DNA from: Chloroflexota bacterium | Lineage (GTDB): Bacteria; Chloroflexota; Anaerolineae; UBA4142 | NCBI GenBank assembly: GCA_016215025.1 | Contig: JACRMI010000144.1 | Span: 1 to 64,000, forward strand | Direction of reading: 5' to 3' | DNA length: 64,000 nt | Part shown: piece by piece, positions 1 to 64,000 of the stretch | Layout of the letters: each line of letters opens with the position of its first letter | Numbering within the stretch: position 1 is the first letter of the stretch | The notes under the pieces: generated by a model | What the model saw: the letters and a program-made list of their open reading frames with translations, nothing else | What the model was told of the DNA's origin: nothing | Database searches by the model: none | Program-made: the position numbers and the translations under genes

Positions 1-1
1 C

Positions 2-70
2 AAAGGCGAGAGTTATCGCTTGCGCGAAAAACGCGATGCGCTCTTGAAGGAGGAGGTGCCGACTCCTTAA
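2..70 (+). CDS. istB: IstB-like ATPase of IS21 element, C-terminal end only
   Basis: Only the last 22 codons are inside the window. They read KGESYRLREKRDALL and end in ETPTP-like residues before TAA at 68-70. The GESYRLRE motif is typical of the extreme C-terminus of IstB, the AAA+ helper ATPase that assists the IstA transposase. The gene is partial because of the window edge, not because of visible decay. The identification rests on a short but characteristic segment and on the terminal repeats directly downstream. Confidence 0.65.
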   Translation, partial: KGESYRLREKRDALLKEEVPTP

Positions 71-113
71 GTGCTGCGCCTTTTTCAGGCGATTATTAAT
101 GTACCATTTTAGA

Positions 114-181
114 CGACGATAAGTGGGGCATCCCGGCGATGATAAGTGCGACATTTTGCACGACGATAAGTGGGACATTTT
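114..181. repeat. Three IS21 terminal repeats
   Basis: Copies start at 114, 137 and 161 (spacing 23 and 24 bp) with the core CGACGATAAGTGGGACATTT; the first has GGGGCAT and the second GTGCGACATT in the right half. A partial fourth (GTACCATTTT) is at 101-110. Arrays like this are the transposase-binding sites at IS21 ends. Confidence 0.75.
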
Positions 182-677
182 AAATAGACACTAACAGACG
201 CACTCGTCGACCGCTCTCGTGCGTGCCATCTATCAATCGAAGCGTTACGGGCTGACCGCGCACCGTTGTCTTTTCTGTGCCGATGGTGCGCGTGGTGAAA
301 CGATACTCGCCCATCTCCTTGGCTTGGTCTTCTTCATAACGAATCTGCCATTCATCAACATTGAGAATACCTTCAGGGATACGTTCGACGAAGATGATAT
401 TCCCAGGTTGGTTGTGCTCGACCATGAGTACAGCCGCGTAGTCATCGCCAAACGTTAGCACCTTGAGTTCTTGATAATTCGGCGGCAAATCATAATCGAT
501 CATTTTGCGCGCGGCTTGCGCGGCAAGCTCGGTGTTTGTTTTCCAGTACGACGCTTGGAGAATGCGTCGCAAGTTAGGCGCGAGTGCCCAAATGACGATA
601 CACACGAGCAAAAATACTCCGAATATACCTGCCACAACAATCGCGACGCGATTCCAGCGAATCTTGGGTGTTTGCAT
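180..677 (-). pseudogene. Single-pass membrane protein, 3' end cut by the IS21 insertion
   Basis: A 165-residue product starting at MQTPKIRW; the start is set by an AAGGAGG sequence 6 nt upstream. One transmembrane helix lies at about residues 10-32, followed by an extracytoplasmic alpha/beta region with no domain I recognise. The reading frame runs into the IS terminus: its last codons and its TAA stop (180-182) lie inside the IS end, which I place at 190. The native C-terminus is therefore probably lost in the middle of a beta-rich region. It is the last gene of the minus-strand ABC-transporter block, 70 bp after the permease. It could still be expressed as a shortened protein. Confidence 0.6.
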
Positions 678-747
678 TTCAACCTCCTTCACGAAATGGG
701 ACGCAGACGAGTGCGAATGAACACAGAACAAAACATGACTACATTCT

Positions 748-2352
748 TCAACGATAGATTTGACGCTGCCGACTGAATACCGCCGCGACCAACAGTCCAA
801 TTGTCACAATAGCCACGAGCCACGGAATTCCTAGCATCACGGTTTGTGGAAAATGTCCCATGAAATCGATATAAATGACGCTTTGCACCGTCGCCAGATA
901 CCACACAAAGAGATAGATCGATTGGAACAGTTTGCTTGTTTCGCTCCAGCAACCTAGCGCGATTGCAAACGATGGGACAAAGAGCGCACCGACAATAACG
1001 GCGGCGCATGAAACCACGTCGCCGACAAAGGCGAGGCGCGCGATGACGCCGCTTGCCATTACGAGCGCAACAAACAAACCGACTAGCCAACGTGTCAACA
1101 ATTGTCCCCGTAAAGCGTGCGGCAACGCAAACACAATTGGATCAGTGTGATACTGAACCTCACGCACGCCAAGCGACGACCACACCAGCACTGGGAACAC
1201 CATCGCCAGAGGCAACATCACCAAGCGCGTAATTTCCAGCGATGTGAAAAACGATGTGACGATGATGCCTAGCGCGATGAGATACAACAACCAATGCGTT
1301 CCCTTGAATGTGAGTCGCAGTTCGGCGATGAACATTCGCAGGCAGAGAAGTCTCGTCGGGGTGTCTCGGCGCATCAATGGCGTCAGCATCACGCGCGGCG
1401 CGGTGATTGGCGCAGGTTTTGCATCGTTCACATTCTCCGCAATCAGGCGTGGCTCGAAAATAAATTCCAGGATCATTTGCTTGAGTCGGACAAAAGGTGT
1501 CTTTCCAATGCGGCTCGGATCGAATCGATGAAAGAAAAATGCGGTGCACCATGCCACGAGAAATGAAAGGACGAGCCAAGCAAATCGCCATAGCACAATC
1601 TCGGCGGTCCAGTTTACGCCGTCGAATCGAAACGTGGGCAGGTTGGCGAGCGGCAATGCGCCAAGATCAATTTGTCGATCTGGCTTGCACTGCGCGAAAG
1701 TCACCGCGCACGCTTCATATACACTGCGCCACACGCCCATTATGCCTTGCAAATTTCCGATCAGCACGACGAAGGCATACACGACATAGTAAACCAGATT
1801 GCCGAATCCGCCACGCAACCAGCTGACAGTTTCAAACAACAGGGCGAGTGCAGCAATGAACGCGAGCATCGGTAGAATCAAAAAGAGAAACGGAGCGACG
1901 AGCGCCCACGGGTCAATCGAAAAATCCTCTGCGCGCACGAATTGCAAGACGAGCGACGTGAAAAGCGTGACGAGGATGATGGCGATAAACACTGCCAGAT
2001 TGCTCAACCATTTGCCGATGGTGTACAGCGGTCGGCTGATCGGCGTCGTCGCAATGATTTCGCCTACGCCAGTGTGTCGGTCGCGCTCAAGCGTGTTCTT
2101 GACGAGATAGAAACCGAACAGCGGAAAAAACTCTGCCATCAACGCCGCGACCGCAATGCCAATCCACGCCGAGTTGTAAATCGGTCGTGCGTTTCCCAGG
2201 TTTAAATAAATCCAAGCGATGTCGTTCACGGCGGGCAAGTACAAATACGTGACGACGACAATCACGAACAGCGTGACGAGAAAACTGTGCCGCCGTGTGC
2301 GTTCCAGAAAATCAGCGCGGGCTAGATGATAAAGCCGATGAAACGTTGCCAT
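748..2352 (-). CDS. ABC-2 type transporter permease
   Basis: A 534-residue integral membrane protein with two groups of about six helices each, separated by a cytoplasmic loop near residues 280-330, as in ABC-2 permeases that carry both half-transporters in one chain. It begins with a conserved amphipathic segment (LARADFLERTRRHSF) before the first helix. It lies downstream of an ABC ATPase (3014-3886) on the same strand, with a 207-residue membrane protein between them, so the three probably form one exporter. The substrate cannot be read from the sequence; relatives export drugs, peptides or lipids. The start codon at 2352 follows the upstream stop by 10 bp. Confidence 0.8.
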   Translation of the reverse strand: MATFHRLYHLARADFLERTRRHSFLVTLFVIVVVTYLYLPAVNDIAWIYLNLGNARPIYNSAWIGIAVAALMAEFFPLFGFYLVKNTLERDRHTGVGEIIATTPISRPLYTIGKWLSNLAVFIAIILVTLFTSLVLQFVRAEDFSIDPWALVAPFLFLILPMLAFIAALALLFETVSWLRGGFGNLVYYVVYAFVVLIGNLQGIMGVWRSVYEACAVTFAQCKPDRQIDLGALPLANLPTFRFDGVNWTAEIVLWRFAWLVLSFLVAWCTAFFFHRFDPSRIGKTPFVRLKQMILEFIFEPRLIAENVNDAKPAPITAPRVMLTPLMRRDTPTRLLCLRMFIAELRLTFKGTHWLLYLIALGIIVTSFFTSLEITRLVMLPLAMVFPVLVWSSLGVREVQYHTDPIVFALPHALRGQLLTRWLVGLFVALVMASGVIARLAFVGDVVSCAAVIVGALFVPSFAIALGCWSETSKLFQSIYLFVWYLATVQSVIYIDFMGHFPQTVMLGIPWLVAIVTIGLLVAAVFSRQRQIYR

Positions 2353-2362
2353 AGTCGAACAC

Positions 2363-2986
2363 TCACAACATTCCGAATGCCATCAATGTTTCCCGATACG
2401 AACTGCAAATAACCAATAGTACGCCAGCGAGTATCGCCAGCCACTCCCAGCGTTTTAAACGAATATCTCGAATCCTCATTAGCTGGGTTGGCTTCGACAA
2501 TTGCCACCAACTGTGATATTGATAGACACCGCATGGAACAGTCCCGGCAATGATGAGGATAAAACCCAGCGTTTCCAACATGCCGATGCTGTACGCCAGC
2601 GCTAAACCTTCGCGCACAGAATACTGATCCAAATCGCTCGCGACGAACGAATTGCTTCCTGGAATCAATCCGCCCATGATCGCGAGGTAGAGCGGAACCA
2701 GATAAGCGGCGGGCATACCCTTTACCTGATTAAAGTTCAGTATGATAATCAGCCCCACCTGAAACCCAAGATTGAAAAGTAAGGTGAGAGCGAACTGCTC
2801 GGCAAATGACTCCGGTTGGTTGGCAATCTGCCCCGAAGTGGTTATGGGCGAATTCCGGAGAAATCCCTCTGGGAGAAAATGATAACCAATTAGAAACGTC
2901 GCATTCGCAATCAACGTGTAGAGTCCAAAGAGCACCAGCACCTGCTTGAAAACGCTGCCGAGTGAACCAATTCGTGTTTCGTTCAT
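2363..2986 (-). CDS. Polytopic membrane protein, possibly SpoIIM-like
   Basis: A 207-residue protein with about five predicted membrane helices (near residues 15-35, 65-85, 92-110, 130-150 and 183-203). Gly-rich membrane segments such as LYLAIMGGLIPGSN and IGMLETLGFILIIAGT resemble SpoIIM/DUF95 proteins, which often neighbour ABC-2 exporters, but the match is weak and made by eye. An AGGAGGACGAC run precedes the ATG at 2986. It sits between the ATPase and the permease of the exporter and is probably an accessory subunit. Confidence 0.6.
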   Translation of the reverse strand: MNETRIGSLGSVFKQVLVLFGLYTLIANATFLIGYHFLPEGFLRNSPITTSGQIANQPESFAEQFALTLLFNLGFQVGLIIILNFNQVKGMPAAYLVPLYLAIMGGLIPGSNSFVASDLDQYSVREGLALAYSIGMLETLGFILIIAGTVPCGVYQYHSWWQLSKPTQLMRIRDIRLKRWEWLAILAGVLLVICSSYRETLMAFGML

Positions 2987-3013
2987 CGTCGTCCTCCTCC
3001 AAATGTCTCTGGG

Positions 3014-3886
3014 TCAAGCATTTCGCTCTTGAACAAAATGGAGATACGCATCTTCCAAACGCGGCGCGACGGATTGCGCTTGCGGTGCGGGTTGTATGTC
3101 CGAAACCGCGCGCACTAAAACGCCATCGCTTTTCCGAATCGTGCCGCTGACGAGATACTGTTGTTTCAGCGTGGTCAGTTCCTCGCTCGACACCGTCCAC
3201 TCCCACACCTTGCCTTCAATGCGGTTGAGCAATTTTTCTGGTGGTGCATGTTGCAGTAATTGTCCTTTGCGAATCAGCGCGATGTGCGTCGCGGTCGCTT
3301 CGACATCAGAGACGATGTGCGTTGAGAGAATGACGATCCGATTGCCCGAAAGATCGGACAGCAGATTGCGAAAGCGTACGCGCTCTTCGGGGTCGAGTCC
3401 CGCGGTCGGTTCATCGACGATGAGCAATTGCGGATCGTTGAGCAATGCTTGTGCAATGCCGACGCGTTGTTTCATCCCACCCGAATATCCGCCGAGCGGT
3501 CGCTTTGCCACATCGACTAGATTCACCACCTGAATTAATTCATCGATGCGTACCCGCGCAGTTTTGGCATCGAGTCCTTTCATTGCGGCGAGATAGTCGA
3601 GGAATTCAATCGCGTTGAGATTCGGATAGACTCCAAAATCCTGGGGTAGATAACCCAGCACCTCGCGCAATTCATTCGGCGACTGTGCAACGTTCGTACC
3701 ATTCCATGTTACTTGTCCCGTCGTCGGTTTGGTAATCGTCGCCAGAATCCGCATCAGTGTCGATTTGCCCGCACCGTTCGGTCCCAAGAGACCCAGGGCG
3801 CCAGGTTCAAGTGTCAGACTGAAATCATGCAATCCCCATAAATCGCGGCGGTATTTTTTGCCGACATTTTCAATCGTGAGTTGCAT
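3014..3886 (-). CDS. ABC transporter ATP-binding protein
   Basis: A 290-residue ATPase with all nucleotide-binding motifs: Walker A GPNGAGKST, signature YSGGMKQR, Walker B LLIVDEPTAGLDP and the switch His in STHIVSD. The start at MQLTIENV is set by a GAGGAGG 6 nt upstream; a longer frame to 3925 would overlap the previous gene without a ribosome site. About 80 residues after the nucleotide-binding domain form the accessory C-terminal region usual in CcmA/NatA-type exporters. It powers the ABC-2 permease encoded just downstream. Confidence 0.88.
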   Translation of the reverse strand: MQLTIENVGKKYRRDLWGLHDFSLTLEPGALGLLGPNGAGKSTLMRILATITKPTTGQVTWNGTNVAQSPNELREVLGYLPQDFGVYPNLNAIEFLDYLAAMKGLDAKTARVRIDELIQVVNLVDVAKRPLGGYSGGMKQRVGIAQALLNDPQLLIVDEPTAGLDPEERVRFRNLLSDLSGNRIVILSTHIVSDVEATATHIALIRKGQLLQHAPPEKLLNRIEGKVWEWTVSSEELTTLKQQYLVSGTIRKSDGVLVRAVSDIQPAPQAQSVAPRLEDAYLHFVQERNA

Positions 3887-3897
3887 TTCAATCCTCC

Positions 3898-4692
3898 TCA
3901 CATGAATAGGAGCATGGGGAGCCAATCCGACAGGGTATGACTCAACACTGATGTCTCATAATCTCGCCTGGTAAAGACATAACCCCACACCATTCCGATG
4001 AACACGGTCGACACAAACTGCGAAATCGGAAATTGCCAGAATTTTAAATACAATCCATCAAGCGGCGAAAGATGATACGCAGCGAAGAGCAGCGCGGAAA
4101 TAAAAATCGCAAGCCACCGTCGCCTAGTCATTGCCCATACGAACGACAACGCAACCAAGCGATACGTTGTCTCTTCGGCGATGCCCGCGCCCCAGAGAAG
4201 TTGGAAGAATGCTTGCATCTTGTTAATCGAAAAGGACTGCGCCAACTCGCTCGTACGATTCGTTTCGTGGAAGATGCTTTGGACGATTCCCAGGCCTACT
4301 GCGCCGATAAATAGTCCAACAATGCCAGCAATGATACTAATTGCGACAAGCAACACAATGTTCTGCACCATGCGCTCGCGCCGCAGAATCGATTGCGTGG
4401 TCTTGAGCGGCTCATAGCCCGCAATGCCGCGCGCGAGTGCCAGACCGATCAATACTTGGCAAAAAATGGCGAGGAGATATGGATTAATCGGACTGCGACT
4501 CGCGAGCCCATTACTAATCAGAAAAATTGCTGTGATTGCCAGCGCGGGTTTCCACTGCGCGATCATTCGCTCGCGAAATGCGCGTGTGCGCTCAAAGCGT
4601 TGTCCGCCAAGCCAGATCAGCGCGACAATGAAAACCCAGAACGCGATGAATGCGATATTCGCAATAACGACTTCAGGTGGTGTCGGTTGCAT
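3898..4692 (-). CDS. CPBP-family intramembrane metalloprotease
   Basis: A 264-residue membrane protein of the CPBP (CAAX protease and bacteriocin-processing) family. The three conserved motifs are present in order: EETTYR (motif 1), the His of AAYHLSP (motif 2) and HTLSD (motif 3), which together form the glutamate/histidine active site in the membrane. The start MQPTPPEV follows an AAGGA. Members cleave prenylated proteins or process and give immunity to peptides. It sits between an ABC exporter and a small Cys-rich gene, which suggests peptide processing but does not prove it. A second member of the family is at 9270-10061. Confidence 0.82.
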   Translation of the reverse strand: MQPTPPEVVIANIAFIAFWVFIVALIWLGGQRFERTRAFRERMIAQWKPALAITAIFLISNGLASRSPINPYLLAIFCQVLIGLALARGIAGYEPLKTTQSILRRERMVQNIVLLVAISIIAGIVGLFIGAVGLGIVQSIFHETNRTSELAQSFSINKMQAFFQLLWGAGIAEETTYRLVALSFVWAMTRRRWLAIFISALLFAAYHLSPLDGLYLKFWQFPISQFVSTVFIGMVWGYVFTRRDYETSVLSHTLSDWLPMLLFM

Positions 4693-4694
4693 TG

Positions 4695-4922
4695 TTAGTC
4701 CTTCTTTGATTTGTCGTACCGCGCGTTGACCAAATTGCATCCACGATAATCGGGACGACTCGCTACGCAACGATGCGCTGCATCTTTGCTGAATGTGGAA
4801 CAGCCCCAGCATTGCATTCCCGCCAACATCCACCATTTGCCGCGATATTGTTCTTGGATTTCAGCGCAGAGTTGAAACGCGGTTTCTTTCGGAATTGCAT
4901 TTACAGGATTTTGCGTGTCCAT
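4695..4922 (-). CDS. Small Cys/Trp-rich protein of unknown function
   Basis: A 75-residue soluble protein beginning MDTQNPVNAIPKE, with GGAGGT before the ATG. It has five cysteines (about residues 17, 35, 38, 49 and 59), including a CWGC pair within GMQCWGCSTFS and a C-terminal RGCNLVNARYD. The spacing would suit a metal site or disulfides. There is no signal peptide. It lies 2 bp upstream of the CPBP protease start and is probably co-transcribed with it. I do not recognise a named domain; small proteins of this pattern may be a conserved lineage-specific family. A CTAC/GTAG palindrome lies in its promoter region at 5058. Confidence 0.6.
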   Translation of the reverse strand: MDTQNPVNAIPKETAFQLCAEIQEQYRGKWWMLAGMQCWGCSTFSKDAAHRCVASRPDYRGCNLVNARYDKSKKD

Positions 4923-5019
4923 CTGTACCTCCACAATCGTTGAACACCTGGCTCCATTTCCCCGCTCACACAATAACCGAATTTGTAATCACCGTCATGA
5001 GTGAAATGATATAACCCGA

Positions 5020-5072
5020 CTACAACAATCGCGTGATTGTAGGCGTGCGCACACATCCTACATTTGTGGTAG
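5020..5072. promoter_or_regulatory. CTAC...GTAG palindromic elements upstream of the Cys-rich gene
   Basis: Two elements in the 156-bp gap: a 23-bp imperfect inverted repeat with arms CTACAA/GATTGTAG at 5020-5042, and at 5058-5072 CTACATTTGTGGTAG, which on the minus strand reads CTACCACAAATGTAG. The latter is a shortened form of an 18-bp element also found at 9240, 10193 and 14404. Role inferred, not shown. Confidence 0.4.
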
Positions 5073-5078
5073 GGTAGA

Positions 5079-5792
5079 TTACCAATTGATTCGAATTACG
5101 CGGTCAAGCACATTCGTCACGGGGCTGTGCGCGAACCAAGCAACGATGGAAAGCACAATTAAAAGCAGGTGCGCACTCCAAGGCGACAGCCGCGTATCGA
5201 GTTTGAAAATCCGGCGATAAGCCAAAACGAGGCACGTAAGCGAAAGCGCGAGCGAGACAAGCGGTGGAATCCACACCGCCGGAAAAGTCAAAAGGATGGA
5301 CGCGTGAGCGCTGACCAATGTGGTCATATCGAGATTGGAGAGCGAGGGCAAAAGTGTTTTCGTCACGTACCAAATGCCCCAGCCCACTTCATCTTCCATT
5401 CGCAATTGCCCCAGCAATCCCCAACCGACAAACATCAGCATCGGCAAGGCGCGGAGCAAGCCATTCGCAATTGCCAGCGTGCCAATGACGAAGGCTGTGC
5501 GTGTTGGTTTCTGCTGGCGATACAACATAATCGTAAACACGATTGCCAACACCCAGGTTGTTACGGGTCCCAACAGCCCACCCCACACGCCGGTCAATTT
5601 CATCCCCATGCGAAAATCGGGATCGTCCGGCGTTTTGCCGGGCATTCCGACTTTGTTAAAGCCGGTGCTGACATGAACGCCGTCCATCGTCGCACCGATG
5701 CCGTGACCAACTTCATGTAAAAAGACAGAAACGATCATCGCAACAAAGAGAACGAGTGTCCAAAGCACCAAGTAATTCCAACTGTTTTTCAT
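5079..5792 (-). CDS. M50-like membrane peptidase
   Basis: A 237-residue protein with about five membrane helices and a zinc-binding HEVGH motif at about residues 26-30 in the first-to-second helix region (FLHEVGHGIGATMDG). HExxH inside a membrane helix is the hallmark of M50-type site-2 proteases. A clear downstream NPDG motif is not seen, so the family placement is tentative, and non-proteolytic HExxH membrane proteins exist. Start at MKNSWNYL. It stands between the Cys-rich gene and the BAAT-like hydrolase on the same strand, in a block with two further membrane proteases. Confidence 0.65.
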   Translation of the reverse strand: MKNSWNYLVLWTLVLFVAMIVSVFLHEVGHGIGATMDGVHVSTGFNKVGMPGKTPDDPDFRMGMKLTGVWGGLLGPVTTWVLAIVFTIMLYRQQKPTRTAFVIGTLAIANGLLRALPMLMFVGWGLLGQLRMEDEVGWGIWYVTKTLLPSLSNLDMTTLVSAHASILLTFPAVWIPPLVSLALSLTCLVLAYRRIFKLDTRLSPWSAHLLLIVLSIVAWFAHSPVTNVLDRVIRINW

Positions 5793-5847
5793 TGCGGCAC
5801 CTCATGTGGAGTCTATTGAATGTTTCGGCATTTGCGTTCGCTCCAAC

Positions 5848-7266
5848 TCAATTTCTCAACTGCTTGTCCAGGAACGCGAGAATCTTTTGCCACGCATCGA
5901 CTGTTGCGCGCGCATTGATTTCCTTGTTCCCACCGATGACGAATTGTCCCGATACACGATCCGACGCTGGTCCATATACCAGGTCGAAGGTGTGTCCCGC
6001 ACCTTCATATTTCAGGTGGGTGTACTCGTGCGGAAATTGATTTGCCTTTAAGCGTTCGACTGCCATATCGCACAAACGCGACGATGGTGTCATCTGATCG
6101 TCGGTGCCGGATACGAACAGAATCGGTCCATCGATTTTTTCTATTGCGATCGCCGCTTGCGCGACGATGGCTGAGTCGTTCAGCGGTTGTTCATACGATG
6201 AACGGAACGAGACCGGCTGTCCCACAAAGAGACCGATGTACTCAGGCGTGATTGCACCGGTCGCAAAGGGCACCGGCTTGCCGTTCAACGTCCACGACGA
6301 TTTCGCGCCGTTTTGGAAATTCTGAAAGTTCATCGAAATCCCTTGATAGACCAAAGTGTGCGGCTTGATCGCGATTACCGCATGAATGTCTTGTGGATAC
6401 GTCGCGCCCACAAGCAACGCCAATTCGCCGCCCTTCGATCCGCCCATCACGGCGATACGATTGGCATCAACCGCCGGTTGCGCTTTCAACCACGTAATGG
6501 CACTCGCAATGTATTCGAGCGGAATCTCGATCAGTTCTTTCGGTAGAGGATCAACGCCAAAGTACGCGAGCGCCAGCACCGCGTACTCATGCGATGCGAG
6601 CAACGACGCCGATCCTTCCATCATTCCGCCTTCCGATCCGCCAAGCAAAATCACAGTCGGATATTTTCCTGGCTTGTTCGGATAATACAAGACACCAACC
6701 ATCCCAGGTCTATCGATTTGTTGGCGCATCAACGGCACTTGATCCGATGCCCACGTTCGCTGGATTTGTGCCGTTACCAGTGATGTGCCGTTCGCCTCAG
6801 CGATGAGTGAGACACTGAGTGGATCGGTGGGCTGACGTGCCGCATCGCCATCCGATTTTGCGATTGCCGACATGGACCAAAACAAACCCATCGCATCAGG
6901 TTGCGTATACGTTCCGTACAACGGCGTAGCGCGGCTCACGTCAACAACGCCTTGCTCGTCGGCGACAAATGTCGCAAACGATTCAAAGGTGGTTCGCAAT
7001 TTCATGCGCGCGCGTAAGGTAATCGGCTGTTTGGGTTGCAGTCCAGTCACGCGAATTGCAATGGGTCGATCAACCGGTGTGCGCGGCTGATCGATTTCAA
7101 TCTTGTACGCGCCACCGTATGTAAAACCTTGCCACAAACTCGCGGGCGGTTGCGCGGGAACCTGGGTCGAACCGTTTTGCAGCAGAAACAAAATGAACAC
7201 ACCAATGGCGATGAATAGAACGATGAGAATTGCATACGATTTGATGTTCCAACGTGCAGGGAGCAT
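5848..7266 (-). CDS. BAAT-family acyl-CoA thioester hydrolase/acyltransferase-like protein
   Basis: A 472-residue protein. A membrane anchor lies at residues 11-30, then an immunoglobulin-like domain (about 55-170) of the Bile_Hydr_Trans type, then an alpha/beta-hydrolase domain. The nucleophile is Ser277 in GGSKGGE; Asp in GTDDQMTP and His in GAGHTF complete the triad. This two-domain layout is that of bile-acid-CoA:amino-acid N-acyltransferase and acyl-CoA thioesterases. In bacteria these hydrolyse thioesters or related esters; here the anchor puts the enzyme outside the cytoplasm, so the substrate is open. Start MLPARWNI is chosen by AAGGAGGTG 5 nt upstream. Confidence 0.75.
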   Translation of the reverse strand: MLPARWNIKSYAILIVLFIAIGVFILFLLQNGSTQVPAQPPASLWQGFTYGGAYKIEIDQPRTPVDRPIAIRVTGLQPKQPITLRARMKLRTTFESFATFVADEQGVVDVSRATPLYGTYTQPDAMGLFWSMSAIAKSDGDAARQPTDPLSVSLIAEANGTSLVTAQIQRTWASDQVPLMRQQIDRPGMVGVLYYPNKPGKYPTVILLGGSEGGMMEGSASLLASHEYAVLALAYFGVDPLPKELIEIPLEYIASAITWLKAQPAVDANRIAVMGGSKGGELALLVGATYPQDIHAVIAIKPHTLVYQGISMNFQNFQNGAKSSWTLNGKPVPFATGAITPEYIGLFVGQPVSFRSSYEQPLNDSAIVAQAAIAIEKIDGPILFVSGTDDQMTPSSRLCDMAVERLKANQFPHEYTHLKYEGAGHTFDLVYGPASDRVSGQFVIGGNKEINARATVDAWQKILAFLDKQLRN

Positions 7267-7320
7267 AGACACCTCCTTGTCGAGTTTCCGCAACCAGACT
7301 AGCACAATCTGATGTCGCTG

Positions 7321-8067
7321 TCAGCGCAAAAATGAGGGAACGCACCTACAACAAAACCACGGTCTGTGGTGGACAGTCACATACAACTTTTGCGGTAGTG
7401 GGTCACGCGGTTGTCGCCGCAACAAATGCGCCAGCACGCTACCATGGACTGCGCCGACGGCTGCGCCGGTGGTTGCAATCGCGATAAGCATGATGACTGC
7501 AGCTTGAAGCGCGCTTGTGCTCGGTTGAATCAAACTCGTACCGAAGAAAATAATCGGCATGCCGACAAGCCACGCTAACGCATTGGCGGGCAACCACAAC
7601 CACGCCCGCGCTACCCAGCGTCGCAAAGCCAGCCACTGTGCTGATGCGAGAACCATGCCTGCGACTGTGCCCAATGGCATCGCCAACACGATGCCGATCC
7701 AATCGGGCATGTCCATTGACGGCGCGCTGGACTTTTCGCTTGCCGAAAGACTCATCCCCGTGCTCGGCAACATTCCCCGCATCCACGCCAACAACGCGCC
7801 AACAATTGTCGCTATGACCCAGGATCGAATCTTGAAATCAGAGAGCCATCGTTTTATCACCAGCGATTGCGTTACGCCGACCACCGCGCCTTCAAACATT
7901 CCCAACAACACAGCGATACCGGCGAACAGGAGAATTGCGCTGGTGCCGCTCGCATCGCCGACTTGCGAGATGATGCCAAAACCAATGATGAACGTCGTGC
8001 CCAAGCCAATTGTTTCGCTGATCGAGTTGGCGGCGACCCAGCGTCGCCAGAAACCAGCATCGTTCAT
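7321..8067 (-). CDS. Integral membrane protein of unknown function
   Basis: A 248-residue protein with six or seven predicted helices arranged as an apparent tandem repeat: both halves contain a Gly/Ala-rich helix followed by a basic turn (QSLVIKRWL near 70 and QWLALRRWVARAW near 150). This QxLxxRRW pattern is common in membrane proteins of Chloroflexota and cyanobacteria with no known role. Its start lies a few bases after the stop of the DUF385 gene. The last 25 residues (after LLRRQPRDP) look like a chance extension and include several Cys and Trp. Confidence 0.5.
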   Translation of the reverse strand: MNDAGFWRRWVAANSISETIGLGTTFIIGFGIISQVGDASGTSAILLFAGIAVLLGMFEGAVVGVTQSLVIKRWLSDFKIRSWVIATIVGALLAWMRGMLPSTGMSLSASEKSSAPSMDMPDWIGIVLAMPLGTVAGMVLASAQWLALRRWVARAWLWLPANALAWLVGMPIIFFGTSLIQPSTSALQAAVIMLIAIATTGAAVGAVHGSVLAHLLRRQPRDPLPQKLYVTVHHRPWFCCRCVPSFLR

Positions 8068-8073
8068 TTCGCA

Positions 8074-8478
8074 TCAAAGTCTGACTTGAACCACGACGCG
8101 CGTACGCGCCGCTTGAGCCACATCCTGGCTCGATGGCTGTCCAGCGGTATCCAGTGACACGGAAAAATATTTGGCGAGCTGCGGATTCTTTTGCAGATAA
8201 TCAGCGAGGTCTCGCGTAACGCCAGCGTCATCTTCGATTACCATGCCTACCGCATCAAAGCCGCGCCCTTGGAGATGGATGGTCAGCGGACACCCGCCGC
8301 GCAGATTGCGCCACCAAGTTCGATCTCGATTACTAATCACCGTGAGCATATTCCCCTCGCGTGAATAATTGACCGGCGTGGTGTACGGCTTGCCACTTTT
8401 CTTGCCAGTCACTGTCACGAGCATGAAATCCTGGCTGATGAGTCCATGCATCGGCGAATGCCACCGCCATGCCATCAT
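8074..8478 (-). CDS. DUF385/nitroreductase-family deazaflavin-dependent oxidoreductase
   Basis: A 134-residue protein with the family core TVTGKKSGKPYTTPV followed by a split beta-barrel and a Trp-rich segment (TWWRNLRGG). The family (Ddn-like) uses F420 or flavin. The start is uncertain: MMAWRWHSPMHG at 8478 fits the family's N-terminal helix, but no ribosome site lies close to it. A better GGAG-spaced ATG at 8490 is in another frame and would not give the domain. The gene follows the receiver gene by about 30 bp on the same strand. Confidence 0.7.
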   Translation of the reverse strand: MMAWRWHSPMHGLISQDFMLVTVTGKKSGKPYTTPVNYSREGNMLTVISNRDRTWWRNLRGGCPLTIHLQGRGFDAVGMVIEDDAGVTRDLADYLQKNPQLAKYFSVSLDTAGQPSSQDVAQAARTRVVVQVRL

Positions 8479-8510
8479 TCGATTGGTACCACATTGCAAA
8501 TCTCCATCGA

Positions 8511-8906
8511 CTAGTTTTTGCCGCTGCTTGCCTGCGGCGCATCCGTCGTGATCTTTTCCAGCGTTCGTAGTAATTTCTCCGGCGGATCGCCTTTGCATAT
8601 AAACGCATCCGCGCCAGAGGCGAGTGCACCCGTCGCATAGTCGGGATACATCGTTAAGACAATCACCTTGACGCGCGGCGCATGTTGTTTGATCAGTTGA
8701 GTCGCATTGACCCCATCTAGCCCCGGCATCCGGACGTCCATAAAAACAACGTCTGGCGAGTATTCGTCGATGCGTTGTAATGCTTCCAATCCATTCTTCG
8801 CTTCTTGAATCACGGCAATCTCATTATAGGTGGCGAGGAGCGCGCGCAGACTTTGTCGGGCGCGCGTTTGATCATCCACAATCAAGACCCGAAGTTGTTT
8901 CTTCAT
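8511..8906 (-). CDS. Receiver-only response regulator
   Basis: A 131-residue protein that is one CheY-like receiver domain and a short tail, without output domain. The acidic pair is in LIVDDQTRAR, the phospho-acceptor Asp in VVFMDVRMPG, the conserved Thr in VLTMYP and the Lys in FICKGD. Start MKKQLRVL is set by AGAAGGTC. It is most like the receiver of NarL-type regulators. Its neighbours are a 66-residue membrane protein 26 bp upstream and a DUF385 protein downstream. A phosphate sink or phospho-relay role for the nearby kinase (10892-14308) is possible but inferred. Confidence 0.82.
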   Translation of the reverse strand: MKKQLRVLIVDDQTRARQSLRALLATYNEIAVIQEAKNGLEALQRIDEYSPDVVFMDVRMPGLDGVNATQLIKQHAPRVKVIVLTMYPDYATGALASGADAFICKGDPPEKLLRTLEKITTDAPQASSGKN

Positions 8907-8931
8907 TCTGACCTTCTTGCCACAATGACAG

Positions 8932-9132
8932 CTATTCCTCTTCGGTCCATCCAAGGCGCAGATTGATTCGCTTGGTGATTTGATCAACCACAGCTCCCAT
9001 AGCAATTCCGATGATGGCGCAAATCACCAAGCCCGCTATCTGGCCGCTCGATTGTAGGACGGCGATACCGCTCAAGATGCCCAAGTACAAACCTAGTTCC
9101 TTGCCGGTTAGCATTTCTCGAGATTGGTACAT
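8932..9132 (-). CDS. Small membrane protein (66 residues)
   Basis: Starts MYQSREMLTG after GAGGC and ends with a charged tail (GWTEEE). Two short Gly/Ala-rich hydrophobic segments, about residues 14-27 and 31-50, likely form a hairpin in the membrane. No known domain. It directly precedes the receiver-only regulator and probably shares its transcript, which starts after the terminator at 9216-9239. Confidence 0.5.
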   Translation of the reverse strand: MYQSREMLTGKELGLYLGILSGIAVLQSSGQIAGLVICAIIGIAMGAVVDQITKRINLRLGWTEEE

Positions 9133-9215
9133 TGTGCCTCCATTTCTTGACGATACGATAACATTGGACCCAGAAAAAAGCATCGCCAAAAAGAATGAAA
9201 GACGCATCAAACAAA

Positions 9216-9239
9216 ACGACCACCGCTGAGGGTGGTCGT
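9216..9239 (-). terminator. Rho-independent terminator of the CPBP gene 9270-10061
   Basis: A 9-bp perfect stem ACGACCACC/GGTGGTCGT with loop GCTGAG, followed on the minus strand by TTTTGTTT. Confidence 0.85.
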
Positions 9240-9257
9240 CTACCACAAATATCGTAG
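9240..9257. promoter_or_regulatory. CTAC-N10-GTAG element
   Basis: CTACCACAAATATCGTAG, between the stop codon of the CPBP gene and its terminator. Differs at two positions from the copy at 10193. Confidence 0.4.
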
Positions 9258-9269
9258 ATGGCTTCGATG

Positions 9270-10061
9270 CTATGATCCTAAAACCTGACCGAAGGTCAAC
9301 AGCGTGCCGATGATGTTTAACGCACAGTGGGTAATAATGCCTATTTTGATGTTTCGCTTCCACCACACAGCAATGGTGAGCGGCAGTACGCCGAAGAAGA
9401 TCGTCCCATAGGAATACGGCGTCCAAAAGTGGTAGATCGTGAACAGCAAGTGATTCAGCACAGGCGCTCCCCGTCCAAATCGGGAAAGGCGCGGCATCAG
9501 ATACCCGCGAAAGTAGAGTTCTTCAATGATTGGGAAGACGATGCCATTGAGTGTCAAATACACCCAGAAGGTTATCGTCAGTGCTGACTTGGAGTATTGC
9601 GCCAACTGGGATACATCGGTCAAGACAAACCACTTGGGCAACCACGACAATAACCCGATGAGAACCATATCCAGTGGAACTGTTAGAAAATAGACGATAT
9701 ACGCGGCAATCACAAACACGGGGATCCAGATAAGGTATTGACGGATCGGCATAGATTCCCGATTGAGCACAATTCCTTCCAGCGACCATTTGCCATTGCG
9801 TCGTTTGCCCTCCCAAAGCAAATGTCCCAACTCGAACGCAAGCAAAATGAGCAGAGTCCCCAACATCATGGCGAGCGTCGGCGGGAATCCCCATTGCATT
9901 GCGAGCGGTGCTGTTGCGACGTACAGTGAAACAACCAACACGCCAGGCAACAAATGCAAGACGAGCGATCTGGCAATCGAATACTGTTCGATGCCTGACG
10001 AATCTATCGTCGCATTGTCGTGACTCTGGCTACGATTAAATGTCGCGGATTGCATAGTCAT
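9270..10061 (-). CDS. CPBP-family intramembrane metalloprotease
   Basis: A 263-residue protein with about seven helices. Motif 1 is EELYFRG, motif 2 lies in LLFTIYHFW and motif 3 is HCALN near the C-terminus, so all active-site residues are present. An AAGGAGG 5 nt before the ATG at 10061 fixes the start; the first 25 residues are polar and cytoplasmic. It is closer to the classic Abi/CAAX group than the copy at 3898-4692. It lies between two terminators and is probably transcribed alone. Confidence 0.85.
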   Translation of the reverse strand: MTMQSATFNRSQSHDNATIDSSGIEQYSIARSLVLHLLPGVLVVSLYVATAPLAMQWGFPPTLAMMLGTLLILLAFELGHLLWEGKRRNGKWSLEGIVLNRESMPIRQYLIWIPVFVIAAYIVYFLTVPLDMVLIGLLSWLPKWFVLTDVSQLAQYSKSALTITFWVYLTLNGIVFPIIEELYFRGYLMPRLSRFGRGAPVLNHLLFTIYHFWTPYSYGTIFFGVLPLTIAVWWKRNIKIGIITHCALNIIGTLLTFGQVLGS

Positions 10062-10168
10062 GGTTTCCTCCTTTTCTTTTTGGTCTGCAGTTAATCAACT
10101 GCTCATAGCATACGCCTGTTCCATACGGCGGACATCGTCAGAATGAAGGAATTGCCAGTCAAACAAAA

Positions 10169-10191
10169 AGACCGCGTTTGTCGCGGTCTTA
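10169..10191 (-). terminator. Rho-independent terminator of the two-component operon
   Basis: Stem AAGACCGCG/CGCGGTCTT with a 5-nt loop, followed on the minus strand by TTTTTGTTTG. It ends the transcript of the kinase and the NarL-type regulator. Confidence 0.85.
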
Positions 10192-10192
10192 C

Positions 10193-10210
10193 TACCACAA
10201 ATGTTGTAGA
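10193..10210. promoter_or_regulatory. CTAC-N10-GTAG element
   Basis: CTACCACAAATGTTGTAG, 7 of 9 base pairs symmetric. It lies between the stop codon of the NarL-type gene and the terminator, 130 bp upstream of the CPBP gene. Confidence 0.4.
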
Positions 10211-10220
10211 GATAATTTCT

Positions 10221-10895
10221 CTATGTGCCTTCTGGACGTGGCACATCATCTATCGATGCTAGCCCTTCTTTCAGCGCGTAAAGCGCGGCTTGCGTACGGC
10301 TCGCCAGGTGCAATTTGCTCAAGATGTTGCTGACGTGCGTTCGCACCGTCATTTCGACAATCACCAATTGCTCGGCGATTTCTTTATTATTCCGTCCTTG
10401 GGCAATCAGTCGCAAGATTTCCATCTCGCGCTCGGTGAGGGGATCAATCGTTATGGGCTTTTTTGACGCGCCCGTCATCTCAGTTAGCACTTTGCGCGCA
10501 ATCGACGGTGCGAGCGATGGCTCGCCGCGATACACTTGATGAATCGCTTGCACCAATTCATCCGGTCCCGAATCTTTGAGTAAATAACCGAGCGCTCCAG
10601 CTTTAATCGCTGGAAACACTTTGTCGTCTGCGGCAAAACTGGTGAGCACAAGAATGCGCGTGCCTGGTTGATCGGTAGTGATTCGTCGTGTTGCTTCGAT
10701 GCCATCCATCTTGGGCATGACCAGATCCATCAGAATCACGTCGGGCTTTAGGGCTAGGGTTTGCGCGACGGCTTCCACACCATCGCCCACTTCGCCGACG
10801 ACTTGGATGTCTTTCTCAGTCGCCAGCAAAGCCCGAATGCCTTTGCGAACAATTGCGTGATCGTCAACGATCAAAACACGAATCGGTGTAGTCAT
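10221..10895 (-). CDS. NarL/FixJ-family response regulator
   Basis: A 224-residue regulator: receiver domain (about 5-120) with VDDHAIVRKG, phospho-acceptor Asp in VILMDLVMPK, Thr in VLTSFA and Lys in YLLKDS, then a LuxR-type helix-turn-helix (about 150-210) with LTEREMEILRLIAQG and NKEIAEQL. Start MTTPIRVL has GGAGGAAC before it and overlaps the kinase stop as ATGA, so the two are translationally coupled. It is the DNA-binding partner of the sensor kinase and may act at the CTAC/GTAG elements nearby; that link is inference. Confidence 0.92.
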   Translation of the reverse strand: MTTPIRVLIVDDHAIVRKGIRALLATEKDIQVVGEVGDGVEAVAQTLALKPDVILMDLVMPKMDGIEATRRITTDQPGTRILVLTSFAADDKVFPAIKAGALGYLLKDSGPDELVQAIHQVYRGEPSLAPSIARKVLTEMTGASKKPITIDPLTEREMEILRLIAQGRNNKEIAEQLVIVEMTVRTHVSNILSKLHLASRTQAALYALKEGLASIDDVPRPEGT

Positions 10896-13800
10896 GGTGT
10901 TCCTCCATTTGGCTTGTTTTGTATTGGTGCGCACACGCGGACTCGCGTTCCTTTGCTGACGGCGCTATCGATTTCGAGAGTTGCTCTAATTCTCTCCGCG
11001 CGTTCTTGCATTCCCGATAAACCAAAGCCGCCGAGCTGCGCAATGGTTGGCTCAAAGCCGACGCCATCGTCATTGATTTCCATGACAACTAGCGTTTCCG
11101 CAAAACACAAATGCACCTGGACGTGATGTGCCTGCGCGTGCTTGAGCGTATTATTGAGCGCTTCGAGCGCGATGTTGTAGAGTTCCGTCTGCTGGACCAG
11201 CGATAAATGCTCTTCGCCATCTACATGCAGCTCGGCTTGGACGCCGCCGCGCAATTCGACGGAATCTAAACGAGTTTGCAATGCGTTTACCAGTCCATGC
11301 TCCAAAGCGGGCGGGCGCAATTCAAAGATGAGCAAGCGCATTTCGCGCAATGCTTCTTGCGCCGTGTCGCGTAAATCACGCAAGCGACCTGCCGCCGCTT
11401 CGGTCTGTCCCGCGGTGAGCAAACGCGCGGTTGCTTCGGCGTACAAGGTCATGCTGTAGAGTGACTGCGTGACCGAATCGTGCAGTTCGCGCGCGAGCCG
11501 ACTGCGTTCCGCCATCTGCGCCGATTGTTCGGCGCGTTCGTACAGACGTGCATTTTCCACCGCTACGCCGATTTGTTGTCCAATCGTTTTCAACAGGGCG
11601 ATTTGTTCCGGCGGATATGTGCGCAAGCGATTCGTGCTGAGATTGAGCGAGCCGACAAATCTACCTTTTGCCATCAATGGAATCGCAATGACTTGCTGAA
11701 CGCCCTGGCTTGCCAATCGGTGTTTGATTGCGCTCTGTGTAGGCAACTCGGCAAGCGACCAGATCTTTGGCTCGCTGTGACGACCTGCCACACCCGCCGC
11801 GCTTTCGCCCACAGGCACGCCATCGCCGAGGTTGGCATAGTCTGGTGGGAAACCGCGCAACGCCATCACGCGCAGATAGGCAGGTTCCCCATTCGCATTT
11901 TCATTTTGATCGCCACCCACGCAATAGGCGATGCCGTGTTCCATTCCCGTCAGTTCCATCAACCTTTGCAAAGCGTCTGCCATGATTTCTTTTAAATCAA
12001 GTGAGCGGCTCACACTGGCGGCAATGGCGTTGAGCGTTGCTAGTTCGTCCGTGCGTTCGGCGACGTGTTGTTCTAGCGTGCGGTATGCTTCTTCCAGTTT
12101 TTGCGCGGCAAGTTTTTGCTCGGTGATGTCTTCGACCATTCCTAGGCGATAAACCACTCGGCCTTGCTCGTCACGCACGACCGAGCGAATCATGCGTCCC
12201 CACACAAGTCCGCCATCTTTGCGGATATAACGTTTTTCAATCTGATACTGATCGCGTTGTCCACTGGCGATTTCATTCTCCAGAGCCAGTTGAATTGGAT
12301 AATCATCTGGATGTGTATAGTGAAGCGTGTGAAGGTGGCTCAATTCTTCCAGACTATATCCCAGGATTTTGCTGAGCGCAGGATTTGATTGAATCGCCAC
12401 ATCGCCCATATCGTCAATGGCTATCCCAATGCTAGCATTTTCAAACATGGTTCGGAACCGGGTTTCGCTCTTGCGCAATTCTTCTTCTGCCCGTTTGCGT
12501 TCTAATCCGCTCACAAAAATCTCGCCGACGATGCGGAGCAACGCAATTATTTCTTCACTCCAGGTCTTTTCCACGCGAACGGCGTCAAAGCCCAGGAGAC
12601 CAATCACTTGACCTTGATAAATCATCGGCACGTTGATGAACGAGAGGGGGGGATCCGTGTGGGACTGCATTCGTACGCGATCTGCTTGCGCGATCACCGG
12701 TAGATCGGCAAGGCGAGGCACATGCACGACCTGGCTTGCTTTGATCTGCGAGGTGGTCCACGGCAATAGACTCACCGATACGTCTTGATAGATTCCTTTG
12801 AGCGAGAGGATGCCTGCACGGCACCACTCGTGCAAATTCCTCATCTGGGTCCCATCACCGGAAAAACGAAAGACGTAACTGCGGTCACTCCCCGTAAAGC
12901 GTCCAATCGCCGCAAGTGATTGCTCAATTCCCGCGTCAATCTGGTCTGACTGAAGATTAATAAACTCCGTTGAAATATTAGTAATCAATCGCTCAAATGC
13001 CAGGCGATGTTGCAATGCTTCTTCGGCGTTTCGACGTTCATTCAATTCGGATTGCACAGCGGTGTGGAGAGAAGCGTTCTGCATGGCAATGTTGGCGAGA
13101 TTTGCAAATTGCGTTGCCAACGCTTGCTCTTGCTCATCAAAAGACGCGTCAGTGGCATTGCGCGTCAAGCCAATCACTCCAATCACTTGTCCCTTAGATT
13201 TGAGCGGCACGCCCATCGCAGGTCCGATGGCATCACCTTCAAAGGTGGAAGATCGTCCCGACCACGCCTGGTAATTTTCAATCACGAGCGGTTCGCCCAT
13301 CTCAAAAATTTTCCCCGACAGACCCTCGCCACGTTTTAAGCGCAAGCCCTGGTATCGACGGAACATGCCCGTCGCCATTTTAAGTTCTAGAGCATCCTGC
13401 GCAGGTGTCACAAGGTATACCCAGCCGTATGCTACGCCCACCAGTGGGACGACCCGCTCGAGCAACTTTTCCAATAACTCGTCGACATCCAACTCGCTCA
13501 TCACATCGAGTGTGGTCTCGTATAACGCGCGAAGGTAGGCATTCTGTCGCTGCATTTCCTCTTCGGCGCGTTTGCGGTCGGTGATGTCCGTATGCGAACC
13601 CACCATGCGATATGTTTTGCCTTCGGCGTCGCGCAAAGCAATCCCACGTGACAAAATCCAGCGGTACGATCCATTCTTGTGCCGCAAACGATGCTCCAGG
13701 ACATACTCGGACTCCGTGCCTTTCACATCTGCTTTCGACCGTGCTACAGCTCGTTCATAGTCCTCGGGATGAACGAGAGCGAGCCATGCCTCATTCCGAT

Positions 13801-14308
13801 TTGCAATTTCGTCATCGACATAGCCCAACATGCTTTTCCAACGCGGTGAGTAATAGACTTCGCCCGTACGAGTATTCCAATCCCAGATTCCGTCGTTGGT
13901 GGCGCGCATGACGAGATTCAATCGTTCTTCACGCGCCTTGATTTCAGTAACATCATGAACGACTGAAAGATTGTAGCGTGTGCCGTTGAAATCGATCACT
14001 TTAGCCGATACCAACACTTGACGCAGATTGCCGTCCTTCGTTCGCGCTAGGTGTTCAAAATCGCGAATTGCGCCGGTCGCATTTAACTGTTGAGTAAGTT
14101 TCGCGCGCTCTTCCGGATGCACCCAGATGTTCAATCCGAGCGATGTATTGCCCATGACTTCTTGACAGGTATAGCCGAATAGACGCACCCAGGCATCGTT
14201 CACGCCCACATAACGCCCTTCGCCGAGTGTGGTAATGCTGGTGGGTAATGGATTAGCATGAAAGACCGGAGAAGAAGTCAGTTCGGATTCATCGTACCCT
14301 TCACGCAT
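10892..14308 (-). CDS. PAS/GAF sensor histidine kinase, NarX type
   Basis: An 1138-residue soluble kinase. Domains in order, approximate: PAS (17-120), PAS-PAC (130-250), GAF (270-425), GAF (445-605), PAS-PAC (615-735), short coiled coil, GAF (760-925), HisKA_3 with the phospho-acceptor His in RLARELHDSVTQ (about 940), and HATPase_c with NNTLKHAQ and DDGVGFEP. No membrane segment is seen, so it senses cytoplasmic signals; which GAF or PAS binds a cofactor cannot be told. It is co-transcribed with the regulator at 10221 (ATGA overlap). A TATAAT lies at 14378-14383 with no good -35, and a CTAC/GTAG palindrome is centred about 41 bp before the inferred start, which suits an activated promoter. 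Confidence 0.92.
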   Translation of the reverse strand: MREGYDESELTSSPVFHANPLPTSITTLGEGRYVGVNDAWVRLFGYTCQEVMGNTSLGLNIWVHPEERAKLTQQLNATGAIRDFEHLARTKDGNLRQVLVSAKVIDFNGTRYNLSVVHDVTEIKAREERLNLVMRATNDGIWDWNTRTGEVYYSPRWKSMLGYVDDEIANRNEAWLALVHPEDYERAVARSKADVKGTESEYVLEHRLRHKNGSYRWILSRGIALRDAEGKTYRMVGSHTDITDRKRAEEEMQRQNAYLRALYETTLDVMSELDVDELLEKLLERVVPLVGVAYGWVYLVTPAQDALELKMATGMFRRYQGLRLKRGEGLSGKIFEMGEPLVIENYQAWSGRSSTFEGDAIGPAMGVPLKSKGQVIGVIGLTRNATDASFDEQEQALATQFANLANIAMQNASLHTAVQSELNERRNAEEALQHRLAFERLITNISTEFINLQSDQIDAGIEQSLAAIGRFTGSDRSYVFRFSGDGTQMRNLHEWCRAGILSLKGIYQDVSVSLLPWTTSQIKASQVVHVPRLADLPVIAQADRVRMQSHTDPPLSFINVPMIYQGQVIGLLGFDAVRVEKTWSEEIIALLRIVGEIFVSGLERKRAEEELRKSETRFRTMFENASIGIAIDDMGDVAIQSNPALSKILGYSLEELSHLHTLHYTHPDDYPIQLALENEIASGQRDQYQIEKRYIRKDGGLVWGRMIRSVVRDEQGRVVYRLGMVEDITEQKLAAQKLEEAYRTLEQHVAERTDELATLNAIAASVSRSLDLKEIMADALQRLMELTGMEHGIAYCVGGDQNENANGEPAYLRVMALRGFPPDYANLGDGVPVGESAAGVAGRHSEPKIWSLAELPTQSAIKHRLASQGVQQVIAIPLMAKGRFVGSLNLSTNRLRTYPPEQIALLKTIGQQIGVAVENARLYERAEQSAQMAERSRLARELHDSVTQSLYSMTLYAEATARLLTAGQTEAAAGRLRDLRDTAQEALREMRLLIFELRPPALEHGLVNALQTRLDSVELRGGVQAELHVDGEEHLSLVQQTELYNIALEALNNTLKHAQAHHVQVHLCFAETLVVMEINDDGVGFEPTIAQLGGFGLSGMQERAERIRATLEIDSAVSKGTRVRVCAPIQNKPNGGTP

Positions 14309-14377
14309 AGCGTCTCCTGTTCTCGGTTCTGCCCCAGAGTTTTCCTCGGTGGTTTTCCGTCGATAAACCCTACACTA

Positions 14378-14421
14378 TTATAGCATGCTTTATCTGGCTG
14401 TTCCTACAACATTTATAGTAG
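14378..14421 (-). promoter_or_regulatory. Kinase promoter with palindrome at about -41
   Basis: Minus-strand -10 TATAAT at 14383-14378, start near 14371. The -35 region is poor, but the quasi-palindrome CTACTATAAATGTTGTAG (minus strand, 14421-14404) is centred near -41.5, a classic class II activator position. Confidence 0.5.
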
Positions 14422-14614
14422 ACATTAATTCAGAACAAGTGTTGTTGCAACTCGAGTGATGCTCGTGTGCAATTGACTCCATGCCATTGTTGAGCAAACG
14501 ACAAGTAGCTCGAATCGTTGCATTTGATGAAATTGTGGAAGTGAGAGTCATCGATTGTGGACCGGTCGAGTGGAATCAAGCGATGCCAAGAAATATAACG
14601 TTCATTTTCCGGTA

Positions 14615-14742
14615 GATTTTGCCGTGCAACCTGAGCGTGGTATACTGTCTCAAGAATTTCTCGAAAAGGTGATCTCGAACAAATGGGACGAAAAGCCACG
14701 TGTGTTGCATTTTCAAATATAGCTTTTATCAAGTGGACAATT
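14615..14742 (+). pseudogene. Decayed 5' end and promoter of a second mevalonate decarboxylase gene
   Basis: The frame at 14683 begins MGRKATCVAFSNIAFIKW and stops after 21 codons. The intact gene at 28651 begins MPQKATSISFSNIAFIKY. The promoters also match: TTGCCG (14619-14624), a 16-bp spacer ending GCGTGG, TATACT (14641-14646), against TTGTCA, a 16-bp spacer ending ACGTGG, TATACT at 28588-28615. The distance from -10 to ATG is 36 bp here and 35 bp there. Only the start of the gene survives. Confidence 0.65.
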
Positions 14743-14817
14743 AGTAAACACCCTGCCCATTACATTAACCGCGCGGCTGGTGATTGGAATGGAAAACCTA
14801 AAACCGCATCCCCAGTT

Positions 14818-14845
14818 TTGACATTGGCTCGGCTTGGGATACAAT
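14818..14845 (+). promoter_or_regulatory. Sigma-70 promoter of the LuxR gene
   Basis: TTGACA (14818-14823), 16-bp spacer, TACAAT (14840-14845), start near 14852. The ATG at 14870 follows a GGAGGGAGG sequence. Confidence 0.7.
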
Positions 14846-14869
14846 GGGAATGGAGGGAGGGAAGAAGCG

Positions 14870-17527
14870 ATGAGTGCTTCAGTGCTGATGACCAAGCTTC
14901 ATATCCCAGTCGTGTCTCGCAAGCTCGTGTCGCGCTCGCGCCTCCTCGCGCAACTTGCCGATGGATTGATTCGTCCGCTCACGCTCGTCTCCGCGCCTCC
15001 AGGATTCGGCAAGACAACCTTGCTGGCTGAATGGATTTCAGATTCTGCCACGAGCAATCTACAATTTTGTTGGCTTTCGCTCGATAACGACGATAACGAG
15101 CTCACCCGTTTTCTGACATACGTCATCGCCGCGCTGGCAACGCTCAAACACGGAATCGGCGATGCGGCGCTGATTCTCCTGCAAGCCCCGCAACCCCCGC
15201 CACTCAAAACCATCGTCACCGCTCTCATCAACGACCTGGAATCAATCCCCGTTCCATACACGCTCGTCCTCGATGATTATCACGTCATAACGACTCCGCC
15301 GATTCACGAAGCCATCAGTTATCTGCTCGATCATCTCCCGCCCCAAATGCACCTAGTCATCCTCACGCGCGCGGATCCACCTCTCCCACTCGCGCGATTG
15401 CGCGCCCGCAATCAATTGGTCGAACTGCGCGCGAGCGATCTGCGCTTTACCCAGGATGAAGCGTCCGATTTTTTACGCCAAGTGACGGGCTTGAATCTAT
15501 CGGCGGGAGAAATTGCGACGCTGGAAGCGCGCACCGAGGGTTGGATCGCAGGATTGCAGATCGCCGCGCTTTCGATGCGTAGCCAAAATGACGTGGCAGG
15601 TTTCATCAAAGCGTTCACGGGCAGCAATCGTTTCATTTTGGATTATTTGGCAGAAGAAGTTTTCCACCATCAGTCCCAAGCCATCCAAGATTTCTTGGTG
15701 CAAACGTCAATTCTCGACCGCTTCACAGGTCCGCTGTGCGATGCGATTACGGAACAAACCGATGGCGCGCAGACTTTGGAATCGCTCGAACGCATCAATC
15801 TCTTTATCGTCTCGCTCGACAATCAACGCTGCTGGTATCGTTATCATCACCTCTTTGCCGATCTCTTGCGCGCTCGTCTGCGACGTGACGCGCCTCAACG
15901 CGTGCCCGATTTGCATCGTCGCGCGGCGCGCTGGTTCGAAAGCCAGGATGATGTTTTTGAAGCGTTGAAACATTGGTTCGCCGCGCGCGATTTTGCGCAA
16001 GCGGTTCGCGTGCTCGAGACGATTGGACTGGGTATGTTGGAACGCGGCGTTGTTCCGCAACTGCTCGGATGGATCAAGCAAATCCCTGCTGAACATATCC
16101 ACGCCCATTCCTGGCTAAATATCTATCACTGCTGGGCAATGCTCCTGACGGGACAATTCGGTGGACTCGTGGAGCGACTAGCCGCCGCCGAACACGAATT
16201 GCCCGACCGCGATCCAGATCGTCAGAGCAAGCTGGGACACATCGCCACCATTCGCGCGTACGTTGCCTTGATGAGTGAGGACTTGCCGCGCACGTTTCAA
16301 CTTGCCCGCCAAGCGCGCGAACTATTGCCGCCCGACGAAAGATCTATTCGAAGCGTTGTCGCTTTCATCCTGGGTAGCGCGAACGTGCGCGCTGAAAACT
16401 TGACGGACGCGGAGATATGCTATGCCGATGCGGCACGGCTGGGTGAGCAAGGCGGAAATGTCCACATCGCGCTCCCAGCATTGTGCATTCTGGCTGACCT
16501 GCGGGCGACGCGCGGCGGACTCCATCAGGCACTCCAAGCTTTTCAAGATGCTCTGCGATTGGGTACGGCGGAAAGCGGACATCCACTTCCCATTGCCTCG
16601 CGCGCGTTCGTGGGTATCGGGAATTTGCATCTCGAATGGAATGACCTGGTCTCTGCCGAGCGACACCTGGAAAAGAGTGTCGAGTTGAGCGCGCTGTGGG
16701 GCAATGCCGACACGCAAATGTATTGCAATCTCGCTCTGGCACGCTTGCGGCAGTTGCAAGGTAACCAGAACGATTCTTTGAGACTCTTGGAGGAGGCAAG
16801 GCAGATCGCGCGCTTTTCGACCATGACCATTCCAGCGCAAGCGTTGCTGGCGGCGTTTCAAATGCGCGTCTCGTTAGCAAACGGCGATTGGAAATCCGCC
16901 GTGCAGGTGGCGGAGCAACGCGGTTTGCGCCACGACGGAGAGTTGGGCTATGTGACCGAGATCGAGTACACCGCCTATGCGCGCGTGCTAATCGCTCAGG
17001 GCGATGTCGCGGCGGCAGACGCATTGTTGGAGCGGCTCTACCAAAAAGCCGAGGCGGGCAATCGCCGAGAGCGAATGATCGAGATTCTGATTCTCCGCGC
17101 ATTGGTCTTCCAAGCGCAAGGGGATATGTCTCAGGCATTGACGACGTTGGGCAATGCGCTGACTCTCGCGGAACCCGAGGGCTATGTACGCGTGTTCATT
17201 GATGAAGGCGCGCCGATGATCGAGTTGTTGCGGCGCGCTGGCTCGCGGGGAATCACGCCCCGTTACGTAACCCAGCTTCTTTCTGCTGCTACTCCCAAAT
17301 CCGAGACCAAAGAGCGCGCGGCTCAACCGCTCATCGAACCGTTGAGCGAGCGCGAGATCGAAATACTGGGTTTCATCGCGGCAGGATTATCGAATCAAGC
17401 GATTGCAACGAAACTGGTCGTCGCCGTCGGAACCGTCAAAGCGCACACCGCCAGCATCTATCGCAAACTGGACGTAGCCAGTCGGACGCAAGCCGTTGCG
17501 CGCGCGCGGGATTTGAATTTGATCTAA
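14870..17527 (+). CDS. MalT-type LuxR-family transcriptional activator
   Basis: An 885-residue STAND ATPase regulator. It has an N-terminal P-loop (APPGFGKTT, residues 42-50) and a Walker B-like LVLDDYH near 135. A long helical/TPR-type region (about 370-800) follows, then a C-terminal LuxR helix-turn-helix (about 825-885; LSEREIEILGFIAAG and TVKAHTASIYRKL). Such proteins bind ATP and an inducer, oligomerise and activate transcription. Start MSASVLMT is chosen by GGAGGGAGGG; an in-frame ATG 12 codons earlier overlaps the promoter. The next three transcription units on this strand carry an identical-spacing promoter element, so this protein is a candidate activator for them. Confidence 0.9.
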   Translation: MSASVLMTKLHIPVVSRKLVSRSRLLAQLADGLIRPLTLVSAPPGFGKTTLLAEWISDSATSNLQFCWLSLDNDDNELTRFLTYVIAALATLKHGIGDAALILLQAPQPPPLKTIVTALINDLESIPVPYTLVLDDYHVITTPPIHEAISYLLDHLPPQMHLVILTRADPPLPLARLRARNQLVELRASDLRFTQDEASDFLRQVTGLNLSAGEIATLEARTEGWIAGLQIAALSMRSQNDVAGFIKAFTGSNRFILDYLAEEVFHHQSQAIQDFLVQTSILDRFTGPLCDAITEQTDGAQTLESLERINLFIVSLDNQRCWYRYHHLFADLLRARLRRDAPQRVPDLHRRAARWFESQDDVFEALKHWFAARDFAQAVRVLETIGLGMLERGVVPQLLGWIKQIPAEHIHAHSWLNIYHCWAMLLTGQFGGLVERLAAAEHELPDRDPDRQSKLGHIATIRAYVALMSEDLPRTFQLARQARELLPPDERSIRSVVAFILGSANVRAENLTDAEICYADAARLGEQGGNVHIALPALCILADLRATRGGLHQALQAFQDALRLGTAESGHPLPIASRAFVGIGNLHLEWNDLVSAERHLEKSVELSALWGNADTQMYCNLALARLRQLQGNQNDSLRLLEEARQIARFSTMTIPAQALLAAFQMRVSLANGDWKSAVQVAEQRGLRHDGELGYVTEIEYTAYARVLIAQGDVAAADALLERLYQKAEAGNRRERMIEILILRALVFQAQGDMSQALTTLGNALTLAEPEGYVRVFIDEGAPMIELLRRAGSRGITPRYVTQLLSAATPKSETKERAAQPLIEPLSEREIEILGFIAAGLSNQAIATKLVVAVGTVKAHTASIYRKLDVASRTQAVARARDLNLI

Positions 17528-17534
17528 CTCAGCC

Positions 17535-17760
17535 CCCGCGTCATTTCGAGTGGAACGAGAAATCTCTGTAGCGAAAACGAGATTTCGCGGCGCGAAAACC
17601 GCGCCTACCCAGAACATGTCATTTCGACGAGCGCAGTTTGCGACGAGAAATCTCGCCATGACTGGAGATTTCTCGTCGGCACACCCCGCCTCCTCGAAAT
17701 GACAGTTCTTGCCTGGCAATATATCGCCGCGCGGTATGTATTCTCGAAATGACAGAGTGA
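17535..17760. repeat. Palindromic repeats, GTCATTTCGA family
   Basis: Copies of a dispersed palindrome. One copy runs from 17618 to 17703, with arms GTCATTTCGACGAGCGCAGT / CTCCTCGAAATGACA and an inner inverted GAGAAATCTCG. Partial copies lie at 17540-17600 and 17735-17757. The same family is at 40941. The 306-bp gap 17528-17833 holds no gene. Confidence 0.75.
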
Positions 17761-17833
17761 GCAGTAACGAATATTCAAAAGGCATTCGCCATCGCGGATG
17801 CCTTTTTGAATTCTCTTCTCGGCTAAACCCACG

Positions 17834-17889
17834 ATAAACCCTCAACCTATCTTCTGGCAGATGTTTGCAACGCGAGTGCATTGTAGAAT
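17834..17889 (+). promoter_or_regulatory. Shared promoter element, copy 1 (amidohydrolase)
   Basis: ATAAACCCTC at 17834, GGCAGATGT at 17856, TGTAGAAT at 17882 (-10 TAGAAT at 17884). The same boxes at the same spacing (22 and 26 bp) occur at 19552 and 21455. No consensus -35 is present at the right place, which points to activator dependence. Confidence 0.6.
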
Positions 17890-17904
17890 GCGGGCAAATC
17901 TTGA

Positions 17905-17999
17905 ATTGTCATTGCGAGGAGCGTTTTTTGCGACGAAGCAATCCCCTACTCTACGTTGGAGATTGCTTCGCAAAAACCGCTCGCAATGACAGGGGGGCC
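17905..17999. repeat. Palindromic repeat, CATTGCGAGGAGCG family
   Basis: Outer arms TTGTCATTGCGAGGAGCG / CGCTCGCAATGACA and inner arms GCGACGAAGCAATC / GATTGCTTCGC. It fills the untranslated leader between the promoter at 17834 and the amidohydrolase start, so it should fold in the mRNA. Confidence 0.8.
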
Positions 18000-18002
18000 A
18001 GA

Positions 18003-19496
18003 ATGAAAAGAATCGGTTATTACACATTGGTTGCGTTGTTCGTCGTTGTAGGGTTGGCATTACTCGCGCTGACCAACCTTGGCTTGCTGACGTTTCGCGC
18101 GCCGTATGTCGAATCTATCCCGATGCAATCCGCGCACCCAGCCATCGCATTTACAAACGTAAACGTCGTCCCGATGGACCGCGAACGCGTTCTGCAAAAT
18201 CAAACCGTTCTCGTTCGCAATGGCGTGATCGAAAAAATCGGTGAGCGCGTGGCTGTGCCAGCCGATGCGCTAATCGTTGACGGCACGAACAAGTACTTGA
18301 TGCCAGGTTTGGTGGATATGCACGTCCACATTCAGGACAAGAACGATCTGATCTTGCTCGCGGCGAACGGCGTGACAACGGTTCGCAATATGTGGGGCAA
18401 CACCGATGTGATGCTTCGTCTTGGCATGCCCGATCAATTGCAACTGCGCGAGCAAATCAAGCAAGGCAAACTTTTTGGTCCCACGATTTACACCACAGGT
18501 CCAGTAATGGAAGGCGATCCGTCCAACCATCCGTTGATGTCGGTTTTCAGGACGCCGCAAGAGGCGGAACAATCGGTCGCGTGGCAAAAGGCGCAAGGAT
18601 ACGATTTCGTCAAAGTGTACGACCATCTCAATCTGGAAACATATCGCGCGATTGTGCGCGCGGCGAAGCAAAACGGAATGCCAGTGGTCGGTCACGTACC
18701 GAAAGCGGGCGGCATTGACGAGGTATTGTCGAGCGGTCAAGTTACGATTGAACATCTGCAAGGATACATCGACGCGGACGCGGCAGAGTTCCTGATCGCG
18801 CCAGAACGCATCGCCGAGTACGCGAACAAGACGCGCGCGGCAGGCGTGTGGAATGCTCTGACGCTGGCACTGTATCCGAAAAATAGTCTGCCCGCCGAAG
18901 AGGTCGCCAAGTTGGAAAAGCAAGTCGCGATGAAGTACACTTCGCCCAGCGCGCAACTAACGACGCGAATCTTGTACGATCAGATGAGCCAGGGACATAC
19001 CTACACGGGCGCAGATTACGCGACGCGCATCGCGGCGTTGAACAAACGAATGATGAAAGCCCTGCGCGAGGCGGATGCCAGGTTCATCCTCGGCACCGAT
19101 GCGTCGAATCCGTACCACATCCTGGGTTTCTCGGCGCACGAAGAACTTGCGGCGATGGTGGAGGCAGGACTAACGCCATACGAAGCGCTCGTGGCTGGAA
19201 CGCGCAACGCGGCAGAAGCGTTGGGCAAATCATCCGAGTTTGGCACGGTGACCGAAGGCAAACGCGCCGACTTGATTTTGGTCGAAGCGAATCCGTTGGA
19301 GGATGTGGCGAACGCGAACAAACGCATCGGCGTAGTTTTGCGTGGGCAGTGGTTGCCTGAGCAAAAACTGCAAGCGATGTTGAACGGACTCGTGGATTCG
19401 TACACGCCGACTTTGATCGATCGCGGGTGGTCCCTCGTCCTCATCGTTGGAGTGGGGTTGGTTGTGCGGCGGCAACGCCGCGCACGGCAGGGATAG
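18003..19496 (+). CDS. Membrane-anchored amidohydrolase
   Basis: A 497-residue protein with an N-terminal membrane helix (about 6-28), an amidohydrolase domain and a second helix at the C-terminus (GWSLVLIVGVGLVV). Metal-site motifs of the imidazolonepropionase/prolidase-like subgroup are visible: HVH at 107-109, the likely bridging Lys in DFVKVYDH, His in VVGHVPK, His in TIEHLQG and Asp in LGTDAS. Such enzymes cleave amide or ester bonds with one or two zinc ions; the helices place this one at the membrane. The start at MKRIGYYT is chosen because the upstream frame is made only of the palindromic repeat. It carries copy 1 of the shared promoter. Confidence 0.83.
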   Translation: MKRIGYYTLVALFVVVGLALLALTNLGLLTFRAPYVESIPMQSAHPAIAFTNVNVVPMDRERVLQNQTVLVRNGVIEKIGERVAVPADALIVDGTNKYLMPGLVDMHVHIQDKNDLILLAANGVTTVRNMWGNTDVMLRLGMPDQLQLREQIKQGKLFGPTIYTTGPVMEGDPSNHPLMSVFRTPQEAEQSVAWQKAQGYDFVKVYDHLNLETYRAIVRAAKQNGMPVVGHVPKAGGIDEVLSSGQVTIEHLQGYIDADAAEFLIAPERIAEYANKTRAAGVWNALTLALYPKNSLPAEEVAKLEKQVAMKYTSPSAQLTTRILYDQMSQGHTYTGADYATRIAALNKRMMKALREADARFILGTDASNPYHILGFSAHEELAAMVEAGLTPYEALVAGTRNAAEALGKSSEFGTVTEGKRADLILVEANPLEDVANANKRIGVVLRGQWLPEQKLQAMLNGLVDSYTPTLIDRGWSLVLIVGVGLVVRRQRRARQG

Positions 19497-19551
19497 GGAT
19501 GTTGAGTAGAGACGTTCGCTATGCGGGTAACGTCTCTACACCACACCCAAG

Positions 19552-19607
19552 ATAAACCCTCGATTGAACTTTTGGCAGATGTCTGCACCTCGCAAGCGGT
19601 GTAGGCT
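19552..19607 (+). promoter_or_regulatory. Shared promoter element, copy 2 (NapH-like gene)
   Basis: ATAAACCCTC at 19552, GGCAGATGT at 19574, TGTAGGCT at 19600. Spacing identical to copy 1. Inferred start near 19614, 28 bp before the ATG. Confidence 0.6.
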
Positions 19608-19641
19608 GGCTACAAATCTGAAGAATAAACGGAGGCAAAGA

Positions 19642-20610
19642 ATGGAAAAAACACAAGGGATCAACCGCAAGACCAACTTGAATGTGAAAAGTCTAATTGT
19701 CGCAGGCGTCGTGATGCTTGCCTTCTGGGTGCTCGGCGCGGCGATGTGGCAATCATCGGGCGCGATCATGGCGCTGTTCTTCTTTGGCTACATCGGCACC
19801 TCCGTTGGCGTCGGCTTGGGACTGTATGCGGCATTGCCCAAACAAAAGAAACCGTTGGGTCGCCGAGTGTCGCTCCTCTTGGTCGGTTCATTCCTGATCG
19901 GGTTTGCCGCCATCTTGGGCGAAGAGAACATGCAAATCGAAGGCGCGTTCTTTGGATTGATGAGCGGCGTTATCCAAGCAGGTGTCATTCACTATTTGAT
20001 CGCCAAGATTTTTGGACCTGTTCTTTTCGGTCGTTTGTGGTGCGGCTGGGCGTGTTGGACAGTGATGGTTCTCGATCTCTTACCCTTCAAACGTCCCAGT
20101 GGTCGTCTGCCAGGCAAATGGGGCTGGATGCGATACTTGCACTTGGGTCTCAGTCTGGGTCTAGTTTGGACAGCGTGGAACATCTTTGGTTTCCAGGACG
20201 GAGCGATGGGCAAGACCGCGCTGGTTTGGTACGTCGTCGGAAACTTGTTCTACTACCTGGTCGGCATCGTTTTGGCATTCGCGCTCAAAGATAATCGCGC
20301 GTTCTGCAAATATATTTGCCCCGTCAGCGTCCCGCTCAAAGTCGCCTCGCGCTTTGCGCTATTCAAGATCGGAGCGACGGGAAACGAGTGTAACGACTGC
20401 GGCGCGTGCGTGAAAATGTGTCCGATGGATGTCCGCATCCCTGAATACATTCGCAACGGTGAGCGCGTGCTTTCAACCGAGTGCAGTCTGTGCCAAACGT
20501 GCATCACCGTCTGCGCGAAAGATTCGCTGAAACTCTCTTTTGGATTTGATCTGGGTGGCAAGGAATTGTTGAGGGAACGCAAATCATCAGCAGAGCGCGC
20601 GGTTGCGTAG
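19642..20610 (+). CDS. NapH/NosR-like membrane 4Fe-4S protein
   Basis: A 322-residue protein with about five or six membrane helices followed by two ferredoxin-type clusters: CNDCGACVKMCPMD and CSLCQTCITVCAKD. Conserved Cys also occur in the helices (RLWCGWACW) and in the FCKYICPVSV loop, as in the NapH/CcoG/NosR polyferredoxin group. It should pass electrons from the quinone pool or a cytoplasmic donor across the membrane. Start MEKTQGIN follows GGAGG. It heads an operon with 20623 and 20889 and carries copy 2 of the shared promoter. Confidence 0.82.
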   Translation: MEKTQGINRKTNLNVKSLIVAGVVMLAFWVLGAAMWQSSGAIMALFFFGYIGTSVGVGLGLYAALPKQKKPLGRRVSLLLVGSFLIGFAAILGEENMQIEGAFFGLMSGVIQAGVIHYLIAKIFGPVLFGRLWCGWACWTVMVLDLLPFKRPSGRLPGKWGWMRYLHLGLSLGLVWTAWNIFGFQDGAMGKTALVWYVVGNLFYYLVGIVLAFALKDNRAFCKYICPVSVPLKVASRFALFKIGATGNECNDCGACVKMCPMDVRIPEYIRNGERVLSTECSLCQTCITVCAKDSLKLSFGFDLGGKELLRERKSSAERAVA

Positions 20611-20622
20611 AGAGGAATTCGA

Positions 20623-20892
20623 ATGAATGCGAATGATCGTTTGATTCAATCAGCGCGTTACGAAATCTGTGTCCAGGGTTATCTGGGTGATCGTTGGGCT
20701 GGGTTGTTCGAGGACATGACTTTGGTTAGCGATGCCACCCAGGATACGACTACGCTCATCGGCGTTGTGCCTGACCAAGCTGCGCTACACGGCATCCTGG
20801 CGCGCATTCGAGACCTGGGTCTGCCGTTGTTGTCCCTGACGCGCATCGCCGACGAGACGAACCCCCAAAGAAAGGGAGACCCTGAAAAATGA
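20623..20892 (+). CDS. Conserved small protein
   Basis: An 89-residue soluble protein with the pattern YEICVQGYLGDRWAGLFEDM followed by QAALHGILARIRDLGLPLL. Small proteins with this DRWAxxF...DQAALHGxLxxxRDLGLPL pattern are frequent in Chloroflexota and actinobacteria and have no assigned role. It lies 12 bp after the NapH-like gene, and its TGA overlaps the ATG of the RDD protein. Confidence 0.7.
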   Translation: MNANDRLIQSARYEICVQGYLGDRWAGLFEDMTLVSDATQDTTTLIGVVPDQAALHGILARIRDLGLPLLSLTRIADETNPQRKGDPEK

Positions 20893-21458
20893 AATCAAGT
20901 ACATCACTGCGATATGCTGGATTTGTGAAACGCATGGTCGCTTTTGCGCTCGATTATCTGGTTATCGCGGTCTATGTCGTCGCCCTAGCCGTGACAACGC
21001 TCGGCATATTTCGGGTGTTGGAATTTGCTGGTCGCGCCGTAACCTTTCCGCAGAATCCCGTCATCGGGGATTTGATCGCGTTCTTTACGCTTGTCTTGCC
21101 AACGATTCTGTATTTCACTCTGCAAGAAAGTTCTGCTCGACAGGCAACTTGGGGTAAGCGCAAAATCGGGATTCGCGTGGTCAATGCAAATGGCGAAACG
21201 CTGACCAGGAAACAGGCGTTTGTGCGGTCGCTGGTAAAATTCCTGCCCTGGCAAATCGCGCATACCTGCCTTTTTCAAATCGAGGGTTTGCCCTTTGCGC
21301 CAGCGCAACCAGCACCGCTTGTGCTGATCGGCTTTGCGATTGTCTACGGATTGGTCGGAATGTATGCCCTATCGACGGTCATCTCAAAGAATCGTCGCGC
21401 GCCGTATGACTGGGCGGCGGGTTCGTATGTTATCCTAAACTCACATTCTCCAAAATAA
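20889..21458 (+). CDS. RDD-family membrane protein
   Basis: A 189-residue protein with three or four helices. The RDD signature residues appear as FVKRMVAFALDYLV at the first helix and YDWAAGSYVI at the end. RDD proteins are small membrane proteins linked in some cases to ion transport and envelope stress. It is translationally coupled to the gene before it (ATGA overlap) and is last in the operon with the NapH-like gene. Confidence 0.8.
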   Translation: MKSSTSLRYAGFVKRMVAFALDYLVIAVYVVALAVTTLGIFRVLEFAGRAVTFPQNPVIGDLIAFFTLVLPTILYFTLQESSARQATWGKRKIGIRVVNANGETLTRKQAFVRSLVKFLPWQIAHTCLFQIEGLPFAPAQPAPLVLIGFAIVYGLVGMYALSTVISKNRRAPYDWAAGSYVILNSHSPK

Positions 21459-21510
21459 ACCCTTGAATAAACTTTCGCCAGATGTGAGAGGCATCGTGGC
21501 ATGCTACACT
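21455..21510 (+). promoter_or_regulatory. Shared promoter element, copy 3 (double flavodoxin gene)
   Basis: ATAAACCCTT at 21455, GCCAGATGT at 21477, GCTACACT at 21503. Spacing identical to copies 1 and 2. It overlaps the last codon of the RDD gene; inferred start near 21517. Confidence 0.55.
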
Positions 21511-21544
21511 GCGATCACAGAAACTTAAGCGAAAGGGGATTCTG

Positions 21545-22852
21545 ATGAAAGCGATTCTTCTCGATGGTTCACATGCAAATGATAGCACGGACGAGCGCGT
21601 TCGCGCCGCGCTGACGACGCAACTGCAAGCCGAGGGCTGGGCGGTGGAGCACATCGTCTTGCGTGAGAAAAAAATCGGCAACTGCGCCGGCGATTTCTTT
21701 TGCTGGGTTCGCAGTCCCGGCGTGTGCAACGTAAACGACGACAACCGCACGATCGCCGCATCAATCGTCGCCAGCGATTTGATGATCTATCTCACCCCGA
21801 TCACGTTCGGCGGATATTCCTCCGCGCTCAAGCGAATGGTGGACCACCAGATTCAGAACATTTCACCGTTTTTCACCAAGGTCGCGGGCGAGACCCATCA
21901 CGTCAAGCGTTACAAAAAATATCCCGATTTTCTGGCGGTGGGTTGGATGGGCGCACCCGACGTGCAAGCCGAAGCGGTGTTCCGTCATCTCGTCCAACGC
22001 AATGCGCTCAACTTTTACGCCAAAAAATCTGCCAGCGGAATAGTTTTGGCTAGCCAATCGGACGAGGAGATTCTGGCCTCAGCGCAGAAATGGTTGAACG
22101 ATCTAAAGAACGGTCGAGCGTCTCAAATGGCGGAACTGCCGACAAACCGTGAGCACAAGATCGGGGCAACTGAAATTCGGCGCGCATTGTTACTCGTGGG
22201 CAGTCCCAGAACGCGCAAGAGTTCATCGAATTCGCTCGGCGGATATCTTTTCGAGCAATTGAGCACGCGGTCCATTCAGGCCGAGCCGATTTACCTGCAC
22301 ACCGTTTTGCGCTCTCCCGAAAAGATGCAGGCATTGCTCGATGCGGTGGATGCGGCGGATCTGGTGACGCTGGCTTTTCCCCTGTATGTCGATTCACTGC
22401 CCGCGCCGGTGATCGAGGCGCTCGAACGCATCGCCGCGCACCGGCAAAACCGCGAAACGCGCCGACAGTTGTTCACCGCCATCGCCAACTGCGGTTTTCC
22501 CGAAGCGCATCATAATGCAACCGCGCTTGCAATTTGCGAAACCTTCGCGCGGCAAGCGGGGTTCGAATGGGCAGGTTCGCTGGCATTGGGCGGTGGTCCA
22601 ATGGTCAATGGCGTTCCGCTGGCTCAATTGGGCGGGCAGACCATCCTTATCCGCAAGGCGCTGGATCTGGCGGCTGAAGCGTTGGCGCAAGGACAGTCTA
22701 TCCCGCAAGCCGCGCAAGACATTATGGCGAAGCCTGTCATCCCGCATTGGGTGTACCGACTGATGGGCTGGAGGGGCTGGCTCCAAGGAGCCAAACACTA
22801 TGGCGCGATCAAGTTGCTCAAGCGCGCACCGTATTTGGCGAAGGCAAAATAA
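21545..22852 (+). CDS. Double flavodoxin-fold NAD(P)H-dependent FMN reductase-like protein
   Basis: A 435-residue protein with two flavodoxin-like domains in tandem. The first (about 1-190) starts MKAILLDGSHANDSTDERV, has the Cys-rich GDFFCWVRSPGVC segment typical of NADPH-dependent FMN reductases, and TPITFGGYSSALKRMVD. The second (about 205-420) starts ALLLVGSPRTRKSSSNSLG and has TLAFPLYVDSLPAPVIEALE. Each domain could bind FMN; relatives reduce quinones or iron. Most family members have one domain, so the fusion is unusual. GAAAGGGGATTCTG precedes the ATG. Confidence 0.8.
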   Translation: MKAILLDGSHANDSTDERVRAALTTQLQAEGWAVEHIVLREKKIGNCAGDFFCWVRSPGVCNVNDDNRTIAASIVASDLMIYLTPITFGGYSSALKRMVDHQIQNISPFFTKVAGETHHVKRYKKYPDFLAVGWMGAPDVQAEAVFRHLVQRNALNFYAKKSASGIVLASQSDEEILASAQKWLNDLKNGRASQMAELPTNREHKIGATEIRRALLLVGSPRTRKSSSNSLGGYLFEQLSTRSIQAEPIYLHTVLRSPEKMQALLDAVDAADLVTLAFPLYVDSLPAPVIEALERIAAHRQNRETRRQLFTAIANCGFPEAHHNATALAICETFARQAGFEWAGSLALGGGPMVNGVPLAQLGGQTILIRKALDLAAEALAQGQSIPQAAQDIMAKPVIPHWVYRLMGWRGWLQGAKHYGAIKLLKRAPYLAKAK

Positions 22853-22942
22853 CCCAGGTCATAAGAATCTGTGATATACTGGGCACGGTCACAAACTGCG
22901 GTTTTCTGAGCGTGAAAAAGCGCAATTTATGCCCGTTGGCAA

Positions 22943-22948
22943 TATAAT
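22943..22948 (+). promoter_or_regulatory. Candidate -10 of the beta-lactamase-fold gene
   Basis: TATAAT at 22943-22948; a second candidate TATACT is at 22875. No good -35 for either. The gap 22853-23016 holds nothing else. Confidence 0.35.
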
Positions 22949-23016
22949 AGATGAGATTCGAAATTGATCAACTCGAACAAACGATGTGTCTGTTCGATTC
23001 AAAAAAGGAGATTCTC

Positions 23017-24480
23017 ATGAACACTTTCAAACGTATTCGAACTTTGTTCGTCCTGCTGTACCTGACTCTGGTACTCGCACTGACCATTGAAATTGTCAAC
23101 GCCAGCCCAACGCTTCAGGGGAAGATGGATTTCGCCGCCATCGATGCTTTTATCGAAACCCAGCGGAAAGACTTGAGCATTCCAGGGATGGCGCTTGGCA
23201 TTGTGCAGGGTGATCAGATCGTCCATCTGCAAAGTTTTGGCGTGGCAGATTCTTCAGGACGGAAGGTTACGCCACAAACTCCCTTTTACATCGGCTCGCT
23301 CACCAAGTCGTTTACTGCGCTGGCGGTGATGCAACTAGTCGAAGCCGGAAAAATTGAGTTGGACACGCCCGTCCAAAAATACCTGCCGTGGTTCGAACTC
23401 GCCGACAAGGCGGCATCCGCCAAGATCACGGTGCGCCATCTGCTCAACCAGACTACGGGTATCTCGATCATAGATGGGAATCGCTTTTGGAACAGCCAAC
23501 TGGGGTTGGAGGAAACAGTGCGTGAATTTAAGACAATCCAACTCACTCAACCAGTGGGGACCACCTACCAATACAGCAACATCAACTACAGCATTGCAGG
23601 GTTGATCGTGGAAAAGGTCAGCGGGCAGTCTTATGCCGATTACGTGACCCAGCATATTTTTGAACCGCTCGACATGCGTCATTCCTACGCCTCCCGCGCG
23701 CTTGCAAAGGCGGATGGCTTGGCTGACGGTCACTATTACATGTTTGGTCGTGTCCTCGAATTTGAGGTTACCGTGGGTCCCGCTCAACTTCCCTTCGGGT
23801 TTCTGATGGCTAGTGTTGAGGATATGTCACAATACGCGATTGCCCAGCTAAATGACGGACGCTATGGCAAATCTTCTATTCTCTCTCCGCCCGGGATTGC
23901 CGAGCTTCACGCCCCTGCAATTCCCATGCGGGGAGATCAGCATTATGCCTTGGGCTGGAATATTAGTCCTTTGGATGGGAAGCCGATTGTCTGGCACAAT
24001 GGGGACACTGGGCGCAACCATTCTATAATAATGCTGATGCCTGAACGCGGTTTGGGATTCGTCCTGCTTGCCAATGCCAGCGGTTTTGAGCAGTTAGATC
24101 AAGTTGATAATGTAGCCATCGGCGTATTGAACATGCTGAATGGCAAATCGCCAAGTCCTGTCTCTCTGCCTTTCCCTTCACGCTTCCTCTATTGGACCAT
24201 TCTGCTGACACCGTTGCTGATGATTATGGGCATTGCGTACAGTTGGCGGCACTGGCGAAACAAGGGAGTCGGTCACATCCTCTTGACGGTGGTTCTATAC
24301 GGTGGTGTCGCCTTATTCTGGTTGTTCGGTATACCCCAGGTGATTACATCTCCAATCTTGCCGGGAATTTGGTTCTTCTATCCTGAGCTTGCTTGTGGTT
24401 TGATCGCGGGTGCTACGCTTGGGATTGGCTGGAGCGTCATCTACACAGTGATGAACCTGAGGGCGCGGAGATCGAAATAA
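23017..24480 (+). CDS. Class C beta-lactamase-fold serine hydrolase with C-terminal membrane helices
   Basis: A 487-residue protein with a signal/anchor at 8-28, a serine hydrolase domain (about 38-375) and three or four membrane helices at about 388-480. Catalytic motifs: SLTK at 94-97 (nucleophile Ser and general base Lys), YSN at 186-188, and HNG in VWHNGDTG near 330. Such proteins are esterases, D-aminopeptidases or penicillin-binding-like enzymes more often than true beta-lactamases. The start MNTFKRIR follows AAAGGAG. Confidence 0.85.
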   Translation: MNTFKRIRTLFVLLYLTLVLALTIEIVNASPTLQGKMDFAAIDAFIETQRKDLSIPGMALGIVQGDQIVHLQSFGVADSSGRKVTPQTPFYIGSLTKSFTALAVMQLVEAGKIELDTPVQKYLPWFELADKAASAKITVRHLLNQTTGISIIDGNRFWNSQLGLEETVREFKTIQLTQPVGTTYQYSNINYSIAGLIVEKVSGQSYADYVTQHIFEPLDMRHSYASRALAKADGLADGHYYMFGRVLEFEVTVGPAQLPFGFLMASVEDMSQYAIAQLNDGRYGKSSILSPPGIAELHAPAIPMRGDQHYALGWNISPLDGKPIVWHNGDTGRNHSIIMLMPERGLGFVLLANASGFEQLDQVDNVAIGVLNMLNGKSPSPVSLPFPSRFLYWTILLTPLLMIMGIAYSWRHWRNKGVGHILLTVVLYGGVALFWLFGIPQVITSPILPGIWFFYPELACGLIAGATLGIGWSVIYTVMNLRARRSK

Positions 24481-24490
24481 AATTTTCCAC

Positions 24491-24528
24491 GGAGGTGACA
24501 GTCATTCGCGAAAGTGACTGTCACCTCC
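24491..24528. terminator. Strong hairpin after the beta-lactamase-fold gene
   Basis: A 14-bp stem GGAGGTGACAGTCA/TGACTGTCACCTCC with a 10-nt loop. No T-run follows on the plus strand, so it may act as an mRNA 3' stabiliser or attenuator rather than a standard terminator. Confidence 0.5.
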
Positions 24529-24574
24529 AAAAGGTTTGAGGGTATACTGTGCCAGCAATAGACAACAAAGATTT

Positions 24575-24612
24575 TACCAAAGCGCCAACCGTATTTGGCG
24601 AAAGCGAAATAA
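24575..24612 (+). pseudogene. Leftover C-terminal tail of a second double-flavodoxin gene
   Basis: In the frame ending in TAA at 24610-24612 the sequence reads KILPKRQPYLAKAK, against IKLLKRAPYLAKAK at the end of the gene at 21545-22852. The DNA matches closely (CCGTATTTGGCGAAAGCGAA against CCGTATTTGGCGAAGGCAAA). Nothing upstream is homologous. The TAA overlaps the ATG of the next gene as TAATG. Confidence 0.6.
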
Positions 24613-25655
24613 TGATCAAACCACCTAAACTTGTCTCAGGCGATAAAGTCGCCACCGTATCTCTTTCCTGGGGCGGTCCGAGCGTATTCCCGCATCGCTA
24701 TCATGCTGGCGTACGCCAGTTTGAAAATGAATTCGGACTGACAGTCGTTGAAATGCCGCACACCTTGAAAAATGCCGATTGGTTGGCGCACAATCCTGAG
24801 GCGCGCGCCGCCGACCTTATGCAGGCATTCGCCGATCCATCCATCAAAGGCATCGTCACTACGATTGGCGGCGAAGACTCGATTCGTCTTTTGCCTTTCC
24901 TCGACCTGGATGTAATTCGCAAAAACCCAAAAATATTCCTGGGTTACTCAGATGCCACGATCAGCCATCTGGTTTGTTACAAAGCCGGGCTGGTCTCATT
25001 TTATGGACCAACCATCATGGCTGGCTTTGGCGAGAACGGCGGCTTGTTCCCCTACATGGTCGAATCGGTCCGGCGCACACTCTTCTCCAGCGAACCCATT
25101 GGCGAGATCAAGCCAAACCAAGATGGTTGGGCCGTCGAACGGATCGAATGGGGTGACCCTGGGAACCAGGAACATAAACGATCGCTGAACCCTTCGACGG
25201 GCTGGAAGTTTCTGCAGGGCGAAGGTGTGCGGCGCGGTCATTTGATCGGTGGTTGTATCGAGGTCGTCGACTGGATCCGCGGGACTGACTTGTGGCTCAG
25301 CCACGATCAGTGGCAGGATGCGATTCTTTTTCTGGAAACTTCGGAGGACGCGCCCCCGCCTGCCACAGTCCGATATGCCCTGCGAGCATTTGCCGCGCTC
25401 GGCATCCTGGGTCGCTTGTCTGGAATCTTGTTCGGTCGCCCCGGCGGTCGCGTTGCGCCTGAGCGATTCAGCGAGTACGATAACGCCATCTTGCAGATCG
25501 TTCGCGATGAACAAGGTTTGACGGATTTGCCTGTGATCACTAATATGGATTTCGGTCACACCGATCCGATGTTTGTCTTGCCGTATGGTGTGCAAGCGGA
25601 GATCGACTGCAACCTCAAGCGGTTTTCTATTTTGGAGAACGCGGTTTCGGATTAG
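24612..25655 (+). CDS. LD-carboxypeptidase/MccF-like S66 peptidase
   Basis: A 347-residue protein of peptidase family S66. It has GGEDSIRLLPFLD, GYSDATISH (Ser nucleophile region shifted relative to the canonical GxSDxT) and FGHTDPM near the C-terminus with the catalytic His; FLETSED supplies the Glu. Members are cytoplasmic LD-carboxypeptidases in peptidoglycan recycling or self-immunity enzymes that cleave microcin C7-like compounds; this sequence looks nearer the MccF branch. The start MIKPPKLV has no strong ribosome site but overlaps the stop of the degenerate tail (TAATG), so translation was probably coupled to a lost gene. Confidence 0.82.
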   Translation: MIKPPKLVSGDKVATVSLSWGGPSVFPHRYHAGVRQFENEFGLTVVEMPHTLKNADWLAHNPEARAADLMQAFADPSIKGIVTTIGGEDSIRLLPFLDLDVIRKNPKIFLGYSDATISHLVCYKAGLVSFYGPTIMAGFGENGGLFPYMVESVRRTLFSSEPIGEIKPNQDGWAVERIEWGDPGNQEHKRSLNPSTGWKFLQGEGVRRGHLIGGCIEVVDWIRGTDLWLSHDQWQDAILFLETSEDAPPPATVRYALRAFAALGILGRLSGILFGRPGGRVAPERFSEYDNAILQIVRDEQGLTDLPVITNMDFGHTDPMFVLPYGVQAEIDCNLKRFSILENAVSD

Positions 25656-25691
25656 GTTGATAGTTTATTCGCGTGTGTAAAGGAGGCGAGC

Positions 25692-26207
25692 ATGCCCGAT
25701 ATCCAGATTGAATGCCCAGGGGACAAGGATTGGTATTGGATTACCGAAAAGCACATTGAAACTGCCTGGGCAAGCCTGACCTCTGAATTGCAACACGCGG
25801 TATCCATCGAGATGGTACGAGATAGTCTGGCTGAGCAAATTGCCAAATTCCGCGCCGAGCATGGAGTGACCAATCAAGTCCTTGTCGCTAAAAGCGTTGA
25901 CAGTAGAACAGTTGGCTATGTTTGGATGGGGCAGGTCAAGAGTGCGTTTACAGGTACGCTGCAGGCGCATATTCTCAATCTTTTTGTCGCAGATGAATTT
26001 CGTGGTCAGGGAATTGGCGCACTCTTGATGGCTCAAGCGGAAACCTGGGCGCGGCAACACAAGTTAGAAAGAATTGGATTGAGCGTGGCAACGCACAATA
26101 AAACTGCAATCGGTTTGTACGAGAATCTTGAGTACAAGACCGAAACGTTACGAATGTTCAAAAATATCGAGCAGAGTTACGATACCTTCGCCAAGTCGAT
26201 CAAGTGA
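25692..26207 (+). CDS. GNAT-family N-acetyltransferase
   Basis: A 171-residue protein with the GNAT core: the acetyl-CoA binding loop is in LFVADEFRGQGIGALLM (R-G-x-G-I-G), followed by the helix of AETWARQHKLERIGL and the late motif HNKTAIGLYENLEY. It probably acetylates a small-molecule amine or a protein N-terminus; the substrate cannot be told. AAAGGAGG precedes the ATG. A palindromic repeat follows the gene. Confidence 0.82.
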   Translation: MPDIQIECPGDKDWYWITEKHIETAWASLTSELQHAVSIEMVRDSLAEQIAKFRAEHGVTNQVLVAKSVDSRTVGYVWMGQVKSAFTGTLQAHILNLFVADEFRGQGIGALLMAQAETWARQHKLERIGLSVATHNKTAIGLYENLEYKTETLRMFKNIEQSYDTFAKSIK

Positions 26208-26272
26208 TCCGCGAATAACGCGAATGAATCAGAAAGATTAGCGAGGATTCGCGTTATTCGCGGATAATAAGG
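26208..26272. repeat. Palindromic repeat, CCGCGAATAACGCGAAT family
   Basis: Arms ATCCGCGAATAACGCGAAT / ATTCGCGTTATTCGCGGAT around a loop of about 25 nt. The same family occurs at 39795, 40913, 54205 and 59642. Confidence 0.75.
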
Positions 26273-26310
26273 CGACAAAAAGACACCTTGACGAGGATAT
26301 TGGAGTTAGC

Positions 26311-26916
26311 ATGAACTCTCTAAGCCGATGGCAACAATTTTATCTGGATGATTCAAAGTTGGGATCCATTCCTCCCTCATCGTGCGCCCAGCAAGCCGCG
26401 AAAATATTCTCCGAGAAGAACAGCCAAATCATCTTGGATCTGGGATGCGGCACCGGCAGGGATTCGCTCTGCTTGGCAAGTGGTGGGGCAACGGTGATTG
26501 GATTGGATGCGGCTCGCTCAGGATTATTGCTTGCCCAAAAGCGCGCCGCGCTCTCGCACTCCAAGCCATCCTGGGTCGAGTCTGATTCTCGTGGCCTGCC
26601 TTTTCCCGATGCTTTGTTTGACGGCGTTTATTGCTTTGGATTGCTACATGAATTTGTGGGTGAATCAGCCGAATCTGACGTGCGCATGACGATGGATGAA
26701 ATCAATCGCGTGCTAAAACCGTCAGGGGTGGCGATTGTAGCGACCGTGGTAGGGGATCCTGAAAAGGGGGTGCCGCACGTTCAGAATTTTTCGGAAGCGA
26801 TGTTTGATGACGCCACGGCTGGATTTCGCTGCATCGAGAAGAAGGTGTATGATGATCTGGGTTGCACAGGCAGACCGGATTACAAGGTATGGTTTGGACA
26901 TTTAGAAAAGACATGA
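26311..26916 (+). CDS. SAM-dependent methyltransferase
   Basis: A 201-residue class I methyltransferase. Motif I is ILDLGCGTGRDS, motif II acidic residue in VIGLDAARSG, then ESDSRGLPFPDALFDGVYCF. It belongs to the Methyltransf_11/25 type acting on small molecules. GGAG precedes the ATG. Its TGA overlaps the next start (ATGA), and the next two genes are likewise coupled, so methyltransferase, phosphatase and kinase form a tight operon. Confidence 0.85.
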   Translation: MNSLSRWQQFYLDDSKLGSIPPSSCAQQAAKIFSEKNSQIILDLGCGTGRDSLCLASGGATVIGLDAARSGLLLAQKRAALSHSKPSWVESDSRGLPFPDALFDGVYCFGLLHEFVGESAESDVRMTMDEINRVLKPSGVAIVATVVGDPEKGVPHVQNFSEAMFDDATAGFRCIEKKVYDDLGCTGRPDYKVWFGHLEKT

Positions 26917-27485
26917 GCCCACTTTATCTGGTTCGTCATGCACATGCAGATTGGAGCCCCGATGAGAATCGCTCGCTCTCTGCTCAGGGCTTCCAAGCGT
27001 CCAACCGCGTAGCAGAAATACTCCATTCATATCCGATTCGCGCGATCTACGCAAGCCCATCCCAGCGAGCGCGACAGACGATTGCGCCCCTTGCAACTCG
27101 ACTGGGGCTGGCGGTGCACATCGAGCCTAGTTTGCAGGAACGAGAATTGGGGAAAGGACCCTTTGAAGATTTTTTCAAAGCAGTCAAAGTGACCTGGCAA
27201 GACCCGCAGTTTGCCCATCCTGGAGGCGAATCCAACGTTGCCGCACAACACCGAGGGCTGGCAGTCGTACGCCGATTACTAGAACAACACCCGACAGAGC
27301 AAATTGTGTTTTCGACTCACGGAAACTTGCTGGCGCTGATATTGCAGGCGTTCGATCCAGCGGTCGATTTTGCGTTCTGGCAGTCGCTGACAATGCCGGA
27401 CATTTTTTCAATTACGTGGAGTTCAGGCGACAATGTCGCCATTCGTAGATTGTGGCAAGCAATCGAGCCAGGAGTTGAACCTTGA
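26913..27485 (+). CDS. Histidine phosphatase family protein
   Basis: A 190-residue phosphoglycerate-mutase-like phosphatase. The phospho-His is in LVRHAHAD, the second Arg in SPSQRARQT, the acid in LQERELG and the second His in FSTHGN. The family dephosphorylates small molecules such as sugar or cofactor phosphates. It starts inside the stop of the methyltransferase (ATGA) and its own stop overlaps the TTG start of the kinase. Confidence 0.85.
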   Translation: MSPLYLVRHAHADWSPDENRSLSAQGFQASNRVAEILHSYPIRAIYASPSQRARQTIAPLATRLGLAVHIEPSLQERELGKGPFEDFFKAVKVTWQDPQFAHPGGESNVAAQHRGLAVVRRLLEQHPTEQIVFSTHGNLLALILQAFDPAVDFAFWQSLTMPDIFSITWSSGDNVAIRRLWQAIEPGVEP

Positions 27486-28516
27486 ATCAAATCGCGCGTC
27501 GCCTGCAAGCATATTGCAATGAGAAATTTCAGGGCAAGCACGAGGTAAGAGTTCTCAATCTAGAAAACATTACTACGGGTTGGGAGAGCGAGGTCTATGC
27601 ATTTGTTTTGGAGCATGGTCAGCCGTCAAAACGCGAACGCGAAGAACTTGTCTTGCGCGTCTACGCGGGCGAGGGGGCGGGGGAAAAATCGGCGCGCGAG
27701 TTTCAAAGCACCCAACATTTGCGAGAGGTTGGCTATCCGGTTCCGCAATTCTATGTGTTGGAACGTGAACAGTCTCCATTTGGCAAGCCGTTCGTCCTCA
27801 TGGAAAAAATCGATGGTCAAGTGCTGTGGTCACAAATAGACGCCGCCAATGAAACGACGCGCGCAGAGTTGATCACCCAATTCTGCAAACTGTTTGCCCG
27901 TCTGCATCAGTTGGACTGGCGTCTTTTCGTGGAGAAGACAGGGCAACCCAGGTTTTACGACCCGTATGTTTTTGTTGACGAATGGCTGGGAATCGCTCGA
28001 CATTTTCTTGAACAATTTCCCGATTCCGGTTTTCGCGTTGTTGTAGAATGGCTCGCGGAGCGGCGCGATTCGATTCCATGCTACAAGCCATCGCCCACTC
28101 ATAACGACTTTCATCCGAACAATGTGCTGGTCCAAAAAGATGGTTCTCCCATCGTGATCGATTGGACTGGCTTTCAAATTTCGGACGCGCGCTTCGATTT
28201 GGCATGGACGCTTGTGTTAGCCGAGGCATATCGGGGATCGGCGTGGCGAGAGCGCATCCTTCGCGAGTATGAATCTTTTTCAGGCGCGCAAGTGGACGCG
28301 CTCGATTGTTTCATCGTGTTCGCTTGCGTGCGCCGCTTGTTCGATGTCACCACCTCGTTGCTTCACGGGGCTGAAAAGATGGGGATGCGCGCGGATGCTG
28401 TTGTTGCGATGAAAAAGAGTAAAGCGGCGCATGAACGCGTTTATCAGTTACTGATTGAAAGAGCCGGCTTGAGGATCAAAGGAGTGGATGAAATGTTGTT
28501 GTCGCTTCACTCTTGA
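27482..28516 (+). CDS. APH/choline-kinase-like phosphotransferase
   Basis: A 344-residue kinase-fold protein. The catalytic loop is HNDFHPNNVL with its Asp, followed by the metal-binding VIDWTGFQ, and an N-lobe with LVLRVYAGE. It resembles the aminoglycoside phosphotransferase family, which also includes kinases for choline, sugars and other metabolites; resistance should not be assumed. The start is TTG, overlapping the previous TGA as TTGA. With the two genes before it, it suggests modification of one phosphorylated, methylated small molecule. Confidence 0.78.
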   Translation: MNQIARRLQAYCNEKFQGKHEVRVLNLENITTGWESEVYAFVLEHGQPSKREREELVLRVYAGEGAGEKSAREFQSTQHLREVGYPVPQFYVLEREQSPFGKPFVLMEKIDGQVLWSQIDAANETTRAELITQFCKLFARLHQLDWRLFVEKTGQPRFYDPYVFVDEWLGIARHFLEQFPDSGFRVVVEWLAERRDSIPCYKPSPTHNDFHPNNVLVQKDGSPIVIDWTGFQISDARFDLAWTLVLAEAYRGSAWRERILREYESFSGAQVDALDCFIVFACVRRLFDVTTSLLHGAEKMGMRADAVVAMKKSKAAHERVYQLLIERAGLRIKGVDEMLLSLHS

Positions 28517-28587
28517 ACACCGGGAATCGGGAATCTTTCACAGTCAGTTGCTTGATCAAGAAATCGATCTTGCTGGGTAACGACATT

Positions 28588-28615
28588 TTGTCAACCGGAA
28601 TACACGTGGTATACT
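28588..28615 (+). promoter_or_regulatory. Sigma-70 promoter of mvaD
   Basis: TTGTCA (28588-28593), 16-bp spacer, TATACT (28610-28615). A near copy stands at 14619-14646. Confidence 0.7.
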
Positions 28616-28650
28616 GACAGCACAGCCTTCGCAAAAGCGATACAAAACAA

Positions 28651-29637
28651 ATGCCACAAAAAGCCACTTCGATCAGTTTTTCGAACATCGCATTTATCAA
28701 GTACTGGGGCAATCGCGATGCGGTCTATCGTATCCCGCTAAACGATTCCGTATCGATGAATCTCGATCACGCGTTCACGACGACGACGGTAGAGTTCGAT
28801 GATAAGCTGAACGACGATGTGATCGTCATCGGCGGTAAAGAAGTGGACGGATCAGCGCGCGCTCGTGTTGTCTCGCATTTGGATCGTGTTCGCAAGCTTG
28901 CCAATATCGAAACCAAAGCGCGCGTACGATCACAAAATAATTTCCCCACCAGCGCAGGCATCGCATCCAGCGCGAGCGCGTTCGCGGCCCTATCGCTTGC
29001 GGCGACGCGTGCGGCTGGGCTAGAGGTCAGCGAGCGCGATTTGTCGATTCTTGCTCGGCAAGCATCCGGCTCAGCATGTCGTTCCATCCCCGGCGGATTT
29101 GTGGAATGGATTGCTGGCTACAGCAGCGCCGATTCGTACGCGGTTAGCATTGCTTCGCCTGAACATTGGGAGCTACGTGATGTGGTTGCCATCGTGAGCG
29201 CGGAAGAAAAAAAAGTAGGCTCGTACGAAGGACACGCTGCGGCGCAGACTAGCCCGTTTCTTTGGACAAGGCAAAGTGCCTTGCCGTCCCGCTTTCACCT
29301 TGTGCGGCGGGCGATTTTGAGCAAAGACCTGACGCTGCTAGGTCCCGCCATCGAAGAAGATGCCATTGAACTGCACATGATGGCGATGACGTCGCGCCCG
29401 CCGATTTATTATTGGACGCCCGGCATGGTGCGCGTCATTCAATCGGTTCAACAATGGCGCGCGGATGGCATCGGCGTGTACTTTACGCTGGACGCCGGAC
29501 CGAACGTGCATTTGATCTGCGAATCGAAAGATGTTGACCGGGTGGCGGAACTCGCGCGGCAGGTGCAAGATGTGCAACAGATCATCGTCAACGCGGCGGG
29601 TGGCGCTGCTCACACAATCGAGACGCATCTGTTCTAA
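28651..29637 (+). CDS. mvaD: Diphosphomevalonate decarboxylase
   Basis: A 328-residue GHMP-family enzyme that phosphorylates mevalonate diphosphate and decarboxylates it to isopentenyl diphosphate, the last step of the mevalonate pathway. Recognisable are FSNIAFIKYWGNRD at the N-terminus, the GHMP loop PTSAGIASSASAFAAL, SACRSIPGGFVEW and the C-terminal FTLDAGPNVH, including the catalytic Asp. No other mevalonate gene is in the window. A clear promoter and a terminator (29643-29671) make it a single-gene unit. A degenerate copy of its beginning lies at 14615. Confidence 0.9.
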   Translation: MPQKATSISFSNIAFIKYWGNRDAVYRIPLNDSVSMNLDHAFTTTTVEFDDKLNDDVIVIGGKEVDGSARARVVSHLDRVRKLANIETKARVRSQNNFPTSAGIASSASAFAALSLAATRAAGLEVSERDLSILARQASGSACRSIPGGFVEWIAGYSSADSYAVSIASPEHWELRDVVAIVSAEEKKVGSYEGHAAAQTSPFLWTRQSALPSRFHLVRRAILSKDLTLLGPAIEEDAIELHMMAMTSRPPIYYWTPGMVRVIQSVQQWRADGIGVYFTLDAGPNVHLICESKDVDRVAELARQVQDVQQIIVNAAGGAAHTIETHLF

Positions 29638-29642
29638 GTTCT

Positions 29643-29671
29643 GACCGTGACGCAATGTCACGGTCTTTTTT
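29643..29671 (+). terminator. Rho-independent terminator of mvaD
   Basis: Perfect 9-bp stem GACCGTGAC/GTCACGGTC, loop GCAAT, then TTTTTT. Confidence 0.9.
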
Positions 29672-29710
29672 CATCCCTTACGAATTCTTTACGGCATGAA
29701 CGAATGGGGC

Positions 29711-29739
29711 TTGTTCTTTGGAGAAGTTGCTGGTATAGT
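29711..29739 (+). promoter_or_regulatory. Sigma-70 promoter of the SDR gene
   Basis: TTGTTC (29711-29716), 17-bp spacer, TATAGT (29734-29739). It places the transcript start near 29746, which rules out the upstream ATG codons as the start of the SDR. Confidence 0.55.
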
Positions 29740-29781
29740 GCGTGTCGTCGTTTACGAATTGCTCTAGAAAGAAGCAGTCGA

Positions 29782-30495
29782 TTGCGACTGCAAGTCCGCG
29801 TTACCCTCATTACCGGTGCAGGGGCTGGCATCGGACAGGCGACCGCAGGATTATTTGCGCGCGAAGGTGCGCTCGTTGGCACGCTTGACTTGACGCACGA
29901 TAAACTTTCGGAAACCGTCAATTCGATTCAGCAGACTGGCGGTCCATGCTCGGCTTTGAGTGTCGATGTGTCGCAACCATCCCAGGTTCAGAACGCCATC
30001 GATCAGTTGGTAATGAAATGGGGACACCTGGACATTGTCTTTGCGAACGTTGGTATCAACGGCGTCTGGGCACCGCTTGAGGAACTTGACCTCGCCGAAT
30101 GGGACGAAACGCTCGCCATCAATTTGAAAGGCACGTTTCTCACTGTCAAGTACGCTATTCCGTTTCTCAAGCAACGCGGTGGCTCGATTATCATTACGTC
30201 GTCGGTGAATGGAACGCGCATGTTCAGCAATACTGGTGCGACCGCGTATGCTTGCCCCAAGGCCGCACAAGGCGCAGTCCAAACGAGCATCCACGCGAAT
30301 ACGCAGATGCGTAATTTGGAAAATATTCGTGAACCGATGGAATTTCCAAAAGGCGAGAGTCCATTGACCGACGGCAAACCGGCCGTTTCTGATCAGATTG
30401 CCCAGGCGGTGCTCTTTCTTGCTTCCGATGCTGCCAGTCATGTCACCGGCACTGAAATGTGGATTGACGGAGGCCAGTCTTTGCTGCGGGGATGA
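29782..30495 (+). CDS. Short-chain dehydrogenase/reductase with an internal deletion
   Basis: A 237-residue classical SDR. It has the TGAGAGIGQAT nucleotide motif, NVG in FANVGING, Ser in IITSSVNG and YACPK as the catalytic Y-x3-K. Directly after KAAQ the chain jumps to GAVQTSIHANTQ. In relatives about 24 residues lie between (helix, then the IRVNxICPG strand and loop), so the sixth strand of the Rossmann fold is missing although the frame is kept. The C-terminus (FLASDAASHVTGTEMWIDGG) is normal. The start is probably TTG at 29782, just downstream of the promoter. Function is doubtful because of the gap. Confidence 0.7.
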   Translation: MRLQVRVTLITGAGAGIGQATAGLFAREGALVGTLDLTHDKLSETVNSIQQTGGPCSALSVDVSQPSQVQNAIDQLVMKWGHLDIVFANVGINGVWAPLEELDLAEWDETLAINLKGTFLTVKYAIPFLKQRGGSIIITSSVNGTRMFSNTGATAYACPKAAQGAVQTSIHANTQMRNLENIREPMEFPKGESPLTDGKPAVSDQIAQAVLFLASDAASHVTGTEMWIDGGQSLLRG

Positions 30496-30600
30496 TCGAT
30501 AAAATATTGACAATCGTTCGAGCATTGGCAGCGCTGCAATGAAGACGCTGCTATTTTATTGGTCGGCAAGCGTTGGGTGCAAGTAGGAGTGAAATCCGAC

Positions 30601-30628
30601 TTTACGTTTCATTCCGATGTGATATAAT
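30601..30628 (+). promoter_or_regulatory. Promoter of rseP
   Basis: TTTACG (30601-30606), 16-bp spacer, TATAAT (30623-30628). The gap 30496-30660 shows no gene or RNA I can recognise. Confidence 0.5.
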
Positions 30629-30663
30629 ACCACCGCTCCATACGACAGTGAAAGGAAGTTTTG

Positions 30664-32196
30664 GTGAATACGATATTTTCTAGCGCAGGGAACCTAATCA
30701 TTTTTATCCTCATGTTAGGTTTGCTCGTGTTTGTTCACGAGTTAGGTCACTTTGCGGTAGCAAAACGATTAAAGATTCCGGTACCTGAATTTGGTTTTGG
30801 TTTTCCGCCGCGCGTTCTAAAATTTTGGCAAGGCGCGGGCTGGATCGAGATTCAAGGCAAACATATCATCATTCCGCGCAAGTTCCCATTGCCGCAGAAT
30901 CTCAACGTCGGCTCAAATGTGGTTTACAAGACGGAGATGCAAAAGGGACGTGAGGTGCTGACCGGCATCGACGTGATCGACGATGAAAGCAAAGGTTTGT
31001 TGCTCACCAGTCCGGTGCAAAATCTTGATCGCGGCACTGAGTACACGTTGAATGCGATTCCACTTGGCGGTTTCGTCCGTCTGATGGGTGAAGAAGACCC
31101 AAACGTGCCCGGCGGTTTTGCGACCGCCAAGCCATCGGTCCGCATTCCGATTTTGGTCGCCGGCGTGACGATGAATTTTATTTTAGCGTTTTTGATTTTC
31201 TGCTTGACCGCGGTGCTGACTCCGCCGTACGTGACCATGCAGACGACGAGCATTGCGGGTGTTCAACCCGGGTCGCCTGCCGCGGCGGTGGACCTGCGCG
31301 TGAACGATGTCATCGCGAGCGTCAATGGTCAGGATGTCAAGAATAATTATCCGCTGTTGAGTCAGTTGCTTCGCAAGAATGCGGGGCAGGCTGTTTCGCT
31401 TGACGTTATTCGAAATGGCAAAACCCTCGATCCGGTCACGGTTACTCCGCGGGCTAATCCGCCTCGTGGTGAAGGACCGCTCGGCATCGCATTGAACGGC
31501 TGGGTTGGCTTGCGTATTTCTACAGTCGAGCCAGGCTCGGTCGCGGATAAAGCCGGCGCGCGCCCGGGCGACGTGTTGGTGTTTCTCGTCGATCCCAAAG
31601 GTCGTACGCTCAGAGATCAAAACGAATTTATTCAATACACCACCGCGCACCCCGGTTGGAAAATCGAATGGCGTTTGGCGCGCAATAATCAATTGCTCGA
31701 TCCCATCACCGTTCAAATTCCTGAGAAGGTAGATGCAAGCAATGCGACGTTAGGTTTGCAAATGCAAACTTCGTTGCTGGATGCGCCCAAGACTGCATTG
31801 GACGATATGTGGACGGTGATTGCTTCGGTCCCACCGATGATTGGTCAGGTTTTTTCCGGGAATGCGCCTGCCAATGCGTTTGTCGGTCCGTTGGGGATTT
31901 ACCAAGTCACCGGCGAAGTTGCCCAACGTGGTGGTGCTATTGCGCTGCTTCAACTTCTCGGTTTGCTCAGTTTGAACTTGGCCGTCGTCAATCTCTTGCC
32001 CTTGCCTGCGCTCGACGGTGGGCGATTGGTGTTTGTTGTTCTGGAATGGATCCGCGGTGGCAAGCGCATCGATCCACAGAAAGAAGGCATGGTCCATCTC
32101 ATCGGACTAGCCGTTTTGGTCGGTCTGATGATTTTGATTTCGGTCTTTGATGTTCAGCGATTAATTTCTGGTCAATCCATTCTCCCTGGTCCTTAG
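30664..32196 (+). CDS. rseP: RIP metalloprotease RseP (site-2 protease)
   Basis: A 510-residue M50B membrane protease. It has HELGH near residue 25 in the first helix, an N-terminal loop longer than in E. coli RseP (about 40-135, including FGFPPRVLKFW), two PDZ domains (around 195-270 and 285-370) and the distal NLLPLPALDGGR motif supplying the Asp ligand near 445. Four membrane helices are expected. It cleaves membrane-bound anti-sigma factors or signal-peptide remnants. The start is GTG at 30664 (AAGGAAG 7 nt upstream) or the preceding TTG at 30661. Confidence 0.9.
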   Translation: MNTIFSSAGNLIIFILMLGLLVFVHELGHFAVAKRLKIPVPEFGFGFPPRVLKFWQGAGWIEIQGKHIIIPRKFPLPQNLNVGSNVVYKTEMQKGREVLTGIDVIDDESKGLLLTSPVQNLDRGTEYTLNAIPLGGFVRLMGEEDPNVPGGFATAKPSVRIPILVAGVTMNFILAFLIFCLTAVLTPPYVTMQTTSIAGVQPGSPAAAVDLRVNDVIASVNGQDVKNNYPLLSQLLRKNAGQAVSLDVIRNGKTLDPVTVTPRANPPRGEGPLGIALNGWVGLRISTVEPGSVADKAGARPGDVLVFLVDPKGRTLRDQNEFIQYTTAHPGWKIEWRLARNNQLLDPITVQIPEKVDASNATLGLQMQTSLLDAPKTALDDMWTVIASVPPMIGQVFSGNAPANAFVGPLGIYQVTGEVAQRGGAIALLQLLGLLSLNLAVVNLLPLPALDGGRLVFVVLEWIRGGKRIDPQKEGMVHLIGLAVLVGLMILISVFDVQRLISGQSILPGP

Positions 32197-32200
32197 AATC

Positions 32201-33079
32201 TTGCCTAACATCGACGAAGCTGTTTCATTCAACGACGAAGAATTACGCTGCCCGCGCTGTGGAAAACGAATCACGGCGGAGATGACGGCTTGTCCGGCGT
32301 GCACCTATGAACTCATCCCGCACAAACCGCGCATTGCGTGCAAGCATTGCAGCAGCCGCATCCCCGCCGATTCGACCAAATGTCCTCGGTGTGGCAAAGA
32401 CCCGCACGTCGAGCGAATTCCACCGAAGGTTCGTCGCATCGCGGTGATTGCAATTTCCGCCATGCTGGTCATCTGCATCGGCTGGGTTATTTTTCGCGCA
32501 GCGACAACAAACGTCATCGGACGCGCGCTTGGCTGGGACGTTACGCCGACGCGAACCCCTCAGGTCGTCCAAGTCATCTATGTCGTCGCGTCGCCCGTTC
32601 CGCCAACGCATACCCCAACGCGGACCATGACTCCCACCCGGATCGTCACGCCATCCCCCACCCGAAGAGGGGCGCGTCCTGCAGCAACAGCCACGCCCGC
32701 CGCTCCCGTCATTCCTTCCGGCTTTTATCCGGCGGTCCCCTTGCAAGCGCCGTTGAACACGACGGTATACAACGGCGCAGATGCGAATATCATTTTGGAA
32801 TGGCAATCGGTTGCGCCGAACGGTTTGCGCGAGAATGAATGGTATGAAATCAAATTGAATTTCACCGCGCGCGATGCAACGAACGGCGAACGCAAGAGTT
32901 ATTCGAAGGAAACGCGCTGGACCGTTCAAAAAGATTTGTACAACGAAGTGGCGAGTAACGCGCGGACCGTCAAATGGACGGTGAACATCGTGCGCGTCGA
33001 TGGCATCGATCCACTTATCACGACGAACCGTACGCCGATCACTATCGGTGCGACGACACGAACTTTTATTTGGAACTAG
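32201..33079 (+). CDS. Double zinc-ribbon membrane protein with Thr/Pro-rich linker
   Basis: A 292-residue protein. Two zinc ribbons lie in the cytoplasmic N-terminus (CPRCGKRI...CPAC at 17-34 and CKHCSSRI...CPRCGKD at 48-67), then a membrane helix (about 80-100), an extracytoplasmic Thr/Pro-rich linker with repeated TPTRT (about 115-165) and a beta-rich C-terminal domain (about 175-292). The start is TTG, 4 bp after the rseP stop. Proteins of this build are common in Anaerolineae; the role is unknown, but the outer domain looks like a binding module. Confidence 0.72.
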   Translation: MPNIDEAVSFNDEELRCPRCGKRITAEMTACPACTYELIPHKPRIACKHCSSRIPADSTKCPRCGKDPHVERIPPKVRRIAVIAISAMLVICIGWVIFRAATTNVIGRALGWDVTPTRTPQVVQVIYVVASPVPPTHTPTRTMTPTRIVTPSPTRRGARPAATATPAAPVIPSGFYPAVPLQAPLNTTVYNGADANIILEWQSVAPNGLRENEWYEIKLNFTARDATNGERKSYSKETRWTVQKDLYNEVASNARTVKWTVNIVRVDGIDPLITTNRTPITIGATTRTFIWN

Positions 33080-33160
33080 CCAAAAGGCGGAAGGATGAAG
33101 GATGAATCCTCATTCTTTTTTTCATCCTTCATCCTTCATCCCTCATCCTTCAAAGGAGGA
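33075..33160. repeat. Tandem 7-mer inverted array (GGATGAA) before ridA
   Basis: Units of GGATGAA on the left arm and TTCATCC on the right arm form a hairpin. The right arm runs directly into AAAGGAGG, the ribosome site of ridA. Confidence 0.75.
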
Positions 33161-33163
33161 ATC

Positions 33164-33544
33164 ATGCAACGTCAAGTTATTAGCTCAGGCCAAGCCCCCA
33201 AAGCGATTGGACCGTACTCGCAAGCGATCCGCGCCGGCGATTATGTTTTTTGCGCTGGGCAAACACCCATCGATCCCGCCACCGGCAATCTCGTCGAAGG
33301 TGGCATCGAAGAGCAAACGCGCCGCGCCTTGCAAAATCTGTCTTTGGTGCTGCAAGCCGCCGGCACAGCGCTTAACCGTGTGGTCAAGACTACTGTTTTC
33401 TTGCTCGACATGAACGACTTTGCCAAGATGAACGCGGTCTACGCCGAGTTCTTTCCAGAGAATCCACCGGCGCGTTCGACCGTTCAGGTTGCGCGCTTGC
33501 CGAAAGACGCACGCGTGGAAATCGAAGTCATTGCGACAATGTAA
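33164..33544 (+). CDS. ridA: RidA-family enamine/imine deaminase
   Basis: A 126-residue YjgF/YER057c/UK114 protein with all hallmarks: [29 protein letters not shown], the conserved Arg in [16 protein letters not shown] and Glu in IEVIATM. RidA hydrolyses reactive 2-aminoacrylate and related imines released by PLP enzymes. Start MQRQVISS has AAAGGAGG before it; the longer frame upstream is only the 7-mer repeat. A terminator follows. Confidence 0.92.
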
Positions 33545-33662
33545 CACCAGCCGCCAGTCAACAGTCGCCAGTTAACAGTAAAACCGGACACCTCGCAAAG
33601 AGACGTCCGGTTTTTATCTGAATACTGAATACTGAAAACTGTTTACTGTTTACTGTTCACTG
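33545..33662. repeat. CAGTNAA 7-mer arrays flanking the ridA terminator
   Basis: Left arm GTCAACAGTCGCCAGTTAAC and right arm units GAAAACTGTTTACTGTTTAC surround a terminator. The array reaches the stop codon of rfbB on the other strand. Confidence 0.7.
33582..33616 (+). terminator. Terminator of ridA
   Basis: Stem AACCGGAC/GTCCGGTT, then TTTTTA. It lies in the centre of the surrounding 7-mer palindrome. Confidence 0.75.
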
Positions 33663-34664
33663 TCTTTCCACGTACTGCTTCTTGTAGTACTCTAAATACT
33701 CGCCGCTCTTGAGCTTGCGCCACCACCATTCGTTTTCCACGTACCACTTGACCGTTTTACTCAACGCTTCTTCAAAATCATGCGCGGGTTCCCAACCCAA
33801 CGCGCGTAACTTGTTCACGTCGAGCGAATAGCGGCGGTCGTGTCCCGCGCGGTCGGGCACATGCTGAATAAGGGACTCTGGCTTGCCGAGCAATTTCAAA
33901 ACCAAGCGCGCCATATCGATGTTGTACGTTTCGTGCCCCGTGCCGACGTTGTACACTTGTCCGAGCTTGCCTTGATGCGCGACAAGATCGATTGCTTCGC
34001 AATGGTCGAGCACGAATTGGTAATCGCGCATCTGCTTGCCATCGCCGTACAACGGCAGTGGAAAATTATCGATAGCATTCGTCACGAAAACGGGGACGGC
34101 TTTTTCAGGATACTGATACGGTCCGATATTGTTCGCGCCGCGCGTGATGGTTGCCGCAACCTTGTGCGTCACGATGTATGAGTGAATCAACAAATCGGCG
34201 CTGGCTTTCGATGCGGCGTACGGCGAACGGGGCAGCAGTGAATCCGTTTCCTTCGACGCGCCTTCCAGCACTGCGCCATAGACTTCGTCGGTTCCGACTT
34301 GATGATAGCGCAAGCCGAATTTTTTCGCTGCCTCGAGCAGGACGTACGTGCCGTAGACATCCGTGCGAATGAACGCATCGGCGTCCATGATCGAACGATC
34401 GACGTGCGTCTCGGCTGCGAAATTGATGATCGTATCGATTTTGTGTTCCGTTACCGTGCGCTCGACCAATGCCGCATCGCAAATATCGCCCTTGACGAAA
34501 CGATAGCGCGGATTATTTTCCACATCGCGCAAGTTGTCGAGATTGCCAGCGTACGTCAGCTTGTCATACACGACGAGGTAATAGTTGGGATATTTGCCCA
34601 ACATGTACCGCACAAAATTCGATCCAATAAAACCCGCGCCGCCGGTGATTAAAATATTCTGCAT
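33657..34664 (-). CDS. rfbB: dTDP-glucose 4,6-dehydratase
   Basis: A 335-residue extended SDR that converts dTDP-glucose to dTDP-4-keto-6-deoxyglucose, the second step towards dTDP-rhamnose and other deoxysugars. The NAD motif GGAGFIGSN, AETHVDRS, TDEVYG and catalytic SPYAASKASAD (Y-x3-K) are present. Start MQNILITGG is preferred; a TTG four codons earlier follows the stop of the upstream gene directly. It is the last gene of a unit with two small proteins and rfbA. rfbC and rfbD are not in the window. Confidence 0.92.
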   Translation of the reverse strand: MQNILITGGAGFIGSNFVRYMLGKYPNYYLVVYDKLTYAGNLDNLRDVENNPRYRFVKGDICDAALVERTVTEHKIDTIINFAAETHVDRSIMDADAFIRTDVYGTYVLLEAAKKFGLRYHQVGTDEVYGAVLEGASKETDSLLPRSPYAASKASADLLIHSYIVTHKVAATITRGANNIGPYQYPEKAVPVFVTNAIDNFPLPLYGDGKQMRDYQFVLDHCEAIDLVAHQGKLGQVYNVGTGHETYNIDMARLVLKLLGKPESLIQHVPDRAGHDRRYSLDVNKLRALGWEPAHDFEEALSKTVKWYVENEWWWRKLKSGEYLEYYKKQYVERQ

Positions 34665-34676
34665 TGTTTTGTCCAA

Positions 34677-34892
34677 TTAGATTTTTCTGCCGCGTTGCAC
34701 AAACGCGTCTTCCTGTAAGGCACTCAGGTCCTCAGGTGTCAGTTGATACGTGTCGCACTGTCCGGCGTGCTCGCCGCGCATCACGCGCCCTTGCAAAATC
34801 AGACCATCTTCTGTTTCGACAATCCGAATATCGGTGAGATCGGCGCGCTCCACATACTGACCGACCAAGCGCAAAATTTCGGAATAGCGCAT
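34677..34892 (-). CDS. Small conserved protein, paralogue of the next gene
   Basis: A 71-residue protein, MRYSEILRLVGQYVER, with a helix followed by a beta-hairpin ending LTPEDLSALQEDA. It shares its layout with the 73-residue product of 34924-35145: helix, LTDIRIVETEDGLILQG against LSDICVMEFEEGMILIG, then a PEDL/VDDL helix. The function is unknown. It lies between rfbB and rfbA in the same direction. Confidence 0.6.
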   Translation of the reverse strand: MRYSEILRLVGQYVERADLTDIRIVETEDGLILQGRVMRGEHAGQCDTYQLTPEDLSALQEDAFVQRGRKI

Positions 34893-34923
34893 GATTGCCT
34901 CGCCTCGTTTAGGTCGCCGCATT

Positions 34924-35145
34924 CTAGCCCCCTCTGATCATTTTCTGCAAATCATCGACAGAAAAAATGTGACTGACCGTTTGTCGATTGAGGATTTCCC
35001 CGGTTTCATAAATCGTCGAACCGATCAGGATCATCCCTTCTTCAAACTCCATCACGCAAATGTCACTTAATCCCTGCTTGGCCGCGAACTGCCCAATCAC
35101 CGCCAGTGCCTTGGCATAATCCAATTGCTTTCGGGAAGGTGTCAT
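34924..35145 (-). CDS. Small conserved protein, paralogue of the previous gene
   Basis: A 73-residue protein with GGGGGT before the ATG. No known domain and no signal peptide. The pair of paralogues inside the dTDP-sugar operon suggests a heterodimer or two related adaptors, which is inference. The gene starts 17 bp after the end of rfbA. Confidence 0.6.
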   Translation of the reverse strand: MTPSRKQLDYAKALAVIGQFAAKQGLSDICVMEFEEGMILIGSTIYETGEILNRQTVSHIFSVDDLQKMIRGG

Positions 35146-35162
35146 CAGAACCCCCTTTCGTC

Positions 35163-36230
35163 CTAAATCCCAACTTTGCTGTAATCGCCCACGACCATTT
35201 TAAGCGTTTGCGTGCGACCTTCCGCGCGCGAAATGTCAGTGTTGCGTCCAATCAAGCTATCGGCGATGCGTTTGGAGAGACAACAAATCTTACTATTCTC
35301 GAGCACGACGCTGTTTTCGATTTCGCAATTTTGAATCGTGCAACTGTAATAGATCGAGGTGTACGGTCCGACAAACGCATTTTCGATCCGTGTCCCTTCG
35401 CCAATAATAGCTGGACCACGCACAGTGCTGTTCACGACGACCGCGCCTTTTTCCAATACGACGCGCCCTTCGATGCGCGATTCGGCATCGACCTGTCCTT
35501 CGTTCTTCGATTCGACCACATCGAGGACCAGTCGATTGGCTTCCAAAATATCTTGCACCTTGCCAGTATCGATCCACGCGCCTTGGATCAAATGCGCGCG
35601 CACGCTCAGTTTTTGATCGATGAGATACTGAATCGTGTCGGTGATTTCCAATTCGCCGCGCTTCGATGGCTTGATCGAATTGACTGCGTCGAAGACGTGG
35701 TGGTCGAACATGTATATGCCGATGACAGCGTACGGCGAGATGAACTGCTTTGGCTTTTCGACGAGTTTAGTAACGCAGCCGGCATCGTCCAAGACCGCGA
35801 CACCCATCGAACTGGGATCGTCCATCTTGTAGAGGATGATTTGCGCGTGCATGGAGTTATCGCGGAACGCGGCAACCTGTGGAACGATGCCATCGCGAAT
35901 AAAGTTATCGCCCAGGAACAAAACGAACTTGTCCTTGCCGACAAAGTCTTGCGCAATTTTGATTCCATGCGCAATGCCGCGTGGCGCATCTTGCAAGATG
36001 TAATCGACCCGCGCGCCGAAGCGGGAACCATCGCCCACCGCCGCTTTGACTTGATCGCCGGTTTCCGGGCTGATGACGATGCCAATGGCTTGCACGCCTG
36101 CATCGACCAAGTCTTCGATGGCGTAAAACAAAACCGGTTTGTTGGCGACGGGCACAAGTTGTTTCGCGCCGGTATATGTCAGTGGACGCAAGCGCGTGCC
36201 TTTACCGCCGGAGAGAATCAGACCTTTCAT
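35163..36230 (-). CDS. rfbA: Glucose-1-phosphate thymidylyltransferase, long form
   Basis: A 355-residue nucleotidyltransferase. It has the signature LILSGGKGTRLRPLTYTG, then FLGDNFI and EKPKQFISPYAV, in the catalytic domain (1-240). A left-handed beta-helix of hexapeptide repeats (about 250-345; VVLEKGAVVVNSTVRGPAII) follows. The long form with C-terminal beta-helix is the RmlA-like type common in archaea and Chloroflexota, rather than the 290-residue enterobacterial enzyme. It makes dTDP-glucose for rfbB. Confidence 0.88.
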   Translation of the reverse strand: MKGLILSGGKGTRLRPLTYTGAKQLVPVANKPVLFYAIEDLVDAGVQAIGIVISPETGDQVKAAVGDGSRFGARVDYILQDAPRGIAHGIKIAQDFVGKDKFVLFLGDNFIRDGIVPQVAAFRDNSMHAQIILYKMDDPSSMGVAVLDDAGCVTKLVEKPKQFISPYAVIGIYMFDHHVFDAVNSIKPSKRGELEITDTIQYLIDQKLSVRAHLIQGAWIDTGKVQDILEANRLVLDVVESKNEGQVDAESRIEGRVVLEKGAVVVNSTVRGPAIIGEGTRIENAFVGPYTSIYYSCTIQNCEIENSVVLENSKICCLSKRIADSLIGRNTDISRAEGRTQTLKMVVGDYSKVGI

Positions 36231-36235
36231 CAATC

Positions 36236-36302
36236 CCCCAGAGTTCGTCAGAGTTCCCCCAAGTTCCTGCGTCTATCAAGAACTCGGGGGAACTCTGAGG
36301 AA
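36236..36302. repeat. Inverted array of GAACTCNGGGG units between BY-kinase and rfbA
   Basis: Units GAGTTCCCCCAAGTTCC and GAACTCGGGGGAACTC form a long stem. Its minus-strand end, CTCTGGGGGATTG, is the ribosome site of rfbA. Confidence 0.7.
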
Positions 36303-36989
36303 CTAGACTTTTTCTTCGTTCGAGTAGTATTGGTAGAGGCTTGCCTCACCTTTGACGTTGTTCAGCACCGTGCCGATCAAGTGCGCGTTGACTTTATCCA
36401 GTAACGCTTTTGCTTTCTTCGCGTGTTCGCGTTTTGTTTTGCCGGCGCTGACGACGAGCAGCACTGCATCCACTTTGGACGACAACACAGCCGCATCTGT
36501 CACCGCAATCACCGGCGGCGCATCGAATAAAACGACATCGGCTTGCTGTTGCAACGCAGCAATCACTTCGCTCATGCGGCGCGATGCGAGCAATTCCGAT
36601 GGGTTCGGCGGAATCGTACCGCTGGCGAGCAAACACAAATTCGCGATGGTCGTTCCTTGTAATGGAGGTTTGCTCATTAGTGAATCGTCGCGCATCATGT
36701 CGGTAAAGCCCGGCGCATTGCGCGCGCCAAAAATCTGATGCAGTGAGGGTCGCCGCAAATCACAATCGACCAAAATCACTTTTTTGCCCGCTTGCGCAAT
36801 CGTCACCGCGAGATTCGCCAGCGTCGTAGACTTGCCTTCCTCCGGCGACGCGGACGTGACGACCATCGACCGCAGCGCTTTGTCGAGCGACGAAAATTCG
36901 AGATTCGTCCGCAACGTGCGGTACGCTTCGCTGATGGGTGAACGCGGATTGGAAATTGTAATCAAAGTTGAAGAACGATCTTCAGGCAT
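36303..36989 (-). CDS. CpsD/CapB-type bacterial tyrosine kinase
   Basis: A 228-residue BY-kinase. It has Walker A SASPEEGKST, the extended Walker A' ILVDCDLRRPS and Walker B VVLFDAPP. A short Tyr cluster at the end (YQYYSNEE) is autophosphorylated in this family. It works with a membrane activator, here the Wzz-like proteins encoded directly upstream, to control chain length and export of polysaccharide. The split kinase/activator arrangement is that of Gram-positive CapA/CapB. GGAG before the ATG is joined to a 7-mer repeat. Confidence 0.88.
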   Translation of the reverse strand: MPEDRSSTLITISNPRSPISEAYRTLRTNLEFSSLDKALRSMVVTSASPEEGKSTTLANLAVTIAQAGKKVILVDCDLRRPSLHQIFGARNAPGFTDMMRDDSLMSKPPLQGTTIANLCLLASGTIPPNPSELLASRRMSEVIAALQQQADVVLFDAPPVIAVTDAAVLSSKVDAVLLVVSAGKTKREHAKKAKALLDKVNAHLIGTVLNNVKGEASLYQYYSNEEKV

Positions 36990-36995
36990 TCTAAC

Positions 36996-37074
36996 TCCAG
37001 TGATCAGTCAACAGTCAACAGTCAACAGTCAACAGTCAATTCTGTTCACTGCTCACCGTTCACTGTTTACTGGT
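36996..37074. repeat. CAGTCAA 7-mer inverted array
   Basis: Four or more units CAGTCAA on one arm and GTTCACTG-like units on the other, between the BY-kinase and the Wzz-like gene. On the minus strand the array ends CACTGGAGTTAG-ATG, i.e. it supplies the ribosome site. Confidence 0.8.
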
Positions 37075-37824
37075 TTAGATTGGGTTTCCGCAGTGCGGAC
37101 ACACGTTGTGTTTTTGCGATGCAAGCGCAGTGGACTTGTGCTTCGATTGTGCATCGGACTCTTTGGCATCGATCGTCGGAATTGCGCCGAGAACCGTAAC
37201 GCCGATGACACGCTCGACATCTTCCGAAGTGCGCACAATGTCCGAGTCGAGCCATTCCAACGCAAAGATGATGATGAGTCCGACAAGTGCGCCGAGAATC
37301 GCGCCCGCTAGCACATTGATCGATGTCTTGGGTGAAAAGATTTCCGGTCGGGTCGCATTCCGCAAAATCGAAATGAGGATCCGGTCTTGTTGGTCTCTCT
37401 GTAAATTCTCTTGATTATGGACCGAAACAAACGTGTCGGCAAGGGTTTGCGCCATCTTCGCTACGGTGATGGTCATGGGATGGCGCGCTTCGATGGTGAT
37501 GAGCAAGGTCGATTCGTCCGCGTTGAAATTGAACTGACCGACGAACGAGTCCGGGTCAACATCGAGTTGCAGTTTGTCGATGACGGGTTGCGCGATGCTG
37601 GGCGATTGCATTTGCTGGACATAGTTGCGCAGCAAGTTCTTGATCGCCAGCGATTGCCCATAATCGGAGGAGCGCGCCGGGACGGCGGAAAGAGTCACGG
37701 TCGATTTGTAGATCGGCGTTTGTAGTTTGCTGAATGCGTACGCGCTGCCGGCTGCCAATAGCGCCAATAGAATGATGATCCAGCCGCGTTTCAACAAAAC
37801 GCGCGCGTAATCTTTCAGTTGCAT
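37075..37824 (-). CDS. Wzz/CapA-like chain-length determinant with C-terminal CxxC tail
   Basis: A 249-residue protein with two membrane helices (about 15-33 and 170-192) bounding an extracytoplasmic domain, as in Wzz proteins. The cytoplasmic tail holds SEDVERVIGVTVLGAIP, the kinase-contact region, and unusually ends in CPHCGNPI, half a zinc ribbon. It is the likely activator of the BY-kinase downstream. It is a paralogue of the next gene. Confidence 0.82.
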   Translation of the reverse strand: MQLKDYARVLLKRGWIIILLALLAAGSAYAFSKLQTPIYKSTVTLSAVPARSSDYGQSLAIKNLLRNYVQQMQSPSIAQPVIDKLQLDVDPDSFVGQFNFNADESTLLITIEARHPMTITVAKMAQTLADTFVSVHNQENLQRDQQDRILISILRNATRPEIFSPKTSINVLAGAILGALVGLIIIFALEWLDSDIVRTSEDVERVIGVTVLGAIPTIDAKESDAQSKHKSTALASQKHNVCPHCGNPI

Positions 37825-37879
37825 GAATTTCTCCTAATTTCGTTTACGGCGAGCATTTTACCACAACAATTCGGAAAGG

Positions 37880-37915
37880 CGTAAAACGTAGAACAAGTTG
37901 CCAACTTGTTCTACT
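37880..37915. repeat. Palindrome between the two Wzz-like genes
   Basis: A 13-bp perfect inverted repeat, GTAGAACAAGTTG/CAACTTGTTCTAC, at about 37888-37914, next to the stop codon of the second Wzz-like gene. Another operon-junction hairpin. Confidence 0.7.
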
Positions 37916-38597
37916 TGCCGCGCGGGATCTCGCCGACGACTTTGAGACCCAACGATTCCACATCGCGCGCATCCCGCACCGCCGTATCGAGATAATCGAG
38001 AATGAACGCGAGCGCGACACCGGCGAGCAGCGCAATCAAAACTCGAATCGGAATATCCATTTGGTCGCGGAGCGAACGTCCGACCGGCGAAACAACCGGA
38101 TGATCGATAATCGTGATGTTTGCGCCAGTCGAGCCAAGCTGCGCAAAATATTTTGCGTTGTTCTCAGTCAGATTTTTCACAGCGGCGTCCGCGATTTTCT
38201 GTGCTTGCGCGGCATCGTCCCACGTTACCGACAGCGACATCAACCGGCGTTGTTTCTCAATCGCCGCGCCCAAATTGCCGCGACCAATCTGCACGTCGTT
38301 GACACCCGATTTTTTCAGAATCGCGTTCACATCGTCGGCGAAGATGTCACTGCGGATGATTTCTACAAAATCGTCGCGAATGTACTCGGATGCTTGGTAC
38401 GATGTGAGGATGGGATCATAGCCCGAAACCTCTTTTGCGGCGGGGGCATCGACGCCAATCGTAAAGCGGACGCTCGCCGAATACTGCGGCGCGGGCTGCA
38501 CGCGAAAAACGAAACTGCCCACGCCGACCACGACGACGAGCAAAACGATCAGCCACCAGTAGCGTAATAAGACGCGAGCATAATCACGTAGTTCCAT
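37911..38597 (-). CDS. Wzz-like chain-length determinant
   Basis: A 228-residue paralogue of the previous protein, with helices at about 12-30 and 190-210 and the same opening (MELRDYARVLLRYWW against MQLKDYARVLLKRGW). The tail ends VGEIPRGK and lacks the CxxC element. Two Wzz-like proteins with one kinase suggests a hetero-oligomeric chain-length regulator. GGAG before the ATG follows a repeat array. Confidence 0.82.
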   Translation of the reverse strand: MELRDYARVLLRYWWLIVLLVVVVGVGSFVFRVQPAPQYSASVRFTIGVDAPAAKEVSGYDPILTSYQASEYIRDDFVEIIRSDIFADDVNAILKKSGVNDVQIGRGNLGAAIEKQRRLMSLSVTWDDAAQAQKIADAAVKNLTENNAKYFAQLGSTGANITIIDHPVVSPVGRSLRDQMDIPIRVLIALLAGVALAFILDYLDTAVRDARDVESLGLKVVGEIPRGK

Positions 38598-38603
38598 GGT
38601 TAC

Positions 38604-38704
38604 TCCGAGTTAGTGCGATAGTGAGATAGTGAGATAGTGCGGTAGTTGGATGGTTAGATGGTTAGGTGACTTACTATCTCACTATCGCACTATGCAACTA
38701 TCGC
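38604..38704. repeat. Inverted array of GATAGTGA/GATGGTTA units
   Basis: Left arm GCGATAGTGAGATAGTGAGA, middle GATGGTTAGATGGTTAG, right arm ACTATCTCACTATCGCACTA. It fills the junction between the glycosyltransferase and the second Wzz-like gene. Confidence 0.8.
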
Positions 38705-39757
38705 ACTATTCAACTTTTCCTTAAACACCTCAGCGCTAAATTTCTCTGAATGTTTGCGAATCGTCAGCGCATCGAATTTGTCAGCGTTAAAATTACGAAT
38801 CGCATCGGTGAGCGATTGAGCGGTTGGCGCGCGGAAAAGTTTGCCGGTGACGTTATCGATGATCGAATCGAGCGCGCCGCCGGCGGCAAAGGCAATCACT
38901 GGCTTGCCGCACGCATTCGCTTCGAGCGGCGTAATGCCAAAGTCTTCTTCGCCGGGAAAAATAAATGCGCGGCAACGCGCCATTAACTCGCACGCTTTTT
39001 CGTCGGACACGCGACCAAGAAAGCGCACGTTCGACTTTGCCATCGCTTGCAAGCGCGCGCGGTCGCGTCCATCGCCCGCAATGACGAGCGGCAAGCCCAG
39101 TTCGTTGAATGCCTGTACCGCTAAATCGATGCGTTTGTACGGCACAAGGCGCGACAGAATCAGAAAATAATCGTCGCGTTCACACGAAACTTGAAAGCGT
39201 TCGACATCGACCGGTGGATAAATAATCGTCGAGTCGCGTCCATAGCATCGTTTAATGCGTTCTTGGACGACTTGGGAAATTGCTACGAAACTCGTCACGT
39301 TGTTCGACGCGCGTCGATCCCATTCGCGCATTCGCGCGATAAAGAATGGCAAGATGAGGCGAGGTATTCGTCCGATGCTCTCACGTTCGATGTAATCGCT
39401 ATAGCTCCACAAAAAGCGCGCGGGCGTGAGGCAATAGCAAATATGCTTGGCATCGCGCGGCAGACGCACGCCATGCGCGAATGCGCTGGTGATGCTGATG
39501 ATCGTATCGTATCCGCTCAGATCGAGCGATTCAAACGCGGCGGGGTAGAGCGGTAAAAGCAGACGTTGATTTCCAACCGGAATGCGGTCGAGAAAAGAAG
39601 ATCGAATGTCTAAAGCCCGATATTCTGGCGGCATTTTGGATGGGCGATAGGTTGAGGTAAAAATCGGAGCGTTAGGAAACAAATCGTGTGCGACTTCAAG
39701 GACACGCTCCGCACCGCCGTATTGATTGAGCCAACTGGCAACGAGGGCGACTTGCAT
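38690..39757 (-). CDS. Glycosyltransferase family 4
   Basis: A 355-residue GT-B glycosyltransferase. It has the N-terminal WLNQYGGAERVLEV, the donor-site region LSRLVPYKRIDLAVQAF, the EDFGITPLEANACGKPVIAF motif with the catalytic-type E-x7-E, and GGALDSI. It probably adds a sugar to the exopolysaccharide made by this locus. The start at MQVALVAS has no ribosome site; the promoter places the transcript start at the ATG, suggesting a leaderless mRNA. Confidence 0.88.
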   Translation of the reverse strand: MQVALVASWLNQYGGAERVLEVAHDLFPNAPIFTSTYRPSKMPPEYRALDIRSSFLDRIPVGNQRLLLPLYPAAFESLDLSGYDTIISITSAFAHGVRLPRDAKHICYCLTPARFLWSYSDYIERESIGRIPRLILPFFIARMREWDRRASNNVTSFVAISQVVQERIKRCYGRDSTIIYPPVDVERFQVSCERDDYFLILSRLVPYKRIDLAVQAFNELGLPLVIAGDGRDRARLQAMAKSNVRFLGRVSDEKACELMARCRAFIFPGEEDFGITPLEANACGKPVIAFAAGGALDSIIDNVTGKLFRAPTAQSLTDAIRNFNADKFDALTIRKHSEKFSAEVFKEKLNSAIVA

Positions 39758-39764
39758 CGGCGAT

Positions 39765-39793
39765 AGTATAATGCAAAGCGAATCGAGGCGCAA
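39765..39793 (-). promoter_or_regulatory. Promoter of the polysaccharide operon, leaderless
   Basis: Minus-strand TTGCGC (39793-39788), 17-bp spacer, TATACT (39770-39765). Only 7 nt separate the -10 from the ATG at 39757. Confidence 0.6.
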
Positions 39794-39794
39794 A

Positions 39795-39842
39795 TAATTG
39801 ATTCATCCGCGAATCAACGCGAATCTTCGCGAATCTTTTGGA
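39795..39842. repeat. CGCGAAT-family repeat
   Basis: Partial copy: ATCCGCGAATCAACGCGAAT followed by CTTCGCGAATC. Related to the copy at 26208. Confidence 0.6.
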
Positions 39843-39845
39843 GAA

Positions 39846-40718
39846 CTAGGGGTAAGGCGGCACCGTCGGTTTGGGTGGGGTAGGTGGTGGCGTTCTTGGC
39901 GCGCTAGTAGGTGGACGAGCGGTTGGCGCGACCAGAGTTATTGGTACCGCTGTGACTCGCACGGCTGTGCCAGGCATCAATGTTATCCGGGCAATAGTCG
40001 GTGGACGGATTGTGCCAGCTTTTGTTGGAGCCACAACCGTAATCTGGCTTGTTGGAAATGGCGGCTTGGTGGATGCAGGTCTTGGCGTTTTGGTGCCTGC
40101 GCTACCTGTGCGGGGTGGAGGTGGAGTTACAAAGATGATGATGATGGTCGGCTTGGGCCTGGTCGCGATGGCTGTCTTGGGACTTGCTGTAGGCGGACGG
40201 GTGGTTGGATATGGCACATCGGAGGGTCCGGGATATGGCGCAGCGAAAGACTGCACTTGGGTTTGATGCGTTAAATCTACATGAACCATATCGATGACCG
40301 TTTGGGTGGATGTGCAGGCGCTTACTACAACATCGTAGATTCCTTCGGTAGGTGGAAATTGTATGACACTTGAGACGATCATTGGGGTGTCCGCTTGAGC
40401 ATCGACCAGCCAATGCACCCGATTTTCTTCCGCGGGGGTATTTGCATTCAACTTGTCTAACGAATTGATAGGCGATACATTTGAAGGGCTAGGTTGCGCG
40501 TACAAAGATATGTCAAGGTTAGAAATATCCCTTGCCGTAGTAACCATGATCGTTACGGTTGCTGGCTCATTCAAGCGAACGGGTTCTTCCACTGTGGTCT
40601 GGATGCAAACGCCGTCGCCGCAAGTTGGTCGATGAGACTCTGAGAGGTTCGGGTAAGCGAAGAGAATCAGGACCGCGAAAGAGAACAAAACAATACCGGT
40701 GCCAATGAATTTTTTCAT
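39846..40718 (-). CDS. Secreted or anchored Pro/Thr-rich protein
   Basis: A 290-residue protein with a signal/anchor at 4-22, a beta-sandwich-like domain (about 30-165; EPATVTIMVTTARD) and a 120-residue Pro/Thr-rich tail. The tail alternates PTxxP and RPPT units and ends PPKPTVPPYP. The tail probably spans or binds the cell wall. There are three Cys near 33, 38 and 140. AGGAGG precedes MKKFIGTG, and a TATAAT lies upstream at 40792-40787 (minus). It could be a surface protein; no enzymatic motif is seen. Confidence 0.65.
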   Translation of the reverse strand: MKKFIGTGIVLFSFAVLILFAYPNLSESHRPTCGDGVCIQTTVEEPVRLNEPATVTIMVTTARDISNLDISLYAQPSPSNVSPINSLDKLNANTPAEENRVHWLVDAQADTPMIVSSVIQFPPTEGIYDVVVSACTSTQTVIDMVHVDLTHQTQVQSFAAPYPGPSDVPYPTTRPPTASPKTAIATRPKPTIIIIFVTPPPPRTGSAGTKTPRPASTKPPFPTSQITVVAPTKAGTIRPPTIARITLMPGTAVRVTAVPITLVAPTARPPTSAPRTPPPTPPKPTVPPYP

Positions 40719-40867
40719 TTCGTTTTTCCTCCTATGCAGCGAACGAGCCAAGATGCGTGGAGAAACCCGGAACTATTCTACGTAAGATTATAACATGCAA
40801 TTCTCGAAGCGTTGCGACGAGTTTAGGTTAAGCTTTTTAAACCTTCGATGCAGCCGGGGACGCAAAT

Positions 40868-40902
40868 AAAAACTCGCCGCTTGAGATCAAGCTGGCGAGT
40901 TA
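40868..40902 (-). terminator. Terminator of the 2-oxoacid dehydrogenase operon
   Basis: Stem AACTCGCC/GGCGAGTT with inner AGCTTGATCTCAAGC, then TTTATTT on the minus strand. Confidence 0.75.
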
Positions 40903-40912
40903 GTATGTTTTT

Positions 40913-41068
40913 TTCATCCGCGAATCCTGTAAATATCACGACTGTCATTTCGAGGAACGCAGTTTGCGACGAGAAATCTCGCGTTGTCAAAAAGAGATTT
41001 CTCGCTGCGCTCGAAATGACAGTCAATAGGTGATTTTTATTCGCACTGATTCGCGTTATTCGCGGACA
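40913..41068. repeat. CGCGAAT repeat interrupted by a GTCATTTCGA repeat
   Basis: Outer arms CATCCGCGAATCC (40917) and GATTCGCGTTATTCGCGGA (41047) belong to the CGCGAAT family. Between them, at 40941-41023, is a full palindrome with arms TGTCATTTCGAGGAACGCAG / TGCGCTCGAAATGACAG. One family is inserted in the other. Confidence 0.75.
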
Positions 41069-41072
41069 AAAC

Positions 41073-42410
41073 TTATTCCGCCGGATGTTCTTCCAGAAAC
41101 TGTTTCACCTTTTGCATGAATTGATCGCCGATTGCGCCGTCTAGCAAGCGATGGTCAATCGTGATCGATAAATAAATCATCGGGCGAATCGCAATCGCAT
41201 CGTTAAGCACCACCACGCGCTTTTGAATCGTGCCGACGCCCATGATCGCCGATTGCGGCTGATTGATCACCGGCATTCCGAACAACGAACCAAAGATGCC
41301 ATAGTTCGTAATCGTGAACGTGCCGCCCTGTACTTCATCGGGCTGCAAGCGTTTTTCGCGCGCGCGCTTGGCTAGATCGTTCACCATGCGCGCCGTGCCG
41401 AGCAAACTTTTATCGTCAGCATGTTTGATGACAGGCACGATCAGTCCATCCTCCATCGCCACCGCCATGCCGATGTTGATGTCGCGCTTCATCAGAATAC
41501 CTTGCTCGGTGTACGAGGCGTTGACGATGGGCCATGCTTTGAGCGCGGCGACGGCGGCTTGAACAAAAAACGCGGTGAACGTCAGCTTGACGCCTTGCTT
41601 GGCAAAATCGGCTTCGTGCGTTTTTTGATATGCGATCACCCGACTCATATCTGCTTCGTGGACGCTCGTCACATGGGGCGCGATGTGCTTGGAGCGGACC
41701 ATGTGCTCGGCGATGGCTTTGCGCATGGGAGAGAGCGGCACTATCTCTCCTACGCTCCCATACGCCTCTTTCTCCGGGAGTGGGTGTGAGGGAGTGGTGG
41801 GGGAGGTCTTGAACACTTCTTCGCTCGGTCGGAACAGTTCGCCGGTCCCAGGTTGTTCCCAGGCGGGCGTTTCCTCTTTCGCCGGCGTGGGAGCCGTCGC
41901 TTTTTGCGGGGATGGCTGTCCGCGTGTCTTTAAAAAATTTTCAATGTCTTTTTTGCTGACGCGCCCACCATCGCCGGTTCCCTTGATGTTCGCGAGTTCG
42001 GCATCGCTAATATTATTTTCGGCGATCATGCGGGCGACGACTGGCGTCAAGCGTTGGCTTGTGCCTCCATTCGATTTGGGCGTCGCTGTTGCGGTGGTCG
42101 GCTGAGCGGCTTGTACCATCGCCGGTTGCTGTTGGGTTTTCGCAGCAGACTCAGCCGCTTGAACCTTTTCCCCGGGCGCACCAATTACGGCGAGCATCGT
42201 GCCTGCTCGAACTGTCGCCCCTTCTTCGACCAAAATTTGCAGCAGCGTCCCTGCCGATGGCGATGGAACTTCGGTCGTCACCTTGTCGGTGATGACTTCA
42301 AAGATTGGTTCGTACAAATCGACCTTGTCGCCGACTTTTTTGAACCACTTGCCTACGGTGCCTTCGACAACGCTTTCACCCAGTTGGGGCATTACGACAT
42401 TTGTAGCCAT
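41073..42410 (-). CDS. Dihydrolipoamide acyltransferase (E2) of a 2-oxoacid dehydrogenase
   Basis: A 445-residue E2 with one lipoyl domain (1-78; lipoylated Lys43 in ITDKVTTEV), an Ala/Pro/Gln linker, a subunit-binding domain (about 118-155; RLTPVVARMIAENN) and a catalytic domain (about 215-440) with the active His and Asp in DHRLLDGA. It transfers the acyl group to CoA in the complex formed with the E1 genes upstream. The E1-alpha type points to branched-chain 2-oxoacids. E3 is not encoded nearby. Confidence 0.92.
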   Translation of the reverse strand: MATNVVMPQLGESVVEGTVGKWFKKVGDKVDLYEPIFEVITDKVTTEVPSPSAGTLLQILVEEGATVRAGTMLAVIGAPGEKVQAAESAAKTQQQPAMVQAAQPTTATATPKSNGGTSQRLTPVVARMIAENNISDAELANIKGTGDGGRVSKKDIENFLKTRGQPSPQKATAPTPAKEETPAWEQPGTGELFRPSEEVFKTSPTTPSHPLPEKEAYGSVGEIVPLSPMRKAIAEHMVRSKHIAPHVTSVHEADMSRVIAYQKTHEADFAKQGVKLTFTAFFVQAAVAALKAWPIVNASYTEQGILMKRDINIGMAVAMEDGLIVPVIKHADDKSLLGTARMVNDLAKRAREKRLQPDEVQGGTFTITNYGIFGSLFGMPVINQPQSAIMGVGTIQKRVVVLNDAIAIRPMIYLSITIDHRLLDGAIGDQFMQKVKQFLEEHPAE

Positions 42411-42418
42411 GTGAAACT

Positions 42419-42496
42419 CCAGTGAACAGTAAACAGTGAACAGTGAACAGTGAACGGAATTTGCTGTTTACCGTTTACTGTTCACTGTTCACTAGT
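42419..42496. repeat. CAGTGAA 7-mer inverted array between E2 and E1-beta
   Basis: Arms of GTGAACAGTAAACAGTGAAC and GTTTACCGTTTACTGTTCAC around AATTTGC. On the minus strand it ends CACTGGAGTTTCAC-ATG, giving the ribosome site of E2. Confidence 0.8.
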
Positions 42497-43475
42497 ATTT
42501 CGCTAACTTACGAATCGCCTCCGCGATCTTACTCGCGTTCGGCATGTACACATCTTGCAATGCACGCGAGAATGGCATCCCCGGCGCATCCGGTCCCGCT
42601 ACGCGCATGATGGGCGCATCCAGAAATTCAAACGCGTCGCTCGCTATAAACGCCGCGACCTCTGCGCCCCAGCCAAGCGTAATGTTATCTTCGTACACGA
42701 TCAGTGCCTTGCTCGTTTTCCGCACCGATGCCAAAATCGTTTCCTTGTCGATGGGATTCAGCGTGCGCGGATCGACTACTTCGACGCTGATGCCTTCGGG
42801 CGCGACTTGTTCTGCCGCCGACAACGATTCGTGCAACATCAAGCCGTAGGCGATCAAGGTGATGTCGCTGCCCTTGCGTTTGATGTCGGCTTTGCCGAAC
42901 GGAATCATGTAATGCTCATCGGGCACCTCGCCCTTGATGAGTCGATACGTTTTTTTGTGTTCGAGGAACATGACCGGATCGTTCACGCGAAACGCATAGC
43001 GCAGCATTCCGACAATATCATACGGTGTGCTCGGCGCGACAACGTATAATCCTGGCACATGCGCATACGTTGCTTCGACCGATTGCGAGTGATAGAGACC
43101 GCCGCCGACTCCGCCACCATACGGCGCGCGAATAATGATCGGGCAATCCCAAACGCCATTGGAGCGATAACGCACGCGCGCGGCTTCATTGACGATTTGA
43201 TTGAACGCGGGCGCAATGTAATCGGCGAACTGAATTTCGCACACGGGACGCAAGCCGTATATCGCTGCGCCAATTCCGGTGGCGACAATCGACAATTCCG
43301 CGAGCGGCGCATCGACCACGCGCTTGTCGCCAAATTCTTCGATCAATCCCTTGGTTGCGCGAAACACGCCGCCGCGCACGCCGACATCTTCACCAGTGAT
43401 AAAAATATTTGGATCGCGACGCATCTCCTCTTGCAAGGTGCGAGTGAGGGCGTCGATGTTAGACATTACAGCCAT
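42492..43475 (-). CDS. 2-oxoacid dehydrogenase E1 component, beta subunit
   Basis: A 327-residue transketolase-like subunit. It has FITGEDVGVRGGVFRAT, VVDAPLAELSIVATGIGAA, IRAPYGGGVGGGLYHSQS and the C-terminal transketolase domain with YEDNITLGWGAEVA. With E1-alpha it forms the thiamine-diphosphate site that decarboxylates the 2-oxoacid. GGAG 6 nt before the ATG is part of a 7-mer array. Confidence 0.92.
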   Translation of the reverse strand: MAVMSNIDALTRTLQEEMRRDPNIFITGEDVGVRGGVFRATKGLIEEFGDKRVVDAPLAELSIVATGIGAAIYGLRPVCEIQFADYIAPAFNQIVNEAARVRYRSNGVWDCPIIIRAPYGGGVGGGLYHSQSVEATYAHVPGLYVVAPSTPYDIVGMLRYAFRVNDPVMFLEHKKTYRLIKGEVPDEHYMIPFGKADIKRKGSDITLIAYGLMLHESLSAAEQVAPEGISVEVVDPRTLNPIDKETILASVRKTSKALIVYEDNITLGWGAEVAAFIASDAFEFLDAPIMRVAGPDAPGMPFSRALQDVYMPNASKIAEAIRKLAKY

Positions 43476-43483
43476 GATAAACT

Positions 43484-43536
43484 CCAGTCAACAGTAGGCA
43501 GTCAACAGTAACAAACCTGTTCACTGTTCACTGATT
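43484..43536. repeat. CAGTCAA 7-mer inverted array between E1-beta and E1-alpha
   Basis: Arms GTCAACAGTAGGCAGTCAAC and GTTCACTGTTCACTG. The minus-strand end is GACTGGAGTTTATC-ATG. The other arm reaches into the last codons of E1-alpha. Confidence 0.75.
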
Positions 43537-44540
43537 TTTCCCCACACGTTTTCCATCGTCGCTTCTGGCGGTGGATTGAGTGCATTGCGGGCGAATTCGT
43601 TCGCATCGTCCACCATTTGTTTGGCGCGCGCTTCGTACTCTTGCACCTGCGCATCGTCGAGCAAGCCGATCTGAGTGAGATACTTTCGCATCAAGAGGAT
43701 GGGGTCTTTTTTCTTCCACGCTTCAACTTCTTCGCGCGAGCGATAAGTACGATCGTCGTCATCTGAAGAATGCGGAACGGGGCGATAGGTTTTCGCTTCC
43801 AAAAGCGTTGGCCCTTCGCCTCGGCGCGCGCGTTGAACGGCATCGCGCATGGCGCGATACATTTCCAACGCATCATTCCCATCGACAATTACGCCGGGCA
43901 TTCCGTATGCCGAAGCCCGGTCGGCGACATTCTTAACCGGCATCTCTCTCGTAACCGGTACCGAAATGGCGTACTGGTTATTCTCACAAAGAAAAATCAC
44001 GGGCAGTTTGAAAATGCCTGCCCAATTCAAAGCCTCGTGAAAATCGCCCTCAGCGGTTCCACCTTCGCCAAAGCAGGTGACGACCACTTCATCCGTGCCT
44101 TTGTATTTGATCGCAAAGCCGATACCGGATGCTTGCGGAATTTGCGTGGCGACAGGACTGCTCCCCGTGACGATGCGCAATTTGCGATTTGCATAATGCG
44201 AAGGCATTTGATGCGCGCCAGAGGACGGATCGTCTTTTTTGCCGTACAACCCCAGCATCACATCCCGCGGCGTCATGCCGAGCGTCAGCACGAGCGCGAG
44301 ATCACGATAGTACGGATGCACCCAGTCGTAACCTTTTTTCAACGCAAAGGCTGCACCAACCTGGGTCGCTTCATGTCCAATCGCGGAAATATGAAATTGG
44401 ACTTCGTGTTGGCGGTGCATGATCCACATGCGTTCGTCGAGCCGACGCGCGAGCAGCATGTACCAATACATCTCCAGCACTTGAGCATCGCTCAAGTCAA
44501 GCGAATGATGTTTTGTTTTTTCGGCAACTGTTGTTGCCAT
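43521..44540 (-). CDS. 2-oxoacid dehydrogenase E1 component, alpha subunit (branched-chain type)
   Basis: A 339-residue subunit with the thiamine-diphosphate motif from GEGGTAEGDFHEALNWAG to LCENNQYA. Further markers are AIGHEATQVGAAFAL at the N-terminus and the phospho-loop-like HSSDDDDRTYRS, characteristic of branched-chain 2-oxoacid dehydrogenases rather than of pyruvate dehydrogenase. The start at MATTVAEK follows GGGAG. It is first in the E1-alpha, E1-beta, E2 operon, which should feed branched-chain amino acid carbon into acyl-CoAs. Confidence 0.9.
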   Translation of the reverse strand: MATTVAEKTKHHSLDLSDAQVLEMYWYMLLARRLDERMWIMHRQHEVQFHISAIGHEATQVGAAFALKKGYDWVHPYYRDLALVLTLGMTPRDVMLGLYGKKDDPSSGAHQMPSHYANRKLRIVTGSSPVATQIPQASGIGFAIKYKGTDEVVVTCFGEGGTAEGDFHEALNWAGIFKLPVIFLCENNQYAISVPVTREMPVKNVADRASAYGMPGVIVDGNDALEMYRAMRDAVQRARRGEGPTLLEAKTYRPVPHSSDDDDRTYRSREEVEAWKKKDPILLMRKYLTQIGLLDDAQVQEYEARAKQMVDDANEFARNALNPPPEATMENVWGKISEQ

Positions 44541-44559
44541 AGTAACTCCCAAAGGTCCA

Positions 44560-44622
44560 AAAACCCGTTTTCTTGAAAGCTTGGCAATCGAATGTAAAGC
44601 GTGTTCAAGAAAACGGGTTTTT
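44560..44622. terminator. Long bidirectional terminator-like hairpin after sod
   Basis: Arms AAAACCCGTTTTCTTGAA and TTCAAGAAAACGGGTTTTT, 18-bp stem, between the sod stop and the E1-alpha start; U-rich on both strands. Confidence 0.75.
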
Positions 44623-44638
44623 AGTCAATTCGATCAAA

Positions 44639-45244
44639 CTATTTCTTGGCGGCGTCGAATCTTTTATCGACATCGCTCCAATCAAGGTTAGCGAAAAACT
44701 TTTCGATATACGCCGCTTTGGCGGAACCGAAATCGATGAAAAAGGCGTGTTCGAAAACATCCATCGCCAAAATCGGCGTCGAATTCCAAACGGGGAATGA
44801 AAATTGCTCATCGCCGATCATGTTAAAGAGGCGACCATATTCGCGATCCCAGGCGAGGAATGCCCAACCGCGCCCCGCCGTGCCAGTCGCTTTGAAATCG
44901 GTGAGCCATTTATCGTACGCGCCAAAATCTTTTTCGATTTGGGATTTGAGCGCGGAGCCAGGCTGGCTATCTTTGCCACCCAGGTGGTTGAAATACAATT
45001 CGTGGTTCTTGACGCCGCCGATCGCGCGCGCCAATTCGACTTTTAATTCGCGCACGAGCGAGTAGGTTGGATTCGCGGCTTTGTAATCGTCGGGGGTCAG
45101 GGTTTCGAGCTTGGTCATGATCTCGTTGTATTTATTCACATAGCCTTGATACAACTTGTAGTGCTCTTCCATCGTCTTTTTAGATATTCCATCCAAATCT
45201 TTTTGGAACGACTGAAATTGCTTCGCGCTGATTTGGTGTGCCAT
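44639..45244 (-). CDS. sod: Superoxide dismutase (Fe/Mn)
   Basis: A 201-residue Fe/Mn superoxide dismutase. The four metal ligands are visible: His28 (EEHYKLYQGY), His81 (KNHELYFNHLGG), Asp162 and His166 (MDVFEHAFFIDF). The stretch GWAFLAWDREYGRL is typical. The metal cannot be told from the sequence. No signal peptide, so it is cytoplasmic. Start MAHQISAK follows GGGAG; a strong promoter lies about 80 bp upstream and a long hairpin terminates the gene. Confidence 0.93.
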   Translation of the reverse strand: MAHQISAKQFQSFQKDLDGISKKTMEEHYKLYQGYVNKYNEIMTKLETLTPDDYKAANPTYSLVRELKVELARAIGGVKNHELYFNHLGGKDSQPGSALKSQIEKDFGAYDKWLTDFKATGTAGRGWAFLAWDREYGRLFNMIGDEQFSFPVWNSTPILAMDVFEHAFFIDFGSAKAAYIEKFFANLDWSDVDKRFDAAKK

Positions 45245-45317
45245 TTTGTTTCTCCCTTTCATGAGATATTTGGTTTTGCGTCATCACAAAACCTGTTTTA
45301 TGCACGCGTCGAACGGG

Positions 45318-45347
45318 ATGATAGCACACTCGCCATTGCACTGTCAA
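45318..45347 (-). promoter_or_regulatory. Sigma-70 promoter of sod
   Basis: Minus-strand TTGACA (45347-45342), 18-bp spacer, TATCAT (45323-45318), with TG before the -10 (TGTGC). Confidence 0.7.
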
Positions 45348-45436
45348 GGGACAAAGCGCATTTCAGAACGAAAACCGGGTTAGGTCTAACAAAAGATTAA
45401 CATCAAGGACCTTCACGGTTTCTATCGCAAACAAAA

Positions 45437-45466
45437 GATGCGGCTCGTTTGCTTGAACCGCATCTC
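45437..45466 (-). terminator. Terminator of the HD-GYP gene
   Basis: Stem AGATGCGG/CCGCATCT followed on the minus strand by TTTTGTTTG. Confidence 0.75.
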
Positions 45467-45500
45467 CAACGTCGCCGATCTATTTTGGAAAACCCGAGTG

Positions 45501-48500
45501 TTAGCTTTCGCTCAAGAGATTGAGAAACGCTTGAACGATTTGGGGATCGAAATGTTTACCCGATTGCGAGCGCAAATATTCGCGCGCTTGCGCATCCGTC
45601 CATGCCGCACGATAAGGTCGGGCGGAGTGCAGTGCATCCCACACATCGATGATGGCGAAGATGCGCGCCGCGATCGGAATCTCGTTCCCTTTGAGACCGC
45701 GCGGATAGCCGGTGCCATCCCATTTTTCGTGATGACAGTATGGAATGTCGATGGCGGGGCGCAAAAATTCAATCGACGCGAGCAGATCATACGCGTATTG
45801 CGGATGCTTGCGAATCACCTGCCATTCGTATGCGGTCAAAGGTCCTGGCTTGACCAAGATCGTATCGGGAATACTCAACTTGCCAATGTCATGCAACAAC
45901 ACACCGCGGCGCAGCCAAATCAATTCATTTTCGGCGATACCGACGGCTTGACCGAGACGCAATGTCAAATTGATCATGCGTTCTGTGTGTCCTTCCATCG
46001 CTTCAACACGTAAATCCAAAGTGCGCGCCCAGCTTTCGATGGTCGAATCGTACGCGAGCGATAGGTCGAGGTTAGTGCGTTGCAAATTTTCGAACAGAGT
46101 TACGTTTTCGATGGCAATGGCGGCTTGTCCCGCAAGTATTTCTAGAAATCCGATCCAATCGGCATCGGGCGCAAGGCGTTGGCGATGGAAGATTTCTAGC
46201 ACGCCTTGCACTTGTCCCTTGGACACGAGTGGAATTGCAAAATACGATGTCCAACCTTCGCTCGCCAGTTTTTCCAAGCGGCGATCATCGGCGATGATTT
46301 TTAGATCAGCCACGTGGAGCATATGCCGTTCGATCACGGTGCGTCCTGCATAACCTTCGCCTAACCGCAAGGGCGCGCGCGTGAGTCCACTGAAGCGAAT
46401 GCCACGACTGACGGACTCGTTGAGCGTCTGATCGTTTGTGTTCAAGATGAAAACATTTGCCGCATCGACTTGCAACTGAGTGGTCACTTGTCCAAGCAAA
46501 ACATTCAAGACCACGCGCAAATCCAGACTCGCGCTGATGGCTGTGTCGATGACGTGCATGGCATTCATGCGGTTCAAACGCTCTTCCGTTATTTGATTGA
46601 GTTGCGCCCGATGAATGGCGTTGCCCGCCATTTCGGCAACCGCTGTCAAGAGGTGAACTTGTTCTGGGTGAACCTCGCGCGGCAGTTCTATCGCAACAGC
46701 GAGCACGCCGATAATATCCAGAGTCGTGCGGATGGGGACGAGCGCGCCACCCCAGCCGTCGGGAATAGCCGACCGCGCTAATTCGCTGGTCGTGGGATCA
46801 GAATGGAAATTGCGTGCGACGTACGGTTTGCCTTCATGAAAGACTTTGCCGGCGATACCATCTTGCACGGGCGCGCGTTGTGGGGTATCGGTGAACCAGC
46901 CGCGCGCCGCCGCTTGAAACAATTCTTTGTGAGTGGCATCATAAAGCGAAAGTGCGCCAACGCGTGTGCCAATGATCGCGAGCGTTTCGTCCAGCAACAA
47001 GGGAATCATCTCGTCGACACTTTTCGTTACGCGCAAGGCAGTGGAGATTTTGCTAACCGCTTCCAATTCTTCCAATCGATGTTGGGTTTCTTCAAACAGT
47101 TGCGCCTTTTGAATGGCGAGGGCAATTTGATCGGCAATCGTAACCAAGAGCTGTTCGTCTTCTTTGTTGAAAACGTTCGGCGAATAAGCTTGGACGTTGA
47201 TAATACCCAGAATAGTGTCGCCCAATTTCATTGGCGCGCCTAACCATGAGCGCGCAGGTTTCATCGATCCCCATAAACTGGCGGCTGGCGGAGGTTCTAG
47301 CGCCATCGCATCCGGAATCAAGAGCGATGTGGCAGAGGCGATCAGACGAGAGTTGAGTCCGACTGCGCTAACTCGTCGTTCGGAAGGGACCCGGATGCCT
47401 TCGTCAATCCGCAGACGATAATCCAGTTCTTGCAGAATCGGATTGTACAACGCAATCGTGGCGGCATCGGGCTTGAGGACTTTGGCGACTTGGAGATAGA
47501 CCAACTCGAGCAACTCATCCATGTTCAACGTTTGGCTTGCAGCGCGAGCGACGTTGTTCAAAATGGCAAGCCGGTCGGCGCGGCGTTGGGTTTCTTCAAA
47601 CAAGTGGGCTTTTTGGACGGCAACCACGACTTGATCGGCAATCGTGACCAAGAGTTGTTCTTCATCGCGGGTATATACGTTAGGTTTGTAAGATTCAATG
47701 GTGATGATACCGATAACGGAATCTTCTAATTTCATCGGCACGCCGAGCCATGAGCGCGGCGATTTCATCGACCCCCATAAAGCAAGCGGAGGCAAATTGG
47801 GCGTTGTCTCAACATCGCCGATCAAAAGCGCTTGGCGAGTCTCGATCACCCGCGAGCGTAACCCTTTTTGTAGGGGATGCCGTTCGGGCGGCATCCGAAC
47901 GCCTTCGTCCATCCATTTGCGCATGTCCAATTCTTGAGTCGCGGCGTCATACAACGCGATGCAAACCGCATCGGAAGGCATGGTGGTGTTAATATGTTGA
48001 TAAATAATCTCGAGCAATTGGTCCAAGTTCGCGCTGCGATTGACGGCACTGGCAATATCGTTCAAGATTGCCAAACGATTAGCGCGTTGCTGGGTCTCGC
48101 CGAACAAGCGGGCGTTTTCCAATGCGACCGCAGTTTGATTAGCAAACAGAACAAGCAAGCGTTCATCTTGCGGGGTAAAGCCGTTTACTTCGGGGGACAG
48201 GACGCAAAAGACCCCAAGCAAATTGTCTTCATGCTCGACCGGGACCCACAATGCCGAGCGCACGGTCGGATCGAATGTCATCCAACGTGGATCGAGTCGC
48301 ACATCCGGCAAATAAAACGGTACTCGATTGCGATACACCCAGGGAGGGATTCCGTTTTCGTCGTCGAGCGCAAAAGTCAAATTCGCGATTTTGGTGCGTA
48401 ATTGTTCATCGCCGCCAATCGCCAATTCCAAAACAAGTTTCTGGTGTTCTTTGTCGAGTCGGAAAAATTCTGCTCGTTCGACATGCATGGCTTTTGTCGT

Positions 48501-50786
48501 GAGCTTGAACAAAAAAGCGAGCTGAGTGCGCGGCTCGAGCACATTGTTCAATGCCAAGCTGGCATCGTACAAGAGCGCGAGTTGCTCTGCGCGAGTGCGG
48601 GCTTCTGTCAAGAGGCGCGCGCTGTGAATGGCTGGCGCGGCTTGTCCGGCAAAGAGCGATAACAGACGCATGTCCGCATCGGTGAATTGACGTTGCGAGG
48701 GCGCGATTTCGTTGAGGCTCAGCACGCCGATTAATTCATCGTCATAGACCAAGGGGACCTGGAGCACCGCCACAAACGGAATGGAATCATACTCGGTTAA
48801 GCGTTTGTCCCATTGATGATAATTGTTGACGATGAGGGGTTGGCGGGTCTGAGCAACGATGCCGCCCATGCCTTCGCCTAACTTTATTCGAATGCCTGAT
48901 GGGTTCTTGAATCCTATTTCGGCGATGGGGTACAGATCGCCTGCTTTGGGATCGTAGAGGAACATGTCGCCAGATGAGGCGTGCAGAATTTTGATGGCGC
49001 GCTCGACGATCATGTTGAGAAGCAAATTCAAATTCTGATGCCCCGACAAATCGCGCGTCATTTCGTAAAGCGCGGTAAACTGATCGGCGCGTTGTTCCGT
49101 TTCGGCGAGCAGGCGCGCGTTTTCCAACGCCACTGCCGCTTGATCGGTAAATGCCTCCAGTCCGGTCGCATGTGCGGGTGTGTAAAAATTCGGCGTCGCG
49201 CTGTCCAGGGTGAGCACTCCGATGAGCTTGCCCCGATGGCGAATAGGCATGCGGAGTGCTGAACGAATCCATTCCGTCTCTGGGAATATTTTCCAGCCCG
49301 GAAAAATATGCGTATCGGGGATCAACGACCAGCGATGTCCGGTCTTGAGATCGGCGATGCTTCCGAACTCTTGTTCGGAAAAACGTAATGAGAAAATCCA
49401 AGGTTCCAACCCACGTTCGGCAAAACCACGACATCGAATCACGCGTCCCACGCTATCTTCTATGAACAAAATGCTAGCAGTATCGTACGGCACAAATCGC
49501 TCAACCGTGCCAAGAATTCGATTCAAGATTTCATCAAAGTCGAGAGTGCTCGTCAGTAGAGCGGCGAGATCGTGCAATGCTTCGGCGAGCTGGCGTTGTT
49601 TGCGTTCCGCCTCAAAGAGCTGCGCATTCTCAACCGCGTTGACGCATTGTTGAGCGATTGTCTGAAAAAAGTCGCGCTCCGACGCGGAAAAATTGTGGGG
49701 GTGTCGTTGAAAGAAAATGAGTCCACCGACCACACGCTCTTGATGCAACATGGGTATTGCTATTACAGAACGAAAACCAGCCGCTATTACTTGATCGCGA
49801 AACGCATAATCGTTCTCTGTTAACACATCGTCGATCTCGACGGGGCGGCGTTCCAAGACAGCTTGCCCCGATGCGCCCTTGGCTTGCGAAATATTTTGCT
49901 CTTTCAAGGAGCGCACCAACGCGTCGCTGACATTGAAAGAAGCCGCAATGCGCCGTTTGCATTCAACGTCCAGCGCAAAAACGACAGCACCATCCGATTT
50001 TGCAATATCGGTGACGAGGCGCGCGATGGAAGCCAGTGTGGCTTCCAACCCAGGCATCAGTGTAATTTCTTGACTGAGACGTGTGATTGCCGTCAAATGT
50101 TCGATTTGCTGCTTGAGATTGTGCTCAACCCGTTTGAGTGCGGTCAAATCTTGGACGGTAATGATCTTAAAGGTGGAGCCATGCTCATCGCGCACAATCG
50201 TCGAGTCTAGATGTACGGAGAACGTGGTCCCATCTTTGCGGCGGTGAATCGCTTCGGTGACCCTGTGGTCTTGCGTGTCGATTTGAATGACGGAAGCATC
50301 GCCGCTAATGATTTGCCATGGCTTACCGACCAACTCTTGAACGGCATAGCCGTGCATCGCGGCGAATGCCAAATTTACCTGATCGATAATCGAGCGTTCG
50401 GCATTCACAACGACCACGCCGACAGAAATATTTTGAAAAATGTCGATCCATGGGACAAGCGTCTGTCCAGGGCGCGTGAGAGGCATTTCGGATTTTGACA
50501 GCACCGCGAGCGGTTGATCGAGGGTATGAGAACAAGGTGGAGTCGGACTAGGGAGGAGTGTAGATTCGTTACTGAGGGTAACGGGCGCAGGCGTGCGGTG
50601 AATCGTCCATGCCGCAATCCATCCAACCATGAGAAGCATGGACGCAGCGAGAAGCACAACCAACCCTAAAGCGAAGATTGGGAATGGCTCATCGCTTACG
50701 TATGCCAAGCCAAGCAATAGCACCGCTATCATAACAATAAGGAGCAGCAGACGTACGCGCAACTTTGAGAAGAGCGAAAAAAACAT
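45501..50786 (-). CDS. PAS, eight-GAF, HD-GYP phosphodiesterase
   Basis: A 1761-residue protein. Two membrane helices (about 12-28 and 36-62), a PAS domain (about 115-230), then eight GAF-like domains (about 235-400, 415-575, 585-740, 755-905, 915-1080, 1085-1250, 1255-1410, 1415-1575) joined by repeated LFEETQRRADRLAILN linkers, and a C-terminal HD-GYP domain (about 1585-1761). The latter keeps LLHDIGKLSIPD, HHEKWDGTGYPRG and DVWDALHSARPYR, so it should hydrolyse cyclic di-GMP or a similar dinucleotide. GAF 5 and 6 are recent duplicates. It is flanked by a terminator and is probably transcribed alone. Confidence 0.92.
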   Translation of the reverse strand: MFFSLFSKLRVRLLLLIVMIAVLLLGLAYVSDEPFPIFALGLVVLLAASMLLMVGWIAAWTIHRTPAPVTLSNESTLLPSPTPPCSHTLDQPLAVLSKSEMPLTRPGQTLVPWIDIFQNISVGVVVVNAERSIIDQVNLAFAAMHGYAVQELVGKPWQIISGDASVIQIDTQDHRVTEAIHRRKDGTTFSVHLDSTIVRDEHGSTFKIITVQDLTALKRVEHNLKQQIEHLTAITRLSQEITLMPGLEATLASIARLVTDIAKSDGAVVFALDVECKRRIAASFNVSDALVRSLKEQNISQAKGASGQAVLERRPVEIDDVLTENDYAFRDQVIAAGFRSVIAIPMLHQERVVGGLIFFQRHPHNFSASERDFFQTIAQQCVNAVENAQLFEAERKQRQLAEALHDLAALLTSTLDFDEILNRILGTVERFVPYDTASILFIEDSVGRVIRCRGFAERGLEPWIFSLRFSEQEFGSIADLKTGHRWSLIPDTHIFPGWKIFPETEWIRSALRMPIRHRGKLIGVLTLDSATPNFYTPAHATGLEAFTDQAAVALENARLLAETEQRADQFTALYEMTRDLSGHQNLNLLLNMIVERAIKILHASSGDMFLYDPKAGDLYPIAEIGFKNPSGIRIKLGEGMGGIVAQTRQPLIVNNYHQWDKRLTEYDSIPFVAVLQVPLVYDDELIGVLSLNEIAPSQRQFTDADMRLLSLFAGQAAPAIHSARLLTEARTRAEQLALLYDASLALNNVLEPRTQLAFLFKLTTKAMHVERAEFFRLDKEHQKLVLELAIGGDEQLRTKIANLTFALDDENGIPPWVYRNRVPFYLPDVRLDPRWMTFDPTVRSALWVPVEHEDNLLGVFCVLSPEVNGFTPQDERLLVLFANQTAVALENARLFGETQQRANRLAILNDIASAVNRSANLDQLLEIIYQHINTTMPSDAVCIALYDAATQELDMRKWMDEGVRMPPERHPLQKGLRSRVIETRQALLIGDVETTPNLPPLALWGSMKSPRSWLGVPMKLEDSVIGIITIESYKPNVYTRDEEQLLVTIADQVVVAVQKAHLFEETQRRADRLAILNNVARAASQTLNMDELLELVYLQVAKVLKPDAATIALYNPILQELDYRLRIDEGIRVPSERRVSAVGLNSRLIASATSLLIPDAMALEPPPAASLWGSMKPARSWLGAPMKLGDTILGIINVQAYSPNVFNKEDEQLLVTIADQIALAIQKAQLFEETQHRLEELEAVSKISTALRVTKSVDEMIPLLLDETLAIIGTRVGALSLYDATHKELFQAAARGWFTDTPQRAPVQDGIAGKVFHEGKPYVARNFHSDPTTSELARSAIPDGWGGALVPIRTTLDIIGVLAVAIELPREVHPEQVHLLTAVAEMAGNAIHRAQLNQITEERLNRMNAMHVIDTAISASLDLRVVLNVLLGQVTTQLQVDAANVFILNTNDQTLNESVSRGIRFSGLTRAPLRLGEGYAGRTVIERHMLHVADLKIIADDRRLEKLASEGWTSYFAIPLVSKGQVQGVLEIFHRQRLAPDADWIGFLEILAGQAAIAIENVTLFENLQRTNLDLSLAYDSTIESWARTLDLRVEAMEGHTERMINLTLRLGQAVGIAENELIWLRRGVLLHDIGKLSIPDTILVKPGPLTAYEWQVIRKHPQYAYDLLASIEFLRPAIDIPYCHHEKWDGTGYPRGLKGNEIPIAARIFAIIDVWDALHSARPYRAAWTDAQAREYLRSQSGKHFDPQIVQAFLNLLSES

Positions 50787-50957
50787 AGCTTCTACCGATA
50801 TTCTCTCGCTCGGCAGATTGGATGCCGATTCATGACTCGACCTTCAAAAGAATAATAGCCCGAATCGTTGCGCGCGTCAATTAGTCACGTCCGCATGACG
50901 CAGAATGAGTGTTTCGAAATGCCCTCATGGGTGAGAGAAAATCACTTGTCGAATTCC

Positions 50958-50986
50958 TTGCATTTCGATGCATTTGATATTATACT
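50958..50986 (+). promoter_or_regulatory. Sigma-70 promoter
   Basis: TTGCAT (50958-50963), 17-bp spacer, TATACT (50981-50986), start near 50993, 364 bp before the next intact gene. It now reads into the SARP remnant. Confidence 0.6.
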
Positions 50987-51074
50987 AATTGCGCTTTGGA
51001 GTTGTTGGCTGCCGTTTTTTTACATCGATTGATTATTGGAATCGTGAGCTGGCATGACGGAGATGTTGGGGATG

Positions 51075-51250
51075 ATGCCGACATTGAACGTCCGATTGCT
51101 CGAAGATTTGCTTTGCACACGAATCAAGACACCGATCAGGATGATTCCCCGGCGCGTAGCTATTCGCTCCTCGCGTACTTGTTCTTACATCGCGATACTT
51201 CCCTATCGCGACAGCACTTTGGCTCTGTTTTCTGGTCCGAGTCCACCGAT
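51075..51250 (+). pseudogene. Remnant of a SARP-family transcriptional regulator
   Basis: From ATG 51075 the frame reads MPTLNVRLL. After a one-base loss near 51099-51101 the next frame continues RRFALHTNQD, then ARSYSLLAYLFLHRDTSLSR and QHFGSVFWSES. This matches the N-terminal DNA-binding region of SARP/BTAD regulators (pattern M..L.[IV]RLLGGF, then SLLAYL.LHRD...SR.HLA.LFW.DS). Homology stops after WSES at about 51248. The rest of the gene is gone. Confidence 0.55.
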
Positions 51251-51290
51251 TGGCCTCCGACGTTTTTCCACGCAAGCAAACCGTCAGTCT

Positions 51291-51328
51291 TGCTAACGTT
51301 TTGCTAACGCTACTTTGGATAACTAACG
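51291..51328 (+). promoter_or_regulatory. TTGCTAACG direct repeats upstream of the NmrA-type gene
   Basis: Two exact 9-mers TTGCTAACG spaced 11 bp, one turn of DNA, followed by ATAACTAACG. Candidate operator, about 30 bp before the ATG. Confidence 0.4.
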
Positions 51329-51356
51329 TCATCAAACTCTCTTGGAGGAGGTTAAG

Positions 51357-52217
51357 ATGATTCTCGTAGTCGGAGCAACAGGCAATTTGGGCGGTGCAGT
51401 CACGCGTGCGCTCTTGACCCAAGGCAAATCGGTTCGGATTCTCGCGCGCACAAAATCGAATTATCAGCCGCTGGTTGACGCTGGAACCCAAGCGGTGTTC
51501 GGTGATCTCAAAGTGCGCGCCTCGCTCGATCCCCTTTGCCAAGGTATTGAGACTATCATTACGACCGCGAATTCTGCGCTACGCGGCGGCGACGACAATC
51601 CAGAGACCGTCGATTGGCAGGGTAATCGCAACTTGATCGATGCTGCCAAGGCAGCGCAAGTAAAACAATTCATTTTCATTTCGGCGAGTTCGGCAGACCC
51701 GCGCAGTCCCGTGCCATTCCTCGCCGCCAAAGGCAAGACCGAAGAGTATTTGCAGGCTAGCCGCATTCCATACACCATCATCGCGCCCAATGCCTTTATG
51801 GAAGTGTGGCCCGCCATGGTCGTCGGTCTCCCGGCGTTACAAGGGAAACCCGTATACGTAGCGGGCACGGGCACCCACAAACACTCGTTCATTTCGGTGG
51901 CGGATGTGATTAGCTTTATCCTGTGTTCGATTGGAAATCCGTCGGCGATCAACAAGCGCTTGGTGATTGGCGGACCTGAGCCGCTTTCGTTCCGCGATGC
52001 GGCAACAGTTTACGAGCGCGTCCTGGGGCATCCAGTGACTGTGAACAGTGTGCCGTTGGGTCAACCCGTCCCAGGTTTGGCGGAGGGTATGCAGCCCTTG
52101 GTCGCCAGTTTTGAAGCATTCGATTCACCGATGGAGATGAAAGAACTAACACAAACCTTTGGCGTTCAATTAACTCCTTTGGAACAAGCGGTGCGCCGCA
52201 TGATAGCAAAACAGTAG
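51357..52217 (+). CDS. NmrA-like NAD(P)-binding protein
   Basis: A 286-residue atypical SDR with the nucleotide-binding VVGATGNLGGAVTRAL at the N-terminus and ISASSADPRSPVPFLAAK. The catalytic Tyr-Lys pair of true SDRs is absent, as in NmrA/HSCARG redox sensors and NAD(P)H:quinone reductase-like proteins. It may sense NADPH or reduce a small carbonyl. GGAGGAGG precedes MILVVGAT. It ends against the converging membrane-sensor gene with a shared hairpin. Confidence 0.82.
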   Translation: MILVVGATGNLGGAVTRALLTQGKSVRILARTKSNYQPLVDAGTQAVFGDLKVRASLDPLCQGIETIITTANSALRGGDDNPETVDWQGNRNLIDAAKAAQVKQFIFISASSADPRSPVPFLAAKGKTEEYLQASRIPYTIIAPNAFMEVWPAMVVGLPALQGKPVYVAGTGTHKHSFISVADVISFILCSIGNPSAINKRLVIGGPEPLSFRDAATVYERVLGHPVTVNSVPLGQPVPGLAEGMQPLVASFEAFDSPMEMKELTQTFGVQLTPLEQAVRRMIAKQ

Positions 52218-52251
52218 GCACAAAAACTAACGCTTGAGACTCATTGAAAAG

Positions 52252-52284
52252 AACCCGCGATCGGTCATTGACCGGTCGCGGGTT
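52252..52284. terminator. Bidirectional hairpin between converging genes
   Basis: Arms AACCCGCGATCGGTCA / TGACCGGTCGCGGGTT with one mismatch, between the NmrA-type gene and the sensor gene. Confidence 0.75.
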
Positions 52285-52287
52285 GCT

Positions 52288-54183
52288 TTATTGGCTCGAC
52301 GCTTTTTGTTCCATCTCCGCCAGCGCTTTGGCAACGCTAGCCAGGGCACGACGACGCGTGCGATTGAACGTCCCTTCGCTGATGAACAGCCGGCTCATAA
52401 TGTCGCGGTTCGGTTCGTCCAAGACATACGAATCATGGAGAATCAGGAACGGGTGCCACTCGCGCGACGGCACATCCTTTTTGTTAGGCGGCGTACTATC
52501 GGGACGCAATTGATTCAACGCCTGCACGAGAATCTCGCCCAGCACTTTGCCGCGTTCGATGAATCCGCCGCTGCGGTCTCTCATGCAATTTTCGACCACA
52601 GATAGTTTCGCCAGCGGATGTTCTCCCAAGTACACCACATCGTGCAGCTTGCGCAGCGCATCTTCGACCTGGGGTCGCAACGATTCGGCGGCGACATCTT
52701 TGGGCGCGGATGGATTCTCGGCTTGCGGCGTCGTCAAGATCGTTTGGACTTGCAATTGCAGCGTCCGTTCCTTGGCGCGAAATTCCTCGACCATCCGATC
52801 AATGCTTGCTGCGTTTTCCTCTTGCAGTCGCACCGCATGAACCACGCTGGAAATTTGATCGGTCAAATCTTCCAACAGTTCCAAATCGTTTTCGCTGTAC
52901 GCTTGCTTGGATTCCTTTGCGCCCAGAACGATTGCGCCAATTTGATTCCCGCCCGCGAACAGCGGAACGATCAACGTCATGCCATACAAGCCTTTTTCGT
53001 CCGAAGGATTCAAACGCTGGCTTTCCGTTGTGGCGAGAATTTCGCGGGCGAAGGTGTATCCAATCGGCTGGGCTTGATGCGTTGCCCGAACAAGCCATTG
53101 CTGATCTTGTGCGAGCACGACAAATCCTCTCTGGATGCGAAAGGTATGACACACCGAATCGAGAATGGCTTGCAATCGCTCACTTAATGTGCCGCCGGTT
53201 CCAGCTTCACGGGCGAGGGCGCGCAAATTGTTGCGCAGCTTTTGAAATTGGCTCTGATACAAAATTCGATCCACGGCGATGCGTGCGCCGTCCAATAGCG
53301 AATTCGCGGCAATGGAGCCAATGAGGACGAGCACGAGCGCGACGAACGAGATTTGTCCGCCAAGATATAAAAGCCAGCCGATCAAAACGTACACGCCCGT
53401 AAACGAGCCGACGACCAACACCGCGTACGGAAAATCACGGTCCATCAAGCGACCTTCAAGCAGGGCGGCATAGTGGGCAACGGCATAACCGACCAACAGG
53501 ATGCTGACTGCAAAGAGAATATCGGCGGGAAACGTTGGAACGTCGAGGCGCAGCCAAGTCCCGAAACCCGAGTACGCAATGCCGATGCCGACGAGCGCAA
53601 CCGCCGCAAAAAAGGTCGAGAGGGTTTGCGCAAGCGGAGCGTCGTGTGCTTGTTGACGCGCGCGCCAAAGATTGGCCAGTGCAATGGCACTGCTCAAAAT
53701 CACGAACGCGAGGAAAACTGGGTAGAGTGGGCTAGCGGTTCGGCTCACAAAGCCGAGTGGCACCGGTTGCGGCGGGATGTCGGTACCTGGGTTGAAAATT
53801 CCGACGGGAGGACTGCTCGGCAAGACGCCGCCGATGACGAGAATGGCGGCGACGGCATACGTTAACGGCACGGCGATAGAATTGATCGCGTTCAAGCGCG
53901 TCGGTCGTTGAAATCGAATAGAGGATAATTGCACGGAGAGGTGCAACATGAACGGCAAGGTTAGCACCGATAGTTGCAATATCCATGCGACCCAGACGTT
54001 GCTTTTCAAATTGTTCCAGAGGGCGTTGGACAAAAAGTAGGCGTCGGACGACCAGAGCATGAACGCGGCGAGGCGCGAGAGGGTGCTGTACGGGCTACGC
54101 GTGATAATGTAGAACCCCAGCCCCAGCGAAGCCGCCAGCGCGACGAGGCTAATGATCGTGGTCAGCGTGGTCAATTCCGACAT
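52288..54183 (-). CDS. Membrane sensor with GAF and C-terminal helix-turn-helix, no kinase
   Basis: A 631-residue protein. About nine membrane helices (10-302) resemble the 7TM input region of some histidine kinases and end in VDRILYQSQFQKLRNN, the usual connector. A GAF domain follows (about 335-480), then a coiled coil (about 485-520), and finally a domain ending HDSYVLDEPNRDIMSRLF and ISEGTFNRTRRRALASVA. The last has the shape of a sigma-region-4 or LuxR-like helix-turn-helix found at the end of Chloroflexota signalling proteins. No phospho-acceptor His or ATPase domain is present. It could be a membrane-tethered DNA-binding regulator. A TATAAT 6 nt before the ATG suggests a leaderless mRNA. 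Confidence 0.7.
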   Translation of the reverse strand: MSELTTLTTIISLVALAASLGLGFYIITRSPYSTLSRLAAFMLWSSDAYFLSNALWNNLKSNVWVAWILQLSVLTLPFMLHLSVQLSSIRFQRPTRLNAINSIAVPLTYAVAAILVIGGVLPSSPPVGIFNPGTDIPPQPVPLGFVSRTASPLYPVFLAFVILSSAIALANLWRARQQAHDAPLAQTLSTFFAAVALVGIGIAYSGFGTWLRLDVPTFPADILFAVSILLVGYAVAHYAALLEGRLMDRDFPYAVLVVGSFTGVYVLIGWLLYLGGQISFVALVLVLIGSIAANSLLDGARIAVDRILYQSQFQKLRNNLRALAREAGTGGTLSERLQAILDSVCHTFRIQRGFVVLAQDQQWLVRATHQAQPIGYTFAREILATTESQRLNPSDEKGLYGMTLIVPLFAGGNQIGAIVLGAKESKQAYSENDLELLEDLTDQISSVVHAVRLQEENAASIDRMVEEFRAKERTLQLQVQTILTTPQAENPSAPKDVAAESLRPQVEDALRKLHDVVYLGEHPLAKLSVVENCMRDRSGGFIERGKVLGEILVQALNQLRPDSTPPNKKDVPSREWHPFLILHDSYVLDEPNRDIMSRLFISEGTFNRTRRRALASVAKALAEMEQKASSQ

Positions 54184-54189
54184 GCACGC

Positions 54190-54195
54190 ATTATA
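54190..54195 (-). promoter_or_regulatory. Extended -10 of the membrane-sensor gene
   Basis: Minus strand TGATATAAT; TATAAT at 54195-54190, 6 nt before the ATG at 54183. No -35 consensus. Another probable leaderless start. Confidence 0.5.
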
Positions 54196-54204
54196 TCACA
54201 TTGT

Positions 54205-54275
54205 TACCCGCGAATCGCGCGAATCTCCACTAGTCTTTTTATTCTTTTTCGCGAAGATTCGTGTGATTCGTGAAC
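54205..54275. repeat. CGCGAAT-family repeat
   Basis: Arms ACCCGCGAATCGCGCGAATC and GAAGATTCGTGTGATTCGTGA around a T-rich loop, between plsY-like and sensor genes. Confidence 0.65.
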
Positions 54276-54276
54276 A

Positions 54277-54936
54277 TCAATCTGCAAATGGATGATGTCT
54301 CGTCCACCACTCGAAACGCACGCGCCGTTCAGTTCCGTTTAGCAAGCGCGCGATGTTTGGACGCAATGCGAAAGTGATGATCGCAAACGTCGCCAAACCA
54401 TAGCCAACGAATGCCCAGGGCAATCCGATGTAGCGCGCGGCGAATGCAAACACAATCGGAACCAATGCTGCCGCGCACAGTGAAGCAATCGATGCATAGC
54501 CGGTCAAAATCAAAATCAGAACGACGAACGGTGGCAGCAGCAATCCAGAGTACGGCAAAAACGCAATCGCCGCGCCGACGTTCGGTCCGGTGCCAGCGCC
54601 GCCGCGAAAATTGAGAAAGATCGACCAGTTGTGCCCAATCACAACAGCGACACCTGCCATCGCTTCGACCCAGGGTAGTGGCGAAACTGTTACGACTTGG
54701 CCGGTGAGCAGCCAACGTGTGAGCCAAATTGCGCACGTGCCTTTGAGAATGTCGAGCGCGCCGGTGAGCAGACCTGCGATTAGACCACCCGCGCGCATCG
54801 CGTTCGTTCCGCCCGTGCGTCCGCTGCCGATTTGCGTTAGCTCTCTTCCCGTGAGCAATTTAACCACGACGTAACCACTCGGCACGCTGCCGATCAAATA
54901 CGCGGCGATGATTGCCAGAAACATGATCGATGTCAT
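54277..54936 (-). CDS. Divergent PlsY-like glycerol-3-phosphate acyltransferase
   Basis: A 219-residue protein with five or six helices and the PlsY layout. Motif 1 reads GSGRTGGTNAMR instead of the usual GSGNPGATN, and the second GHNWSIFLNFRGGAGTGPN instead of GHxFPxFLxFKGGKG. PlsY transfers acyl from acyl-phosphate to glycerol-3-phosphate in the membrane. The changed phosphate-loop residues suggest another acceptor or donor. Start MTSIMFLA overlaps the end of the CdsA-like gene (ATGA) with GGAGGTG before it. Last gene of a lipid cluster. Confidence 0.75.
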   Translation of the reverse strand: MTSIMFLAIIAAYLIGSVPSGYVVVKLLTGRELTQIGSGRTGGTNAMRAGGLIAGLLTGALDILKGTCAIWLTRWLLTGQVVTVSPLPWVEAMAGVAVVIGHNWSIFLNFRGGAGTGPNVGAAIAFLPYSGLLLPPFVVLILILTGYASIASLCAAALVPIVFAFAARYIGLPWAFVGYGLATFAIITFALRPNIARLLNGTERRVRFEWWTRHHPFAD

Positions 54937-55856
54937 TTCCGCACCTCCAACACGATATAGGAAAAATAATAAACGAGCGGGATCGCGACCACCATGCTGT
55001 TTGCTCGATCCAGCAAACCGCCGTGCCCCGGAATGAGATTGCCCCAGTCCTTCACGCCCGCGGCGCGCTTGACGAGCGAACTGATGAGATCGCCCCACGC
55101 CGCGCCCATGCCGATCAAAACCATCAGCGCGATTTTTTCGATCAGCGTGAATTCCGTCGGCAGCGCAAAACTGAACAGCGCAACGCCTACACCTGCGCCG
55201 ATCAAATCGCCAATCAGTCCTTCCCACGCTTTACGCGGATTCACTGCGGGCGAAATGATGTGCCGACCGATGAGCTTGCCGACGACGAATTGCATCGCAT
55301 CGCTCAACGCGACGCTGACGGCGGTAAGAATCAACAAACCATCGCCGGCCAATTGCTGAAGCAGAATCAAATGCCCCGTCGTCCAAATCAGATAAAGGTA
55401 TCCGCGCCCCGCAAACGATAATTGCTGATAGAGATTGTTGACGCGCTGTGACAGAATCGGGATGAGCGTCAAGAGCAGAATTGCACCGGCGGGCAGCGCA
55501 AAGTAGAGCGATGGCACGAATGCGGCGACGAGTAACGTGATCGGAATGAGCGCGTACATGTACAGCGCGTACGGTCGCTCGACGCCGACCACGCGAATGT
55601 ATTCTGACGAGACGCGGAAGAAAAAGAACAAGAGAATGATTGCGCCGATGATGCCGCTCGCGAAAACGGCAATGAGGAACAAGGGCGTGATGATGATCCA
55701 ACCGACAAGTCGTTTGCCCAGTTCGCCGGTCAGCTCGGCTTTAAGATCCTTGCGCGCGAAAAACAAAACGATGCCGAGTCCGAACACAAACAATACGCCG
55801 ACGATTTGGAATGTTGGGAAAAACAGTGGATCATACATGGGATTTTGTGTAATCAT
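54933..55856 (-). CDS. CdsA-like phosphatidate cytidylyltransferase
   Basis: A 307-residue protein with about eight helices and the CDP-diglyceride synthase signature near the C-terminus: SPAVNPRKAWEGLIGD, then GDLISSLVKRAAGVKDWGN and PGHGGLLDR with metal-binding Asp. It makes CDP-diacylglycerol or a related CDP-lipid. The long N-terminal membrane part is like YnbB of E. coli. Its start lies within the end of the CDP-alcohol transferase gene (26-bp overlap). Confidence 0.85.
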   Translation of the reverse strand: MITQNPMYDPLFFPTFQIVGVLFVFGLGIVLFFARKDLKAELTGELGKRLVGWIIITPLFLIAVFASGIIGAIILLFFFFRVSSEYIRVVGVERPYALYMYALIPITLLVAAFVPSLYFALPAGAILLLTLIPILSQRVNNLYQQLSFAGRGYLYLIWTTGHLILLQQLAGDGLLILTAVSVALSDAMQFVVGKLIGRHIISPAVNPRKAWEGLIGDLIGAGVGVALFSFALPTEFTLIEKIALMVLIGMGAAWGDLISSLVKRAAGVKDWGNLIPGHGGLLDRANSMVVAIPLVYYFSYIVLEVRK

Positions 55857-56439
55857 TTATCATCTTCAGTCGTTGAATGATGGTGATGAGCGAAGCAAGA
55901 ATTGCGAGCTGCAAATACCAATTGTAATTTACCAGTGGTTGTCCGGCGGCAATCCAAAGCGTAAAGATCGCCAGCGAAATCATGCGGTCGCCTTTGCCGA
56001 ACACACCCGCGTAAATGCGCGCGCCGCCAATCGCTTTGCCCAAGATGCCTAGGTACGAAACGCAGAGAATGAGTACAATCGATAACGCCGCCAATTGCGT
56101 ATCGGCATAACCACCAAAACACAAGCCGAGAAAAATCGTGGCATCAGCAACGCGGTCGCCGAATTCGTTTTTCACTTCGCCCCATGCGTTCGCAAGATTT
56201 TGCGCCCGTGCGACTTGGCCATCCATCAGGTTGAATATCAATCGCAGAATGAGACACGGTGGCACGAGCCACAGCCAAGCGTGATTTGCATCAGCGGCGC
56301 TGAAGGCGAATGCCGCAATGAACGATAATGCCAGCGCGCCGAACGTTAGAACGTCGGGATGAATATGCTGGCTTGCGCAAATCGCTACGACGCCATCAAG
56401 CCCATGCTGCCATTTCGATTTGGTCGCATAGATGCCCAT
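55831..56439 (-). CDS. CDP-alcohol phosphatidyltransferase, YnbA-like
   Basis: A 202-residue membrane enzyme. The CAP motif is present as MDGQVARAQNLANAWGEV followed by KNEFGDRVAD: DGxxAR, then Gly after eight residues, and the last two Asp as DxxxD. Compared with the usual spacing there are four extra residues between the Gly and the third Asp. This GxVxNExGDxxxD form is characteristic of YnbA-type proteins. It should condense a CDP-lipid with an alcohol; which alcohol is unknown. It starts 8 bp after the methyltransferase gene. Confidence 0.82.
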   Translation of the reverse strand: MGIYATKSKWQHGLDGVVAICASQHIHPDVLTFGALALSFIAAFAFSAADANHAWLWLVPPCLILRLIFNLMDGQVARAQNLANAWGEVKNEFGDRVADATIFLGLCFGGYADTQLAALSIVLILCVSYLGILGKAIGGARIYAGVFGKGDRMISLAIFTLWIAAGQPLVNYNWYLQLAILASLITIIQRLKMINDYTKSHV

Positions 56440-56447
56440 GCTTCACC

Positions 56448-57266
56448 TCACCGCGCAATACTGATCGTGTACAAACCATGCGGCGCAACCATCGAACGCA
56501 CCGATGCAAAGCCAGCGAGCACTGCCCAGCGTTCGGTCTCTCCGACGGGACGGTTCCGCATGATCCAAGGTTTGCCCTCGCGATTATTCAACGCTTTGGC
56601 GATCAATTTCAATTGCGGATGATTGACCTGCGTCGTGAAAATAAACATGCCGCCGGGCGCAAGCGCCTTGCGATTGATTCGCATCTGCCGTTGAATGATC
56701 GAATCGTGGTTGATGAGTTCGTAAAAGCCGGAGGCGATAATGATCGTCGGCTGCGGTCGAATCGCCAGGACGCTTGCTTCGTCGAGCGCGTTGCCGATTT
56801 CGTAGCGGACGTTATCGAGCTGATGCGATTGGGCGAGCGTCCGTCCTCGTCGCAAACCGTTTTCGTCCAGATCGCGGCAGATGGCGACGACATTCGGATT
56901 GCGCAATTCGGCGAGCGTTTCGACGAGATAGGTCGCGGGCCCGGCCGCCACATCCAAAATGACCGGTTGTCGACCATCGCGCAGTTGGGTTTGAATCGTT
57001 TTGCGCAATTCGCGCTTTAAGATTTCCTTGCGCCCGCGTAAACCCTTGCAGCCGATTTGATCGAGATAATAGCGATCGGCGAGCCAACCGATACCATATC
57101 GACCGCTGGCTCGGTTGTTGTAGATTCGGTCCATCATTTCGCCAGAATCAAAGCCCCGCGTCAAGCCCAGCCGAATGCTGTCGCTGGTTCGCCCAATCGT
57201 GCGCATCGCCAGCCCCGCCATTTTGTAATACCAATCGAATACGACCAAATTCGCTGTGTGTTCCAT
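56448..57266 (-). CDS. Class I methyltransferase-like protein, YnbC C-terminal-domain type
   Basis: A 272-residue protein. MDRIYNNRASGRYGIGWLAD and DQIGCKGLRGRKEILKREL form the N-terminal helical part found in the methyltransferase half of E. coli YnbC. The SAM motif is VILDVAAGPATYLVETL, then CRDLDENGL and NVRYEIGNALDE. In enterobacteria this domain is fused to an alpha/beta-hydrolase; here the hydrolase is a separate gene directly upstream. The substrate is probably the head group or lipid made by the neighbouring genes. Confidence 0.78.
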   Translation of the reverse strand: MEHTANLVVFDWYYKMAGLAMRTIGRTSDSIRLGLTRGFDSGEMMDRIYNNRASGRYGIGWLADRYYLDQIGCKGLRGRKEILKRELRKTIQTQLRDGRQPVILDVAAGPATYLVETLAELRNPNVVAICRDLDENGLRRGRTLAQSHQLDNVRYEIGNALDEASVLAIRPQPTIIIASGFYELINHDSIIQRQMRINRKALAPGGMFIFTTQVNHPQLKLIAKALNNREGKPWIMRNRPVGETERWAVLAGFASVRSMVAPHGLYTISIAR

Positions 57267-57391
57267 GATTTTGCTCCTTTGGATAAATCGGACAATTTAG
57301 AAAACTGTCCTACGCGTATTCAAGCGTAATTCGACTGCCAATTCCAGAGAAGCAACTGCCAAAAACCGCCAATTTGAGTAGGTGGAAGATA

Positions 57392-57434
57392 GACCAAGCC
57401 CGCATCCAAATTACCTGGTGCGGGCTTGGTTTGT
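57392..57434 (-). terminator. Hairpin after the alpha/beta-hydrolase gene
   Basis: Stem ACCAAGCCCGCA/TGCGGGCTTGGT with a 15-nt loop; weakly U-rich on the minus strand. The rest of the gap 57267-57480 shows nothing recognisable. Confidence 0.55.
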
Positions 57435-57480
57435 AGCGATACATGCTTGCTTTAGCTTGGACGATTCCGATATCGAGAGG

Positions 57481-58476
57481 TCAGCGGTTCGTAATCAGAT
57501 CGATCAGCTTGGGATAGACTATATCAATGCGCTGATCGGGGCGTGCGGGATCGATCAAATCGTGACCGAGCTTGAGACTTGCGTCGAACGTAAAAGTCCG
57601 AAGGTCGCGGGCGCCCTGATTGCGCCAATCGTTTACCACCCCATTGGTGGCCGCATTGTCGACCGACTTGTCATTGTCGTTCGTAATCACCAAGATTGAA
57701 TGAGCCAATGGCGCAGTCTGCCGGGCATGTGCTTTGGCGGCGAAACTGAACCGCAGAATTTGCGCTAACGCATGGGTCGAATAGCGGGGGTACGCATTGG
57801 GCGGACCCGCCGCCTCTTTCAAATCGGGGTCCCACCATTGAAACGAATTGGGCAACCACAAGTAGAGGTTCGCCGCCGGCACCGTTAATGGCGCGGGTAC
57901 CTGAGCAAAACCGAATCCCGGAGAAATTGGCACGGCCAAATCAAGATCGCTCCGATGCTCTGCCGCCCAAGCGGTGACCAACCCACCGGCTGAAATCCCG
58001 ACCATAGTTACGTGATCGCCGAGACCGTGAGCGAGATCGACTCCTTGATCCGAGTAAACGGCCATTTCTTCGGCGGTAAGGTGCGCTTGAGCGGCATTCA
58101 ATCGGTCCGCTAGACCGTGGTGGGGCAAAGGCGGAATCAACACATTGTAGCCGAGGTCGTAAAACTTGGTCGCCAACACCTGAAACATTTGCGGACAAAA
58201 AGTATAGCCGTGGACGAATATAATCGCGCGCGCCACCTTTTTGCCATGCGTCATGAACTGAAGTCGACACAACGGATTGAACGTCGCCGTCTGTTCCGCT
58301 TGAATAGCTTGGATGCGTTGTACCGCTTGGTCGTAAGAATCGACTGGATGCCGTTGGGAAGTTACGGTTTGAGTATTTGGAGGAACGAAGGCGACGAGAG
58401 CCATCACCATCAATAGCCCGACCACAGCCAAAACGATCCATCGGCGCTTGCCGCCGAGTCGAGTAAGCTTTGGCAT
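57481..58476 (-). CDS. Alpha/beta-hydrolase with N-terminal membrane anchor
   Basis: A 331-residue protein with an anchor at about 12-32 and an alpha/beta-hydrolase domain. Nucleophile Ser162 in VGISAGG, Asp in TNDNDKSVD and His in KLGHDLID. The oxyanion region is FVHGYTFCPQMF. It resembles lysophospholipase/carboxylesterase-type hydrolases and is placed on the outer face of the membrane. It heads the lipid cluster on this strand, though a hairpin separates it from the methyltransferase gene. AAGGAAG suits the start MPKLTRLG at 58476. Confidence 0.78.
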   Translation of the reverse strand: MPKLTRLGGKRRWIVLAVVGLLMVMALVAFVPPNTQTVTSQRHPVDSYDQAVQRIQAIQAEQTATFNPLCRLQFMTHGKKVARAIIFVHGYTFCPQMFQVLATKFYDLGYNVLIPPLPHHGLADRLNAAQAHLTAEEMAVYSDQGVDLAHGLGDHVTMVGISAGGLVTAWAAEHRSDLDLAVPISPGFGFAQVPAPLTVPAANLYLWLPNSFQWWDPDLKEAAGPPNAYPRYSTHALAQILRFSFAAKAHARQTAPLAHSILVITNDNDKSVDNAATNGVVNDWRNQGARDLRTFTFDASLKLGHDLIDPARPDQRIDIVYPKLIDLITNR

Positions 58477-58756
58477 AAGCATCTTCCTTTCCTAAAATCC
58501 TGTCTCGACTATGCCACAACTCAGCGCGCATATCCAGTTCGAAAAGTGCTCATTAACTGCTCAAGATAGAAAGAGAAATAACAAGTCGCGCGGTTCTCCT
58601 TTGCCCGGCGAGGTGCCATTGATTTGCCAAGGGTGTCGAAGCGACAACAGCGCGACGTCTGCGTATTGAGGGGGCGCAAAATAAAATAAACGCGCATTGA
58701 CGAAAAAGCCCATTGCGATTAAATTGTTTCCGGGATTTTTTTTACGCGGAGGAATC

Positions 58757-59641
58757 ATGGAACGCATTGGTTTTATCGGACTGGGTGCGATGGGCAAGCC
58801 GATGACGCAAAACTTGATGAAAGCAGGATTTGCGTGCAACGTGTTCACGCGCACACGCTCCAAAATCGAAGATGTGTTGGCGGCGGGCGCGGTGTGGTGC
58901 AACTCGCCCAAAGAAGTCGCACAGAAAAGTGATGTGGTTATCACCAACTTGCCGGATACGCCTGACGTTGAGCATGCGGTCGCGGGCAAAGACGGCATTT
59001 TGGAAGGCGCGCGCGCGGGCACGTTGATTATCGACATGAGCACGATTTCGCCCGTCGCTTCGAAAAACCTGGCGATTCAAGCCGAAGCGCGTGGCTGTGA
59101 TTTTCTCGATGCGCCGGTAAGCGGCGGCGATATTGGCGCGCAAAAGGCCACGCTCACGATCATGGTCGGCGGCAAGCCAGCCGCGTTTGATCGCGCGCTG
59201 CCGATCTTTCGCGCGCTGGGCAAGACGATCACGCTGATGGGCGATTCGGGCGCGGGGCAAATTACCAAAGCGGCGAACCAAATTCTCACGGCGATCAACA
59301 TCGAAGCGGTGGCGGAGGCATTGGTGTTTGCGTCCAAAGCCGGCGTCGATCCAGCGAAGGTGCGCGAGGCGTTGATGGGCGGCGCGGCGTACAGTCGCAG
59401 TCTGGAATTTCACGGTCAGCGCATGATCGATCACAATTTCAAACCAGGTTTTCGAATGCGTTTGCATCGCAAAGATTTGGACATTATCATGGAAACGGGC
59501 AAAGCGTATGGCGTCTCGTTGCCCGTGACGGCGCAAGTGCGCGAACTAATGTCGGCGACGCTCAACGCAGGGCAGGGTGACATGGACAATTCCAGTTTTG
59601 CGCTGCTGCTCGAAAAACTTTCCAATACACAGATCAAATAG
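58757..59641 (+). CDS. 3-hydroxyisobutyrate/tartronate-semialdehyde-type dehydrogenase
   Basis: A 294-residue beta-hydroxyacid dehydrogenase. It has the NAD(P) loop GFIGLGAMGKPMTQNL, the substrate motif DAPVSGGDIGAQKATL, the catalytic Lys in GAGQITKAANQI and the late KDLDIIM segment. The family oxidises 3-hydroxyisobutyrate or reduces 2-hydroxy-3-oxopropionate (GlxR/GarR); the sequence does not decide. The first would fit valine breakdown through the branched-chain dehydrogenase of this window. Start MERIGFIG follows GGAGG. Confidence 0.85.
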   Translation: MERIGFIGLGAMGKPMTQNLMKAGFACNVFTRTRSKIEDVLAAGAVWCNSPKEVAQKSDVVITNLPDTPDVEHAVAGKDGILEGARAGTLIIDMSTISPVASKNLAIQAEARGCDFLDAPVSGGDIGAQKATLTIMVGGKPAAFDRALPIFRALGKTITLMGDSGAGQITKAANQILTAINIEAVAEALVFASKAGVDPAKVREALMGGAAYSRSLEFHGQRMIDHNFKPGFRMRLHRKDLDIIMETGKAYGVSLPVTAQVRELMSATLNAGQGDMDNSSFALLLEKLSNTQIK

Positions 59642-59815
59642 TTCGCCTGCGAATCCACGCGAATCTCCGCGAATCTTGTCACTCTGAATTGCGAGATGCT
59701 TCGTCGCATCGCCATCAAAGATGGCGCGCTATCTTTGATGGCGCAACCGCTCCTCAGCATGACAGGATTGAGCGTATATTATTTGCGAAAATTAGCGAAG
59801 ATTCGCGGGCAATAA
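59642..59815. repeat. CGCGAAT repeat interrupted by a GTCACTCTGA-type palindrome
   Basis: Outer arms CTGCGAATCCACGCGAATC (59648) and TAGCGAAGATTCGCGGGCA (59793). Inside, at 59678-59764, is another palindrome, TGTCACTCTGAATTGCGAGA / CGCTCCTCAGCATGACAGG, with an inner repeat CATCAAAGATGGCGC / GCGCTATCTTTGATGGC. The same nested order as at 40913. Confidence 0.7.
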
Positions 59816-59830
59816 TTTAACGGAGGACTC

Positions 59831-60811
59831 ATGAAACCCAAAGTGTTCGTAACGCGGATGCTGCCGCAAAAAGCGCTCGATCTGATTTTGCCGGTGTGCG
59901 ATGCCGAGATTTGGCAAGAGGAACTTCCGCCGCCGCGCGATTTGTTGCTGAGCAAGGTGCGCGATCTGGATGGCTTGCTCTCGCTGCTCACCGATAAAAT
60001 CGATGCGACACTCATGGACGCCGCGCCGAAACTCAAGGTGGTGAGCAATTGCGCTGTCGGTTTCGATAACATCGATGTGCCAGCGGCGACGCAGCGCGGT
60101 ATCGCGGTGGGCAACACGCCTGGCGTGCTCACTGAAACGACGGCGGATTTTGCGTTCACGTTGTTGATGGCAGCCGCGCGCCGTGTGGTCGAAGGGGATC
60201 GCTACACGCGCGCGGGCAAGTGGAAAACCTGGGGACTGACCGTCTTGCTGGGTCAGGATATTCATGGCGCGACGTTGGGTCTAATCGGTTTGGGACGCAT
60301 TGGCGCGGCGATGGCAAAGCGTGCCAAGGGTTTCGACATGCGCGTGATGTACTATGATCCATTCCGCCGCGAGGATTTGGAAAAAGAACTCGGCATCACA
60401 TACTCTGATCTCGATACGGTCGTGCGTCAAGCGGATTTCGTGAGCGTGCATGTGCCGCTGACGAACGAGACGCGCAAATTGGTCAACCAGGATTTGCTGA
60501 GCAAAATGAAGCAGACGGCGATCATCGTCAACACATCGCGTGGTCCGGTCGTCGATCAAGCGGCGCTGTATGCGGCGCTGCGTGATGGCGTGATTGCGGG
60601 CGCGGCGCTCGACGTGACCGATCCAGAGCCGATTGCGCTGAACGATCCGTTGCTCACGTTGGAGAATTGCATCGTCGCGCCGCACATCGCCAGCGCATCG
60701 GTGACGACGCGCACCAAGATGGCGACGATGGCGGCGGAGAATTTGCTGGCGGGGTTGCGCGGCGAGAAATTGCCAACGCCGGTCAACCCCGAAGTGAAGC
60801 AGAGAAACTGA
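59831..60811 (+). CDS. D-2-hydroxyacid dehydrogenase (glyoxylate/hydroxypyruvate reductase type)
   Basis: A 326-residue enzyme with the NAD loop GLIGLGRIGAAMAK, catalytic Arg in VNTSRGPVVDQ, Glu in TDPEPIALNDPLL and His in APHIASAS. The N-terminal KVFVTRMLP and TTADFAFTLLMAAARR are typical of glycerate dehydrogenase/glyoxylate reductase. It reduces glyoxylate or hydroxypyruvate. GGAGG precedes the ATG. It follows the 3-hydroxyisobutyrate-type enzyme in the same direction, separated by a nested repeat. Confidence 0.88.
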   Translation: MKPKVFVTRMLPQKALDLILPVCDAEIWQEELPPPRDLLLSKVRDLDGLLSLLTDKIDATLMDAAPKLKVVSNCAVGFDNIDVPAATQRGIAVGNTPGVLTETTADFAFTLLMAAARRVVEGDRYTRAGKWKTWGLTVLLGQDIHGATLGLIGLGRIGAAMAKRAKGFDMRVMYYDPFRREDLEKELGITYSDLDTVVRQADFVSVHVPLTNETRKLVNQDLLSKMKQTAIIVNTSRGPVVDQAALYAALRDGVIAGAALDVTDPEPIALNDPLLTLENCIVAPHIASASVTTRTKMATMAAENLLAGLRGEKLPTPVNPEVKQRN

Positions 60812-60850
60812 AAAGAGAGCTTGAGAGACTTTCTGAGCAAAGCCGAAGGA

Positions 60851-61348
60851 TTAAGAGATTCCTTGGTTCGGCTTGGTTCTTCTAGCCAGCCAAAAGCCGC
60901 TCGCGACGAGACCGGCGATCAAGCCAACAAGAATCAGGAACAGAACGAGCCAACCTAGCAACCACCACGGATTCGCGGTCGCATACGAGAATGCGTCAAC
61001 GCCCATCATTTGACCGCCGCTCATGCCAGACATGCCCATCATACCGGACATGTTTTGCGTGCCCATGCCGTTCATACCTGTCATGCCCGTCATGCCTGTC
61101 ATGCCCATGCCGTTCATCATGGGACATGCGTCGGAGGTCATTCCATTGGCAAGCGGCAGTGTGCTATTGGACGGACTTGTCTGATCGTTGCTAAGCGGTA
61201 ATGCGACTTGCGCAGTTGTGGTACTGCCTTGGAACAGCGTCACGTTCGACGGCGCAGTCATTTGACCGATCAGAAATGCCGACACGATCAGAATCAAAAC
61301 AAGGGCAGATACCATCGTGAATATGAAAATCTTTTGCTTTTTCCCCAT
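60851..61348 (-). CDS. Met/Gly-rich double-anchored membrane protein
   Basis: A 165-residue protein with helices at about 6-26 and 125-150 and an extracytoplasmic loop whose second half is rich in Met and Gly (CPMMNGMGMTGMTGMTGMNG, then MSGMMGMSGMSGG, about 75-110). MxxM and MGM runs bind Cu(I) or Ag(I) in copper-handling proteins. The 12-bp unit coding TGMTGM is repeated and may vary in number. AAGGAG precedes MGKKQKIF. It ends an operon with an ABC transporter and DUF4418, near a cupredoxin gene, so a copper-related role is plausible. Confidence 0.65.
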   Translation of the reverse strand: MGKKQKIFIFTMVSALVLILIVSAFLIGQMTAPSNVTLFQGSTTTAQVALPLSNDQTSPSNSTLPLANGMTSDACPMMNGMGMTGMTGMTGMNGMGTQNMSGMMGMSGMSGGQMMGVDAFSYATANPWWLLGWLVLFLILVGLIAGLVASGFWLARRTKPNQGIS

Positions 61349-61396
61349 GATAGGAATCTCCTTAACATGTAGGACAAATTGGCGCAAGCTTTTGTC

Positions 61397-62086
61397 CTAC
61401 GCTGGAACAGACGCGCGGTCTACGATTTGACCAAGTGCCAATTCGATCGAGCGCATCCCCGCGGAGATGAGCTGGCGCGTATGCGTGACCAGCACAATCG
61501 TCAACCCCAGACTGGCATGGAGTTCGCGGAACAAGTCCATGATCTCCAATTCGGTTTTTTCGTCGAGGTTGCTCGTCGGCTCGTCCGCCAGGATCACCTG
61601 CGGCTGATTGATCAGCGCGCGCGCGATCACTACGCGCTGTTGCTGTCCCGCCGATAATTGGCGTGGATACATGCTCACTTTGTCGGACAAGCCGACGCGT
61701 TCTAGCAGCGCGAGCGCACGGGGGCGCGCGGCAGAGCGCTCGTCATTCGATACGAACGTCGTCGGCAGCAGGACGTTTTCGTAAACCGTCAACGTCGGCA
61801 GCAGACTGGGAAACTGAAAGACAAATCCGATTTTGCGGTTCCGCAAAATCGATCGCCGCTGGTCGCTCAGTTTCCAAAGGTCCTCGCCTTCCAGAAAAAC
61901 CGCGCCAGACGTCGGATGAGTCAGACCGGCGGCGAGATTCAGAAAAGTGGTTTTTCCCGATCCAGAGCGACCAACGATGATAACGAACTCGCCCGTATCG
62001 ATCTGCGCATTGATCCCTCGCACTGCCGTCAGCGAATTACCTTCGCCCAATTTAAAAGACTTGGTGACGTTCTTCAACTCGATCAT
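61397..62086 (-). CDS. ABC transporter ATPase, LolD/MacB type
   Basis: A 229-residue ATPase: Walker A GRSGSGKTT, Q-loop FVFQFPSLLPTLTVYENV, signature LSAGQQQRVVIARAL, Walker B VILADEPTSNLDE and switch His in LVTHTRQL. The FQ.P.LLPTLTVYENV form is typical of the MacB/LolD group that works with FtsX-like permeases. Its start is 4 bp after the permease stop. Confidence 0.9.
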   Translation of the reverse strand: MIELKNVTKSFKLGEGNSLTAVRGINAQIDTGEFVIIVGRSGSGKTTFLNLAAGLTHPTSGAVFLEGEDLWKLSDQRRSILRNRKIGFVFQFPSLLPTLTVYENVLLPTTFVSNDERSAARPRALALLERVGLSDKVSMYPRQLSAGQQQRVVIARALINQPQVILADEPTSNLDEKTELEIMDLFRELHASLGLTIVLVTHTRQLISAGMRSIELALGQIVDRASVPA

Positions 62087-62090
62087 GGCG

Positions 62091-63284
62091 CTACTCCCGC
62101 ATTGCGATGGCGGGATCTTGCCGACTGATCTTGATCGCCGGGAAGAGCGCCGCTAAAAAGACTGTCCCAAGAGCCAGAACTAGTCCCGCGCCAATTTGCA
62201 GTGTCAGCGCGCCAGGCGACGGCAGCAAAAAAGGGATGCCCAGGGAGTTCATGATTAACTGCCGGAATAGATAGACTGCCAGGACTGCGAGGAAGATCCC
62301 AAACGCGCCGCCGCACAGCGCCAACAGCATGGCTTCGGCTAACAAGGATTCAAAGACAAAGCGGCGTGTCGCGCCGAGCGCGCGCAGAACGCCCAGTTCG
62401 CGGCGGCGTTCGTTAGCTGCCATCGAAAACACCAAGCCGATGAACGCGACGGACAACACCCAGGTTAGCCCCAACATGATCCCGACTGTGCTGAGTAAGC
62501 CCGTCAACTGCCGCCGTGACGATTGAAACAGATTGGCGCTTTCAATCGGAACGACGCCGGGCACGCTCCGATAAATTTGGATCGCCGTCAAGTGTGGATC
62601 GACGCCGGGTTTAAGTTTGACTAGGACCGCCGAGACTTGATCGGCTGGCAGCGTGAGTGGTTGCTTGGCTTGAGTGTGGGAAATCCGCGCGATATCGCGC
62701 GCCGTGTCCATTGTAAAGAACAAACTTTGATCCAGCCCTGTGCCGGTCGGCTCGATGTTGGTCTTGAGATTCACCAGATAGCCGTACACGCGGATCCCCT
62801 GTTTGCCTTCGGTCGCCGAGATATACGCGCCGCCCACGACTTCGCCCATCCGCAGCCCATCGCTCAATTCCTGCTTGAGCCACGGCCGGATCGTAAAGTC
62901 GCTTTGAGGGTCGTAGGCGATCATAAACATATCGGAGACCGAACAACACGAAGCGCCCGTTAGCGTAGCAAGATAGACCTGCGGCGAGACTCCTTGAACT
63001 CCGGGAATGGTCGCGACTTGGGCCACATTGTCTTTGGGCATCCAAAACTGGGCGGGGACGCCCATCATCAACGCGCCCTCCATTTTGGCTTCAGCCCCCT
63101 CCGGGACCACCACGATATCCGCGCCCAAGCGGTCCGACGCGAGTTGCAGACTGGTGGCAGCGCCGCGCAAGACCAGCGTTGCGAACAGGGCGAATGCCGC
63201 CACCAACAACGCGCAGACCGCCACGACCGTACTGCGGAACGTATTCCCGGCAAGATTTTTCCACGCCAACTCGAACAAACTCAT
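62091..63284 (-). CDS. FtsX/MacB-type ABC transporter permease
   Basis: A 397-residue permease with the expected four helices (about 20-40 and three between 275 and 390), a large extracytoplasmic MacB-PCD-like domain (about 45-260) and the FtsX region with ERRRELGVLRALGATRRFV. The periplasmic domain contains GASCCSVSDMF, a vicinal Cys pair. It starts within the stop of DUF4418 (ATGA overlap) with GGGAG before it. Such systems use ATP to move or extract membrane-bound substrates, or signal mechanically; the Cys pair and neighbours hint at metal stress. Confidence 0.87.
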   Translation of the reverse strand: MSLFELAWKNLAGNTFRSTVVAVCALLVAAFALFATLVLRGAATSLQLASDRLGADIVVVPEGAEAKMEGALMMGVPAQFWMPKDNVAQVATIPGVQGVSPQVYLATLTGASCCSVSDMFMIAYDPQSDFTIRPWLKQELSDGLRMGEVVGGAYISATEGKQGIRVYGYLVNLKTNIEPTGTGLDQSLFFTMDTARDIARISHTQAKQPLTLPADQVSAVLVKLKPGVDPHLTAIQIYRSVPGVVPIESANLFQSSRRQLTGLLSTVGIMLGLTWVLSVAFIGLVFSMAANERRRELGVLRALGATRRFVFESLLAEAMLLALCGGAFGIFLAVLAVYLFRQLIMNSLGIPFLLPSPGALTLQIGAGLVLALGTVFLAALFPAIKISRQDPAIAMRE

Positions 63285-63715
63285 GCCGCTGCTCCCGCTA
63301 TCGGCAAGGGTTGTTCGCGCGCGGTGATGAACAACACGACGCTTGCCAACGTGGCGAGCGTGCCCGCCGCAACCAACGTCGGCAGCATGATCACGCGACA
63401 GTTCATGGTAGAGTTCGCGCACACGCCGATTATGAATGTCGGAAACAGGATCGCCAAGATTCCGGACACGCCGCCTATAATGGCAAGCGTGCGCAAGTTT
63501 TCCTTGCGCTGTTTGCGAAGAGCCAGGATTCCGGACACGCCAAGTGGAATGGCGACGCCGATTTCGGCAAGACCTGCCCAATGACATTTCATTGGAACGG
63601 TGTTGCCGTTTTGCAGCGTGAGCGACTTGCCTTGCGACTGGCAATCCGAAAACACCGGTGCGATTGCCAGTACTGCCGCCAACACGATCATTGCTGCGCC
63701 AAGTGGTTTGTTCAT
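63281..63715 (-). CDS. DUF4418 membrane protein
   Basis: A 144-residue protein with four helices and the family's hallmark MKCHWAGLAEIG after the first helix plus CANSTMNCR before the fourth. DUF4418 genes commonly stand next to MacB-type transporters; no function is known. Conserved Cys on the outer side (about 25, 44, 99 and 106) could form disulfides or bind metal. AGGAGG precedes the ATG. It is the first gene of the operon. Confidence 0.8.
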   Translation of the reverse strand: MNKPLGAAMIVLAAVLAIAPVFSDCQSQGKSLTLQNGNTVPMKCHWAGLAEIGVAIPLGVSGILALRKQRKENLRTLAIIGGVSGILAILFPTFIIGVCANSTMNCRVIMLPTLVAAGTLATLASVVLFITAREQPLPIAGAAA

Positions 63716-63749
63716 TGTTGCCTCCTCTTGAGAGTGACGAACGTCGAGT

Positions 63750-63805
63750 GACGAGTGATCAGTGAACAGTAAACAGTATACAGTGAGCAGTATCCAGGTT
63801 TACGT
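63750..63805. repeat. CAGTNAA 7-mer array
   Basis: GATCAGTGAACAGTAAACAG followed by TATACAGTGAGCAG, without a matching inverted arm. It lies between DUF4418 and the cupredoxin gene. Confidence 0.65.
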
Positions 63806-63848
63806 TTTACGCTTTTAGCATTGCGCATCACCTTTCAGTGAATTTGAG

Positions 63849-63998
63849 TTATTCTTGGACAGTCATCACACCTTGAAAGACCTTGTGGGGGCAATGAAAT
63901 GGAAACGTTCCTACCAGCGTCGGGGTGAACGTCAAGACCTGCGTTTCGTTTGGAGTCGCCAGCAACAAATGCCCCCATAGTTGCGGACCCCATTGGAT
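63849..63998 (-). CDS. Cupredoxin, C-terminal part
   Basis: The last 49 residues of a gene that continues beyond the window; the stop is at 63849-63851. The sequence TPNETQVLTFTPTLVGTF followed by PFHCPHKVFQGVM has type 1 copper ligands Cys, His (three residues on) and Met (eight residues on). It ends MTVQE. It is probably a periplasmic or exported blue-copper electron carrier. It is on the same strand as the DUF4418/ABC/Met-rich genes. Confidence 0.75.
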   Translation of the reverse strand: MQWGPQLWGHLLLATPNETQVLTFTPTLVGTFPFHCPHKVFQGVMTVQE

Positions 63999-64000
63999 GT

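Follow-up and report, generated by a model that had tools for sequence, protein, structure and literature searches.

The locus analyzed here raises the question whether three promoter-like elements that share the same boxes, and that are located next to the gene of a LuxR/MalT-type regulator, are operators of that regulator. The window is the entire 64,000-nucleotide stretch examined (contig JACRMI010000144.1 of assembly GCA_016215025.1, from a Chloroflexota bacterium of the class Anaerolineae). An earlier note on this sequence interpreted the elements as a local redox regulon with an undescribed operator. As judged from the sequence comparisons, it is highly probable that a single operator-promoter is present here in three copies and is read by the adjacent LAL/MalT-type activator, which would drive three transcription units (Table 1). 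This interpretation is based on direct observations: the sites, their spacing, their uniqueness in the genome, their retention beside orthologous regulators, and the covariation between residue and base seen in a sister clade.

Table 1. Position and properties of the features of the regulator locus.
Feature	Positions	Strand	Properties
LAL/MalT-type regulator, 885 aa	14870..17527	+	Pfam TPR_MalT 2.6e-77, GerE 8e-17
Intrinsic-terminator-like hairpin	17778..17806	+	12 bp stem, then T run; fold -17.5 kcal/mol, z -4.0
Operator-promoter copy 1	17834..17889	+	reads ATAAACCCTcaacctatcttctggCAGATGT; left box ATAAACCCT 17834-17842; right box GGCAGATGT 17856-17864, over the -35 position; -10 TAGAAT 17884-17889
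Amidohydrolase with N-terminal membrane anchor	18003..19496	+	Pfam Amidohydro_1 7.5e-27; anchor read from sequence; served by copy 1
Operator-promoter copy 2	19552..19607	+	reads ATAAACCCTcgattgaacttttggCAGATGT; left box 19552-19560; right box GGCAGATGT 19574-19582; -10 TAGGCT 19602-19607
NapH-like membrane 4Fe-4S protein	19642..20610	+	NapH/MauN family 1.4e-17, below cut-off; Fer4_5, Fer4_9
Small LAL-associated protein, 89 aa, unnamed family	20623..20892	+	predicted beta-alpha-beta-beta-alpha-beta (ferredoxin/ACT-like) fold
RDD-family membrane protein	20889..21458	+	Pfam RDD 6.4e-21; copy-2 operon
Operator-promoter copy 3	21455..21510	+	reads ATAAACCCTtgaataaactttcgcCAGATGT; left box 21455-21463; right box GCCAGATGT 21477-21485; -10 TACACT 21505-21510
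Protein with two flavodoxin/NADPH-dependent FMN-reductase-like domains	21545..22852	+	Pfam FMN_red 2.4e-21, two stretches; served by copy 3
Beta-lactamase-like serine hydrolase	23017..24480	+	Pfam Beta-lactamase 1.2e-71

Architecture of the three copies

The distance from the first A of the left box to the -10 hexamer, which has the form TAnnnT, is 50 nt in all three copies. The shared boxes and the -10-like boxes described in the earlier note are present, except that the right box of copy 3 reads GCCAGATGT instead of GGCAGATGT, and that the -10 hexamers start 2 nt further downstream, at 17884, 19602 and 21505. The bases between the boxes, which had been taken to differ, do so only in part: the middle stretch is shared with relatives, and so is a second, internal AATAAAC at +12 of copy 3, the left box of which overlaps the 3' end of the RDD gene. 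A 12 bp repeat is exact in copy 3 only, and the -35 box is clear in the window copies. A simple mirror-image palindrome was considered for the window sites and dropped because their symmetry is weak. Because no inverted-repeat relation between the right and left boxes is obvious in the window's clade, half-sites are assigned there with less certainty than in the sister clades.

The terminator-like hairpin is located between the regulator gene and copy 1; a position weight matrix (PWM) scan of the window detects no operator site upstream of the regulator gene itself, and Rfam yields no match. REP-like hairpins occur near the copies. In a sigma-70 consensus scan, no copy is called as a promoter and none has the consensus -35 hexamer, as expected where promoters lacking this hexamer need an activator.

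The gapped pattern ATAAACCCT-N11..15-CAGATGT has exactly three matches in the 7.74 Mb genome (194 contigs), all of them these copies (with the gap N15) and all within 4 kb of the LAL regulator gene; across the same genome, the other strand and the reversed control give 0 matches. There are no genome matches with 1 or 2 mismatches, and when up to 3 are allowed, the other 26 matches are at the background level given by the reversed pattern (14 + 13). In the PWM scan of the window, with a matrix that includes the three window sites, the copies score 40-46 bits and the next best site 6. Copies 1 and 2 share 72% identity along 75 nt, some flank included, and this similarity, along with the nearby REP-like hairpins, would fit a repeat that was recently duplicated or is mobile and that has no regulatory function. 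Such an origin is nevertheless extremely improbable: the copies lie at a fixed distance from the -10 before three unrelated operons, the boxes are retained in other families while the intervening bases diverge, and the genome contains no further copies.

Conservation next to orthologous regulators

The same composite promoter is found just downstream of the orthologous LAL gene, before the start of the small-protein gene, in six other genomes from several families (loci L101, L104, L105, L106, L147/L081 and L152/L082). This conservation indicates that the element is a conserved operator, with the adjacent LuxR/MalT protein as its likely reader, and supports both the local operator and the link to the activator proposed in the earlier note; the latter is further supported by the covariation of operator and recognition helix described below. 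More generally, the order LAL gene, its own operator, small-protein gene is found in over 100 relatives, and the operators differ by clade; variant sites are also located downstream of other LALs.

The spacing, identical within the window as previously noted, is not so across species, where the CAGATG box begins at an offset of 24 or 25 nt from the first A; the distance from CAGATG to the -10 is constant at 26. A pattern scan of 84,980 species genomes (box spacing 25, -10 at +51, TAnnnT required) produced 8 matches, 5 of them in Chloroflexota. Four of these 5 have a LAL gene on one side and a small-protein gene on the other, and the fifth is upstream of a small-protein operon; the remaining 3 matches look like chance. 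That a pattern with spacing 25 still finds real sites shows that the box spacing varies by one. The five Chloroflexota matches were chosen for TAnnnT, so that their -10 does not count as independent support; no such selection applied to L147, L152, L150, L144, L256, L161 and L195. The matches of a class-wide scan with 1 mismatch are mostly chance, and only L032, L039 and perhaps L035 match beyond the pattern.

The operators of the sister clades are built from direct and inverted repeats, with spacings of 12/13 and 22/23 bp. According to a repeat-geometry score, the half-site direct repeat at offset 12/13 is present in 41 of 44 sister-clade regions; the score took 300 nt per locus, and the operator of the window, which lies beyond that distance, is not among these regions. 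Within the genome analyzed, the closest paralogs of the regulator, C87 and C136, have variant sites directly downstream, with the -10 hexamers TACACT and TAAACT at the same distance as in the window copies. These variant sites are absent elsewhere in the genome, and the same holds for C68. The regulator protein has 67 matches in its genome, LuxR-type HTHs of other proteins included.

The fixed spacing to the -10 and the lack of a -35 hexamer are also compatible with a promoter of an alternative sigma factor, without an activator operator. We give hardly any credence to this possibility given that the conserved part reaches approximately -60 and varies together with the HTH of the neighboring LAL, that the sister-clade sites are arrays of direct and inverted repeats, and that a sigma factor would not explain why regulators within a single genome each have a different adjacent site.

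The regulator and an apparent residue-to-base rule

The regulator, which starts at ATG 14870 or TTG 14834, is a member of the LAL (large ATP-binding LuxR-type)/MalT-like STAND class: it contains a NOD ATPase with the Walker A motif GFGKTTL, a TPR_MalT region and a C-terminal GerE HTH with the recognition helix GTVKAHTASIY, and matches the MalT NOD structure 8bob (PDB) at 9.6e-59. It probably works like MalT but is not a MalT equivalog because its score against the NCBIfam MalT model NF003420, 510.9 bits, is under the cut-off of 537, and the conserved boxes are AATAAACCY and GGCAGATG, not the GGA(T/G)GA MalT boxes.

In the largest clade (TVKGH), the residue immediately preceding the Thr of the recognition helix predicts one base of the half-site: Ser or Pro is paired with CAATAC, and Asp or Asn with CAACAC, in 48 of the 48 scorable pairs. 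On a tree built without the HTH, both the residue and the base change 14 times, and all 7 supported independent switches are concordant (p 0.016); all 13 held-out loci agree with the rule. The mutual information at this residue column is 0.989 bit, the maximum possible, and that of the next best column is 0.39. A sister group obeys the same rule with ATCA[C/T]CAC, and the KSIY subgroup (STVRTHTKSIY, ATCCCCAC) departs from the simple rule. Recognition of DNA addresses across the regulator family seems to follow a simple residue-to-base rule. This rule was derived in another clade; its extension to the window is based on the loci in which Gly before the helix Thr, the residue found in the window's clade, is paired with AATAAAC, namely 9 loci of the window type or close to it, together with L292 and L301. 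L271 encodes a Gly protein without AATAAAC. In E. coli, MalT has Thr before the helix Thr, and malP has T at the code position.

The regulator is not the only candidate reader in this region. A divergent pair at 10221-14308, 3.5-7.6 kb from copy 1, encodes a PAS/GAF histidine kinase and a NarL-type response regulator that also contains a GerE (LuxR-type) HTH, and NarL-type HTHs bind paired heptamers (PMC4549865). It is very unlikely that this or some other regulator reads the sites: orthologous loci retain the site together with the LAL and the small protein, the ORF list of L082 shows no kinase-regulator pair, and in the sister clade the sites follow the LAL recognition helices. NarL-type regulators share the GerE HTH family and have inverted half-sites of about 7 bp, but are receiver-domain proteins controlled by phosphorylation that recognize 7-2-7 pairs, not a direct-repeat array, and form no local cassette (PMC4549865).

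Genes probably served by the operator and the small candidate partner protein

The NapH-like protein gene is the first in the copy-2 operon, followed by the genes for the small protein and the RDD protein. The beta-lactamase-like gene lacks an operator of its own, with no site in 22830-23020 in the PWM scan; genes resembling it are found at the orthologous loci L101, L104, L105 and L106. The redox regulon proposed in the earlier note is not established: the NapH-like Fe-S and double flavodoxin proteins are accompanied by an amidohydrolase, an RDD protein and a small protein of regulatory appearance, and the orthologous loci, in which the sequences were read by eye, carry other genes (CPBP, DUF385-like, alpha/beta-hydrolase and, often, beta-lactamase-like).

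No Pfam or NCBIfam family was found for the small protein, and it has no sequence relative in PDB; in a comparison of its family with Pfam BON_like, the best value is 0.0024, with 2 of 12 members matching. A Foldseek search against PDB, for which an AF2 model with pLDDT 86.9 is available, suggests an ACT/ferredoxin-like fold, with a weak E of 3.6e-3 (AHAS holo-enzyme chain, ACT-type). Among 130 family members, 111 have a LAL upstream on the same strand, and there are up to ten such genes per genome. These observations suggest that the small protein is a conserved companion of LAL regulators that may function as a feedback or sensory partner.

Comparison with MalT and a proposed mechanism

The multimerization of MalT depends on maltotriose and ATP. 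By analogy, we infer that the regulator of the window multimerizes upon binding an inducer and ATP. The LuxR-type HTH domains of the multimer would then bind two or more half-sites: the left box (AATAAACCCT, at about -60), a degenerate middle one 12-13 bp on, and the right box (GGCAGATG, over the -35). Bound 26 nt upstream of the -10, the regulator would recruit RNA polymerase to promoters without a -35 hexamer and so start three transcription units, for the amidohydrolase, for the NapH-like, small and RDD proteins, and for the double flavodoxin protein.

E. coli MalT has the same NOD-TPR-GerE STAND/LAL architecture and, in malP and pulA, uses several asymmetric half-sites, with a 13 bp direct repeat and one site at -35, an arrangement that is clear in the sister clades and, in the window, for the -35 box; the malP sites TCATCC and TCCTCC are 13 bp apart, and pulAp contains four MalT sites (PMC10427625). 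It differs in its box (GGA[T/G]GA vs AATAAACC/GGCAGATG in the window), whereas the window regulator, under the MalT equivalog cut-off, has no maltose genes among its predicted targets, and these lie directly beside its gene, with a candidate small protein partner. In the Actinoplanes study (PMC7567727), the MalT box is given as GGA(T/G)GA and overlaps the -35. In the same study, MalT of Actinoplanes sp. SE50/110 (ACSP50_3915; TCATCC-5nt-GGATGA) drives 17 promoters in one region, resembling the present case in that one -35-overlapping motif is repeated over neighboring promoters and in that the target genes are outside maltose metabolism; it comes from an actinomycete and has another motif, a perfect palindrome, and no small protein is reported in the sections consulted.

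The overlap of the right box with the -35 position is also typical of many repressors, so that the regulator could bind these sites and repress, as a local feedback repressor. We consider this unlikely and infer activation instead: none of the copies has a consensus -35, and the MalT-family members of known function that bind at -35 are activators (PMC7567727, PMC10427625).

Implications

In the literature searched, we found no paper on Chloroflexota LAL operators and no description of this operator, in agreement with the earlier note. The window probably represents one of many insulated cassettes across the phylum, each consisting of a LAL, its own operator and a ferredoxin-fold partner, with operators predictable from the recognition helix by a near one-residue/one-base N-cap rule (Ser/Pro-T, Asp/Asn-C, Gly-A). 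LAL/MalT-type regulators are numerous in this lineage, and the comparison assigns an operator and predicted targets to many of them from sequence alone. It also brings to notice a conserved small protein partner that no family model covers, and it makes base choice by LuxR-type helices testable through a single residue. If this reading of cassettes and rule is right, they would provide a ready-made kit of orthogonal activator-promoter pairs and a decodable specificity code for GerE-type HTHs.

The operator and its uniqueness in the genome

The three elements downstream of the LAL gene (LAL, large ATP-binding LuxR-type regulator, a MalT-like STAND protein with a C-terminal GerE HTH) are a real local operator. 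All are found where an earlier note had placed them, and each reads ATAAACCCT-N15-CAGATGT-N19-TAnnnT, with the -10 exactly at +50 from the first A; the boxes proposed in that note need one correction, the right box of copy 3 being GCCAGATGT. The layout in this clade includes a left box AATAAACC, a middle element GAAT..AC (exact AATAAAC in copy 3) and a right box GGCAGATG. In copies 2 and 3, the start codon is 35 nt past the -10 end; the leader of copy 1 is longer and includes a REP-like hairpin. None of the three copies is in the promoter list of a sigma-70 scan, which is consistent with activator-dependent promoters.

The first unit served encodes an amidohydrolase, the second a NapH-like Fe-S protein, an unnamed 89 aa protein and an RDD protein, and the third a double FMN-reductase-like protein; the label of redox regulon given to this set in the earlier note is not supported. 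A site scan of the window found no separate operator for the beta-lactamase-like hydrolase or the S66 carboxypeptidase. The REP-like repeats include the sequences TCATTTCGAG... and CATTGCGAGGAGCG...CGAAGCAATC.

Features of the regulator locus
Feature	Position	Description
PAS/GAF histidine kinase and adjoining LuxR-type response regulator	10221-14308	minus strand, divergent from the LAL gene
LAL/MalT-like regulator	14870-17524	TPR_MalT and GerE domains, MalT-like NOD
REP-like inverted repeats	17539-17710	between regulator and copy 1
Terminator-like hairpin	17778-17806	z -4.0; 250 nt past regulator gene end, copy 1 next
Copy 1 -10	17884	TAGAAT
REP-like inverted repeats	17907-17993	in amidohydrolase leader
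Stable hairpin	19497-19548	z -4.9, without T run; amidohydrolase gene 5', copy 2 3'
Copy 2 -10	19602	TAGGCT
Small protein	20623-20892	89 aa
Copy 3 -10	21505	TACACT
Beta-lactamase-like hydrolase	23017-24480	followed by S66 L,D-carboxypeptidase

Random occurrence of the pattern across the genome is not seen: a search of the assembly (7.74 Mb, 194 contigs) yields exactly three matches, copies 1-3, with none on the opposite strand or in the reversed control, and the extra matches obtained with three mismatches are background, equal in number to the control. The sites of three other LALs of this genome (C68, C87 and C136) occur once each, adjoining their own LAL. Among the LALs checked in this genome, the window's regulator, with three operator occurrences beside it, would be the only one to command three promoters rather than one.

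MalT belongs to the STAND activators, and a MalT multimer binds several sites (PMC10427625). As described in PMC7567727, the MalT box GGGGA(T/G)GAGG overlaps the -35, and in Actinoplanes one region contains 17 promoters that a MalT-like protein activates via TCATCC-5nt-GGATGA. The window's system is proposed to work alike, and activation by a MalT-like mechanism is likely. However, the regulator falls below the MalT equivalog cut-off and its operators lack the MalT box; hence, it is classified as LAL/MalT-like rather than MalT.

Conservation of the operator and its relatives

A class-wide scan of 396 genomes identifies two matches from other families (L032 and L039), both with TTTGG before or at CAGATG and with TAAATT or TAAGTT at +50. 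In each case, the site separates a LAL gene from one encoding a relative of the window's 89 aa protein. A composite-pattern scan of 84,980 species genomes gives 8 matches vs ~7 expected by chance across all phyla (our estimate, from 18 fixed bases, 257 Gb and both strands). Five of the 8 are in Chloroflexota, four of these located between a LAL gene and a small-protein gene, the fifth upstream of an operon whose last gene encodes the small protein. Owing to one surplus N in the scan pattern, the boxes of these matches are one base further apart; the distance from right box to -10 is the same. GT[VI]KAH is the recognition helix common to the orthologous regulators.

The gap 3' of LAL genes often holds a clade-specific site, e.g., ACAATAC...ACAATACTTTAGTATCTA...CAATACC, CAACAC variants, ATCACCAC...ATCACCACATGTGGTGAT...CTCACCACA and, in further gaps, TCCCCACA or ACCACAGTTT. 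The usual layout, which appears degenerate in the window's clade, combines an inverted copy with two direct ones, a repeat 12/13 bp upstream and another copy at 22/23 bp; the palindrome centre and the -10 are ~31 nt apart. In 44 of 106 gaps, none of 30 shuffles reaches the observed repeat score, with offsets of 12/13 in 41 and 22/23 in 42 of these. The LAL to small-protein gap of L268 (G352:C886) also contains, upstream of the usual operator, ~7 AATCACC(C/A)CATC repeats with a ~12 bp period, resembling an amplification of the activator array.

A probable residue-base code

In LALs with the TVKGH helix, Ser or Pro before the helix Thr pairs with CAATAC, and Asp or Asn with CAACAC, in 48 of 48 scorable pairs (L142 is a tie, two lack a call, and five were scored by eye). 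A tree that leaves out the HTH implies 14 changes in each trait, and 7 of 7 independent supported pairs are concordant on it (p 0.016; 14 pairs if all branches are counted). This column attains the highest possible mutual information, 0.989 bit (runner-up, 0.39), and all 13 previously unused TVKGH loci, some from one genus, agree. Judging by this covariation, the residue would decide one half-site base in TVKGH LALs. In the RTH clade, Asn pairs with ATCACCAC, and the sole Ser (L140) and sole Pro (L207) with ATCATCAC; Gly pairs with AATAAAC in the window's clade, and E. coli MalT has Thr, with sites TCATCC/TCCTCC. Some groups deviate from the code or were not decoded: the KSIY subgroup and several small ones (Y, H, L271). 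LALs with ST[VL]RTHTKSIY or KTIY pair with ATCCCCAC half-sites (L203, L174, L227, L210, L159, L212, L293), an exception to the Ser-T rule; compared with the ATCACCAC group, they also carry Ser or Thr instead of Asn before IY.

The covariation argues strongly, though indirectly, for binding of each LAL to its adjoining site. With the site recurring beside orthologous LALs, the proposed tie to the adjacent LuxR/MalT protein is supported, and the local operator is almost certainly read by this LAL.

The companion small protein

The small protein, searched as an alignment, is present in 171 of 396 class genomes, with as many as 10 copies in one genome, and extends to further classes of the phylum. 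In 111 of 130 copies examined, a LAL C-terminus is encoded upstream on the same strand, mostly <600 bp away. No Pfam or NCBIfam model matches the family (the window's protein and relatives throughout L139-L302), whose consensus is YEIRVKGHLDxxWSDWFEGMTITxxxxGETLLTGxVxDQAALHGLLxKIRDLGLPLLSVNR. The predicted beta-alpha-beta-beta-alpha-beta fold (pLDDT 86.9) most closely resembles ACT and further ferredoxin-like domains, though with weak scores. A beta-lactamase-like serine hydrolase is again encoded downstream of the small protein near orthologous cassettes (L101, L104, L105, L106), which might point to a function related to the cell envelope or to esters/lactams. An operator code for a large regulator family, together with its companion small protein, is the wider and more interesting finding.
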